From contig JAWNZC010000176.1 of the NCBI GenBank assembly GCA_035771165.1, forward strand, positions 575,501 to 639,500: a stretch of DNA of 64,000 nucleotides, read 5' to 3'. Shown here piece after piece: positions 1 through 64,000 of this stretch. The DNA comes from Paragorgia papillata (taxonomy: Eukaryota; Cnidaria; Anthozoa; Scleralcyonacea; Coralliidae). The stretch's first letter is position 1. Every line of letters starts with the position of its first letter. Made by a program: the position numbers and the translations under genes. The notes under the pieces were generated by a model. That model worked only from the letters and a program-made list of their open reading frames with translations. It was not told where the DNA came from and searched no databases.

Positions 1-1805
1 GCGTAAAACTCGGAGTAGCAACGTTCATTTTTTTAATATATATATATATATATGCATATATATGCATGTGTTATTGTTTTTAAGAGTTCGAACTAAAGAT
101 CTTGATTTCAAACTCCTAAAAACAGTAACGCATATTAAAGTGCTACCTAACAGCTTGGCATTGTACCTACTTCTTATCTTTTAAAACTCTGATGCAGATC
201 ACATTTAGTGATTGAAAATTTAAAAACGTTTTCAGATCAGATTCAAATCTATTTATTTTATTATATACATTATTCATCATCTTATGTCCCGTACGTACCT
301 ATGTTCATAAGGCATCCAATATAAAATTTGCCGTTGTCCTTTACCTTTAATAACGCGCCAAGCGCTATTTCCGTGTCACTGCATGCGATAAGTTTTCTTG
401 TCGCAATAGAATACTTCCCTTCAAATAAAACAAGTAATGATCCAAATTATCAGCTACTAGAAATAGACGAAATAGAACGTAATGATGAAACCAGTTCACT
501 GTTATATAACTCTTTTAAATGTACCCACGTTTATGAGGGATTATTGACCAGTATTCTAGCGAGAAATATTCGTTTCGTCACGCAAACTTTGTCTTGTTAC
601 CTATTGATTATTTGATTGTCTTTTTGCAGCCTTTAATCCATATTAGCCGTTGGCATAGAAACTATATTTAAGTCTATATAAAAAATCATCTTGCCAAATT
701 AAATTTCTTCATTATTTTGAAAATAACAGAATCATAAATTTTCTGGAGCCACATGTTGTTCAATTAGTATTAGACATGCGATGGAAAGAAAACATTGATT
801 AAAGAATAAAGTAAACGCACGACAATATAGTGGACTGTAGCCAAAGCGGAAAATTGTCTTGGTTTTCATATGTAATAACAGCAAACGTTGTGTGCGACTT
901 GTCTTTGTAGCGGGCAACTTGGCGGAATATTGAAACCCAACTAAGGAAGCTTTAACGTATACAGGCTGCGGTGTCAAATATATAGAAACAAATTGTACCG
1001 CCAATCGATTTTTGTCTCTTCGACGCAGAGAGTCACCATTATCACAAAATAACGTTTAAGCATTTGTTAACATTATGATTATGCAGAAGAAAAGGAGAGT
1101 TTCGTTTTGAACTACTATTTCAAATTGATTGCGCTCCGGCAGGTGTTCATTTTTTAGTTCGCTGTGCAGGAGGTAACCGAGAGCAAATGACACGATGTCT
1201 ATGATTTAAACATAATACGGATTCGTTAACTGTTGTAATATAAAACAAACAAAGAACTTACCTTCAGAAGTCTTATTACTATAGTTCGGCAAGTCATTCC
1301 AAACGTTTCTCTCGATTCTGTATAGTGACTGAGCAGATTTGACGCGGCGCGACAATAAAGTTATGAACAAGAATGCAGGGTGTTGGCATGCAGTTGGCAA
1401 GCTCGTGGCATCTGGCAACGCACGTGATGGTTTTATAAGAACGTTATTGGTTAGAAAACAATAAAGTGCGGAAATCGCACAACTTCAAATCTTATCGGAT
1501 GTAAGAAAATGTCAAATGCGCCAAGTGTGTCTCCGGTTGTTTTGCCCCGAAGCCAACCATTTAGCATTGTGATAACACAGTATTATAGTTATCCTATCAG
1601 TCGTCAAACAAAAATAAATAATAACTGTACGTCTGTACGAATAAACGAAAGGATATTTGAAAAGTGAAATGTACAACAATGATTATATATAAACTATTGC
1701 AATTATTATTACCAATTATTTGATTTTTTACTTTTTAAAATCTTACCACGATCTTGGCAGTAGGTATCATGACAAGATTGTGGAAAGGTCATATAGTATA
1801 ATATG
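1..1805. other. AT-rich DNA, no convincing gene
   Basis: No open frame here has both a credible start and recognisable protein character. An (AT)n run with TATATGCATA lies near 34-66. On the minus strand, an open stretch at about 1262-1410 ends in a good GTAAGT-type donor (reverse complement of cttacc at 1258-1263), so one exon of an unknown gene cannot be excluded. Its composition is not recognisable. Confidence 0.4.
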
Positions 1806-2345
1806 TTACAAACTCCTGACAAACTTTGGCAGTTCATAATATAGAGATCTTGGCAAGAAATATACATAAAATCTTGGCAAGATCTTGGCAAGATTTTTAT
1901 TAAACTTATATATAAAAATCTTGGCACGATCGTAGCAAGATCTTGGCAAGATCATATTCAAATTATATATAAAAATCTTGGCAAGATCGTAACAAGATCT
2001 TGGCAAGAAAATCTTGGCAAGATCGTAGCAAGATCTTGGCAAGATCATGGCAAGAAAATCATCTTTTGGATCTTGCCAAGATCTTGGCAAGATCATATTA
2101 AAATTATATATAAAAATCTTGGCAAGATCGTAGCAAGATCTTGGCAAGATCATATTAAAATTATATATAAAAATCTTGGCAAGATCGTAGCAAGATCTTG
2201 CCAAGATCTTGCCAAGATCTTGGCAAGATCATGGCAAGAACATCATTTTTGGATCTTGGCAAGATCTTGGCAAGATCATATTAAAATTATATATAAAAAT
2301 CTTGGCAAGATCGTAGCAAGATCTTGCCAAGATCTTGCCAAGATC
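1806..2345. repeat. Palindromic minisatellite of CTTGGCAAG/CTTGCCAAG units
   Basis: The core ATCTTGGCAAGATC is itself a near-perfect palindrome and recurs many times, alternating with GTAGCAAGATC and an AT-rich spacer (attaaaattatatataaa). A full unit repeats at about 56 bp (for example 2114 to 2170). Both strands are open in places because the period lets frames run on, giving low-complexity 'ARSWQDHIKIIYKN' type peptides that I do not regard as genes. Long inverted pairings between copies could form large hairpins. Confidence 0.85.
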
Positions 2346-2365
2346 CACGAGAGCCTGCAAGCAGG

Positions 2366-2432
2366 CTACAACAACAGTAACAACAGCAACAACAGCAACA
2401 ACAGCAACAATAGCAACAACAACAGTAATAAT
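2366..2432 (+). repeat. CAA/CAG-type trinucleotide microsatellite
   Basis: Runs of AACAACAGC and AACAATAGC directly follow the palindromic minisatellite. They would encode Asn/Ser tracts, but no surrounding gene is recognisable. Confidence 0.8.
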
Positions 2433-3390
2433 AAGCTAGGTCAGGCGCATATTCTAGGAAATACGGTATATGTCAGTATAGAGGGCCCTATCAGGAAATT
2501 GTGTTAATGAGAATGGTTTCATCGGATAAATATCATAATGAAATAAAGGTAAAGTGCTTTGGCTAGAAAAGTCAGCATTTCGTATACACAAAGTATTGGA
2601 AGTTTACAAATATTTACAGCAATAAAAACTTTGTTTTATTTGCCGACTTAAATTTGTATCTACCTCGCAACGTAGTTCGGAACCGCGTAAGTTCGGAATG
2701 TTCATTTCAATTATACGTATCGGATTTCAAAAGGAAGCTGAAACGGACTATAAGGGCGGCGGCATCCGACTTGTAAGTCTTCTGCTAAGTCTTCTGTATT
2801 TTACTTTCGCTATTTAACATCAAACTATATTTACAAGAAAACCCCATCAACGGGAAAGGGGATTAAGACAAAAATGACAACGTTTCGATGCGGTTAAAGT
2901 AGAAAACTGCTTTACTAAAACGTATTTTAAAACAGGCATGCGACATCTTACATGTGTCACGTTCAAACATTTACCTTGGCTTGGGCGCAGAATAAAACGC
3001 CAAATGCTGAGTGGAAAAGTCCAAAATTGATGCCCAGTCACAGCTTAGCATCTAAGTAACGTTTCCCAACTATTAGAAAGAAACCAAAGCGAAGGATGGA
3101 TGAGGATTTTGTGGGATTCAAAAACACTTCCCACACAGTTTAAAATTCCACCCACGCCATTATCTTCTTCGAGCTTTAATATAATTTCCCATCATCCTCT
3201 CTGCCTGAGCCCGCAAAAAGACTGTTTGAGCATGCGCCTTTATATTATATCAATATAATATATTATATTACATCAATATTATATCAATATTATTATATCA
3301 TAGACTCATTAATAATTCATATGTTTAAATTATATACACTAATTTATACCTGATAGTTTATTGAACGGTACAGAAATATTAAAGTATAGG
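2433..3390. other. Intergenic, AT-rich palindromic patch
   Basis: No gene is supported. From about 3238 to 3305 the sequence is a cluster of ATATTATAT/ATCAATATTA self-complementary motifs, likely a decayed AT-rich repeat. Confidence 0.4.
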
Positions 3391-3575
3391 TTATCTTGAG
3401 GCCACGAGGGGATATGTGAATAAGCACATATCCCCGAGGTTGACAGGAGTCACAATATAGAAAAGAAATATTGAGGGGAATATCCCAGAGGGGAATATTA
3501 ATCTGTTGTTTTAATTGCTGGGGCTATTGAATATATTCCCGGAAAAGAACAAAGGAAACCGAGGCATGTGAAATT
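3391..3575. repeat. Dispersed-repeat fragment with perfect hairpin
   Basis: GGGGATATGTG (3408-3418) and its exact complement CACATATCCCC (3425-3435) are separated by six bases, an 11-bp perfect stem. The following stretch contains repeated 'GGGGAATAT' and 'ATATTCCC' motifs. It has MITE-like character, but no target duplication was identified. Confidence 0.5.
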
Positions 3576-3599
3576 TAATATTCAATAAACGACGCAAAT

Positions 3600-3790
3600 A
3601 TTAAAATGAAATAATTTCAGATGATTCCAGAAAAATTTCACCTGGGCGGAGTGGGGCAAAAATGTCTGCAAAATCAGTATTGAACATCACTCGAGGAGGG
3701 GGGGACCAGGGACCTCCCAATGAAATTTTTTGGTTTCTGAGAACTCTGAAATGGCATTTCCTGCATTTGGACAATGTAAGAAATTTCATC
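3600..3790. mobile_element. Degenerate fragment related to the hAT-like insertion at 54.6 kb
   Basis: CTCTGAAATGGCATTTCCTG at about 3744-3763 also occurs at about 54690-54709, just inside the left end of the hAT-like insertion. Both places have a nearby G-rich or C-rich run. The copy here has lost recognisable termini. Confidence 0.5.
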
Positions 3791-3864
3791 TAAATAAGGA
3801 GTCTTTAATTTTAATTGCGACAACCCTAAAAATTATTGCAGGAAATTCCTTTTCATATCATTGA

Positions 3865-4062
3865 CCAATCTCATTCCCAGAGCCCACGTTCCCCACCCGG
3901 GAAACGGGAGACTCTGGGATAATCCGTTTCACATCGATATTTCATTGGCTGATGAACATGATTACTCTTCTTCCAGATCACAAGAATCCTGTGATGGCGT
4001 GAACGGATTATCCCAATCTCTCGTTTCCCGGGTGGGGAACGTGGGCTCTGGGAACGAGATTG
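3865..4062. mobile_element. Foldback MITE with ~60-bp inverted repeats
   Basis: CCAATCTCATTCCCAGAGCC at 3865 and following reads inward to CTCTGGGATAATCCG. The complementary arm CGGATTATCCCAATCTC...GGGCTCTGGGAACGAGATTG closes the element. The central spacer (about 3936-4002) is unrelated. A relative of one arm is found at 58085-58150. Confidence 0.7.
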
Positions 4063-4189
4063 ATCAGAGACCTAAGAATTTTCCAGGGGCATGTCCCAGT
4101 TCCCCTAGGAAGGGGGCCTCTCCACCCAACCATTTTGCCCCTAGTAGTAGTATAGGTATCGATCGAGCCGTATTTTTAGGGCGGCGCAG

Positions 4190-4265
4190 GGGCGGCGTTC
4201 TCATTAGTATTCAGGGCGGCGTTCTCATTAGTATTCAGGGCGGCGTTCTCATTAATATTCAGGCA
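4190..4265. repeat. 24-bp tandem repeat, three copies
   Basis: GGCGGCGTTCTCATTAGTATTCA recurs three times in direct order, the last copy carrying a TAATATT variant. It lies upstream of the GRF zinc-finger gene. Confidence 0.85.
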
Positions 4266-4285
4266 GCACTCATTAAATATTCAGT

Positions 4286-4356
4286 GTGACGCACGGTGTG
4301 ATGCACGGTGTGATGCACGGTGTGATGCACGGTGTGATGCACGGTGTGATGCACGA
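4286..4356. repeat. 12-bp tandem repeat GTGTGATGCACG
   Basis: About five to six head-to-tail copies of GTGTGATGCACG lie roughly 100 bp upstream of the GRF gene. The first copy is slightly different (GTGTGACGCACG). Confidence 0.85.
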
Positions 4357-4456
4357 AAAGTAATTTGCATACACGTGGTTGATGATATAAACCTGAGTTT
4401 GAGTGCTAGCATTACACTCGTTTGGTCTTTTTCTGGTTAAGTACAACATCACTACA

Positions 4457-5054
4457 ATGGAATGTTTACCGTGAACCTGCATCTTCGACAATTACACAGA
4501 AGGGTACGTTTTGGTTCTGTGGACAGAAACCTAGTTGCGAGTTCTTCTGCCCAGAAGAAGACTGTTACATGTTTGGGAAAGCCGTAGCCTCCTTCCATGA
4601 AAGTGGATGTATACATCCAAGGTGCTATGGCCATGGACGACTAACACAAATGCGAATGGTTAAAGATAAGATGAAAGAAAGTTATGGAAGACCTTATTTC
4701 GTTTGCTCCGAACGAGGAAATCCCTGTTCGTTTTGGCAATGGGCTGATGTTTTCGAGGGTATCAAACCAATGTGCCGACATGGTCTGATTTGTCGTACTA
4801 GCAAAGTCAAGAAAGAGGGTGACAACCAAGGTCGTCTGTTTTACTCGTGTCCCAACGAGAGAGAAAACCGCTGTGACTTTTTCGAATGGAAACCGGAAGA
4901 AGATCCCCTTGAACCATTCTCCACTGTTCTGTTTAGTATGCCACCATCTTACAGATATACAGTCAAAAAGACTGGAGAGACATTCACGAGCCATGAAACT
5001 GATCATAAGAAAGCCTACGAAAAGTACAACTGTACATTTGCTGAACATGTATAA
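4457..5054 (+). CDS. GRF-type zinc-finger protein, start region probably frameshifted
   Basis: The frame is open from 4422 to the TAA at 5052-5054 and encodes a cysteine-rich protein. An N-terminal half-finger (FWFCGQKPSCEFFC) is followed by two GRF-like modules. The first runs from CYGHG to YGRPYFVCS...CSFWQWAD; the second from CRHG to GRLFYSC...CDFFEW. Both show the GR-[PL]-[FY]-[FY]-x-C core typical of zf-GRF domains, which bind single-stranded nucleic acid in APE2 and TOP3A. The only nearby ATG before the conserved region is at 4457, one frame away: it reads MECLP then stops, while the open frame continues as REPASS. A missing base near 4469-4471 would join them. An upstream exon is the alternative. 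The biological role is unknown. Confidence 0.7.
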
Positions 5055-5077
5055 TTTTGTATTCTAATTATCTATCT

Positions 5078-5083
5078 AATAAA
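5078..5083 (+). terminator. AATAAA polyadenylation signal of the GRF gene
   Basis: A canonical AATAAA lies 24 bp after the stop codon, in AT-rich DNA. Confidence 0.6.
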
Positions 5084-5151
5084 TATATGTTTATACCTGA
5101 CTCTTTTGTGATTCATTTATCTCCAACTTTGGTCGTGTGAACACATATTGT

Positions 5152-5160
5152 TATATATAG
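5152..5160 (+). promoter_or_regulatory. Candidate TATA box (TATATATAG)
   Basis: It lies only about 20 bp before the ATG at 5178, so transcription would have to start very close to the start codon. The second paralog also has a TATA-like box. Confidence 0.35.
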
Positions 5161-5177
5161 ACCAATACGCATACGCT

Positions 5178-5539
5178 ATGGATACAATTTTTGATGAATT
5201 AAAACAACATAACATTGATATCGATAAAGATACGTTATCATTTTATATTCTAAACCTTCGTTTATAAGCGAGGAAATCGTAAGAAGAACTTAAGATATAT
5301 TTTACATGAGGAATCACTTCGAGAAGTCATGAAAAGAACGATTTTAAGTGTCGAAATATGAATTAAAGGCAAAGCGATTTATCACTTTGAAAGCGTTGCT
5401 ACGCTTTCTGTTACCAAGAGAGATATTTGAATATTTATCCTCAGTGCACGTGCAGGAGACAAAAGAGAAACTCATTAAGGGGATTAAGCGCTTAGGCAAG
5501 TCTAGGCGAGAAGGTCATTGGCAACACGCGTACATGTAA
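5178..5539 (+). pseudogene. Broken paralog of the 5762 gene
   Basis: The ATG at 5178 opens MDTIFDELKQHNIDIDKDTL, matching MDIIYDELKKNNIDIDKDTL of the intact gene at 5762, but the frame stops after about 29 codons. The next DNA (CGTTTATAAGCGAGGAAATCGTAAGAAG) matches the sequence after the stop of the second copy, so this copy lacks roughly 240 bp of the middle. A further open stretch (5348-5539) encodes a basic segment with FLLPREIFEYLSSVHVQETK. It may be the original C-terminal exon, now without its partner. The family is not recognised. Confidence 0.5.
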
Positions 5540-5687
5540 TATAGAAATTAAAATATTTTATAGCGACGCGTTACGGCATTAACGTCTAACTTTAGTGTTC
5601 CGGAACCCCCTAACCCTGAATTTTATCAATCCCCCCCGTATTCACTACGTCATATCCGATAGCTCTCCGAGTATTTTGGCGCTCTAC

Positions 5688-5697
5688 TTATATAAGT
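5688..5697 (+). promoter_or_regulatory. Candidate TATA box (TTATATAAGT)
   Basis: It lies about 65 bp before the ATG at 5762, after a GC-richer stretch (GGCGCTC). The spacing is plausible for a core promoter. Confidence 0.4.
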
Positions 5698-5761
5698 AAT
5701 AGTAACCAACTTTCATTTATACACTTTACCCCAACGGTGCGTACGGTAAACGTTTGACAAA

Positions 5762-6064
5762 ATGGATATTATTTACGACGAATTAAAGAAAAATAACATT
5801 GATATCGATAAAGACACTCTGTCGTATTACCTTAAACATTGTTTAGAAGAACATAGAGTACTATTCGACAACATCATTGAACAAATACCCAGAATATGTC
5901 TTCAACACGTTTACGTAACAAAACTGGATAAGAAACCTAATAAGAAATCCGAAAGGAACAAAGTTAGCCAAAATAATGTTATTGCTAATTGTACACCGAT
6001 TATATTCAAACACTTAGAAGCTAAATATCCAGATAAAGATAGCACAGAATCGTTGCTAAGCTAA
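5762..6064 (+). CDS. Small unknown protein, intact paralog (100 aa)
   Basis: A true ATG in context CAAAATGG opens a 100-codon frame ending at TAA 6062-6064. The product is charged and probably soluble. It starts MDIIYDELKKNNIDIDKDTL, then has a helical segment (SYYLKHCLEEHRVLFDNIIE) and a basic linker (KKPNKKSERNK). No known domain is recognised, and no signal peptide or membrane segment is visible. Fifteen residues of its N-terminus recur in the broken copy at 5178. The 3' flank (6067-6130) is also homologous to the flank of that copy, and the 21-bp satellite starts immediately after. It could also be the first exon of a longer gene interrupted by the satellite. Confidence 0.5.
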   Translation: MDIIYDELKKNNIDIDKDTLSYYLKHCLEEHRVLFDNIIEQIPRICLQHVYVTKLDKKPNKKSERNKVSQNNVIANCTPIIFKHLEAKYPDKDSTESLLS

Positions 6065-6149
6065 AGCGTTTATAACCGAGGAAATCGTAAGAAGATAGAA
6101 TGAGGAATCACTCTGAGATGGTAGCGAATCGTTATTATTTGGGTCAACT

Positions 6150-9100
6150 TACTTTTCAACTTTTTATTTTACTTTTCAACTTTTTATTTTGTCGTTTCAA
6201 CTTTTTATTTTGCGTTTCAACTTTTATTTATTTTGTCGTTTCAACTTTTTATTTTTGCGTTTCAACTTTTCATTGTCGTTTCAACTTTTTATTTTGTCGT
6301 TTCAACTTTTTATTTTGTCGTTTCAACTTTTTATTTGTCGTTTCAACTTTTTATTTTGTCGTTTCAACTTTTTATTTTGTCGTTTCAACTTTTTATTTGT
6401 CGTTTCAACTTTTTATTTTGTCGTTTCGTTTTCAACTTTTTATTTTGTCGTTTCAACTTTTTATTTTGTCGTTTCAACTTTTTATTTTGTCGTTTCAACT
6501 TTTTATTTTGTCGTTTCAACTTTTTATTTTGCGTTTCAACTTTTTATTTTGTCGTTTCAACTTTTTATTTTGGCGTTTCAACTTTTTATTTTGTCGTTTC
6601 AACTTTTTATTTGGCGTTTCAACTTTTTATTTTGTCGTTTCAATTTTTTATTTTGTCGTTTCAACTTTTTATTTTGGCGTTTCAACTTTTTATTTTGACG
6701 TTTCAACTTTTCATTTTGTCGTTTCAACTTTTTATTTTTGTTGTTTCAACTTTTTATTTTGAAGTTTCAACTTTTTATTTTGTCGTTTCAACTTTTTATT
6801 TTGGCGTTTCAACTTTTTATTTTGTCGTTTCAACTTTTCATTTTGGCGTTTCAACTTTTTATTTTGTCGTTTCAACTTTTTATTTTACTTTTCAACTTTT
6901 TATTTTGGCGTTTCAACTTTTTATTTTGACGTTTCAACTTTTTATTTTGCGTTTCAACTTTTTATTTTGTCGTTTCAACTTTTTATTTTGACGTTTCAAC
7001 TTTTTATTTTGTCGTTTCAACTTTTTATTTTGTCGTTTCAACTTTTTATTTTGTCCTTTCAACTTTTTATTTTGGCGTTTCAACTTTTTATTTTGTCGTT
7101 TCAACTTTTTATTTTACTTTTCAACTTTTTATTTTGTCGTTTCAACTTTTTATTTTGGCGTTTCAACTTTTTATTTTGTCGTTTCAAGTTTTTATTTTGT
7201 CGTTTCAACTTTTTATTTTCACGTTTCAACTTTTTATTTTGTCGTTTCAACTTTTTATTTTGGCGTTTCAACTTTTTATTTTGTCGTTTCAACTTTTTAT
7301 TTTGGCGTTTCAACTTTTTATTTTGTCGTTTCAACTTTTTATTTTGGCGTTTCAACTTTTTATTTTGTCGTTTCAACTTTTTATTTTGGCGTTTCAACTT
7401 TTTATTTTGTCGTTTCAACTTTTTATTTTGGCGTTTCAACTTTTTATTTTCACGTTTCAACTTTTTATTTTGACGTTTCAACTTTTTATTTTGTCGTTTC
7501 AACTTTTTATTTTGTCGTTTCAACTTTTTATTTTGTCGTTTCAACTTTTTATTTTGGCGTTTCAACTTTTTATTTTGTCGTTTCAACTTTTTATTTTACT
7601 TTTCAACTTTTTATTTTTGCGTTTCAAGTTTTCACTTTGTCGTTTCAACTTTTTATTTTTGCGTTTCAAGTTTTCACTTTGTCGTTTCAACTTTTTATTT
7701 TCACGTTTCAACTTTTTATTTTGTCGTTTCAACTTTTTATTTTGGCGTTTCAACTTTTTATTTTGTCGTTTCAACTTTTTATTTTGGCGTTTCAACTTTT
7801 TATTTTGTCGTTTCAACTTTTTATTTTGTCGTTTCAACTTTTTATTTTGGCGTTTCAACTTTTTATTTTGTCGTTTCAACTTTTTATTTTGTCGTTTCAA
7901 CTTTTTATTTTGTCGTTTCAACTTTTTATTTTGTCGTTTCAACTTTTTATTTTGTCGTTTCAACTTTTTATTTTGGCGTTTCAACTTTTTATTTTGTCGT
8001 TTCAACTTTTTATTTTGTCGTTTCAACTTTTTATTTTGTCGTTTCAACTTTTTATTTTGTCGTTTCAACTTTTTATTTTGTCGTTTCAACTTTTTATTTT
8101 GTCGTTTCAACTTTTTATTTTGTCGTTTCAACTTTTTATTTTGACGTTTCAACTTTTTATTTTGTCGTTTCAACTTTTTATTTTGTCGTTTCAACTTTTT
8201 ATTTTGGCGTTTCAACTTTTTATTTTGGCGTTTCAACTTTTTATTTTGGCGTTTCAACTTTTTATTTTGTCGTTTCAACTTTTTATTTTGTCGTTTCAAC
8301 TTTTTATTTTGGCGTTTCAACTTTTTATTTTGTCGTTTCAACTTTTTATTTTGTCGTTTCAACTTTTTATTTTGTCGTTTCAACTTTTTATTTTGTCGTT
8401 TCAACTTTTTATTTTGTCGTTTCAACTTTTTATTTTCGTTTCAACTTTTTATTTTGTCGTTTCAACTTTTTATTTTGTCGTTTCAACTTTTTATTTTGCG
8501 TTTCAACTTTTTATTTTGTCGTTTCAACTTTTTATTTTGGCGTTTCAACTTTTTATTTTGTCGTTTCAACTTTTTATTTTGGCGTTTCAACTTTTTATTT
8601 TGTCGTTTCAACTTTTTATTTTACTTTTCAACTTTTTATTTTGGCGTTTCAACTTTTTATTTTGTCGTTTCAACTTTTTATTTTGGCTTTTCAACTTTTT
8701 ATTTTGGCGTTTCAACTTTTTATTTTGTCGTTTCAACTTTTTATTTTGGCGTTTCAACTTTTTATTTTGTCGTTTCAACTTTTTATTTTGGCGTTTCAAG
8801 TTTTTATTTTGTCGTTTCAACTTTTCATTTTGGCGTTTCAACTTTTTATTTTGTCGTTTCAACTTTTTATTTTTGCGTTTCAAGTTTTCACTTTGTCGTT
8901 TCAACTTATCATTTTGTCGTTTCAACTTTTTATTTTGTCGTTTCAACTTTTTATTTTGGCGTTTCAACTTTTTATTTTGACGTTTCAACTTTTCATTTGT
9001 CGTTTCAACTTTTTATTTTGTCGTTTCAACTTTTTATTTTGGCGTTTCAACTTTTTATTTTGGCGTTTCAACTTTTTATTTTGGCGTTTCAACTTTTTAT

Positions 9101-12100
9101 TTTGTCGTTTCAACTTTTTATTTTACTTTTCAACTTTTTATTTTGGCGTTTCAACTTTTTATTTGTGACGTTTCAACTTTTCATTTGTCGTTTCAACTTT
9201 TTATTTTGTCGTTTCAACTTTTTATTTTCACGTTTCAACTTTTTATTTTGACGTTTCAACTTTTTATTTTGTCGTTTCAACTTATCATTTTGTCGTTTCA
9301 ACTTTTTATTTTGTCCTTTCAACTTTTTATTTTGGTCCTTTCAACTTTTTATTTTGGCGTTTCACAACTTTTTATTTTGTCGTTTCAACTTTTTATTTTA
9401 CTTTTCAACTTTTTATTTTTGCGTTTCAAGTTTTCACTTTGTCGTTTCAACTTTTTATTTTTGCGTTTCAAGTTTTCACTTTGTCGTTTCAACTTTTTAT
9501 TTTCACGTTTCAACTTTTTATTTTGTCGTTTCAACTTTTTATTTTGGCGTTTCAACTTTTTATTTTGTCGTTTCAACTTTTTATTTTACTTTTCAACTTT
9601 TTATTTTGGCGTTTCAACTTTTTATTTTGTCGTTTCAACTTTTTATTTTGGCGTTTCAACTTTTTATTTTGTCGTTTCAACTTTTTATTTTGGCGTTTCA
9701 AGTTTTTATTTTGTCGTTTCAACTTTTCATTTTGGCGTTTCAACTTTTTATTTTGTCGTTTCAACTTTTTATTTTTGCGTTTCAAGTTTTCACTTTGTCG
9801 TTTCAACTTATCATTTTGTCGTTTCAACTTTTTATTTTGTCGTTTCAACTTTTTATTTTGGCGTTTCAACTTTTTATTTTGACGTTTCAACTTTTCATTT
9901 GTCGTTTCAACTTTTTATTTTGTCGTTTCAACTTTTTATTTTGGCGTTTCAACTTTTTATTTTGGCGTTTCAACTTTTTATTTTGGCGTTTCAACTTTTT
10001 ATTTTGTCGTTTCAACTTTTTATTTTACTTTTCAACTTTTTATTTTGGCGTTTCAACTTTTTATTTTGACGTTTCAACTTTTCATTTGTCGTTTCAACTT
10101 TTTATTTTGTCGTTTCAACTTTTTATTTTCACGTTTCAACTTTTTATTTTGACGTTTCAACTTTTTATTTTGTCGTTTCAACTTATCATTTTGTCGTTTC
10201 AACTTTTTATTTTGTCCTTTCAACTTTTTATTTTGGCGTTTCAACTTTTTATTTTGTCGTTTCAACTTTTTATTTTACTTTTCAACTTTTTATTTTTGCG
10301 TTTCAAGTTTTCACTTTGTCGTTTCAACTTTTTATTTTTGCGTTTCAAGTTTTCACTTTGTCGTTTCAACTTTTTATTTTCACGTTTCAACTTTTTATTT
10401 TGTCGTTTCAACTTTTTATTTTGGCGTTTCAACTTTTTATTTTGTCGTTTCAACTTTTTATTTTGGCGTTTCAACTTTTTATTTTGTCGTTTCAACTTTT
10501 TATTTTGGCGTTTCAACTTTTTATTTTGTCGTTTCAACTTTTTATTTTGGCGTTTCAACTTTTTATTTTGTCGTTTCAACTCTTCATTTTGTTGTTTCAA
10601 CTTTTTATTTTGGCGTTTCAACTTTTTATTTTGACGTTTCAACTTTTCATTTGTCGTTTCAACTTTTTATTTTGTCGTTTCAACTTTTTATTTTGTCGTT
10701 TCAACTTTTTATTTTACTTTTCAACTTTTTATTTTGTCGTTTCAACTTATCATTTTGTCGTTTCAACTTTTTATTTTGTCGTTTCAACTTTTTATTTTGG
10801 CGTTTCAACTTTTTATTTTGACGTTTCAACTTTTCATTTGTCGTTTCAACTTTTTATTTTGTCGTTTCAACTTTTTATTTTGGCGTTTCAACTTTTTATT
10901 TTGTCGTTTCAACTTTTTATTTTGGCGTTTCAACTTTTTATTTTGTCGTTTCAACTTTTTATTTTGGCGTTTCAACTTTTTATTTTGTCGTTTCAACTTT
11001 TTATTTTGGCGTTTCAACTTTTTATTTTGTCGTTTCAACTCTTCATTTTGTTGTTTCAACTTTTTATTTTGGCGTTTCAACTTTTTATTTTGACGTTTCA
11101 ACTTTTCATTTGTCGTTTCAACTTTTTATTTTGTCGTTTCAACTTTTTATTTTGTCGTTTCAACTTTTTATTTTACTTTTCAACTTTTTATTTTGTCGTT
11201 TCAACTTATCATTTTGTCGTTTCAACTTTTTATTTTGTCGTTTCAACTTTTTATTTTGGCGTTTCAACTTTTTATTTTGACGTTTCAACTTTTCATTTGT
11301 CGTTTCAACTTTTTATTTTGTCGTTTCAACTTTTTATTTTGGCGTTTCAACTTTTTATTTTGGCGTTTCAACTTTTTATTTTGGCGTTTCAACTTTTTAT
11401 TTTGTCGTTTCAACTTTTTATTTTACTTTTCAACTTTTTATTTTGGCGTTTCAACTTTTTATTTTGACGTTTCAACTTTTCATTTGTCGTTTCAACTTTT
11501 TATTTTGTCGTTTCAACTTTTTATTTTCACGTTTCAACTTTTTATTTTGACGTTTCAACTTTTTATTTTGTCGTTTCAACTTATCATTTTGTCGTTTCAA
11601 CTTTTTATTTTGTCCTTTCAACTTTTTATTTTGGCGTTTCAACTTTTTATTTTGTCGTTTCAACTTTTTATTTTACTTTTCAACTTTTTATTTTTGCGTT
11701 TCAAGTTTTCACTTTGTCGTTTCAACTTTTTATTTTTGCGTTTCAAGTTTTCACTTTGTCGTTTCAACTTTTTATTTTCACGTTTCAACTTTTTATTTTG
11801 TCGTTTCAACTTTTTATTTTGGCGTTTCAACTTTTTATTTTGTCGTTTCAACTTTTTATTTTGGCGTTTCAACTTTTTATTTTGTCGTTTCAACTTTTTA
11901 TTTTGGCGTTTCAACTTTTTATTTTGTCGTTTCAACTTTTTATTTTGGCTTTTCAACTTTTTATTTTGTCGTTTCAACTCTTCATTTTGTCGTTTCAACT
12001 TTTTATTTTGGCGTTTCAACTTTTTATTTTGACATTTCAACTTTTCATTTGTCGTTTCAACTTTTTATTTTGTCGTTTCAACTTTTTATTTTGTCGTTTC

Positions 12101-13030
12101 AACTTTTTATTTTACTTTTCAACTTTTTATTTTGTCGTTTCAACTTTTTATTTTGACGTTTCAACTTTTCATTTGTCGTTTCAACTTTTTATTTTGTCGT
12201 TTCAACTTTTCATTTTGGCGTTTCAACTTTTTATTTTGTCGTTTCAACTTTTTATTTTACTTTTCAACTTGTCGTTTCAACTTGTACTTTTCAACTTGTC
12301 GTTTCAACTTTTTATTTTGGCGTTTCAACTTTTTATTTTCACGTTTCAACTTTTTATTTTGGCGTTTCAACTTTTTATTTTCACGTTTCAACTTTTTATT
12401 TTGTCGTTTCAACTTTTTATTTTGGCGTTTCAACTTTTTATTTTGTCGTTTCCACTTTTTATTTTGGTGTTTCAACTTTTTATTTTGTCGTTTCAACTTT
12501 TTATTTTGGTGTTTCAACTTTTTATTTTGTCGTTTCAACTTTTTATTTTGGCGTTTCAAGTTTTTATATTGTCGTTTCAACTTTTTATTTTACTTTTCAA
12601 CTTTTTATTTTGGCGTTTCAACTTTTTATTTGGACGTTTCAACTTTTTATTTTGTCGTTTCAACTTTTTATTTTGGCGTTTCAACTTTTTATTTTGTCGT
12701 TTCAACTTTTTATTTTACTTTTCAACTTTTTATTTTTGCGTTTCAAGTTTTCACTTTGTCGTTTCAACTTTTTATTTTTGCGTTTCAAGTTTTCACTTTG
12801 TCGTTTCAACTTTTTATTTTCACGTTTCAACTTTTTATTTTGACGTTTCAACTTTTTATTTTGACGTTTCAACTTTTCATTTGTCGTTTCAACTTTTTAT
12901 TTTTGCGTTTCAAGTTTTCACTTTGTCCTTTCAACTTTTTATTTTGTCGTTTCAACTTTTTATTTTACTTTTCAACTTTTTATTTTGTCGTTTCAACTTT
13001 TTATTTTGACGTTTCAACTTTTCATTTGTC
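6150..13030. repeat. 21-bp satellite array, left block
   Basis: Head-to-tail 21-bp units begin TCGTTTCAAC and end TTTATTTTG. Frequent variants are GGCG, GACG, CACG and ACTTTTC at the unit start, GTTTCAAG in the core, and CTTTTCATTTG endings. The plus strand is strongly T-rich. Because 21 is a multiple of three and the unit has no stop in most frames, very long frames stay open on both strands (SFQLFIL, RFNFLFC, and KLKRQNK on minus). Starts are TTG-type and there are no exon features, so these are not genes. Units are organised in higher-order blocks marked by GCGTTTCAAGTTTTCACTTTG and by CTTTTCAACTTGTCG. Confidence 0.97.
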
Positions 13031-15973
13031 ATGTAAATTCTTATGGGCGATCTTTAATTGATTTATGTATTGGCAATAGTATGGTTGCACTAAATGGTAG
13101 AACCAACGGAGATCTCATTGGTCAGTTCACTTGTCAAACTTATAATGGAGCAAGTGTTGTTGATTACGTTATTGTTTCACAAGACCTGCTTTCATCTATT
13201 ATTAGCCTTACAGTAGCCGATATCACTGAATTTTCTCATCATTCCTATTTATCTTTCGTGATGAGAATTAAAATCCCCAAAACTCCAGATGATGCATTAA
13301 AATTAATGCCTCATCCTGTGTCTTTTGTGTGGAATGAGAACCAGAAAGATTGTTTGAGAGAATTTATGGTTTCGAATGAAGTACAAAATAAGTTAGATTC
13401 ATTGTTTCTCCAGCCTACATATAGCGAAAAATCAATCGATGTTGATATGTTTGTAACTAATTTTTCCAAAATATTATGTGATACATCCCAAAACGTATTA
13501 TATACCAAGAAACAAAAGAAAACGAACAATAAAAACAAAACAAAGGTGAAACAAAAATGGTATGATACAAATTGCCATACTCTTAAAAAGAATTTGAGAA
13601 ATTTAGGAAGTTTACTCACAAAATACCCTAATGATGTCTATTTACGTCATCTATTTTTTTCAAAAAGAAAGGAATATAAGCGCATGATTAAGAAACAAAA
13701 AAGACAATTTCATAATTCTATACTAAACCAAATTGAAATTTTATCCAATAACAATCCTAAAGAATTCTGGAAGCTAGTTAATTCTATAAAAACACGTAAA
13801 CCATGTACGTCAAATGAAATACCATCATCGGAATGGTTTGATTATTTTAGAAATTTGAACAAGATAAATTTCAACACTGAAAAGATAAGCAACGAAGCTC
13901 AAATTGTGAAGGATTTCAATATTTGGGCAGCCTGCAAAAACGATACCCTTGACAAACCAATCTCACTTGAAGAATTGTGCAAACTGTCAAAGAAATTAAA
14001 GAACAAAAAAGCCAGTGCCGGTGATTCACTGTCCAATGAGATCATTAAGTTAGCAGTCGAAGTTTTACCATCCTATTTTGTAAAATTGTTTAATACTATT
14101 CTATCCTACGGTGTGTTTCCATCACATTGGTCTAAGGGTTTCATAGTCCCAATATATAAATCAGGAAGTACAATTGACCCGAGTAACTATAGAGGAATTT
14201 GTATAAGCAGCTGTCTGGGAAAATTTTTCACATTGATTATGAATACTCGTTTGACTAAATTTCTGGAAGAGTGCAAAATTATGAGTAAATGTCAAATCGG
14301 TTTTCGGAAAAATTGCAGAACAGCAGATCATTTACTAGTTCTAAAAACTTTAATAGATGTTTATAAGTCAAAACGAAAACCAATTTTTGCCTGTTTTATC
14401 GACTTTAAAAAAGCCTACGACAGCGTGTGGAGAGAAGGTCTTTTCTTCAAACTTATTCAATATGGTTGTAGTAAGAATTTCATACGTCTAATGCTAAGTA
14501 TGTATTCCTCAGTTGATTGCTCGGTAAAATTGGATAAGGGAAGTACTCCTTTCTTTAAGTCCCATATTGGGGTAAAACAAGGATGCAATCTAAGTCCCAC
14601 CTTATTCAACCTGTTTATCAATGATATACCTAAGTTATTTAACAGCTCGTGTGCCCCAGTCAAACTTGGTGAAACTGATTTAAATTGTTTACTTTACGCA
14701 GACGACTTAGTTTTACTATCCGAGTCCAGGTCTGGCTTACAAAACTGTCTCACAAATCTTGAATTTTACACCAAGAAATGGAAGTTGAACATTAATTTAA
14801 AAAAATCAAAAGTTTTATTGTTTGGAACACCAACCCAAAGACGTGCACACTTCCCATCAAGTTGGTCTTTCGGGAAAATTGCTCTAGAGCAAGTTGATGA
14901 ATATTGCTACCCTTGGTATAACTTTTCACTTTTCCGGTAATTTTAAACGAACACAAAAAATACTTTATGGTAAAGCAATACGTGCCTATCATTGCTTATT
15001 CAAAAGTTTTTCAAACGTGGAGAATGTACCAATAAAATTGCTTTTAAAACTTTTCTCTTCAACGGTAGTTCCCGTTTTGCTGTATAGCTGCGAAGTTTGG
15101 GGTCCATACTTACTGGGTAAAATAAACTCTTTTGCGATGTTTAAAACTAAAATTTTTAAATTAACAAATGATATAGAAAGACTACATCTAAAATTCTGCA
15201 AAAGAATCTTGGGTGTTCACTCAAAATCTACAAATTTAGCTGTCTATGGTGAACTAGGAAGGGCACCCCTAATTATACAAATAGCTACACTTATAACAAA
15301 ATATTGGTTTCGCATCAAAAGCTCAACTTTTACAGATACCCTCGCTGGTGAAACAGCGAGAGTCTGTATGGACTCTAATTTACAACCAATATTATTTACA
15401 AAATATTTACTACAACTATGTAATATAGAAGTTAATAATTTTAAAAATTTTGTAATACCACCCAAAGAACAAGGAAATTTTTGCCGTTACTTGAGGAATA
15501 AATTACTTGAGTTTTATACTGAATACTGGAAAGAGCAGATTCAACAAGGTGGAAATAATGGCAAATTAAGAGTCTTTAAAAAACTGAAAATAAATTTTGG
15601 CTTTGAAAAATATCTTTCTTCAATTCGCAACTTCAAACATCGTCAAGCGGTTACAAAATTAAGAATTTCAGCTCATAAACTACCTGTTGAAACTGGTCGA
15701 TACGGAAATGTTTCATACAGTGAAAGATTATGCAAACATTGTGATCTAAATGAGATTGGGAACGAACAACACCTTTTAATGTCATGCAGAAACACAAAGT
15801 TTGCCAATCTTAGAGTTAATTTTATGGAAAGTCTCTGTAAAATAAATAACTCATTTTCTAAATTTAGCTATCAAGACCTTTTCATGTATGTCATTGCTAT
15901 GCAAGACAAAACAATTATGACTTTGGTAGCTAAATACTGTTTTAATGTTTTAAGAAGTTTTGAAAGTTTATAG
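13031..15973 (+). pseudogene. LINE ORF2 remnant: endonuclease end, reverse transcriptase, C-terminal finger
   Basis: The endonuclease C-terminus shows NSYGRSLIDLC, a SVVDY strand and SHHSYL near the catalytic-histidine position. RT motifs follow: VPIYKSG..NYRGI, CFIDFKKAYDSVW (motif A), GVKQGCNLSPTLFNLF (motif B), LLYADDLVLL (motif C, the FADD/YADD box) and KWKLNINLKKSK. The second part, in another frame, has LLYSCEVWGP, YGELGRAPL and a finger CKHC...GNEQHLLMSC. The frame changes at CCC 14910-14912: removing one C would join EYCY to LGITFHFSG. No other stop breaks about 970 codons, so the copy is young or the extra base is an assembly error. The 5' end is missing, so the copy could not encode a full endonuclease. 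Confidence 0.88.
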
Positions 15974-16053
15974 TTAAGCACGTACTCTAGTTTATATGTT
16001 ATATGTATGTATCTTATATACCAAATCTGGTATTTATGTTGTTTGAATAAATC
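13031..16053 (+). mobile_element. 5'-truncated LINE inserted in the satellite
   Basis: Satellite sequence stops at ...CTTTTCATTTGTC and resumes at TTTGTCGTTTCAAC, giving a candidate 6-bp target duplication TTTGTC (13025-13030 and 16054-16059). The insert begins inside the endonuclease domain and ends GTTTGAATAAATC with no poly(A). The encoded protein has the C-terminal end of an AP-type endonuclease, a reverse transcriptase and a C-terminal CCHC-like finger, in the order of CR1/L2/jockey-type LINEs. The exact clade would need a phylogeny. Confidence 0.88.
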
Positions 16054-18466
16054 TTTGTCGTTTCAACTTTTTATTTTGGCGTTTCAACTTTTTATTTTGT
16101 CGATTCAACTTTTCATTTTGGCGTTTCAACTTTTTATTTTCTCGTTTCAACTTTTTATTTTACTTTTCAACTTGTCGTTTCAACTTGTACTTTTCAACTT
16201 GTCGTTTCAACTTTTTATTTTGGCGTTTCAACTTTTTATTTTCACGTTTCAACTTTTTATTTTGGCGTTTCAACTTTTTATTTTGGCGTTTCAACTTTTT
16301 ATTTTGTCGTTTCAACTTTTTATTTTGGCGTTTCAACTTTTTATTTTGTCGTTTCAATTTTTATTTTGGCGTTTAAATTTTTATTTTGTCGTTTCAACTT
16401 TTTATTTTGGCGTTTCAACTTTTTATTTTGTCGTTTCAATTTTTATTTTGGCGTTTAAATTTTTATTTTGTCGTTTCAACTTTTTATTTTGGCGTTTCAA
16501 GTTTTTATTTTGTCGTTTCAACTTTTTATTTTACTTTTCAACTTTTTATTTTGTCGTTTCAACTTTTTATTTTGGCGTTTCAACTTTTTATTTTGTCGTT
16601 TCAACTTATCATTTTGTCGTTTCAACTTTTTATTTTGTCGTTTCAACTTTTTATTTTGTCGTTTCAACTTTTTATTTTGTCGTTTCAACTTTTTATTTTG
16701 GCGTTTCAACTTTTTATTTTGTCGTTTCAACTTTTTATTTTGTCGTTTCAACTTTTTATTTTGTCGTTTCAACTTTTCATTTGTCGTTTCAACTTTTTAT
16801 TTTGGCGTTTCAACTTTTTATTTTGTCGTTTCAACTTTTCGTTTTGGCGTTTCAACTTTTTATTTTGTCGTTTCAACTTTTTATTTTACTTTTCAACTTG
16901 TCGTTTCAACTTGTACTTTTCAACTTGTCGTTTCAACTTTTTATTTTGGCGTTTCAACTTTTTATTTTCACGTTTCAACTTTTCATTTTGTCGTTTCAAC
17001 TTATCATTTTGTTGTTTCAACTTTTTATTTTGAAGTTTCAACTTTTTATTTTGTCGTTTCAACTTTTCATTTTGTCGTTTCAACTTATCATTTTGTTGTT
17101 TCAACTTTTTATTTTGAAGTTTCAACTTTTTATTTTGTCGTTTCAACTTTTTATTTTACTTTTCAACTTTTTATTTTGGCGTTTCAACTTTTTATTTTGA
17201 CGTTTCAACTTTTCATTTGTCGTTTCAACTTTTTATTTTGTCGTTTCAACTTTTTATTTTCACGTTTCAACTTTTTATTTTGACGTTTCAACTTTTTATT
17301 TTGTCGTTTCAACTTATCATTTTGTCGTTTCAACTTTTTATTTTGTCCTTTCAACTTTTTATTTTGGCGTTTCAACTTTTTATTTTGTCGTTTCAACTTT
17401 TTATTTTGTCGTTTCAACCTTCATTTTGTCGTTTCAACTTTTTATTTTGTCGTTTCAACTTTTTATTTTGGCGTTTCAACTTTTTATTTTGTCGTTTCAA
17501 CTTTTTATTTTACTTTTCAACTTTTTATTTTTGCGTTTCAAGTTTTCACTTTGTCGTTTCAACTTTTTATTTTCACGTTTCAACTTTTTATTTTGACGTT
17601 TCAACTTTTTATTTTGTGGTTCAACTTTTTATTTTGTCGTTTCAACTTTTTATTTTGGCGTTTCAACTTTTTATTTTGTGTTTCAACTTTTTATTTTGTC
17701 GTTTCAACTTTTTATTTTACTTTTCAACTTTTTATTTTGGCGTTTCAACTTTTTATTTTGACGTTTCAACTTTTCATTTGTCGTTTCAACTTTTTATTTT
17801 GTCGTTTCAACTTTTTATTTTCACGTTTCAACTTTTTATTTTGACGTTTCAACTTTTTATTTTGTCGTTTCAACTTATCATTTTGTCGTTTCAACTTTTT
17901 ATTTTGTCCTTTCAACTTTTTATTTTGGCGTTTCAACTTTTTATTTTGTCGTTTCAACTTTTTATTTTGTCGTTTCAACTCTTCATTTTGTCGTTTCAAC
18001 TTTTTATTTTGTCGTTTCAACTTTTTATTTTGGCGTTTCAACTTTTTATTTTGTCGTTTCAACTTTTTATTTACTTTTCAACTTTTTATTTTTGCGTTTC
18101 AAGTTTTCACTTTGTCGTTTCAACTTTTTATTTTCACGTTTCAACTTTTTATTTTGACGTTTCAACTTTTTATTTTCACGTTTCAACTTTTTATTTTGAC
18201 GTTTCAACTTTTTATTTTGTCGTTTCAACTTATCATTTTGTCGTTTCAACTTTTTATTTTGTCCTTTCAACTTTTTATTTTGGCGTTTCAACTTTTTATT
18301 TTGTCGTTTCAACTTTTTATTTTGTCGTTTCAACTCTTCATTTTGTCGTTTCAACTTTTTATTTTGTCGTTTCAACTTTTTATTTTGGCGTTTCAACTTT
18401 TTATTTTGTCGTTTCAACTTTTTATTTACTTTTCAACTTTTTATTTTTGCGTTTCAAGTTTTCACT

Positions 18467-20268
18467 TTGTCGTTTCAACTTTTTATTTTCACGTTTCAAC
18501 TTTTTATTTTGACGTTTCAACTTTTTATTTTGTGGTTCAACTTTTTATTTTGTCGTTTCAACTTTTTATTTTGGCGTTTCAACTTTTTATTTTGTGTTTC
18601 AACTTTTTATTTTGTCGTTTCAACTTTTTATTTTGGCGTTTCAACTTTTTATTTTGTCGTTTCAACTTTTTATTTTGGCGTTTCAACTTTTTATTTTGGC
18701 GTTTCAACTTTTTATTTTGTCGTTTCAACTTTTTATTTTGGCGTTTCAACTTTTTATTTTGTCGTTTCAACTTTTTATTTTGGCGTTTCAACTTATCATT
18801 TTGTCGTTTCAACTTTTTATTTTGTCGTTTCAACTTTTTATTTTGTCGTTTCAACTTTTTATTTTACTTTTCAACTTTTTATTTTTGCGTTTCAAGTTTT
18901 CACTTTGTCGTTTCAACTTTTTATTTTTGCGTTTCAAGTTTTCACTTTGTCGTTTCAACTTTTTATTTTCACGTTTCAACTTTTTATTATGTCGTTTCAA
19001 CTTTTTATTATGGCGTTTCAACTTTTTATTTTGTCGTTTCAACTTTTTATTTTGGCGTTTCAACTTTTTATTTTGTCGTTTCAACTTTTTATTTTGGCGT
19101 TTCAACTTTTTATTTTGGCGTTTCAACTTTTTATTTTGTCGTTTAAACTTTTTATTTTGGCGTTTCAACTTATCATTTTGTCGTTTCAACTTTTTATTTT
19201 GGCGTTTCAACTTTTTATTTTGACGTTTCAACTTTTCATTTGTCGTTTCAACTTTTTATTTTGTCGTTTCAACTTTTTATTTTGTCGTTTCAACTTTTTA
19301 TTTTGGCGTTTCAACTTATCATTTTGTCGTTTCAACTTTTTATTTTGGCGTTTCAAGTTTTCACTTTGTCGTTTCAACTTTTTATTTTCACGTTTCAACT
19401 TTTTATTTTGACGTTTCAACTTTTTATTTTGTGGTTCAACTTTTTATTTTGTCGTTTCAACTTTTTATTTTGGCGTTTCAACTTTTTATTTTGTGTTTCA
19501 ACTTTTTATTTTGTCGTTTCAACTTTTTATTTTGGCGTTTCAACTTTTTATTTTGTCGTTTCAACTTTTTATTTTGGCGTTTCAACTTTTTATTTTGGCG
19601 TTTCAACTTTTTATTTTGTCGTTTCAACTTTTTATTTTGGCGTTTCAACTTTTTATTTTGTCGTTTCAACTTTTTATTTTGGCGTTTCAACTTATCATTT
19701 TGTCGTTTCAACTTTTTATTTTGTCGTTTCAACTTTTTATTTTGTCGTTTCAACTTTTTATTTTACTTTTCAACTTTTTATTTTTGCGTTTCAAGTTTTC
19801 ACTTTGTCGTTTCAACTTTTTATTTTTGCGTTTCAAGTTTTCACTTTGTCGTTTCAACTTTTTATTTTCACGTTTCAACTTTTTATTATGTCGTTTCAAC
19901 TTTTTATTATGGCGTTTCAACTTTTTATTTTGTCGTTTCAACTTTTTATTTTGGCGTTTCAACTTTTTATTTTGTCGTTTCAACTTTTTATTTTGGCGTT
20001 TCAACTTTTTATTTTGGCGTTTCAACTTTTTATTTTGTCGTTTAAACTTTTTATTTTGGCGTTTCAACTTATCATTTTGTCGTTTCAACTTTTTATTTTG
20101 GCGTTTCAACTTTTTATTTTGACGTTTCAACTTTTCATTTGTCGTTTCAACTTTTTATTTTGTCGTTTCAACTTTTTATTTTGTCGTTTCAACTTTTTAT
20201 TTTGGCGTTTCAACTTATCATTTTGTCGTTTCAACTTTTTATTTTGGCGTTTCAACTTTTTATTTTGA
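18467..20268. repeat. Higher-order repeat of ~899 bp in tandem
   Basis: A block with identical variant order starts near 18467 and again 899 bp later. The 209-codon open segments at 18594-19223 and 19493-20122 have the same predicted sequence. A partial third copy of the same variant order occurs at 22128-22508. A separate ~1398-bp displacement links 10074-10642 with 11472-12040. Confidence 0.8.
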
Positions 20269-23200
20269 CGTTTCAACTTTTCATTTGTCGTTTCAACTTT
20301 TTATTTTGTCGTTTCAACTTTTTATTTTGTCGTTTCAACTTTTTATTTTGGCGTTTCAACTTTTTATTTTGGCGTTTCAACTTTTTATTTTGTCGTTTCA
20401 ACTTTTCATTTTGGCGTTTCAACTTTTTATTTTGTCGTTTCAACTTTTTATTTTACTTTTCAACTTTTTATTTTTGCGTTTCAAGTTTTCACTTTGTCGT
20501 TTCAACTTTTTATTTTTGCGTTTCAAGTTTTCACTTTGTCGTTTCAACTTTTTATTTTCACGTTTCAACTTTTTATTATGTCGTTTCAACTTTTTATTAT
20601 GGCGTTTCAACTTTTTATTTTGTCGTTTCAACTTTTTATTTTACATTTCAACTTTTTATTTTTGCGTTTCAAGTTTTCACTTTGTCGTTTCAACTTTTTA
20701 TTTTTGCGTTTCAAGTTTTCACTTTGTCGTTTCAACTTTTTATTTTCACGTTTCAACTTTTTATTTTGTCGTTTCAACTTTTTATTTTGGCGTTTCAACT
20801 TTTTATTTTGTCGTTTCAACTTTTTATTTTGGCGTTTCAACTTTTTATTTTGTCGTTTCAACTTTTTATTTTGGCGTTTCAACTTTTTATTTTGTCGTTT
20901 CAACTTTTTATTTTGGCGTTTCAACTTTTTATTTTGTCGTTTCAACTCTTAATTTTGTCGTTTCAACTTTTTATTTTGGCGTTTCAACTTTTTATTTTGA
21001 CGTTTCAACTTTTCATTTGTCGTTTCAACTTTTTATTTTGTCGTTTCAACTTTTTATTTTGTCGTTTCAACTTTTTATTTTACTTTTCAACTTTTTTTTT
21101 TGTCGTTTCAACTTTTTATTTTGACGTTTCAACTTTTCATTTGTCGTTTCAACTTTTTATTTTGTCGTTTCAACTTTTCATTTTGGCGTTTCAACTTTTT
21201 ATTTTACTTTTCAACTTTTTATTTTGTCGTTTCAACTTTTTATTTTGACGTTTCAACTTTTCATTTGTCGTTTCAACTTTTTATTTTGTCGTTTCAACTT
21301 TTCATTTTGGCGTTTCAACTTTTTATTTTGTCGTTTCAACTTTTTATTTTACTTTTCAACTTGTCGTTTCAACTTGTACTTTTCAACTTGTCGTTTCAAC
21401 TTTTTATTTTGGCGTTTCAACTTTTTATTTTCACGTTTCAACTTTTTATTTTGGCGTTTCAACTTTTTATTTTCACGTTTCAACTTTTTATTTTGACGTT
21501 TCAACTTTTCATTTTGTCGTTTCAACTTTTTATTTTGTCGTTTCAACTTTTTATTTTGGCGTTTCAACTTTTTATTTTGTCGTTTCAACTTTTTATTTTA
21601 CTTTTCAACTTTTTATTTTTGCGTTTCAAGTTTTCACTTTGTCGTTTCAACTTTTTATTTTCACGTTTCAACTTTTCATTTTGTCGTTTCAACTTATCAT
21701 TTTGTTGTTTCAACTTTTTATTTTGAAGTTTCAACTTTTTATTTTGTCGTTTCAACTTTTTATTTTGGCGTTTCAACTTTTTATTTTGTCGTTTCAACTT
21801 TTCATTTTGTCGTTTCAACTTATCATTTTGTTGTTTCAACTTTTTATTTTGAAGTTTCAACTTTTTATTTTGTCGTTTCAACTTTTTATTTTACTTTTCA
21901 ACTTTTTATTTTGGCGTTTCAACTTTTTATTTTGACGTTTCAACTTTTCATTTGTCGTTTCAACTTTTTATTTTGTCGTTTCAACTTTTTATTTTCACGT
22001 TTCAACTTTTTATTTTGACGTTTCAACTTTTTATTTTGTCGTTTCAACTTATCATTTTGTCGTTTCAACTTTTTATTTTGTTGTTTCAACTTTTTATTTT
22101 GAAGTTTCAACTTTTTATTTTGTCGTTTCAACTTTTTATTTTACTTTTCAACTTTTTATTTTTGCGTTTCAAGTTTTCACTTTGTCGTTTCAACTTTTTA
22201 TTTTTGCGTTTCAAGTTTTCACTTTGTCGTTTCAACTTTTTATTTTCACGTTTCAACTTTTTATTATGTCGTTTCAACTTTTTATTATGGCGTTTCAACT
22301 TTTTATTTTGTCGTTTCAACTTTTTATTTTGGCGTTTCAACTTTTTATTTTGTCGTTTCAACTTTTTATTTTGGCGTTTCAACTTTTTATTTTGGCGTTT
22401 CAACTTTTTATTTTGTCGTTTAAACTTTTTATTTTGGCGTTTCAACTTATCATTTTGTCGTTTCAACTTTTTATTTTGGCGTTTCAACTTTTTATTTTGA
22501 CGTTTCAACTTTTCATTTGTCGTTTCAACTTTTTATTTTGTCGTTTCAACTTTTTATTTTGTCGTTTCAACTTTTTATTTTGGCGTTTCAACTTATCATT
22601 TTGTCGTTTCAACTTTTTATTTTGGCGTTTCAACTTTTTATTTTGACGTTTCAACTTTTCATTTGTCGTTTCAACTTTTTATTTTGTCGTTTCAACTTTT
22701 TATTTTGTCGTTTCAACTTTTTATTTTGACGTTTCAACTTTTCATTTGTCGTTTCAACTTTTTATTTTGTCGTTTCAACTTTTTATTTTGTCGTTTCAAC
22801 TTTTTATTTTGGCGTTTCAACTTTTTATTTTGGCGTTTCAACTTTTTATTTTGTCGTTTCAACTTTTCATTTTGGCGTTTCAACTTTTTATTTTGTCGTT
22901 TCAACTTTTTATTTTACTTTTCAACTTTTTATTTTGCGTTTCAACTTTTTCACTTTGTCGTTTCAACTTTTTATTTTTGCGTTTCAAGTTTTCACTTTGT
23001 CGTTTCAACTTTTTATTTTCACGTTTCAACTTTTTATTTATGTCGTTTCAACTTTTTATTATGGCGTTTCAACTTTTTATTTTGTCGTTTCAACTTTTTA
23101 TTTTACATTTCAACTTTTTATTTTGTCGTTTCAACTTTTTATTTTGTCGTTTCAACTTTTTATTTTGTCGTTTCAAGTTTTTATTTGTCGTTTCAACTTT

Positions 23201-23337
23201 TTATTTTGTCGTTTCAACGTTTCAACTTTTTATTTTGTCGTTTCAACTTTTTATTTTGGCGTTTCAACTTTTTATTTTGTCGTTTCAACTTTTTATTTTG
23301 GCGTTTCAACTTTTTATTTTGTCGTTTCAACTTTTTT

Positions 23338-23760
23338 TCAACTTTTTATTTTGTCGTTTCAACTTTTTATTTTGTCGTTTCAACTTTTTATTTTGTCGTT
23401 TCAACTTTTTATTTTGTCGTTTCAACTTTTTATTTTGTCGTTTCAACTTTTTATTTTGTCGTTTCAACTTTTTATTTTGTCGTTTCAACTTTTTATTTTG
23501 TCGTTTCAACTTTTTATTTTGTCGTTTCAACTTTTTATTTTGTCGTTTCAACTTTTTATTTTGTCGTTTCAACTTTTTATTTTGTCGTTTCAACTTTTTA
23601 TTTTGTCGTTTCAACTTTTTATTTTGTCGTTTCAACTTTTTATTTTGTCGTTTCAACTTTTTATTTTGTCGTTTCAACTTTTTATTTTGTCGTTTCAACT
23701 TTTTATTTTGTCGTTTCAACTTTTTATTTTGTCGTTTCAACTTTTTATTTTGTCGTTTCA
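23338..23760. repeat. Homogeneous run of about 20 identical 21-bp units
   Basis: Twenty consecutive units carry only the GTCG form, without GGCG, GACG or CACG variants. This contrasts with the mixed arrays on either side and suggests recent local amplification or gene conversion. Confidence 0.85.
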
Positions 23761-26700
23761 ACTTTTTATTTTGCGTTTCAACTTTTTATTTTGTCGTTTC
23801 AACTTTTTATTTTGTCGTTTCAACTTTTTATTTTGTCGTTTCAACTTTTTATTTTGTCGTTTCAACTTTTTATTTTGTCGTTTCAACTTTTTATTTTGTC
23901 GTTTCAACTTTTTATTTTGTCGTTTCAACTTTTCGTTTCAACTTTTTATTTTGTCGTTTCAACTTTTTATTTTGTCGTTTCAACTTTTTATTTTGTCGTT
24001 TCAACTTTTTATTTTGTCGTTTCAACTTTTTATTTTGTCGTTTCAACTTTTTCATTTTGTCGTTTCAACTTTTTATTTTGTCGTTTCAACTTTTTATTTT
24101 GTCGTTTCAACTTTTTATTTTGTCGTTTCAACTTTTTATTTTGTCGTTTCAACTTTTTATTTTGTCGTTTCAACTTTTCATTTTGTCGTTTCAACTTTTT
24201 ATTTTGTCGTTTCAACTTTTTATTTTGTCGTTTCAACTTTTTATTTTGGCGTTTCAACTTTTTATTTTGTCGTTTCAACTTTTTATTTTGTCGTTTCAAC
24301 TTTTTATTTTGTCGTTTCAACTTTTTATTTTGTCGTTTCAACTTTTTATTTTGTCGTTTCAACTTTTTATTTTGGCGTTTCAACTTTTTATTTTGTCGTT
24401 TCAACTTTTTATTTTGTCGTTTCAACTTTTTATTTTGGTCGTTTCAACTTTTTATTTTGTCGTTTCAACTTTTTATTTTGTCGTTTCAACTTTTTATTTT
24501 GGCGTTTCAACTTTTTATTTTGTCGTTTCAACTTTTTATTTGTCGTTTCAACTTTTTATTTTGTCGTTTCAACTTTTTATTTTGGCGTTTCAACTTTTTA
24601 TTTTGGCGTTTCAACTTTTTATTTTGTCGTTTCACTTTTTATTTTGGCGTTTCAACTTTTTATTTTGTCGTTTCAACTTTTTATTTTTACGTTTCAACTT
24701 TTTATTTTGTCGTTTCAACTTTTTATTTTGTCGTTTCAACTTTTTATTTTGTCGTTTCAACTTTTTATTTTGTCGTTTCAACTTTTTATTTTGTCGTTTC
24801 AACTTTTTATTTTGTCGTTTCAACTTTTTATTTTGTCGTTTCAACTTTTTATTTTGGCGTTTCAACTTTTTATTTTGTCGTTTCATCAACTTTTTATTTT
24901 GTCGTTTCAACTTTTTATTTTGTCGTTTCAACTTTTTATTTTGTCGTTTCAACTTTTTATTTTGTCGTTTCAACTTTTTATTTTCGTTTCAACTTTTTAT
25001 TTTGTCGTTTCAACTTTTTATTTTGTCGTTTCAACTTTTTATTTTCACGTTTCAACTTTTTATTTTGTCGTTTCAACTTTTTATTTTGTTTTCAACTTTT
25101 TATTTTGCGTTTCAACTTTTTATTTTGTCGTTTCAACTTTTTATTTTGTCGTTTCAACTTTTTATTTTGTCGTTTCAACTTTTTATTTTGTCGTTTCAAC
25201 TTTTTATTTTGTCGTTTCAACTTTTTATTTTGTCGTTTCAACTTTTTATTTTGTTTTTCAACTTTTTATTTTTGTCGTTTCAACTTTTTATTTTGTCGTT
25301 TCAACTTTTTATTTTGACGTTTCAACTTTTTATTTTGTCGTTTCAACTTTTTATTTTTGTCGTTTCAACTTTTTATTTTGTCGTTTCAACTTTTTATTTT
25401 GTCGTTTCAACTTTTTATTTTGGCGTTTCAACTTTTTATTTTGTCGTTTCAACTTTTTATTTTGTCGTTTCAACTTTTTATTTTGTCGTTTCAACTTTTT
25501 ATTTTGGCGTTTCAACTTTTTATTTTGTCGTTTCAACTTTTTCATTTGTCGTTTCAACTTTTTATTTTGGCGTTTCAACTTTTTATTTTGTCGTTTCAAC
25601 TTTTTATTTTGTCGTTTCAACTTTTTATTTTGTCGTTTCAACTTTTTATTTTCGTTTCAACTTTTTATTTTGGCGTTTCAACTTTTTATTTTGTCGTTTC
25701 AACTTTTTATTTGTCGTTTCAACTTTTTATTTTGTCGTTTCAACTTTTTATTTTGTCGTTTCAACTTTTTATTTTGTCGTTTCAACTTTTTATTTTGTCG
25801 TTTCAACTTTTTATTTTGCGTTTCAACTTTTTATTTTGTCGTTTCAACTTTTTATTTTGGCGTTTCAACTTTTTATTTTGTCGTTTCAACTTTTTATTTT
25901 GTCGTTTCAACTTTTTATTTTGTCGTTTCAACTTTTTATTTTGGCGTTTCAACTTTTTATTTTGTCGTTTCAACTTTTTATTTTGTCGTTTCAACTTTTT
26001 ATTTTGTCGTTTCAACTTTTTATTTTGTCGTTTCAACTTTTATTTTGGCGTTTCAACTTTTTATTTTGTCGTTTCAACTTTTTATTTTGTCGTTTCAACT
26101 TTTTATTTTGTCGTTTCAACTTTTTATTTTGTCGTTTCAACTTTTTATTTTGTCGTTTCAACTTTTTATTTTGTCGTTTCAACTTTTTATTTTGTCGTTT
26201 CAACTTTTTATTTTGTCGTTTCAACTTTTTATTTTGTCGTTTCAACTTTTTATTTTGTCGTTTCAACTTTTTATTTTGTCGTTTCAACTTTTTTATTTTG
26301 TCGTTTCAACTTTTGTCGTTTCAACTTTTTATTTTGTCGTTTCAACTTTTTATTTTGTCGTTTCAACTTTTTATTTTGCGTTTCAACTTTTTATTTTGTC
26401 GTTTCAACTTTTTATTTTGGCGTTTCAACTTTTATTTTGTCGTTTCAACTTTTTATTTTGGCGTTTCAACTTTTTATTTTGCGTTTCAACTTTTTATTTT
26501 GTCGTTTCAACTTTTTATTTTGTCGTTTCAACTTTTTATTTTGTTTCAACTTTTTATTTTGTCGTTTCAACTTTTTATTTTGGCGTTTCAACTTTTTATT
26601 TTGTCGTTTCAACTTTTTATTTTGGCGTTTCAACTTTTTATTTTGTCGTTTCAACTTTTTATTTTGTCGTTTCAACTTTTCATTTGTCGTTTCAACTTTT

Positions 26701-29583
26701 TATTTTTGCGTTTCAAGTTTTCACTTTGTCGTTTCAACTTTTTATTTTGGCGTTTCAACTTTTTATTTTGTCGTTTCAACTTTTTATTTTGTCGTTTCAA
26801 CTTTTTATTTTGTCGTTTCAACTTTTATTTTGTCGTTTCAACTTTTTATTTTTGCGTTTCAAGTTTTCAACTTTTTATTTTGTCGTTTCAACTTTTTATT
26901 TTGTCGTTTCAACTTTTTATTTTGTCGTTTCAACTTTTTATTTTGTCGTTTCAACTTTTTATTTTGTCGTTTCAACTTTTTATTTTCGTTTCAACTTTTT
27001 ATTTTGTCGTTTCAACTTTTTATTTTCGTTTCAACTTTTTATTTTGTCGTTTCAACTTTTTATTTTGGCGTTTCAACTTTTTATTTTGTCGTTTCAACTT
27101 TTTATTTTGTCGTTTCAACTTTTTATTTTGTCGTTTCAACTTTTTATTTTGTCGTTTCTTTCAACTTTTTATTTTGTCGTTTCAACTTTTTATTTTGTCG
27201 TTTCAACTTTTTATTTTGTCGTTTCAACTTTTTATTTTGTCGTTTCAACTTTTTATTTTGGCGTTTCAACTTTTTATTTTGGTCGTTTCAACTTTTCATT
27301 TTGTCGTTTCAACTTTTTATTTTGTCGTTTCAACTTTTTATTTTGGCGTTTCAACTTTTTATTTGGCGTTTCAACTTTTCATTTTGTCGTTTCAACTTTT
27401 TATTTTGGCGTTTCAACTTTTTATTTTGACGTTTCAACTTTTCATTTTGTCGTTTCAACTTTTTATTTTGTCGTTTCAACTTTTTATTTTGTCGTTTCAA
27501 CTTTTTATTTTGTCGTTTCAACTTTTTATTTTGACGTTTCAACTTTTCATTTGTCGTTTCAACTTTTTATTTTGTCGTTTCAACTTTTTATTTTGGCGTT
27601 TCAACTTTTTATTTTGTCGTTTCAACTTTTTATTTTGGCGTTTCAACTTTTTATTTTGTCGTTTCAACTCTTCATTTTGGCGTTTCAACTTTTTATTTTG
27701 GCGTTTCAACTTTTTATTTTGACGTTTCAACTTTTCATTTGTCGTTTCAACTTTTTATTTGTCGTTTCAACTTTTTATTTTGTCGTTTCAACTTTTTATT
27801 TTGTCGTTTCAATTTTTTATTTTGGCGTTTCAACTTTTTATTTTGGCGTTTCAACTTTTTATTTTGTCGTTTCAACTTTTCATTTTGGCGTTTCAACTTT
27901 TTATTTTGTCGTTTCAACTTTTTATTTTACTTTTCAACTTTTTATTTTGGCGTTTCAACTTTTTATTTTGACGTTTCAACTTTTCATTTGTCGTTTCAAC
28001 TTTTTATTTGGTCGTTTCAACTTTTTATTTTGTCGTTTCAACTTTTTATTTTGGCGTTTCAACTTTTTATTTTGGTGTTTCAAATTTTTATTTTGTCGTT
28101 TCAACTTTCCATTTTGGCGTTTCAACTTTTTATTTTGTCGTTTCAACTTTTTATTTTGACGTTTCAACTTTTCATTTTGTCGTTTCAACTTTTTATTTTG
28201 TCGTTTCAACTTTTTATTTTGACGTTTCAACTTTTCATTTTGTCGTTTCAACTTATCATTTTGTTGTTTCAACTTTTTATTTTGAAGTTTCAACTTTTTA
28301 TTTTGTCGTTTCAACTTATCATTTTGTCGTTTCAACTTTTTATTTTGGCGTTTCAACTTTTTATTTTGTCGTTTAAACTTTTTATTTTGGCGTTTCAACT
28401 TATCATTTTGTCGTTTCAACTTTTTATTTTGGCGTTTCAACTTTTTATTTTGACGTTTCAACTTTTCATTTGTCGTTTCAACTTTTTATTTTGTCGTTTC
28501 AACTTTTTATTTTGTCGTTTCAACTTTTTATTTTACTTTTCAACTTTTTATTTTGGCGTTTCAACTTTTTATTTTGACGTTTCAACTTTTCATTTGTCGT
28601 TTCAACTTTTTATTTTGTCGTTTCAACTTTTTATTTTGTCGTTTCAACTTTTTATTTTGGCGTTTCAACTTTTTATTTTGGCGTTTCAACTTTTTATTTT
28701 GTCGTTTCAACTTTTCATTTTGGCGTTTCAACTTTTTATTTTGTCGTTTCAACTTTTTATTTTACTTTTCAACTTTTTATTTTGGCGTTTCAACTTTTTA
28801 TTTTGACGTTTCAACTTTTCATTTGTCGTTTCAACTTTTTATTTTGTCGTTTCAACTTTTTTTTTGGCGTTTCAACTTTTTATTTTGTCGTTTCAACTTT
28901 TTATTTTACTTTTCAACTTTTTATTTTTGCGTTTCAAGTTTTCACTTTGTCGTTTCAACTTTTTATTTTGTCGTTTCAACTTTTTATTTTGACGTTTCAA
29001 CTTTTCATTTTGTCGTTTCAACTTTTTATTTTGTCGTTTCAACTTTTTATTTTGGCGTTTCAACTTTTTATTTTGTCGTTTCAACTTTTTATTTTACTTT
29101 TCAACTTTTTATTTTGGCGTTTCAACTTTTTATTTTGACGTTTCAACTTTTCATTTGTCGTTTCAACTTTTTATTTTGTCGTTTCAACTTTTTATTTTAC
29201 TTTTCAACTTTTTATTTGGCGTTTCAACTTTTCATTTTGGCGTTTCAACTTTTTATTTTGTCGTTTCAACTTTTTATTTTACTTTTCAACTTTTTATTTT
29301 TGCGTTTCAACTTTTTATTTTGTTGTTTCAACTGTTTATTTTGTCGTTTCAACGTTTTATTTCGTCGTTTCAACTTTTTATTTTGTCGTTTCAACTTTTT
29401 ATTTTGTCGTTTCAACTTTTTATTTTGGCGTTTCAACTTTTTATTTTGGCGTTTCAACTTTTTATTTTGTCGTTTCAACTTTTTATTTTGGCGTTTCAAC
29501 TTTTTATTTTGTCGTTTCAACTTTTTATTTTACTTTTCATTACATTAATATAAAATAGTATTATTATAATGTTGATATTGACA

Positions 29584-29708
29584 GGCTGTACAATAAGTTA
29601 CTGACCAAGTTTCCCCTCTTTGATTTGTGGCATGAATTTGTGAAAGCAAAGCTCAAGCGCCATTAGTGAAGAGGGGGAAAATGAGGATCTGTAACTTACT
29701 GTACAGCT
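29584..29708. mobile_element. Small foldback MITE
   Basis: GGCTGTACAATAAGTTACTG at the left and the complement of GTAACTTACTGTACAGCTC at the right form imperfect inverted arms. The match extends inward to TTTCCCCTCTT / AAGAGGGGGAAA. It lies just outside the satellite's right edge. No clear target duplication was seen. Confidence 0.65.
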
Positions 29709-29886
29709 CATACAAAAAATAGGCATGTCCAGACATGCATGTATCTACTGCGTTTAATCATGCCTATAGCTACTATGGTAAAAACAATGTTGTAATTACT
29801 GTATGTACTTGTAGTGACCAGCTTGTATTCAGAGCTGAACAAGATTTTTGTCGATGCTAGCCATGCTGTGTTTTTACCTTATGAAA

Positions 29887-30065
29887 GGAACTGAGTAAAG
29901 CCAGGAAAGCACAGGAGGTTGAGCACTAACAACTCTACTCATATCCGGCACAGAAGCATGAGTCCCAAGCCCATGCAGATATGTGCATGGTCACCCATTC
30001 AAATACTAACTCAATCAAATTGGGCTTCACTTAGGTCCTCGTGGTGAGAGGCAGTGTGATCATAG
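29887..30065 (-). mobile_element. Possible 5S rRNA-derived SINE or 5S pseudogene
   Basis: Read on the minus strand from 30065, the sequence GCTATGATCACACTGCC...AAGTGAAGCCC ends in GAGTTAGTATTTGAATGGG followed by TGACC. This resembles the internal-control C-box region of animal 5S rRNA (GGTTAGTACTTGGATGGGAGACC in the canonical gene). The segment continues past the 5S-like part with unrelated sequence, as in SINE3-type elements. Many positions differ, so it is not a functional 5S gene. Confidence 0.4.
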
Positions 30066-30917
30066 CTTGACTATTAAAGCTATGGTACTATTTAAAACCT
30101 ATGGTAATAAAGTATGGTTATTGTAAAGTTTAGTAGGCCAATCAAATTTTAATACAGTACATCAATAACAACTCACAAAGTTTGACTAATAAAGTATTTA
30201 AATAACTTTGTTACAACAATTTGTCAAATAATAATAATGCAATCCATTTGGTATCTGAAGTATGACTGCTGTAAAGTTTAGAAATAATGAAGTTGTGAAC
30301 GAAAATCTCCAGCAATTGTCATCAAAATTATGAAAGCAACTATACATTAATTGTTCTTCAAGATCGAGTAGACATATACTGTATCTGCATGCATGCAGTA
30401 AAAGGTAGAATAAATTTTGCCGTTTGGGCCTGTACTCTCTACATAGCCTTTCACTGACATATTGTTGCTTGATCATTGTTGACATATTCACTGACTATTG
30501 TTGCTTGATCATGAAGCTAGTTTTGTATTCTTAGAAGAAAATTTCATTTCTGCACAACCTTGTCAGTTTACAAAGCCCGATCAGACTGCTGCATGAATAC
30601 ATGTAAACATGTTGGTCATATAAATTGCCTTGTCTGAATATGAAATTGTCCAAAGACTATTTTAAAGAGGCTTTCAAAAACTTATCATCATTCCAACAAC
30701 GTCAAAAGTACATCACATTTAAAAATTGACAACGATTCATACTTAAAATACTTACTAAGCTTGGGTATCTCTCTCGAGCCTATTAACTCCATTAAACTCC
30801 ATGCTGCCATAGCATTGACTTACATGAAGTACTTCGTTTACAATTTTGGCTTCGGTGGTTTGTCGTGAGTCAATCGTTTAATTCTATGTTTTGATTGGCT
30901 CCGAAGGCAATCTATTG

Positions 30918-30947
30918 TTAACTTAACTTAACTTAACTTAACTTAAC
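30918..30947. repeat. (TTAAC)6 microsatellite
   Basis: Six direct copies of the pentamer TTAAC. Confidence 0.9.
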
Positions 30948-30962
30948 AGCACGACAACATTA

Positions 30963-30985
30963 TATCTACTGCTTCGCAGTAGATA
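30963..30985. repeat. Perfect 10-bp hairpin, TTC loop
   Basis: TATCTACTGC TTC GCAGTAGATA: both arms are exact complements around a three-base loop. No U-tract follows, so it is not an obvious terminator. Confidence 0.7.
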
Positions 30986-31202
30986 CAAAAATGACTAACT
31001 TGATTACAATTTAATTTAGGTTAGATATAAATATTACAGTATGTAAAAAGTCCTAACTAAAGTTTGATATATTTGATCCAGATTAAATTCTATTTTACTA
31101 ATAGGTTTTCTAAAGTTACCAACATCAGGTGCTTCTCTTAAGGCTGATTTACACAATACAATTCTCATCTTGGCGTATGTGATCAACTGTACATGCCTAT
31201 GA

Positions 31203-32081
31203 ATTGCGGAGCGAATCGTCAGATGCGTGGAGCAAGAACACGACTCCGCAAGTGTCGTTTGGCAACAAACGAGATTCAGACGCCGAAGAAGGATGCATGG
31301 TGAAAATGCAGAAGACGAACCTGCTAAAACACCAGAAGAACATTGGAAACGTGACACGTTTTACGTTGCTGTGGACACGGTCTTGAACTCAATGAAGAAT
31401 CGGTTTGAGAAGAACCAACCGTTGCTCAAAGCATTTTCCTTGTTTGCCCCAAGTCGCTTCCCAGAGCTTGTGAAGAATTTCAAAACTGCTCAAGATCTGC
31501 AAGGATGCCTCGACACCTTTTGCGAAACATACAATTTAGATGCCTTCAGATGTGCTGACGAACTGTTTAATTTCGCTCGGTCTTTCAGGAAACTCGACTG
31601 TAGAACTATCCCCATGCTCGATGAGGCAGAGGAAGTAGAAGATGATGACAATGATGATGACGACGTTTCCAGCACACAGTTGACACGAGATGGCTCAGAT
31701 CAGTCAGATGGCGAACGGAGTGACAGCGGCGTCAGTGATTACAAGGAAACCGAAAAGCAAACAAAGACGAAAGTCCCATCCTTCACTGAAGCTCTCGAAG
31801 TTCTTTGTCACCCAGATTACAGTTTGGTTGATGCATACCCAAAACTTTGTCGAGTTTATGCTATTGCTGTGGCCATCCCAGTTAGCTCGTCGACTGCGGA
31901 GCGTTCATTCTCTGCACTCAAGAGGGTGAAGACTCGCATTCGTTCATCTATGATTCAGGAGAGACTTGAATCTTTACTTACAATGGTGATCGAGCGTAAA
32001 ATTTTGCTCTCACTCGATAAAGAGCGTCTCATCGATTTGTACGCAGGAATTTCTCCCGAACTGTCAAAAGCTCTACTTTAG
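31203..32081 (+). pseudogene. hAT transposase, C-terminal half (ZMYM1-like)
   Basis: The open frame, with no in-frame ATG near its beginning, encodes RFEKNQPLLKAFSLFAPSRF, a helical middle, an acidic patch (EEVEDDDNDDDD), then ALEVLCHPDYSLVDAYPKL and the dimerisation signature IPVSSSTAERSFSALKRVKT followed by RIRSSM...RLESLLTM. This is the hAT-family C-terminal dimerisation region, close in style to ZMYM1-type hAT proteins of invertebrates. An in-frame stop at 31200-31202 cuts the frame, and the catalytic core upstream is not found. It is therefore a 5'-truncated copy or a terminal exon. A hAT-like terminus lies about 270 bp downstream at 32351, supporting the same element. Confidence 0.8.
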
Positions 32082-32261
32082 AAATATGTTGACGTTTTAC
32101 TCTTGTATGTAAAGACTATAGACAATTATCGTACTAATGAAACAAATTATGTTTAGAAAATAACTACATTTAAAGAGCTGAACCAGTTTACTTTTCATGC
32201 ATGAAATATATTAAAATTAATGGCGAAATTTTTTGTCAGTATTATACGGTATAAGCAACTG

Positions 32262-32351
32262 GGGGGGGGGGGCGCCAATATCGACATTGGACTGAGGGGC
32301 GCCAATTTTAACATTGGCCCCACCTGAAATTTTGGAGCCACCACGCCACTG
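32262..32351 (+). mobile_element. Right terminus of the hAT element
   Basis: On the minus strand the segment starts CAGTGGCGTGGTGGCTCC, the CAGTGGCG type of hAT end. Inside are two copies of GGGCGCCAAT and a long G run (32261-32273). The following bases TACTCAAT are the expected place of an 8-bp target duplication, but no left end was found to compare. Confidence 0.6.
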
Positions 32352-32357
32352 TACTCA

Positions 32358-33436
32358 ATGGAAATGGCCGAAAAAACATCTGACCACGTGCTCGATGAAG
32401 ACACGCAAGACGGCCATCTTGAGACGACCAACAACAACAATGCAGCTGAAATCTCGGACGAATGCATTGAAGTAAACGACCCTGAAACTTCAGCCGTGAA
32501 CAACAATCAATCTTGTTCTGGATGTGAACAACATACGAAATTAATCTCCGAACTATGGATGAAAACTACAGCACTTGAGAATAAATTTCAATGCTGTAAT
32601 TCAAACAAACGTGACGACAATGACTGTCCTTCGTGTGAGAAATTGAGATCTAAGGTCGAATATCTCGAGGCGGAACGTGAAAATTTGTTAGCAGCGATTC
32701 AACTGCTGACTCAAGATAAGAAAGCAATCTCAAACAGTCCAACTAGTGGCTCGGTCGATACCAAAACAAACGATTCAAGTAGCAAGTCAAATGGCGATGG
32801 ACCGTGGTCCGTGGATAAAGGTCAGCAAAAAGAGCAAAGGAAAGCAACAGGATGCTTCTATCAACAATGTCAACAAACAAAGGCAAAGAAACAACTCAGG
32901 TGAGCGTGTAAATAACAGTAAACCGTCTCACAATGGAACAGCCAACCAATCTCGGGTCACAATCATAGGTGATTCAATGACCAAACACATAAATGGAAGA
33001 AAGCTTTCCAAATCACATAAGGTGATATCAAAGTCATTCCCTGGGGCAGTTATAGAAGATCTTGAACATTACATCAAACCAACACTCAAACATAAACCAG
33101 ATAAGATCATTCATGCTGGGACAAAACAATCTTAGGAATGATAGCCCAAAACAAATAAACAGCAAGTTGGTCAAGGTCATTTGTGGCATCAAAACACAAC
33201 AGCCAAGTGTGGATATAGCCATATCCTCTGTCATCAAAAGGAATGACAACCCAGCCTTGAATGCAAAGATCTCGGAGGTAAATGCTTTACTTAAGACCTA
33301 CTGTGAACAAAAAAATTTAGATTATATAAGTAATGACAATATCCGGGAACAATGCTTGAATACAGGTTGGCTACACCTAAATCCGAAAGGTATCCAAGCC
33401 CTCGCTAGTAATTTTAGAAATTACATCACTTATTGA
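32358..33436 (+). pseudogene. LINE ORF1 with SGNH/GDSL-esterase-like domain, two frame breaks
   Basis: From the ATG at 32358 the protein is Asn/Asp/Glu-rich, then has cysteine pairs (CSGC and CPSC) flanking a coiled-coil-like stretch (KLRSKVEYLEAERENLLAAI), a basic region, and a domain starting RVTIIGDSMTKHINGRKLS. That domain continues SFPGAVIEDLEHYIKP, PDKIIHAGT and GWLHLNPKGIQ. The GDS block and the terminal His match the SGNH-esterase type of ORF1 found in CR1/L2-like LINEs. The frame breaks at AAA 32816-32818 and AAAA about 33122-33125, each repaired by one base fewer. The last part ends at TGA 33434-33436. Confidence 0.82.
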
Positions 33437-33836
33437 TGTAATGTTGTCAATGCAGATAATTTAACCAATCATAATTCAACATCATGTCCAGTTTTACATG
33501 ATGAAACTGACCTTTCCAGAGTTAGAGGATTTAAAATTGGATCACTAAACATCAATAGTCTTTCAAAACACATTGATGAGTTACAAGTATATATAAAAGA
33601 TGGTATTTTTGATGTTCTAGCAAGTAATGAGACTAAATTAGACCAATTTGATCCTGACTCTCTAAATAACCTCCCAGGTTATACCTGCATCCGTAAGGAT
33701 CGCAATAAGGCCGGAGGTGGGATTTGTATATTTATTCGAAATTCTATCAATTTTACAAGAAAACCTAATCTTCAAGACAAAAGTCTCGAAATGATCACAA
33801 TTGAAATAAAAAAGCCACATTCTGATCCGTTTTTAA
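33437..33836 (+). pseudogene. LINE ORF2 N-terminus: AP-endonuclease, cut by a transposon
   Basis: In the same frame as the end of ORF1, directly after its TGA, the sequence encodes RGFKIGSLNINSLSKHIDEL, then DVLASNETKLD (the catalytic ET pair), LPGYTCIRKDRNKAGGGICIF and LEMITIEIKKPHSDPFL. This is the N-terminal half of the LINE AP-endonuclease. No ATG occurs before the endonuclease block. The domain stops at 33836, where the DNA transposon begins. A short continuation (PKSPVELFNKFEEILIKLS) resumes at 39789. Confidence 0.85.
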
Positions 33837-33955
33837 AGTGCTTATGTCACAAAAAAATTTTTTTGACTTTTGAGTAGAGGACAAAAAGTTAGTTAATAGG
33901 TTATTTAACATTTTTCGGTTTTCTCTTTTCATTCGCGAGATATGCGGCTCTAAAC
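33837..33955 (+). repeat. Left terminal inverted repeat
   Basis: It pairs with 39667-39785 with only a few mismatches, reading from AGTGCTTATGTCAC through GAGTAGAGGACAAAAAG to GATATGCGGCTCTAAAC. An A/T block (AAAAAAATTTTTTT) sits about 15 bp from the tip in both copies. Confidence 0.95.
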
Positions 33956-34009
33956 AACGATTTTCGTGAAAATGTCGCGTATCAACAAGAGTCTGGGACG
34001 AGCGTGGTG

Positions 34010-34019
34010 TGACGTAGCT
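34010..34019 (+). promoter_or_regulatory. CRE-like box TGACGTAGCT upstream of the ballast gene
   Basis: TGACGTAGCT lies 50 bp before the ATG at 34069. The same box lies in inverted orientation at the other end of the element before the THAP gene. Conservation in both ends, where neighbouring bases have diverged, suggests a promoter element of the bZIP (CREB/ATF) type. This is inferred from motif and position only. Confidence 0.45.
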
Positions 34020-34068
34020 CAAGGAACTTAATTACGACGCGCATTATACATTTGGTATATTTTCCAGC

Positions 34069-34995
34069 ATGTCAGGCAGTAGCTCGGATTCGGAAAGCAC
34101 TCATGGCTCTCAATGTGACTCAGAGTACAATTATATTCCTGGGTATATTATAGAGGAAGAATCAAATGATACCAGTCATGAAATTGGAACTCTAGAAGCA
34201 GTTGATAGCGAAATTTTAGGCGATTATGATGCATGCCTTTATACCGATGAACCGCTTGCGGGCGAAGAATGGTACGCGCGATATCCAAAAAAATCTGCGG
34301 AACACAAGGAACAAAACGAGATGCTACAGCAAAGATTGGACGGCCTTGCAGATATTAAATCATGGTGAGCATAAACATAGATTTATTTTAACGTAAAATA
34401 AGTATCTCTGGCTGATATATTTTTGATACGGCATCAGTCACATCAAAGAGTTCAAACCACACTTCCCTCACCTGTATCTTATTTCACAGGTGTAAATGCG
34501 GCCATTGTGTGATAACACATATACAAAATACACACGAAGCTTGGTGCTGTCAGGAGATGGAATCTTGTAGGGAAGCTCTGAAGGATATCTTGGTTTTAGA
34601 AGATGTGCCACAGCCGCCGTGCTGTATCACTCTACACCCAGGATTCAGACCTATTTGTTTGAAAAAATGGGCTCTAAGAAACCTCGCGAGAAAATACAAG
34701 ACACGCGATCAAAGAAGATATAAACAGACTGGTTCAGAGCAAACGTATGTATTCTTGTTTCAAGCTACAGTGTTTGTTTATTTGTAATCACGTTTATTTA
34801 ATACGAACGATTGAACAAGCTCGTTTATTTCTTAGGTTTTTACGCAGTGTTGCCTACAGAGAGTTTATCTTCATGGTACATGGATACTTGGGTGATGAAA
34901 GGAGAGCCTTACCAGCATGTGCATATAATGCAATCAGATCAACATTCAATGATGAAAAGGAACAATTTAAAGGTTTTGACGATGAGACTGCTTAA
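34069..34995 (+). CDS. P2X7-ballast-domain protein, three exons, transposon cargo
   Basis: Exons 34069-34364, 34490-34744 and 34836-34995 join in phase with GT-AG introns (GTGAGC...TTTCACAG and GTATGT...TTTCTTAG), giving 236 residues. Residues 1-98 are acidic and Ser-rich. Intron 1 splits the Trp codon of WCKCGHC (99-105), followed by WCCQEMESC, CCITLHPGFRPICLKKWAL and, across intron 2, RSVAYREFIFMVHGYLGD...RALPACAYNAIRSTF. This order of cysteines, the HPxF motif and the YRxF block is the signature of the P2X7 receptor C-terminal ballast domain, which binds zinc in vertebrate P2X7. No channel or membrane segment is present. The gene lies wholly inside the transposon, tail-to-tail with the transposase. 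Its role in transposition or in the host is unknown. Confidence 0.88.
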
Positions 34996-35431
34996 CATTT
35001 CAAAAACTTACAACTTATGCCTATGGTCAGCCCTAGTATATTATGCACTTGTCATCAAAATCCCAGCCCCTCACCCGGGGAAATATGGGGCATTAGACTT
35101 TTGTATATACTAATGCCAGAAAATGCTCTAGTTATAGGGGCAATCATTGCAAGCAAATGCCTCCATCATTCCCCAGTCTCACCTATGCCCCATGTTTCTC
35201 TGGGGTGAGTGGGGCGAGGGTTTCCAATGACAAGTACAAGACCTGCTAATGTAAGACAGCTTTCCTTGTCATGAACAACCAAAGGGCATTACAATTATTT
35301 TGCACAGAGACAGTAACAGATAAAGTATTGTGAAATGTTCATATTAGGATTTTATCAACTTTACCAGACAGAAATATTATAATTATATACATACAGTAGA
35401 TTTAAAATATTACTTCATATTTTTTGGACAG

Positions 35432-38400
35432 TCAAGAATGTTTTTTGTGTCCTTTCATCGGGTTCTTGCAAACGGAACATTTGGGTTTTGACCTTGTTTG
35501 AGTCACTTCTGGAGTTGGTGGTTGAAGCTCTGTCACTGAAACAAGATGGTATTATTAACTAGTGATATTCATGAACAAGATTTATTTGTCATGCAAACAT
35601 GGATACAAACTTTCTTTGACCTATATTGAATACCATAATAATTTACCTGGTATTGAAGGAGGGACATCTTTAAGCTGCATCTGTCTTCTGTCCTCCCTTT
35701 TCTTCAATGCCTCAGACTTGGGTTGTTTTTCCAACATAGTGTTCATTGGTGGTGGGGTCATGGTTTTCAACTCTTCTCGAGCCTTCTTCAAAGTCTTTGC
35801 TTTGATGCTGCCACAAATTGTTGCAAATATTTCATCCACATAATCTAAAATAAGAATCACAGTACTGTATATATGTAGGATAATTGGACAATGGATTTGT
35901 TATGCAACATGCATTTCAACAGCAAAAATTTGGTTTTACATGCTGAATCTTACCAAAAATTGGCTTCACCCTAACATCTCTGACAGTACCCGGCCATTTT
36001 TGAATTTGGGATACACCACATTCACTTGTGCAGTTCCATCTTTCTTGGTTTTCGGCATTCTTTGAAGGTTGCGATTGAAGTGGATTATGGCCAGGATGTG
36101 TCTAGTAAATTATAAAAACACATGTATTATACATATAAATATACATTACAAACATACATATAAATATACAGGCAGTAGTAAGGCCTGTGGGAGAGTCAGA
36201 TACTGTACAGTGCTAATGCAGTAGTAATCTTCCCAGGTATTACTACCGAACCATTAGTGAAGTTACATTATACCTGCAATACATTCCAGGGAATGAGTAG
36301 TGGATCATCTTTGGGGAAAAGTGATTCAGCACAGAGTGAAAACCCTCCAGACAGCTGGTTTGTGATATCGGGGAAGCCTGCTTGATTGCGTTCACAAGCC
36401 GCACCTTTGTAAGCTGATAGCATACTTTTTCATGAGCAACAGAGCCTGGAAGATAACAATACCGTACTTGTGTTTTTGTGTGAATTGGGGGGGGGGGGCT
36501 TACATGGGGGTTAGAGAGAGAGAGAGGGTATTGCTTCATTGGAGATATTATGGTACTTAGGTGGCTAGTCCAATTGGGCATACCTTCAAATAGATATATA
36601 CATACCTTCAAATAGATACTCACGGGGAGAAATATCTGGCCCATGAGCACATTTTGAAAACAGTGGGTCATCTAAACTGTTATGCTTGTTCACTATGTGG
36701 CTAAGGAAAGATTTGAACTTTGCCCAAATAACTGTTCCATTGCCATCATGAGTGGAACAAGCACTCCAATAAAAATGATTGCCACAAGGCTTTATCCACT
36801 CTGTCACTCCTTCGCACCCACCTTCCTTTGACACTTTGATCATTACTTTTGTTATCTCTGAAAAAGAGTGTATATTTAGATATTGAGTTCATTTAGTCTG
36901 ACCCCATCATATTTGTACACCCTCTATTCATTATCTCGGTACACCACTTACTCTTTTTCAGATGCCACAAATCAAAGTAATGTTTCACATTAGCCAACTT
37001 TGTCTTCATGTGTTTGCTAATGGAACCATGTCTGTCAGAAATGAATGTTGACATCACAAGTTGACATCCCGACAAGAATCCCATACAGTTTTTGGAATGC
37101 CAAATATTCCATTGCTGGGCTGCTACCTGCTTCATTTCGCTATAAGTAGAATAAGGTGTGTTCAATATCGGGCAATAGAAGATCACTACAGAACCAACAC
37201 ATAGTCTTACTCACATATATACATGAAATGGATTCATGCAACCAATCCTATAATTAACTGGCTGGAAAGTATTGAGATATATTACAGTACTTTTCATTTA
37301 CCTGTACTAGGGAAAAGTGAATAATGATGGACGTGGTGCAGTTGAATATTGTATATCCACAATATTTTGCACAATGTCCCATACTGTCATGCCGACCGTC
37401 TCCTGCCAAAACCAAAGCGCCAGCTTCTTTAGCCTGGTTCACAATTTTCTTTTGGTATTCCTTCCAATGTAAATGGATTGAAGGCAATAGGATTTTCTAT
37501 AATAATGAATGAAGAGACAATTCATTGAGTTGGAAATGTTTTTTTATTTTGTCATCCTTGTGCTCAATCAAGTATATTATGTCTTTGCATATTATACCTG
37601 CTTTAATAATATATATTTTCAAATATATTCACCTACTGTATCAAGAAATGTATTTGTGCATTACAGTGTTTTTAATGGTACTTACTCGTTGATGTCTAAA
37701 ATATGTAGACAATGAAATGCAAGCAAGTCCCATGTGCTTCATAACTTGCAAAACTTTGCTTGCTGATGATCCAGCTACCAAGATAGCAAAGGATAACAGG
37801 AAATTTGCTGCATAAATTTTTGTCCCTGGCATTAGTTTCTGGCTTTTCCAGACAAAGTCTTTCCTACACTCTGGGTTTTGGCAGCTGGTAGTTATTGCTA
37901 TCATTGTTCCGACTTGTGACGCTTTCAGCAAAGGCTCACTTTCATGGCAAAAGATGCAGGTCTTGAACAGCAACAGTAACTGTGTGAGGAACACAATAAA
38001 TTTCGGCTGTTTGCGGATATTGTCTGTAATATCCTCTCTAGATAAAAGAAAAACTCTATGTGGGGGGCATGTTGAAATCTATCCAAGGGTAACAGGGAGG
38101 GCATGAAAAAAGTTATAATTTATTAGGGTGGGTCAAGAAATATTTTCCTAGTAAATTATGTATAATTAATGAATGGTCCCTAAGGAATCATTAGAATTGC
38201 AATGCAACAGATAAATTCTGATTAAATCACAGACAAATCTACACAAAATATACCATACCTTTTCACTGAATGCAATATTTCATCTATTTCATCTTCTCCG
38301 ATATCATCATCACTGTCATCAGACAAATCCACGCTGCCATCTTCTTCCAGCATATAGTCATCATCTGTGTCTGTATCATTGTCAGATAAATGCATGACTT

Positions 38401-39517
38401 CGTCATGTGGTTCTTGGCAAGGTTCTGGGCAGTTATCGTTGGTATCGTCTAAACAGATGTGGAGGGCATGTGAGTTTGCCAGCATGTTATTTTGCCATTT
38501 TATCCAACCACCATTCCATCGATAACATGAGGTTATTTAGGTCCTAGGAGGATAAAGTTGGGCTCAAGAAAATTATCGTTTGACATTATTAAATACCTTG
38601 ATCAGTCTCTTGCGCAAATCTTTCTTTTGCCAATTTAAACTTTGCCGTCTTCAAACTGCTCCTCAGCCTTTTGTTTTTTGTGGACAAAACTTTACATCGT
38701 ACACATCCCTCTGTCTGCGTTTCACTGTCAACAAACTTCTGAAAGTATAATGTAATTTGTAAATCATATTGCATATCTTAGGACTTGGATTCTTGGTTAG
38801 CAAGTACTAGCATGATTTATAGTTTACACTTTATAAAACAAAGCCTTACCTGGCCGAACGAAAGGGATCTTATATTTTTAGGATCATTGACTTCCAACAT
38901 GGTCGTTTCAATATCAATAGCATCGATCAGATGACAATGACATCTCATCTGTGTCGTCTTTCGACTCATCATCCTCGAGTTTCGACGAAGATGCTTCAGC
39001 CAGAATCATAATGACTTTCTTTCTCGCCTAACCAATAAAAGAGACGTTAACTTAGACAAACTAGTTTATATTTATACCGACATTTACCGACACAATACAC
39101 GCGATCAAAATTATCAAATGACAAATATAAACAAATATATATAAAACTGATAAACATACCTACCTGACGCTTGTCACGAGGGGAGACTCCGTTTGCAAGA
39201 TTGCTTCCTGCGAATTTGCTCGGATAGACAACTATACCGGTTTCGTCCTTCTTTAATCGAGGCATATAGTCCCTTGTTCCAGGTATCTCAACAAGGTACT
39301 TCTCGTAATCCTCCGGAGTAAAATGTTCGGAACATACAGCGGAGAATTTTGATGGCGTCCATTTCTCACGCTTTGTCGCGACAAAGATCACCCATATCTT
39401 CCTCCTTCGCTTTGCTTCAGGGCGCTCATCGTTCCAGAATGGAATCCGATGAAGAGAGATCCCTTTCTCTGCGTTTGCTAGGTTTGAGCAACCAAAAACG
39501 ACACATCTATCAGGCAT
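35432..39517 (-). CDS. THAP-domain transposase, 12 exons, three single-base breaks
   Basis: Exons on minus: 39164-39517, 38850-39027, 38597-38738, 38259-38448, 37686-38037, 37302-37496, 36952-37139, 36606-36857, 36274-36445, 35954-36101, 35647-35844 and 35432-35535; about 823 residues. Exon 1 is a THAP finger (MPDRCVVFGCSN, KW, CSEHF, DYMPRL). Next come an acidic linker, a coiled segment and a CxxC...C finger. The core has AGDGRHDSMGHCAKY (D438/D442), FISDRHGS (D505), YFDLWHLKK and CLEGFHSVLNHF (E650), a candidate DDE set. The C-terminus has a zinc knuckle, CSVCKNPMKGHKKHS. All splice phases agree except that exon 2 (near 38927) and exon 7 (GGG run) have one base too many and exon 10 (CGGG) one too few. 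It acts on the element's own ends; Kolobok-like is my best guess. Confidence 0.85.
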
Positions 39518-39581
39518 TTTGCTGTCTTCTCAATAGCTTTTTAGTTCTCCTTCACATGTGAATTCTAACTTCCCTCCCTTA

Positions 39582-39591
39582 AGCTACGTCA
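39582..39591 (-). promoter_or_regulatory. CRE-like box TGACGTAGCT upstream of the THAP gene
   Basis: Mirror copy of the box at 34010-34019, 65 bp before the ATG at 39517, inside the weakly conserved inner part of the right end. Confidence 0.45.
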
Positions 39592-39666
39592 CACGGCTGT
39601 CGCCCCAGACCCTTTTCCGGTTTTTTCTCGGGCGCGACAATTTTCGCTAAAAGCCAATTTTTCAAG

Positions 39667-39785
39667 GTTTAGAGCCGCATATCTCGCGAATGAAAAGAGA
39701 AAACCGAAAAATGTTAAAGAACCTATTAACTAACTTTTTGTCCTCTACTCAAAAGTCAAAAAAAATTTTTTGTGACATAAGCACT
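39667..39785 (-). repeat. Right terminal inverted repeat
   Basis: Complement of 33837-33955, ending GTGACATAAGCACT. LINE sequence (CCAAAATCTCCTGTTGAGC) resumes three bases further on. Confidence 0.95.
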
Positions 39786-39788
39786 TAC

Positions 39789-39843
39789 CAAAATCTCCTG
39801 TTGAGCTTTTCAACAAATTTGAAGAAATTTTAATTAAGCTATC
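39789..39843 (+). pseudogene. Short continuation of the split LINE endonuclease
   Basis: Reads PKSPVELFNKFEEILIKLS in one open frame, matching the expected place after the interrupted endonuclease strand. It then runs into the first copy of the 6.1-kb unit, which truncates the LINE. Confidence 0.7.
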
Positions 39844-39854
39844 CCTTACAAATA

Positions 39855-40135
39855 TTCCACATGATTTCACATGTGGATATTCCACATGTGATCACACGTT
39901 CCAAAAACACATGTGGAATATCCACATGTGGAATATCCACATGTGGAATATTCACATGTGGAATATTCACATGTGATCACATGTGGAATATTCACATGTG
40001 ATCACACGTTCCAAAAACACATGTGGAATATCCACATGTGATCACATGTGAAGATTTCACATGTGATCACACGTTCCAAAAACAATCGTTCCAAAAACAC
40101 GTTCCAAATGGAATATCCACATGTGATCACATGCG
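39855..40135. repeat. CACATGTG palindrome block, copy 1
   Basis: Dense CACATGTG and TCACATGTGATCACATGTG palindromes, joined by GGAATATTC/GGAATATCC and ACGTTCCAAAAAC spacers. TCACATGTGA is the E-box/M-box type recognised by bHLH-zip factors such as MITF/TFE, so the block is either a hairpin satellite or a site cluster. Confidence 0.9.
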
Positions 40136-40932
40136 GAATGTCGACATGCATCATGCATGTAGGTAGCACTCCGCATAAAAACGAAACAAACTGCATATAG
40201 TTAAATAAATTTTATTATACAAAAATTTTACAAATCAATAAAATAAAGCTGCTATAATTTTCTTTTCACTAAAATCATATAACTTCTATGATCTTTTAAG
40301 CTTTGCATGATGCGAAGTAATCTATTTGAACTAATTAAAACATTTGTGGGATTCACCATGTACAGTATGTATTTTAGTTGATCTGAGCTTTTGGCCCATT
40401 TAGCTCGAGTCATATTAATTCAGCATTTCTTTTTAAAAAACTATCCAAAGGTGGACCTGAACTAAACAGTGTGAAAACCCAGAAATAATGCAAATATAGA
40501 CATGGTGAATTCCAAAAAAGCTTATCTTAAGTATAAAGATTAAAATATTGTAGTCTATGTAAATACGGTAGGTGCATAAATACATGTACCTGTATTTCAT
40601 TTAGAGTGTTTATTAAAAAATAAGGTACAATAATATAGTTCAAAAGATTAAAAAACCATGAACTTGCATTAACCAACCAACATTAATCTACAAGCCTTAA
40701 GTGCTTATTATAATCACACAAAAGTGTGTAGAACCCCTTTTAATTCAGGCATAATAGGTAACAAAATGAAATAATTTTAGAGTATTGATCTCCTAGTGAA
40801 TAAGGAAATTATACTTTCTTGCCTCCATGATGGAATTAAATGCAGAGTCATTTTTAAAACACCCCATAAAAATTGAAATGCTACGTTGGCTCTAACCTCA
40901 TAAATGTCCTATAATATCTACATCTGTTCCAA
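40136..40932. other. AT-rich part of the unit without a gene
   Basis: No coding signal was seen. The stretch is conserved in all three copies with small indels, consistent with neutral drift. Confidence 0.5.
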
Positions 40933-41178
40933 TTATATTTTTCTTGCCTCCATGGCATTTCTCTCATCTTTACACTTTTGCACCATTGACACTTCGCACA
41001 AGGTTGCAGTGCCACTTGGGAACCTTTTATGGACTTCAGCTAAATAGAAAAGAGATACAAACAAATATGATATCAAAATCAACATCCTCTTGGCTTAAAT
41101 ACATACTGATATTTTAATATTGCTCACAAAATTATATTATTATAAATTATACTGTACTTATTATTGTCAGCTCATTAC

Positions 41179-41568
41179 TAGAGATGAGCTATTTAATCGA
41201 AAACTAATCTGCAAAGCCATATACATGTAATCAGCCAATTTGCAATAATTGGTAATCAGCTGATTATTGTATAATAATTAGTACATTAACTCTTTCACAC
41301 ATGGAGCTAATGTGAATCCAAAATATGCAATGAGTGTGTATAGTATTCACCATGAGCCATTCTCTTTTCACTCTGCTAGCAAAAACCTTGATTTCTGTTA
41401 TATTTAAAAAATATTGTATGCTCCTTGCAATCCCATGACACATTGAAAATAACTGTGCGCTAGGGATTGGTAACCAACAACATATCAATAAGCACTACTG
41501 TATATGCCAATTACTCGGCCTATTAATCTGCTTCAGTAATCGACAATTTTTGTAATCACTCATCTCTA
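41179..41568. mobile_element. 390-bp hAT-type MITE, unit copy 1
   Basis: Ends are TAGAGATGAG and CTCATCTCTA. An exact 8-bp target duplication CTCATTAC flanks it (41171-41178 and 41569-41576), diagnostic of hAT-type insertion. No coding capacity. Confidence 0.88.
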
Positions 41569-41830
41569 CTCATTACTTTTATGACTGCTAGTAATAGTAC
41601 ACTACTAGAAGTTAATATTGCAAGGCCTTTTACCAAAATATATAAAAAGAATATTATAACATAGTGACATAAAGATATGAATATATTTGAGTTGTGAAAA
41701 AGATATTAAATTACAAAAGAGCATAGCAAATTTATTTAGTGAAATTTGTTTTCATCACCGTGTCATTTTCTTTTTAGAAATCTAGATTAAAATTATGCAA
41801 AAAGTGGTCAGCAGCAATAAGGATCTGCAG

Positions 41831-41947
41831 GGTCCAGTTGTACAAAGCCTGTATAGCAAATAAAATTTAAGTTCACTTGTTCAAAGCATGTATGGCACAC
41901 TATACCTATCCACCGGATAAGCTATCCAGGCTTTGTATAACCAGGCC
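41831..41947. mobile_element. 117-bp MITE, unit copy 1
   Basis: GGTCCAGTTGTACAAAGCCTG-type left arm and CAGGCTTTGTATAACCAGGCC-type right arm are imperfect inverted repeats; the middle carries TATCCACCGGATA. Copies are at 47926-48042 and 53981-54097, and a relative lies at 58690-58910. Confidence 0.75.
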
Positions 41948-42631
41948 TTGTAGGGCAACTTTTATTATTGTATTCTTGGTTATATTTTTTAATTGTTTTT
42001 TAATTGTTATTTAAGGGTGAAAAGGTTCTCATACATGTAGATTTTTGAACATAAATTGGAATTCATGACAGCAATACACTTTAATTTTATTAATGCCTAA
42101 ACCAAAATATATTGCTCTGATAAAGTGCCCCTGCTATTTGGGGATTACTGTGAGCCCCCCTAATCAAGCTGAGCACATGGCAACATCCTGAGTTTTACTT
42201 AATACAATAGTTTAGGCTGCCGAGAAAACTGTGTTGCTTACAGATCAAATTTATGAGTAGGATCAGGATTAACAGTATTAAACCACCCTCTGAGACATAT
42301 ATACATACATACATCTTACTGTATTTATATTAAAGCAACGCAATATGTTAAGAGCTTTCAATTTACTTTTAACTAAAAAACAATAATAATCTGCACTATT
42401 ATACACTAACAATATTCACTGTGCTTACCGTTGGCATACTTGACACGATTTAAATAAGCCTTCCATTCTTACTTGGGGTCGTTTAACTTCTGGATTTCAG
42501 AACAAAACCATACTTTCCTTAGTTCCTTCTTTGGGTCATTGACAGCGAATTGTCAGGAACAAACTCCTCTGGGCGTCAAGACGCTTGTCTGGTTTAATAG
42601 TCGCCATCCAATAAACGAGTACGTACTTCAT

Positions 42632-43165
42632 CGTATAAAAAAGCTTGAAGCAAACCTACTTCGAATAACTTTTTAGAAAGATATAAACTCCTAGTAAACG
42701 TATAAAGCAATGAACTGAATGACACATCAAACATGAGGATAATGCCTTCGCTAAATGACGCTAATTGCTTAGACTCAAAGCTGCCGCGGACCCAGTCACG
42801 TCGGAGAAACTATTGTCATGCTTTGTTAAAAAACAACGAAAAATTATTTTATTGGGAATGCTGCGTGGCGAAAATAAGCAAAACAAACTTAATTTTTAAT
42901 CTTGAGATATTTAAAACAAGAAATTCTTGAGTACATTTGAGTAGATTAAGCAAATAATATAAATGCTTGTTCGATTACTCGTGAATTCTCACTACCCGGT
43001 GTCGTGCAAAATGGAAGTTATGCTGGTAGGTACTTCATGTTAGGGTACATATAGTGGTTATATATATTATATAATATTATACGCTTATGACATATAGTGG
43101 TTAAACATATTCTTATATGTTTAATATATACTTACATATAGTTGTTACATACTTATACCTTATTC
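42632..43165. other. Unit sequence between the gene remnant and the 9-bp satellite
   Basis: A 65-codon plus-strand frame (42733-42930) is open in both copies, but its start and composition give no reason to call a gene. Short ATATAGTGGTTA repeats lead into the satellite. Confidence 0.35.
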
Positions 43166-45905
43166 TTTCCATGCTTTATATACTTTATGTACTTTATATG
43201 CTTTATATGCTTTATATATGCTTTATATGCTTTTATATGTTTTATATGCTTTATATGCTTTATATGCTTTATATGCTTTATATACTTTATATGCTTTATA
43301 TGCTTTATCTGCTTTATATGCTTTATATGCTTTATCTGCTTTATCAGCTTTATATGCTTTATATATGCTTTATCTGCTTTATATGCTTTATATACTTTTA
43401 TATGCTTTATATACTTTATATGCTTTATCTGCTTTATATGCTTTATATGGTTTATCTGCTTTATATATGCTTTATATGCTTTATATGCTTTTATATGCTT
43501 TTATATGATTTATATACTTTATATGCTTTATATGCTTTATCTGCTTTATATGCTTTATATGCTTTATATGCTTTATATGCTTTATATGTTTTATATGCTT
43601 TTATATATGCTTTATATATGCCTTATATGCTTTTATATGCTTTTATATGCTTTAATTATATACTTTATATGCTTTATATGCTTTTATATGCTTTATATAT
43701 GCTTTATATGCTTTATATGCTTTTATATGCTTTATCTGCTTTATATGCTTTATATGCTTTATATGCTTTATATGCTTTATATGCTTTTATATGCTTTATA
43801 TATGCTTTATATGCTTTATATGCTTTATATGCTTTATATGCTTTTATTTGCTTTATATGCTTTTATATGCTTTATATGCTTTATATGCTTTATATATGCT
43901 TTATATGCTTTATATGCTTTATATACTTTATATCTGCTTTATATACTTTATCTGCTTTATCTGCTTTATCTGCTTTATATGGTTTATCTGCTTTATCTGC
44001 TTTATCTGCTTTATATGCTTTATAATTATATGCTTTATATGCTTTTATATGCTTTATATGTTTTATATACTTTATATGCTTTATATGCTTTATCTGCTTT
44101 ATATGCTTTATATGCTTTATATATGCTTTATATGCTTTTATATGCTTTATATGCTTTTATATGCTTTATATGCTTTATATGCTTTATATACTTTATATAT
44201 GCTTTATATGCTTTATCTGCTTTATCTGCTTTATCTGCTTTATCTGCTTTATCTGCTTTATATGCTTTTATATGCTTTATATGCTTTATATATGCTTTAT
44301 ATATGCTTTATAATGCTTTTATATGCTTTATATGCTTTTATATGCTTTATATGCTTTATATGCTTTATATGCTTTATATGCGTTATACGCTTTATATCCT
44401 TTTATATGTTTTATATGTTTTATATGCTTTATATGCTTTATATGCTTTATTTGATTTATATGCTTTATATATGCTTTATATGCTTTTATATGCTTTATAT
44501 GCTTTTATATGCTTTATATGCTTTATATGCTTTATATATGCTTTATCTGCTTTATCTGCTTTTATATGTTTTATATGCTTTATATGCTTTATATGCTTTA
44601 TGTGCTTTATCTGCTTTATTTGCTTTATATGCTTTATATATGCTTTATATGCTTTTATATGCTTTATATGCTTTTATATGCTTTATCTGCTTTATCTGCT
44701 TTATCTGCTTTATATGCTTTATATGCTTTACCTGCTTTATCTGCTTTATATGCTTTATATGCTTTATCTGCTTAATTATATGCTTTATATGCTTTATATA
44801 CTTTATATGCTTTATATATGCTTTATATGCTTTCTATGCTTTATCTACTTTATATGCTTTATATGCTTTTATATGCTTTATATGCTTTTATATGCTTTAT
44901 ATGCTTTTATATGCTTTATATGCTTTTATATGCTTTATATGCTTTATATGCTTTATATGCTTTATATGCTTTATATATGCTTTATATGCTTTATCTGCTT
45001 TATCTGCTTTATATGCTTTATATGCTTTATCTGCTTTATATGCTTTATATGCTTCATCTGCTTTATATGCTATATATATGCTTTATATGCTTTTATATGC
45101 TTTATATGCTTTATATGCTTTATATGCTTTATATACTTTATATATGCTTTATATGCTTTTATATGCTTTATATGCTTTATATGCTTTATATGCTTTATAT
45201 GCTTTATATGCTTTATATGCTTTATATGCTTTATATACTTTATATATGCTTTATATGCTTTATCTGCTTTATATGCTTTATATGCTTTATCTGCTTTATA
45301 TGCTTTATCTGCTTTATATGCTTTATATGCTTATGCTTTATAATATGCTTTATATGCTTTATATGCTTTATATGCTTTATATGCTTTATATGTTTTATAT
45401 GCTTTATATGCTTTATATGCTTTTATATGCTTTATCTGCTTTATATGCTTTTATATGCTTTATATACTTTATATGCTTTATATGCTTTATCTGCTTTATA
45501 TGCTTTTATATGCTTTATATGTTTTATATACTTTATATGCTTTATATGCTTTATCTGCTTTATATGCTTTATATGCTTTATCTGCTTTATCAGCTTTATA
45601 TGCTTTATATATGCTTTATCTGCTTTATATGCTTTATATGCTTTTATATGTTTTATATGCTTTATATGCTTTATATACTTTATATATGCTTTATATGCTT
45701 TATCTGCTTTATCTGCTTTATATGCTTTATCTGCTTTATCTGCTTTATCTGCTTTATATGCTTTTATATGCTTTATATGCTTTATATACTTTACATCTTT
45801 ATATGCTTTATCTGCTTTATATGCTTTATATGCTTTATATGCTTTATATATGCTTTATATGCTTTTATATGCTTTATATGCTTTTATATGCTTTATATGC
45901 TATAT
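43166..45905. repeat. 9-bp satellite (TATGCTTTA)n, copy 1
   Basis: Tandem TATGCTTTA units, with TATCTGCTTTA, TATACTTTA and one-base-longer TTTTATATGC variants, fill about 2.7 kb. The 9-bp period keeps frames open (MLY, ICF, ALY tripeptides), which are not genes. Confidence 0.95.
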
Positions 45906-45917
45906 ACCCTTACAAGA

Positions 45918-46255
45918 ATTCCACATGATTTCACATGTGGATATTCCACATGTGTTTTTGGAACGTGTGATCACATGTGAATATTCCACATGTGATCACA
46001 TGTGGAATATTCACATGTGATCACACGTTCCAAAAACACATGTGGAATATCCACATGTGGAATATTCACATGTGATCACATGTGGAATATTCACATGTGA
46101 TCACACGTTCCAAAAACACATGTGGAATATCCACATGTGATCACATGTGAAGATTTCACATGTGATCACATGTGAAAGATTTCACATGTGATCACAAGTT
46201 CCAAAAACAATCGTTCCAAAACACGTTCCAAATGGAATATCCACATGTGATCACA
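45918..46255. repeat. CACATGTG palindrome block, copy 2
   Basis: Slightly longer than copy 1, with an added GTGAAAGATTTCACATGTG step. Confidence 0.9.
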
Positions 46256-47043
46256 TGCTGAATGTTGACATGCATCATGCATGTAGGTAGCAGTCCGCAT
46301 AAAAATGAAACAAACTGCATATAGTTAAATAAATTTTATTATACAAAATGTTTACAAATCAATAAAATAAAGCTGCTATAATTTTCTTTTCACTAAAATC
46401 ATATAACTTCTATAATCTTCTAAGCTTTGCATGATGCGAAGTAATCTATTTGAACTAATTAAAACATTTGTGGGATTCACCATGTACAGTATGTATTTTA
46501 GTTGATCTGAGCTTTTGGCCCATTTAGCTCGAGTCATATTAATTCAGCATTTCTTTTTAAAAAACTATCCAAAGGTGGACCTGAACTAAACAGTGTGAAA
46601 ACCCAGAAATAATGCAAATATAGACATGGTGAATTCCAAAAAAGCTTATCTTAAGTACAAAGATTAAAATATTGTAGTCTATGTAAATAGGTGCATAAAT
46701 ACATGTACCTGTATTTCATTTAGAGTGTTTATTAAAAAATAAGGTACAATATAGTTCAAAAGATTTAAAAACCATGAACTTGCATTAACCAACCAACATT
46801 AATCTACAAGCCTTAAGTGCTTATTATAATCACACAAAAGTGTGTAGAACCCCTTGCATTTAATTCAGGCATAATAGGTAACAAAATGAAATAGAGTATT
46901 GATTTCCTAGTGAATAAGGAAATTATACTTTCTTGCCTCCATGATGGAATTAAATGCAGAGTCATTTTTAAAACCCATAAAAATTGAAATGCTAGGTTGG
47001 GTCTAACCTCATAAATGTCCTATAATATCTACATCTGTTCCAA

Positions 47044-48726
47044 TTATATTTTTCTTGCCTCCATGGCATTTCTCTCATCTTTACACTTTTGCACCATTGA
47101 CACTTTGAACAAGGTTGCAGTGGCACTTGGGAACCTTTTATGGAAAAGAGATACAAGCAAATATAACATCAAAATCAACATCCTCTTGGCTTAAATACGT
47201 ACTAATATTTTAATACTGCTCAAAAAATTATATTATTATAAATTATACTGTACTTATTATTGTCAGCTCATTACTAGAGATGAGCTATTTAATCGAAAAC
47301 TAATCTGCAAACCATATACATGTAATCAGCCAATTTGCAATAATTGGTAATCAGCTGATTATTGTATAATAATTAGTACATTAACTCTTTCACACATGGA
47401 GCTAATGTGAATCCACAATATGCAATGAGTGTGTATAGTATTCACCATGAGCCATTCTCTTTTCACTCTGCTAGCAAAAACCTTGATTTCTGTTATATTT
47501 AAAAAATATTGTATGCTCCTTGCAATCCCATGACACATTGAAAATAACTGTGCGCTAGGGATTGGTAACCAACAACATATCAATAAGCACTACTGTATAT
47601 GCCAATTACTCGGCCTATTAATCTGCTTCAGTAATCGACAATTTTTGTAATCACTCATCTCTACTCATTACTTTTATGACTGCTAGTAATAGTACACTAC
47701 TAGAAGTTAATATTGCAAGGCCTTTTACCAAAATATATAAAAAGAATATTATAACATAGTGACATAAAGATATGAATATATTTGAGTTGTGAAAAAGATA
47801 TTAAATTACAAAAGAGCATAGCAAATTTATTTAGTGAAATTTGTTTTCATCACCGTGTCATTTTCTTTTTAGAAATCTAGATTAAAATTATGCAAAAAGT
47901 GGTCAGCAGCAATAAGGATCTGCAGGGTCCAGTTGTACAAAGCCTGTATAGCAAATAAAATTTAAGTTCACTTGTTCAAAGCATGTATGGCACACTATAC
48001 CTATCCACCGGATAAGCTATCCAGGCTTTGTATAACCAGGCCTTGTAGGGCAACTTTTATTATTGTATTCTTGGTTATATTTTTTAATTGTTTTTTAATT
48101 GTTATTTAAGGGTGAAAAGGTTCTCATACATGTAGATTTTTGAACATAAATTGGAATTCATGACAGCAATACACTTTAATTTTATTAATGCCTAAACCAA
48201 AATATATTGCTCTGATAAAGTGCCCCTGCTATTTGGGGATTACTGTGAGCCCCCCTAATCAAGCTGAGCACATGGCAACATCCTGAGTTTTACTTAATAC
48301 AATAGTTTAGGCTGCCGAGAAAACTGTGTTGCTTACAGATCAAATTTATGAGTAGGATCAGGATTAACAGTATTAAACCACCCTCTGAGACATATATACA
48401 TACATACATCTTACTGTATTTATATTAAAGCAACGCAATATGTTAAGAGCTTTCAATTTACTTTTAACTAAAAAACAATAATAATCTGCACTATTATACA
48501 CTAACAATATTCACTGTGCTTACCGTTGGCATACTTGACACGATTTAAATAAGCCTTCCATTCTTACTTGGGGTCGTTTAACTTCTGGATTTCAGAACAA
48601 AACCATACTTTCCTTAGTTCCTTGTTTGGGTCATTGACAGCGAATTGTCAGGAACAAACTCCTCTGGGCGTCAAGACGCTTGTCTGGTTTAATAGTCGCC
48701 ATCCAATAAACGAGTACGTACTTCAT
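47044..48726 (-). pseudogene. Two-exon gene remnant, copy 2, splice acceptor lost
   Basis: Exon 1 (48524-48726) keeps the donor and start. Exon 2 keeps the reading frame to TAA (47044-47046), but a 14-bp deletion removes the acceptor and the first codons. It is therefore less intact than copy 1. Confidence 0.5.
47275..47663. mobile_element. hAT-type MITE, unit copy 2
   Basis: Same termini as copy 1, with CTCATTAC at both sides (47267-47274 and 47664-47671). Confidence 0.88.
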
Positions 48727-49260
48727 CGTATAAAAAAGCTTGAAGCAAACCTACTTCGAATAACTTTTTAGAAAGATATAAACTCCTAGTAAACGTATAA
48801 AGCAATGAACTGAATGACACATCAAACATGAGGATAATGCCTTCGCTAAATGACGCTAATTGCTTAGACTCAAAGCTGCCGCGGACCCAGTCACGTGGGA
48901 GAAACTATTGTCATGCTTTGTTAAAAAACAACGAAAAATTATTTTATTGGGAATGCTGCGTGGCGAAAATAAGCAAAACAAACTTAATTTTTAATCTTGA
49001 GATATTTAAAACAAGAAATTCTTGAGTACATTTGAGTAGATTAAGCAAATAATATAAATGCTTGTTCGATTACTCGTGAATTCTCACTACCCGGTGTCGT
49101 GCAAAATGGAAGTTATGCTGGTAGGTACTTCATGTTAGGGTACATATAGTGGTTATATATATTATATAATATTATACGCTTATGACATATAGTGGTTAAA
49201 CATATTCTTATATGTTTAATATATACTTACATATAGTTGTTACATACTTATACCTTATTC

Positions 49261-51987
49261 TTTCCATGCTTTATATACTTTATGTACTTTATATGCTTTA
49301 TATGCTTTATATATGCTTTATATGCTTTTATATGTTTTATATGCTTTATATGCTTTATATGCTTTATATGCTTTATATACTTTATATGCTTTATATGCTT
49401 TATCTGCTTTATATGCTTTATATGCTTTATCTGCTTTATCAGCTTTATATGCTTTATATATGCTTTATCTGCTTTATATGCTTTATATACTTTTATATGC
49501 TTTATATACTTTATATGCTTTATCTGCTTTATATGCTTTATATGGTTTATCTGCTTTATATATGCTTTATATGCTTTATATGCTTTTATATGCTTTTATA
49601 TGATTTATATACTTTATATGCTTTATATGCTTTATCTGCTTTATATGCTTTATATGCTTTATATGCTTTATATGCTTTATATGTTTTATATGCTTTTATA
49701 TATGCTTTATATATGCCTTATATGCTTTTATATGCTTTTATATGCTTTAATTATATACTTTATATGCTTTATATGCTTTTATATGCTTTATATATGCTTT
49801 ATATGCTTTATATGCTTTTATATGCTTTATCTGCTTTATATGCTTTATATGCTTTATATGCTTTATATGCTTTATATGCTTTATATGCTTTTATATGCTT
49901 TATATATGCTTTATATGCTTTATATGCTTTATATGCTTTATATGCTTTTATTTGCTTTATATGCTTTTATATGCTTTATATGCTTTATATGCTTTATATA
50001 TGCTTTATATGCTTTATATGCTTTATATACTTTATATCTGCTTTATATACTTTATCTGCTTTATCTGCTTTATCTGCTTTATATGGTTTATCTGCTTTAT
50101 CTGCTTTATCTGCTTTATATGCTTTATAATTATATGCTTTATATGCTTTTATATGCTTTATATGTTTTATATACTTTATATGCTTTATATGCTTTATCTG
50201 CTTTATATGCTTTATACGCTTTATATATGCTTTATATGCTTTTATATGCTTTATATGCTTTTATATGCTTTATATGCTTTATATGCTTTATATACTTTAT
50301 ATATGCTTTATATGCTTTATCTGCTTTATCTGCTTTATCTGCTTTATCTGCTTTATCTGCTTTATATGCTTTTATATGCTTTATATGCTTTATATATGCT
50401 TTATATATGCTTTATATGCTTTTATATGCTTTATATGCTTTTATATGCTTTATATGCTTTATATGCTTTATATGCTTTATATGCGTTATACGCTTTATAT
50501 CCTTTTATATGTTTTATATGTTTTATATGCTTTATATGCTTTATATGCTTTATTTGATTTATATGCTTTATATATGCTTTATATGCTTTTATATGCTTTA
50601 TATGCTTTTATATGCTTTATATGCTTTATATGCTTTATATATGCTTTATCTGCTTTATCTGCTTTTATATGTTTTATATGCTTTATATGCTTTATATGCT
50701 TTATGTGCTTTATCTGCTTTATTTGCTTTATATGCTTTATATATGCTTTATATGCTTTTATATGCTTTATATGCTTTTATATGCTTTATCTGCTTTATCT
50801 GCTTTATCTGCTTTATATGCTTTATATGCTTTACCTGCTTTATCTGCTTTATATGCTTTATATGCTTTATCTGCTTAATTATATGCTTTATATGCTTTAT
50901 ATACTTTATATGCTTTATATATGCTTTATATGCTTTCTATGCTTTATCTACTTTATATGCTTTATATGCTTTTATATGCTTTATATGCTTTTATATGGTT
51001 TATATGCTTTTATATGCTTTATATGCTTTTATATGCTTTATATGCTTTATATGCTTTATATGCTTTATATATGCTTTATATGCTTTATCTGCTTTATCTG
51101 CTTTATATGCTTTATATGCTTTATCTGCTTTATATGCTTTATATGCTTCATCTGCTTTATATGCTTTATATATGCTTTATATGCTTTTATATGCTTTATA
51201 TGCTTTATATGCTTTATATGCTTTATATACTTTATATATGCTTTATATGCTTTTATATGCTTTATATGCTTTATATGCTTTATATGCTTTATATGCTTTA
51301 TATGCTTTATATGCTTTATATGCTTTATATACTTTATATATGCTTTATATGCTTTATCTGCTTTATATGCTTTATATGCTTTATCTGCTTTATATGCTTT
51401 ATCTGCTTTATATGCTTTTATATGCTTTATATACTTTATATGCTTTATATGCTTTATATGCTTTATATGCTTTATATGTTTTATATGCTTTATATGCTTT
51501 ATATGCTTTTATATGCTTTATATGCTTTATATGCTTTTATATGCTTTATATACTTTATATGCTTTATCTGCTTTATATGCTTTTATATGCTTTATATGTT
51601 TTATATACTTTATATGCTTTATATGCTTTATCTGCTTTATATGCTTTATATGCTTTATCTGCTTTATCAGCTTTATATGCTTTATATATGCTTTATCTGC
51701 TTTATATGCTTTATATGCTTTTATATGCTTTATATGCTTTATATGCTTTATATACTTTATATATGCTTTATATGCTTTATCTGCTTTATCTGCTTTATAT
51801 GCTTTATCTGCTTTATCTGCTTTATCTGCTTTATATGCTTTTATATGCTTTATATGCTTTATATACTTTACATCTTTATATGCTTTATCTGCTTTATATG
51901 CTTTATATTCTTTATATGCTTTATATATGCTTTATATGCTTTTATATGCTTTATATGCTTTTATATGCTTTATATGCTATATACCCT
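49261..51987. repeat. 9-bp satellite (TATGCTTTA)n, copy 2
   Basis: Variant order follows copy 1 closely for most of its length. Differences include an extra unit near 49.85 kb and rearranged units after about 51.4 kb. Confidence 0.95.
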
Positions 51988-51999
51988 TACAAGAATTCC

Positions 52000-52335
52000 A
52001 CATGATTTCAGATGTGGATATTCCACATGTGTTTTTGGAACGTGTGATCACATGTGAATATTCCACATGTGATCACATGTGGAATATTCACATGTGATCA
52101 CACGTTCCAAAAACACATGTGGAATATCCACATGTGGAATATTCACATGTGATCACATGTGGAATATTCACATGTGATCACACGTTCCAAAAACACATGT
52201 GGAATATCCACATGTGATCACATGTGAAGATTTCACATGTGATCACATGTGAAGATTTCACATGTGATCACAAGTTCCAAAAACAATCGTTCCAAAACAC
52301 GTTCCAAATGGAATATCCACATGTGATCACATGCT
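52000..52335. repeat. CACATGTG palindrome block, copy 3
   Basis: Near-identical to copy 2; one early site reads TCAGATGTGG instead of TCACATGTGG. Confidence 0.9.
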
Positions 52336-53350
52336 GAATGTTGACATGCATCATGCATGTAGGTAGCAGTCCGCATAAAAATGAAACAAACTGCATATAG
52401 TTAAATAAATTTTATTATACAAAATGTTTACAAATCAATAAAATAAAGCTGCTATAATTTTCTTTTCACTAAAATCATATAACTTCTATAATCTTCTAAG
52501 CTTTGCATGATGCGAAGTAATCTATTTGAACTAATTAAAACATTTGTGGGATTCACCATGTACAGTATGTATTTTAGTTGATCTGAGCTTTTGGCCCATT
52601 TAGCTCGAGTCATATTAATTCAGCATTTCTTTTTAAAAAACTATCCAAAGGTGGACCTGAACTAAACAGTGTGAAAACCCAGAAATAATGCAAATATAGA
52701 CATGGTGAATTCCAAAAAAGCTTATCTTAAGTACAAAGATTAAAATATTGTAGTCTATGTAAATAGGTGCATAAATACATGTACCTGTATTTCATTTAGA
52801 GTGTTTATTAAAAAATAAGGTACAATATAGTTCAAAAGATTTAAAAACCATGAACTTGCATTAACCAACCAACATTAATCTACAAGCCTTAAGTGCTTAT
52901 TATAATCACACAAAAGTGTGTAGAACCCCTTGCATTTAATTCAGGCATAATAGGTAACAAAATGAAATAGAGTATTGATTTCCTAGTGAATAAGGAAATT
53001 ATACTTTCTTGCCTCCATGATGGAATTAAATGCAGAGTCATTTTTAAAACCCATAAAAATTGAAATGCTAGGTTGGGTCTAACCTCATAAATGTCCTATA
53101 ATATCTACATCTGTTCCAATTATATTTTTCTTGCCTCCATGGCATTTCTCTCATCTTTACACTTTTGCACCATTGACACTTTGAACAAGGTTGCAGTGGC
53201 ACTTGGGAACCTTTTATGGAAAAGAGATACAAGCAAATATAACATCAAAATCAACATCCTCTTGGCTTAAATACGTACTAATATTTTAATATTGCTCAAA
53301 AAATTATATTATTATAAATTATACTGTACTTATTATTGTCAGCTCGTTAC

Positions 53351-53740
53351 TAGAGATGAGCTATTTAATCGAAAACTAATCTGCAAAGCCATATACATGT
53401 AATCAGCCAATTTGCAATAATTGGTAATCAGCTGATTATTGTATAATAATTAGTACATTAACTCTTTCACACATGGAGCTAATGTGAATCCAAAATATGG
53501 AATGAATGTGTATAGTATTCACCATGAGCCATTCTCTTTTCACTCTGCTAGCAAAAACCTTGATTTCTGTTTTATTTCAAAAATATTGTATGCTCCTTGT
53601 AATCCCATGACACATTGAAAATAACTGTGCACTAGGGATTGGTAACCAACAACATATCAATAAGCACTACTGTATATGCCAATTAATCAGCCTATTAATC
53701 TGCTTCAGTAATCGACAATTTTTGTAATCACTCATCTCTA
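53351..53740. mobile_element. hAT-type MITE, unit copy 3
   Basis: Same termini; the left target duplication has mutated to CTCGTTAC (53343-53350), while the right remains CTCATTAC (53741-53748). Confidence 0.85.
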
Positions 53741-55564
53741 CTCATTACTTTTATGACTGCTAGTAATAGTACACTACTAGAAGTTAATATTGCAAGGCCT
53801 TTTACCAAAATATATAAAGAATAATATAACACAGTGACATAAAGATATGGATTCTATTTGAGTTGTGAAAAGGATAGCAAATTTATTTAGTGAAATTTGT
53901 TTTCATCACCGTGTCATTTTCTTTTTAGAATCTAGCTTAAAATTATGCAAAAAGTAGTCAGCAGCAATAAGGATCTGCAGGGTCCAGTTGTACGAAGCCT
54001 GTATAGCGAATAAAATTTAAGTTCACTTGGTCAAAGCATGTATGGCACACTATACCTATCCACCGGATTAGCTATCCAGGCTTTGTATAACCAGGCCCTG
54101 TAGGGCAACTTTTATTATTGTATTCTTGGTTTTATTTTTCAATTGCTATTTAAGGGTGAAAAGGTTCTCATACATGTAGATTTTTGAACATAAATTGGAA
54201 TTCATGACAGCAATACACTTTTATTAATGCCTAAACCAAAATATATTGCTCTGATAAAGTGCCCCTGCTATTTGGGGATTACTGTGAGCCCCCCTAATCA
54301 AGCTGAGCACATGGCAACATCCTGAACAATTTTAATAATTTAGTTTTACTTAATACAATAGTTTAGGCTGCCGAGAAAACTGTGTTGCTTACAGATCAAA
54401 TTTATGAGTAGGATCAGGATTAACAGTATTAAACCACTCTCTGAGACATATATACATACATACATCTTACTGTATTTATAAAGCAACGCAATATGTTAAG
54501 AGCTTTCAATTTACTTTTAACTAAAAAGCAATAATAATTTGCACTATTATACACTAACTAAACAATATTCACTGTGCTTACCAGGGGCGGATCTAGGAAT
54601 TTTGATACCTTAGTCAAAGTTGCTGTGGACCCATATTTCTAGGGGGGTTCGGGGGTATGCCCCCCCCGGAAAGTTTTTGAAATTTGGATCTCTGAAATGG
54701 CATTTCCTGCATTCTGACAGCACATTTGAGCAAAATTCCAAATGTTTTAAAACATGTTTTTAATGGACATTTTATCATTTTCAAGAAACATTTTATCTAC
54801 TGTAAATTGGACTTTGATATTTTCTTGTTGTCTTAGAAACCTTGTGATAGTTTGAAGGTGTGTAAGGCTAAGTTTTTCCAGGAATGAGGGTGGGGAAATC
54901 CAATAAACAGTAGAGAGATATGTGGTCACATTCTAATATAAAAAAGTTGACTGTTTCGCTTTTCAAAGTTCATCAGCATGCCTAGGAAACACCAGTTACG
55001 TTGTTTCAGTCAGTGAATCTAACACGGACAGCCTGACCAACACACAAGTGAAGGTCTAGCTGAATTTAACATTCTGCATAACCAGAGCAAGGTGGGCTAC
55101 CTTCCATGGCTGTTGAGCCCCACCTACCCAGAGCTGTGTGGCTTTCAAATGCCTGATACTGTACTTGCCTTTTAAACCTCAACCCAAGCAGACAATGTCT
55201 GGTTAGGAGACGTTTTTGTTAATGACCAAAATGGACATTACATGGACATAGAGGAGCTCAACTCTCATCATCCCGATCATTCTAACCCCCATCTAATATG
55301 CCACTACCCACCCTCCTACTAACCCATGTTACTATGGAGCTGTCTGGTTTTCAGGCACCAGCAACCCAAGTTCAATTCCTGTCCAGTGCAATTATTATCA
55401 GATTAAAATTTCATAATAGCCACATGTGAGAAGAATGCTTACTTCATGTATAACAATAATACATGGAAATTTGTAGTAATGTCATGTAGATATTTATTGC
55501 TTAGCTTTTGATCTGTTTCCCCACGCCCAGACCTTATTTAACTTATATGTTTCTGTTATATACA

Positions 55565-55609
<45 letters not shown>
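55565..55609. repeat. (TA)n microsatellite
   Basis: About 22 consecutive TA dinucleotides inside the hAT-like element. Confidence 0.95.
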
Positions 55610-55613
<4 letters not shown>

Positions 55614-56259
55614 ATTAACTGACTTGTAATATAAACTGAGGACGAATGTATTCTGTAAACTACTGTGGAAAGGCAATCTGACTCTGCATCATGATTATAA
55701 CATACTATTGAGTATCTAGAATTGAAACACTACCTACAGTAAGTAGTGTTTATAGTACTACCATGAAGCATTTAATAGCATTGGTTTATACCAGTGTGCT
55801 CAACGCAGATTATGCTAATATGGAACGGATATCAACAAAGGTTAGGGAAGTATAAACATAACAACAGACTAACATCGATATTGAATCCAGATTGATGAAC
55901 TACTGTACCTATAAGCTTACCTTAGAGCGACATATGGCTTACTCTAGCTTGTCCGCCTTCATGTGTTGTGGCAAATAGACCGTCTCAGCACCGATGTCTT
56001 CCCAATCTTGGGAAATGCTCTCCGGCCACCAGTACTCGACAAGCACTGATTCTCACAGACAAATCAACATACAATTGCCGCAAAAGAACATCATCGCTGC
56101 TTTATAAAGCACACAACGCACAATCTAACAAGCTTGTAGAAGCCATGAATCGATCGAACAGAATTAGACTGAACGAAGACCCAGCAGACCGCATTTTGCA
56201 GGCTTCCGGTACGGCATACTTTCGGCAAAGCAATCAACCAATCAGATTCAACGATTTGC

Positions 56260-56545
56260 CTCGTTTTGGCCAATCACAATGGGTAAATCGGCCTAAATCC
56301 TGCAAAAATCTAAACCAGTCAGCGCTCGCGATTTGGCTGTTTTGGACCAATGAGAATGGCTAAATCGGCCTAAATCCTGCAAGATTCTAAACCGGGATTG
56401 GCTAAATCGGCCTAAATCCTGCAAAACACCTAAACCAGTCAGCGCTCGCAATTTATCTGGTTTGGACCAATCAGAATATCTAAATCGGCCCAAATCCTGC
56501 AAAAGTCTAAGCCGGTCAGCCCTCGCAATTTTTCTTGTTTAGACC
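56260..56545. repeat. Imperfect tandem repeat inside the hAT-like element
   Basis: AAATCGGCC[TC]AAATCCTGCAA recurs four times (near 56285, 56361, 56405 and 56481), alternating with CAGTCAGCGCTCGC and TTGGACCAAT segments. Subterminal repeats of this kind are common in hAT elements and can bind transposase. Confidence 0.75.
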
Positions 56546-57000
56546 AATTAGTAAGTTAATATATGATGGTATTTATAATTATTTCGTAACAATTTTCACC
56601 TTAGTCATCTGACTTATTTGACTAACGCTAAATCCGCCCCTGCTTACCGTTTGCATACTTGACACGATTTAAATAAGCCTTCCATTCTTACTTTGGGTCG
56701 TTTAACTTCTGGATTTCAGAACAAAACCATACTTTCCTTAGTTCCTTGTTTGGGTCATTGATAGCGAATTGTCAGGAACAAACTCCTCTGGGCGTCAAGA
56801 CGCTTGTCTGGTTTAATAGTCGCCATCCAATAAACGAGTACGTACTTCATCGTATAAAAAAGCTTGAAGCAAACCTACTTCGAATAACTTTTTAGAAAGA
56901 TATAAACTCCTAGTAAACGTATAAAGCAATGAACTGAATGACACATCAGACATGAGGATAATGCCTTCGCTAAATGACGCTAATTGCTTAGACTCAAAGC

Positions 57001-58084
57001 CAGGCTCAAAGTAACCTGAGTATCAGTCTCTCTTGAAAGAGAGCCTGACACAAATCATTGATTCTTCCCCTCCGCCCCCTATTCATGTGACGCGCCATAG
57101 CCAATAAAAATCACTTCCTGTTTTGTATTGCGTGTGTCTATAAAAAAGCTTCAACCGAACAAATTAACGAAATCGAACCTCAAAAAATTCATTGCAGTGC
57201 ATAAACATCTTCGAACACACGTTTATTCAGTTTTCAAGTAATCTTTGGAAGTGGCAATGCCGAAGTAAAATCTAGTTCTGTATACTGCAATGAACCAGCA
57301 ATTTGTAATTAGGGAAATTATTTATACGATCGGGTTCGGGAACCACCAAACATTTTAATATTTGATTACAACGATTCTCAAATATATTCCAAGATATATA
57401 AATTAAGTGCACAACGGCAATTTCGATTTTCCGAATAGCCACAACATTTTAAATGTTTTCACCAAAAGTTTTCATGTTTCACCCCATTTCAACAACTGCT
57501 TTAGCTTGGCGACGAGATAATAATTTGTCTCACGCGTTTCAGTTCAGATTCATACATTCAGTCAAGAAAGGCTGCAAAGCGGCCTTGATATGGTTTGTAT
57601 TCAGACTTTAACGTACAGTACTTGCGTATAAGTTCCAGTAGACTATAAATTACGGACACTGCGTTCGCTTTTCCGATCAGAATGAACTTTCAAGCGCAAT
57701 TGTTTCTTCCCGTAGTCAGACGACAAGACAGCAGCAGTGTTTTGTTTTGACAGCTAGGCTGGCTTTCAATACACATAGCACAGTTCTTGCTCTTCCTTCA
57801 CGCATATTACGGGCAAAACGCGGAGGTTCCTTCTTCAGCTTCTTTAATCGCTCTTGTCCATGAAAATGGCAAAAACGCTAACGGTAAATTTGAGAAAACA
57901 CAAACTTTCTAGTTGGAGTCTGGGCGGCTTCTCGGCACTTCCCACGAAGAAATTTCGATTTTCGAATCAGTTAATTACTTAATTTCAGTTGATGTATTTC
58001 CGGCTTTTGTCTCTCAACCAATCAGGGTTTCGTCCAGATTCTGGACGAAGAACACGGGTCTATGAATAGAGTTGTGTCAGGCCC
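57001..58084. other. Non-duplicated DNA with 11-bp inverted ends
   Basis: GCCTGACACAA near 57048 and its complement TTGTGTCAGGC near 58073 bracket about 1.03 kb, possibly a decayed transposon; no target duplication was seen. Inside, a ~50-codon minus-strand frame (about 57870-57705) with RLKKLKKEPPRFARNMREG is open but unsupported. Confidence 0.35.
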
Positions 58085-58150
58085 AATCTCGTTCCCAGAG
58101 CCTTCTCACGCGGGACGCGCAAACGTAGGCTCTGGGATAATCCGTCGCCG
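58085..58150. mobile_element. Arm of the CCAATCTCRTTCCCAGAGCC foldback family
   Basis: Shares CCAATCTCGTTCCCAGAGCC and CTCTGGGATAATCCG with the MITE at 3865-4062; only one arm is evident. Confidence 0.6.
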
Positions 58151-58559
58151 AAAAAACCGAAAAACAGGTTGCCGATTGAAAAGAGCATGCGCCGCCAGTT
58201 ATTATTCTGTGATCGAAGGAACTAGTATTTTTTCGAGGGTTTTAAATATTATCTGGCGGATAAATTTGCCAAGAGCTAAACAGCATTTTAAACAGCAAGT
58301 AATCGACGGCTTTTGAATGGTTCCAAGAGAGAAAGCGGTGAGTTGCAAACTTGTCGTAGCCAAGGTGGCACGGCGGCAATACGGCATATTGTCAGTGGAA
58401 CAAGATGACTAGTAATTTAAGAACTACGTATCGTTGAACTATATTGTGTGCGTATGTTGTTAGATGTTGAATGAGCTTTCATTTGATGTATAGTTCAAGA
58501 TAAAAATTTATCTGGGGTGATTAATTCTTTGAAAGTTTTCATGGCAATAATGTAATATT

Positions 58560-58670
58560 GATTATTTTTGTGGAAACACCATGAAGAATATTTATTTGGT
58601 AAGCTTTCGGCCTGAGTCAACACGCTGAAATGCTATAAATAGTTTACATGGTGTTTCCACAAAAATAATC
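58560..58670. mobile_element. Snap-back MITE with perfect 24-bp inverted arms
   Basis: Arms at 58560-58583 and 58647-58670 (GATTATTTTTGTGG then AAACACCATG) are exact complements, with a 63-bp spacer containing GTAAGCTTTCGGCC. Confidence 0.75.
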
Positions 58671-58689
58671 TACATGTATATGATCTGGG

Positions 58690-58910
58690 GTGAGTTGTAC
58701 AAAGATGAGATACCTTATCTAGTTGATAAGTTCTAGCTAAAGAACGGCACTAATCATGCTTTGAACAATCTAATATAAATTTTATCCACTGAATAGTTAT
58801 GTACCTGATAGTGTTGTTCAGCGGATAAAAGTTAAATTGGGTTGTTCAAAGCACCACTAGAGTGGTTTTCTAGCTAGGGTTTATCCACCAGATAAGCTAT
58901 CCATGCTTTG
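58690..58910. mobile_element. Relative of the TTGTACAAAG MITE
   Basis: GAGTTGTACAAAG at the left and TATCCACCAGATAAGCTATCC...GCTTTGTACGA at the right match the 117-bp MITE of the 6.1-kb unit, with a longer middle containing two GTTCAAAGC-type motifs. Confidence 0.55.
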
Positions 58911-59415
58911 TACGAATTTTACAAGTTCACTTCATGTAAAACTTGGGGGCATGTTTATGATGCGAATATATGCTGTTTTGGAAACAGCCAGTAAAGATGT
59001 ACTATTTAAAACACGTTTTGAATGGCTTAAAAAACGATCACCATTTGGTAAGTTCGTTGGCGTAGTAATTTTGAAAAATAACGTTGTCTAAGGCGAGAAA
59101 ATCAAAGCTAAAGTTTATGTACATCAGGAGAAAATTTTATCAGATATAAAACCACGATACGGTTATGATTTTTCTTTGTGTTTTCCTCATGAATTATTAA
59201 TGAGTTTTTTAAGTATGTATAGTATGTGCCATGTTCAAATTAGCAACACAGGTATAAAATGATTTAAAATACTGAACTATCATTTTTTTTTGGTGTGTGT
59301 CTGTGTGCTTTTCACACATTTTCATGCATTGCTTCTTAAGTCTATATCTCTTTCTGTGCTTAACAACGGTAGTCACATGTACGCATTGCGTACCTATTTT
59401 TTCAATATGCAGTTG
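58911..59415. other. Intergenic, no supported gene
   Basis: A 62-codon plus-strand frame (58903-59091) is not recognisable. The rest is AT-rich. Confidence 0.4.
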
Positions 59416-59419
59416 GAAG

Positions 59420-59815
59420 AACACGTCTAAACAAGTTCTAGCGTGTTGTAACAACACACCAAATTCAAACAACACGCCATCAACTGTCAACAACACGCCA
59501 TCAACTGTCAACAACACGTCAAAAAACTGCTACAACACAGCAAAAGTGTGTTGCAAAAGCCATAAAACACGCCGACGTGTTAAAACAACACATCAACGTG
59601 TTGTTGGAGTAGAACACATCGACGTGTTAAAAGAACACATCAACGTGTTATCGCCAAAAATTGTTGCTGAAGAACACGCTGGCGCGTGTTAAAAGAACAC
59701 ACCGACGTGTTGTTACTGAAGAATGAAAAACATACATTAACGTGTTGCTGCCGATGATTGTCGGTGAACAACACGCCAGCGTGTTAAAAGAACACGTTTA
59801 ACGTGTTGTTGCTGC
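59420..59815. repeat. Cluster of AACAC...GTGTT imperfect palindromes
   Basis: At least eight near-palindromes of the form AACAC[AG]NN[GA]ACGTGTT or AACACGCCAGCGTGTT occur at irregular spacing, preceded by three copies of CAACACG[CT]CATCAACTGT. The centres differ while the outer arms AACAC/GTGTT are kept. Confidence 0.75.
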
Positions 59816-59861
59816 AAGCTGGTGACGTAACCAGACCTTATATGGTGAAACGCGCCATATA

Positions 59862-61691
59862 TTGAAAGTGATGACGAAACATCACGCCACTTCTTTCAGT
59901 CCGAAGTCCAGAGCTGCATCAATACATAAAGATGCGACAACAGAATTTCTAATTATTGATGATGTAAAATACACTGATCACCAAGCAATTAGCAACATTT
60001 TTAACAACAACTTCATCAATGTTATCAAAGAAACAAGGGACAAAATACCCTCCAACCTCCAGATAAACTATACGAAACTGCAAATATATATTGAATAAAA
60101 AATACATAACAATATCAGTTTCAGCATACCTTGTATAACTGAAGAAAATACACGTGAACTTTTAATTAATCTCAGTGTCAATAAGGCCACTGGCCTTGAC
60201 AGTATTGATGCATTTTCCCTAAGAATGGCAACTCCGGCAATATATAAATCAATAACTAAGCTATGCAACATCAGCATTACTAACAGTGAATTCCCAAAGC
60301 AATGGAAAGAAGCCAGGGTGATGCCTAAACCAAAAGAGGAAGTGACATCTGAAAGATCTAATCATAGACCTCTCTCCATACTTTCTATTGTTTCTAAAAT
60401 ACAGTTGGAAAGACATGTCTATAATAACTCGTTCAATTTCCTGCAATGCCATGGACTATTAACTAAATATCAACATGGCTTCAGAATGAATCACTCATGT
60501 GAAACGTTATTAACATCTTTACATGACATGATTTCATCGTCAATTGATAATTGTGAAATAAATGGATTAACGCTTCTTGACTTTTCAAAAGCGTTCGACA
60601 TAATTGATCACAATATTCTGTTAAAAAAACTTGAATTATATCATTTTAACACGGATACAGTAAAGTGGTTTAAATCATACCTATCAAACCGTTCTCAAAG
60701 AGTCAAATTTAAAACCTCTCTTTCAGATTGACTGCCTATATATTATGGTGTTCCTCAAGGATCTATCTTAGGACCGCTTTTATTCATCATTTATATTAAT
60801 GATCTTCCTCTTGAGCTCCAACAAAATACAACAACTCCTTTTATAGTTGCGGACGACTCTACATTGCTTGCTTCAAGTCAAACAACAATAGATCTAAACC
60901 TCAAATTGAACATTGGCATCAGACAAGTGCTAAACTGGGTCAACACTAATCTAATGTGCCTAAATACTAAGAAAACTAAAAGTATGAAAATATTTTCCAG
61001 ACGAAAATTCCATGCCTTAGATAACTTGGAAGTCAAAGTAGATAATGTAACGATTGAAGAGGTAAAAACAGTAAAACTTCTAGGTGTCCATTTTGATGAT
61101 CTACTCTTATGGGATGAGCAAATTAAAGCCGTATACCAAACTGTTAATAAACGGTTATTTTTATTAAAAAGAATAAGACAAAACCTACCGTTTCCCTCTC
61201 GCATAATGTTTTATAATTCTCTAATCTATCCTCATCTACTTTACTGTTGCACTATTTGGGGCAATGCAACCAACGAAAGACTTAATTATCTCTTGAAACT
61301 ACAAAAGAGATCAATCAGCACGTATTATACTTGAAGCGACCACTGAGAGTCCGTCAGTTGATTTATTCCAGAAACTTGATTGGATTCCAATTCACAATTT
61401 AATTAAGATGAGAAAACTTCTTCTGGTATTTAGTGTTTTAAAGAATACGGTCCGACATATCTTTACAATTTATTTCAGTTTGTTAATGATGCACACAGTA
61501 TAAATGCAAGATCGTCATTAACCGACTTAAAACTTCCAAAAGTGCACAGTGAGATCGGGAAAACAAAGATTTCGTATAGTGGGGCTATGTTGTTCAATTC
61601 TCTGCCCAACTTCCTTAAAAATATTGAAAATACTTCTATTCTTAACTTTAAAAAAAACATTAAAAAATTTCTATTTGGAACAAAATTATAA
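59862..61691 (+). pseudogene. LINE reverse transcriptase remnant
   Basis: Motifs in order: NKATGLDSIDAFSLR, WKEARVMPKPK, NHRPLSILSIVSKI, YQHGFRMNHSCETLL, LTLLDFSKAFDIIDH (motif A), GVPQGSILGPLLFIIYINDL (motif B), VADDSTLL (motif C, with Val in place of the usual Tyr/Phe) and LLGVHFDDLLLWDEQI. The tail includes ARIILEATTESPS, DWIPIHNLI and SLPNFLK. In-frame stops are TAA 60096-60098 and TGA 60729-60731. Frame changes are near 61320 and near 61445. It is clearly older than the LINE in the satellite. Confidence 0.88.
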
Positions 61692-61886
61692 TGTAGCCCA
61701 TTTAGAGGATTTTGCATGTATAAACTGTAGATACAAATTAACATGCACTTGTACTCAATAATTATACAAGAGCGTGTTAATTTGATCATTAATCAATTTC
61801 ACAATTAATGAAGGCCATCTGGCAGAATACTCATGTAAAGATGTTTTTTATACCTTCTTTAAATAAAGTTCATTCTATTCTATTCT
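59862..61886 (+). mobile_element. Degraded CR1-like LINE, 5'-truncated, (ATTCT)3 tail
   Basis: A reverse transcriptase frame runs from about 59862 to 61334, then two frame changes lead to the C-terminal region ending at TAA 61689-61691. The 3' end has AATAAAG followed by three ATTCT units (61872-61886). Short tandem 3' repeats instead of poly(A) are typical of CR1/L2/Rex-like LINEs. The endonuclease is absent. Confidence 0.85.
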
Positions 61887-63036
61887 GCGGGGCCACAGGG
61901 CGAAGGTTTTTATAAGTTTTTTGTTTGAAAAAGAGTTTTTTTGAGAAAATAACAGTATCCTTGGAAGAGACAAAGTTCACTACAACTGTAAATACCACTA
62001 CCAGGCAGAGCTGAGGACTTTTAATAAAGAAATGTTACGAAGAATATCAAGCTTTGGACACAGTAAGTAAAATTTTATAACGGGTTGCTATAAAAAGTCA
62101 GTGTTTTTCAGCATGAACGCCACGACGTTGATTAGAAAAACCTATCAATATCATATGAATAATATAATATTGTTTCTATTTTTATCTTTATGTTCAACTC
62201 TTGAGAACCCAATGTAAAAGAAAAAGCATCTCAAGCTGGCCAGTCAAGTGTGGAAATACAATGGTTCGGGTTTTCGTTTTTGTTTGTTATCTGACATGAA
62301 GTTTATACTGTATGAACTGAAACAGTTCCACAAAAAAGAAACTACAACGCTGTAATATCATTGTATATAAGGTAAGAATTCATATAACGATTAAAGTAAA
62401 TTGTTCACTAAACACATATTTGTCCTAAGCATCTAGTCAAAATCGAATTTTTTACGGATTTTTTAAACTTTTAAATCCTTGCATGTACATCCGCCGCCAT
62501 AACCCATGAGCTGTCGTCCTAAATTTTCCCAATCCAATTGAATTTACAATTAACTACTATCAACCTATATTTGGTAGATCTAAAAAGACTATAAAATATA
62601 AACTTCACATGAAAGATTGCTTGGTAGCTTCAGGAAGCATACAAAACATCACTTGTATCACAAACATTCCTTCATTCAGTGCAAAAAGACTAGTTCGCTT
62701 AAACAGAGAAATGTGGTTTAATTGCAGACCTCTGTTCCCTAGTCTTTTTTTTGAAGTTTTGTTTATTTGAGTTCCCTAATGAGGTCCGACAAGAAATAAT
62801 GCAACCAAACAATTTAAAATTTGCAAGAGATAGTCAAAGAACAGGTATTCTAAATGCATTACTAAATATCAAGTGATCACTAGTTTTGTACATGCCCTTT
62901 ATTAAACCGACAAAAAAGCAATTTAATAAATGGCTTGAATGACTATCAATTAATAAATATGCAGGTTTTACACAAAAAAATTCCTATGAAGGTTCTTAAC
63001 AGCAAAATGTTACTGAATTTGAATTAATTGTACGTA
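61887..63036. other. Intergenic, no supported gene
   Basis: AT-rich sequence with no open frame of note and no recognised repeat. Confidence 0.5.
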
Positions 63037-64000
63037 GAGTCTAGAGTGCAGATTGGAAAATGCAGAGTACAGAGTTTAGAATGTAGAGTGCAGAGATCTT
63101 GGTGTAGAATATAGAATGGAGAGTGTAGAGTGCACTGAGAGTGGAGAGTGCAATGAGAGTGTAGATAGAGTGCACTGAGAGTGTAGAGTGCACTGAGAGT
63201 GTAGAATGGAGAGTGCAGTGTAGAACAGAGAGTGGAGAGTGGAGAATGGAGAGTGCTTAGTGGAGAGTACAAAGTGTAGGTTGTGGAGTGTAGAGTGCAG
63301 AGTATGGAGTGCAGATTGCTGAGTGTAGAGTTCGGAGAGCAGAGTTCAGATTACAGAGTGTGGCGTGTAGTGTAGAGTACAGGGTGTAGAGTGTAGAGTG
63401 TAGAGTACAGGGTGTAGTGTGGAGTGCAGAGTGTAAGCTGCAGAGTGGAGAGTGCAGAGTGCAAGCTGTAGAGTGCAAGCTGCAGAGTTCAAGCTGCAGA
63501 GTGGAGAGTGAAGAGTGTAAGCTGCAGAGTGGAGAGTGCAGAGTGCAAGCTGTAGAGTGCAAGCTGCAGAGTTGAAGCTGCAGAGTGGAGAGTGAAGAGT
63601 GCAAGCTGCAGAGTGTATAGTGCAGAGTGCAAGCTGTAGAGTGCAAGCTGCAGAGTGCAAGCTGCAGAGTGCAAGCTGCAGAGTGGAGAGTACAAGTTGC
63701 AGAGTGTGGACTACAGAGTGAAGACTGCAGAGTGGAGAGTACAAGCTGCAGAGTGGAGACTGCAGAGTGAAGACTGCAGAGCCAGAGTGGAAAGTACAGA
63801 GTACATGCAGAGTGCAAGCTGCAGAGTGTAGCAAAGTGGAGAGTACATAGTATAGAGTGTGGAGTGCAGAGAGTGTGGAGTGCAGAGAGTGGAGTGCAGT
63901 GAGTGTGGAGTGCAGAGTGTAGAGTGCAGAGTGTGAAGTGCAGAGAGTGTGGAGGTTTGAGAGTGTAGAGTGTATAATATTAAAATACCAAAATACTCTA
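63037..64000. repeat. Purine-rich minisatellite based on AGAGTGC/AGAGTGT
   Basis: Seven-base units AGAGTGC, AGAGTGT, GGAGAGT and AAGCTGC are repeated with loose order to about 63970. A locally regular longer unit (GAGTGCAAGCTGCAGAGTGG) occurs at 63430-63690. Minus-strand frames (LHSPLCTLHSAACTLQ) are open by periodicity and are not genes. The last bases (about 63971-64000) leave the array. Confidence 0.9.

Follow-up and report, generated by a model that had tools for sequence, protein, structure and literature searches.

The P2X7 receptor, an immune receptor and drug target, carries a C-terminal ballast domain for which an origin from a DNA transposon has already been proposed. According to the available text of Kojima & Bao 2022 (PMC9587614), KolX, a protein of the Kol0 lineage of Kolobok transposons, is similar to residues 476-595 of P2X7 and has the ballast fold, and P2X7 originated when a P2X4-like gene became fused to KolX. 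The same text defines the termini of the Kolobok superfamily as 5'-RR and YY-3'. A THAP domain is usual in Kolobok transposases, and the consulted part of another study describes a THAP-containing transposase, TTAA target sites and AG ends for Kolobok of Xenopus (PMC6004289). Short stand-alone ballast proteins, named ZCD or nanor-like, are treated in the available text of Rump et al. (PMC7016195) as products of host genes.

Here, we analysed a window of 64,000 nucleotides from Paragorgia papillata (contig JAWNZC010000176.1). The window very probably contains a young Kolobok DNA transposon of the Kol0 type with two genes, one of which encodes KolX, a homologue of the P2X7 ballast. Like the Kol0 lineage represented by Kolobok-1_XT, as described in the text of PMC9587614, the element has TTAA sites, RR...YY ends and a DDE transposase with a C/DxxH motif, and it encodes KolX, a second protein that has the ballast fold of P2X7; unlike that representative, its family sits in another genome. 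It is thus a well-preserved further example of the link published in 2022, and since that link was known, our finding amounts to a sound rediscovery from raw sequence.

The element, its ends and its copies

Comparison of the inverted repeats and of the copies places the whole transposon at positions 33837..39785 of the window (5,949 bp, no strand assigned), with AG at 33837 as its start and CT at 39785 as its end; these AG...CT termini conform to the 5'-RR and YY-3' ends of Kolobok. The preliminary description had reported near-identical inverted repeats of 119 bp, and its coordinates proved exact: the arms are 120 nt long (left, 33836..33955, plus strand; right, 39667..39786, minus strand) and 98% complementary over that length. 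A TTAA target site is present on the left (33833..33836, no strand), and the right flank of the window copy reads TACC, not TTAA.

A search of the 618-Mb assembly with the terminal inverted repeat (TIR) yielded 40 scored matches among 46 candidates. The 27 matches of at least 89% identity form 13 pairs, with end-to-end spans of 4.0 to 6.7 kb, and one single TIR (L022). The TTAA target site duplication of Kolobok was found in this set of 13 copies, with TTAA at both ends in seven and at one end in the remaining six; in L017, the TIR on the side without TTAA is shortened. Because the copies are 99.1-99.9% alike over shared alignment columns, the family is considered young. That further copies with both genes would exist had been anticipated, and this was borne out: 12 of the 13 copies, spread over 10 contigs, hold KolX sequence between their TIRs (L010 is without it and L019 without the last exon). 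The KolX frame is whole in 10 copies; of the other three, L018 has a broken frame, L019 a cut one and L010 none. The recurrence of KolX within the same ends on 10 contigs rules out a chance neighbourhood of a host ballast gene and a transposase, an explanation to which we assign practically no probability.

The window copy is a member of a five-copy group (L009, L013, L014, L016 and L020). In this group, a left flank of 292-295 bases is 99.3-99.7% identical to that of the window, and an odd right junction and a frameshift in transposase exon 2 are held in common. On account of these three shared features, the five copies are read as a single insertion that would have been duplicated afterwards together with its flanking DNA.

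Some observations concern the surroundings and the repeats themselves. The left flank (33056-33836) is LINE-like, its frames being similar to a GDSL esterase (E 9.9e-5) and to an endonuclease (E 4.1e-5), neither of which reaches the Pfam cut-off. A tandem array based on CACATGTGGAATATT lies to the right of the element (39852-40108); in the sister copies, the right-hand flanks can be aligned at no more than 80-84%, and their repeat units are shifted. The inner part of the TIR also has 13 weaker matches at 73-77%, on C324, C473, C471, C469 and others; several of these have equal scores, and they are perhaps a related family that spread separately.

The transposase gene

The preliminary description of two spliced convergent genes holds, with three exons for KolX on the plus strand and 12 for the transposase on the minus strand. 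The transposase exons, which run from 39517 down to about 35431, were placed by splice signals, frame and homology. The THAP domain is encoded by exon 1 (39164..39517), followed by exon 2 (38850..39027), which holds the frameshift common to the window copy and four sister copies, exon 3 (38597..38738), exon 4 with an acidic stretch (38259..38448) and exon 5 (37686..38037). The region of the first predicted catalytic D (GDGRHDS) lies in exon 6 (37302..37496), and the second D (SDRHG) and a DLWH motif in exon 7 (36952..37139), which has a frameshift in the window copy. Exon 8 (36606..36857) covers a putative zinc finger region and exon 9 (36274..36445) the predicted catalytic E (LEGFHS); they are followed by exon 10 (35954..36101), again with a frameshift in the window copy, exon 11 (35647..35844) and exon 12 (35431..35535, end approximate).

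The protein matches the Pfam THAP family PF05485 (E 1.9e-11, 45 bits, cut-off 23.9), and so has the domain that is looked for in a Kolobok transposase. The motifs follow the order GDGRHDS, SDRH, DLWH and LEGFHS, and their key residues show no or almost no variation among 30 aligned homologues; the catalytic residues are predictions assigned by motif. The identification of a THAP/DDE transposase was therefore correct, with the amendment that the frame of the window copy is broken by frameshifts. This frame is open over 829 codons in four of the 13 copies and over 824 in a fifth, and is broken in the other eight, the window copy included. The transposase core has 62 related proteins, the best with 60% identity over the whole core; the named relatives are mostly cnidarian, with a snail and a tick lower in the list. 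Membership of the Kolobok family implies cut-and-paste movement at TTAA by a DDE transposase, which would excise the element and reinsert it at such sites.

The ballast gene KolX

KolX is encoded by three spliced plus-strand exons that give a protein of 236 aa. Exon 1 (34069..34364) encodes an acidic, serine-rich N-terminus and a helix, exon 2 (34490..34744) the ballast cysteines (WCKCGHC, CC, CIT), and exon 3 (34836..34995) an AYR motif, the PAC cysteine, an AIR motif and the stop. The protein matches the Pfam family P2RX7_C, PF20478 (E 1.4e-10, 41.8 bits, cut-off 23.5), as expected from its cysteine signature, and has cysteines at all seven positions of the two-zinc site of the P2X7 ballast, in keeping with the second protein KolX of the Kol0 lineage. 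The claim of a ballast signature without a channel is upheld: P2RX7_C is the sole Pfam domain in the 236 aa, and no P2X channel domain joined to it was found. Of the five GDP-site residues, R546 and R578 are kept, while H547, R574 and K583 are absent. A structural model gives KolX the P2X7 ballast fold, and a PDB search with the single KolX sequence returned no match up to E 10. KolX thus resembles the P2X7 C-terminal ballast in being a homologous domain with the seven zinc cysteines, R546, R578 and, by model, the fold; it differs in having no channel, in lacking the three GDP-site residues and in being borne by a transposon. As far as sequence comparison can establish them, the ends, the TTAA target sites, the 13 copies and the two genes are secure, and so is the homology between KolX and the ballast of P2X7.

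A KolX profile search also found zebrafish nanor b (P0079, E 1.1e-11). KolX is like the ZCD/nanor-like proteins in the text of PMC7016195 in being a short stand-alone ballast protein; those are host genes numbering fewer than 10 per species, whereas the genes described here belong to transposons and are present in large number. Most database relatives of the ballast gene come from cnidarians. In one of them (P0049, Acropora muricata), the ballast match lies inside a 378-aa protein named CUB domain-containing-like, which reflects either a gene-model fusion or a domestication.

A second Kolobok lineage

The highest-scoring ballast loci of the genome are of another type than the KolX of the window. 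L053 (C50:1969450-1979400), together with L058, has a 169-aa frame that scores 129.4 bits to P2RX7_C. The L053 element is about 7.6 kb long; its ends read AGGGGG, and it is flanked by TTAA on either side. In their alignable parts, L056 and L057 are 98-99% alike to it, and they have the same TTAA-AG left end. A three-row profile (L053, L054, L055) of the frame convergent with this type of ballast gene matches window-type transposases (E 8.1e-39). When second-lineage loci were extended by 1.5 kb on each side, a transposase piece was present in 21 of 30, convergent with the ballast gene each time (three of the 30 had supplied the transposase queries). The second lineage is therefore like the window element in its TTAA sites, its AG end and a Kolobok-like transposase convergent with a ballast gene; it is unlike it in its AGGGGG ends, its length of about 7.6 kb, its ballast protein of about 169 aa and its score of 129.4 rather than 41.8 bits. 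Two ballast types within Kolobok were not met in the literature searched, which comprised parts of texts without supplements.

Between two families of the second lineage, the ballast gene shows a pS of 0.70 and a pN of 0.09, with a dN/dS of about 0.05 in a comparison in which 12 of 15 pairs were saturated; among near copies, the ratio is 0.8. The ballast of this lineage had no relatives in a phage collection at E 1e-5, and a weak match in the PDB (spike glycoprotein E2 chain, E 0.88) was attributed to chance.

Relationship to the P2X7 tail

We built a tree of 46 ballast domains. The second type contributed 21 of 30 loci that passed a motif filter, reduced to 18 by removing identical rows; these loci were the highest in a ranking by P2RX7_C score, a choice that favours likeness to P2X7. 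We added 23 database proteins, the KolX of the window, zebrafish nanor b and three mammalian P2X7 stretches. The window's type forms one side of a branch (100/95). P2X7, which has a long branch and is represented by three mammals only, joins the second type (98/98) and falls inside it at 82/77. In a tree of well-filled columns without nanor, the two types are split at 100/100. A topology in which the second type is whole and P2X7 lies outside it was not rejected by the AU test (p 0.273; 0.156 without nanor). Placing P2X7 with the window's type gave p 0.014, in a topology that also forces nanor to the other side, and p 0.152 when nanor was removed.

The P2X7 profile score is E 1.3e-27 for the second type versus 0.13 for the window's type. 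H547 is present in 16 of 18 second-type rows versus none of the 23 database rows of the window's type. Based on this score and on H547, P2X7 appears nearer to the second lineage, with AU p values of 0.15-0.27 bearing on whether it stands inside or beside that lineage. The preliminary description had put forward the transposon as a donor of the P2X7 domain. This idea is plausible, and according to the published proposal a KolX-like ballast gene would have joined a P2X4-like receptor gene to form the P2X7 tail (text of PMC9587614); the lineage of the window is, however, not the closest to P2X7, and the better donor match in this genome would be the second one. We tentatively raise the possibility that the P2X7 ballast derived from the second Kolobok lineage (L053/L056/L057) and not from the lineage of the window's KolX. 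If so, the P2X7 tail would descend by domestication from an accessory protein of a transposon, and the close relatives that still exist would permit an assay of its first function. With young elements that have both genes whole, and with a second lineage that is closer to P2X7, the function of the ballast fold before the fusion becomes testable.

Possible roles of KolX

Three observations speak for a role of KolX in the life of the element: ballast gene and transposase are paired in two diverged lineages, the two genes are convergent, and the second type is under selection. KolX may be an accessory protein that aids transposition in trans, perhaps as a compact, zinc-stabilised protein that partners the transposase or the ends of the element, a suggestion that we make with some reserve. 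Guanine nucleotides might tune it, given that the P2X7 GDP-site residues R546 and R578 are conserved.

KolX could instead be a passenger: a ballast gene captured from the host, with no part in transposition, whose domain moved from host to transposon. Among the window-family copies, no constraint on KolX is seen, and the available text of Rump et al. reports an ancestral linkage of invertebrate ballast genes to two markers (PMC7016195), both of which agree with a passenger. Against it stand the convergent pairing in two diverged Kolobok lineages, the selection that acts on the protein when families of the second lineage are compared, and the finding in the same text that the P2X architecture with a ballast is restricted to vertebrates (PMC7016195); taken together, these make a passenger improbable. 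The lack of constraint would be expected if inserted copies decay while helpers act in trans, but it does not help the view that KolX has a role in the element.

The main rival to a partner acting in trans leaves the transposition reaction aside: KolX would work on the host or on silencing, for instance by regulating transcription of the element or the host. Transposon accessory proteins can act on the host or as regulators. A regulatory role has been suggested for zebrafish nanor in the text of PMC7016195; Pfam, however, found no known DNA-binding domain in KolX, and we regard a regulator as rather unlikely, although less so than a passenger.

Ballast genes and transposases across the genome

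The P2RX7_C profile gave 150 scored matches among 328 candidates in this genome, all above the cut-off, and no match in any of 14 control genomes. The 150 include three overlapping row pairs (two on C77 and one on C311), and the three-exon family of the window is not among them. With one cnidarian transposase as query, 53 transposase loci were scored among 1,338 candidates; they are the first 53 of 71 rows, one per locus, with 18 weaker rows left out. A listed ballast match lies within 8 kb of 21 of these 53 loci, convergent in all 21, against a chance expectation of about 0.004 per locus. Five of the 53 are window-family copies, four of which hold KolX; they do not count as paired because their KolX is absent from the ballast list. 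Conversely, a scored transposase lies near 21 of the 150 ballast matches, a small proportion that the shortness of the transposase list constrains. In other cnidarians, relatives of KolX and of the transposase have neighbouring gene numbers and come from contigs of identical length (Actinostola, P0004/P0127; Dendronephthya, P0041/P0098).

Rump et al. report fewer than 10 ballast genes for each species and an absence of large families (PMC7016195). This genome departs from that picture, and the count alters the view of ballast genes as a small host family; a ballast load of this size in one genome was not met in the searched literature (parts of texts, without supplements). Transposons had been proposed to lie behind the numerous ballast genes of some invertebrates, and they explain at least part of those in this genome; among molluscs and fish, the comparison comprises one zebrafish nanor protein.

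A candidate giant ballast fusion, a 1,885-aa open frame on C106, was rejected: the frame runs into N and so is no evidence of a fusion. Two regions, C14:3072962-3090626 and C235:638042-647423, each contain four ballast matches in a row, and the spacing of about 3.01 kb on C235 suggests tandem multimers.
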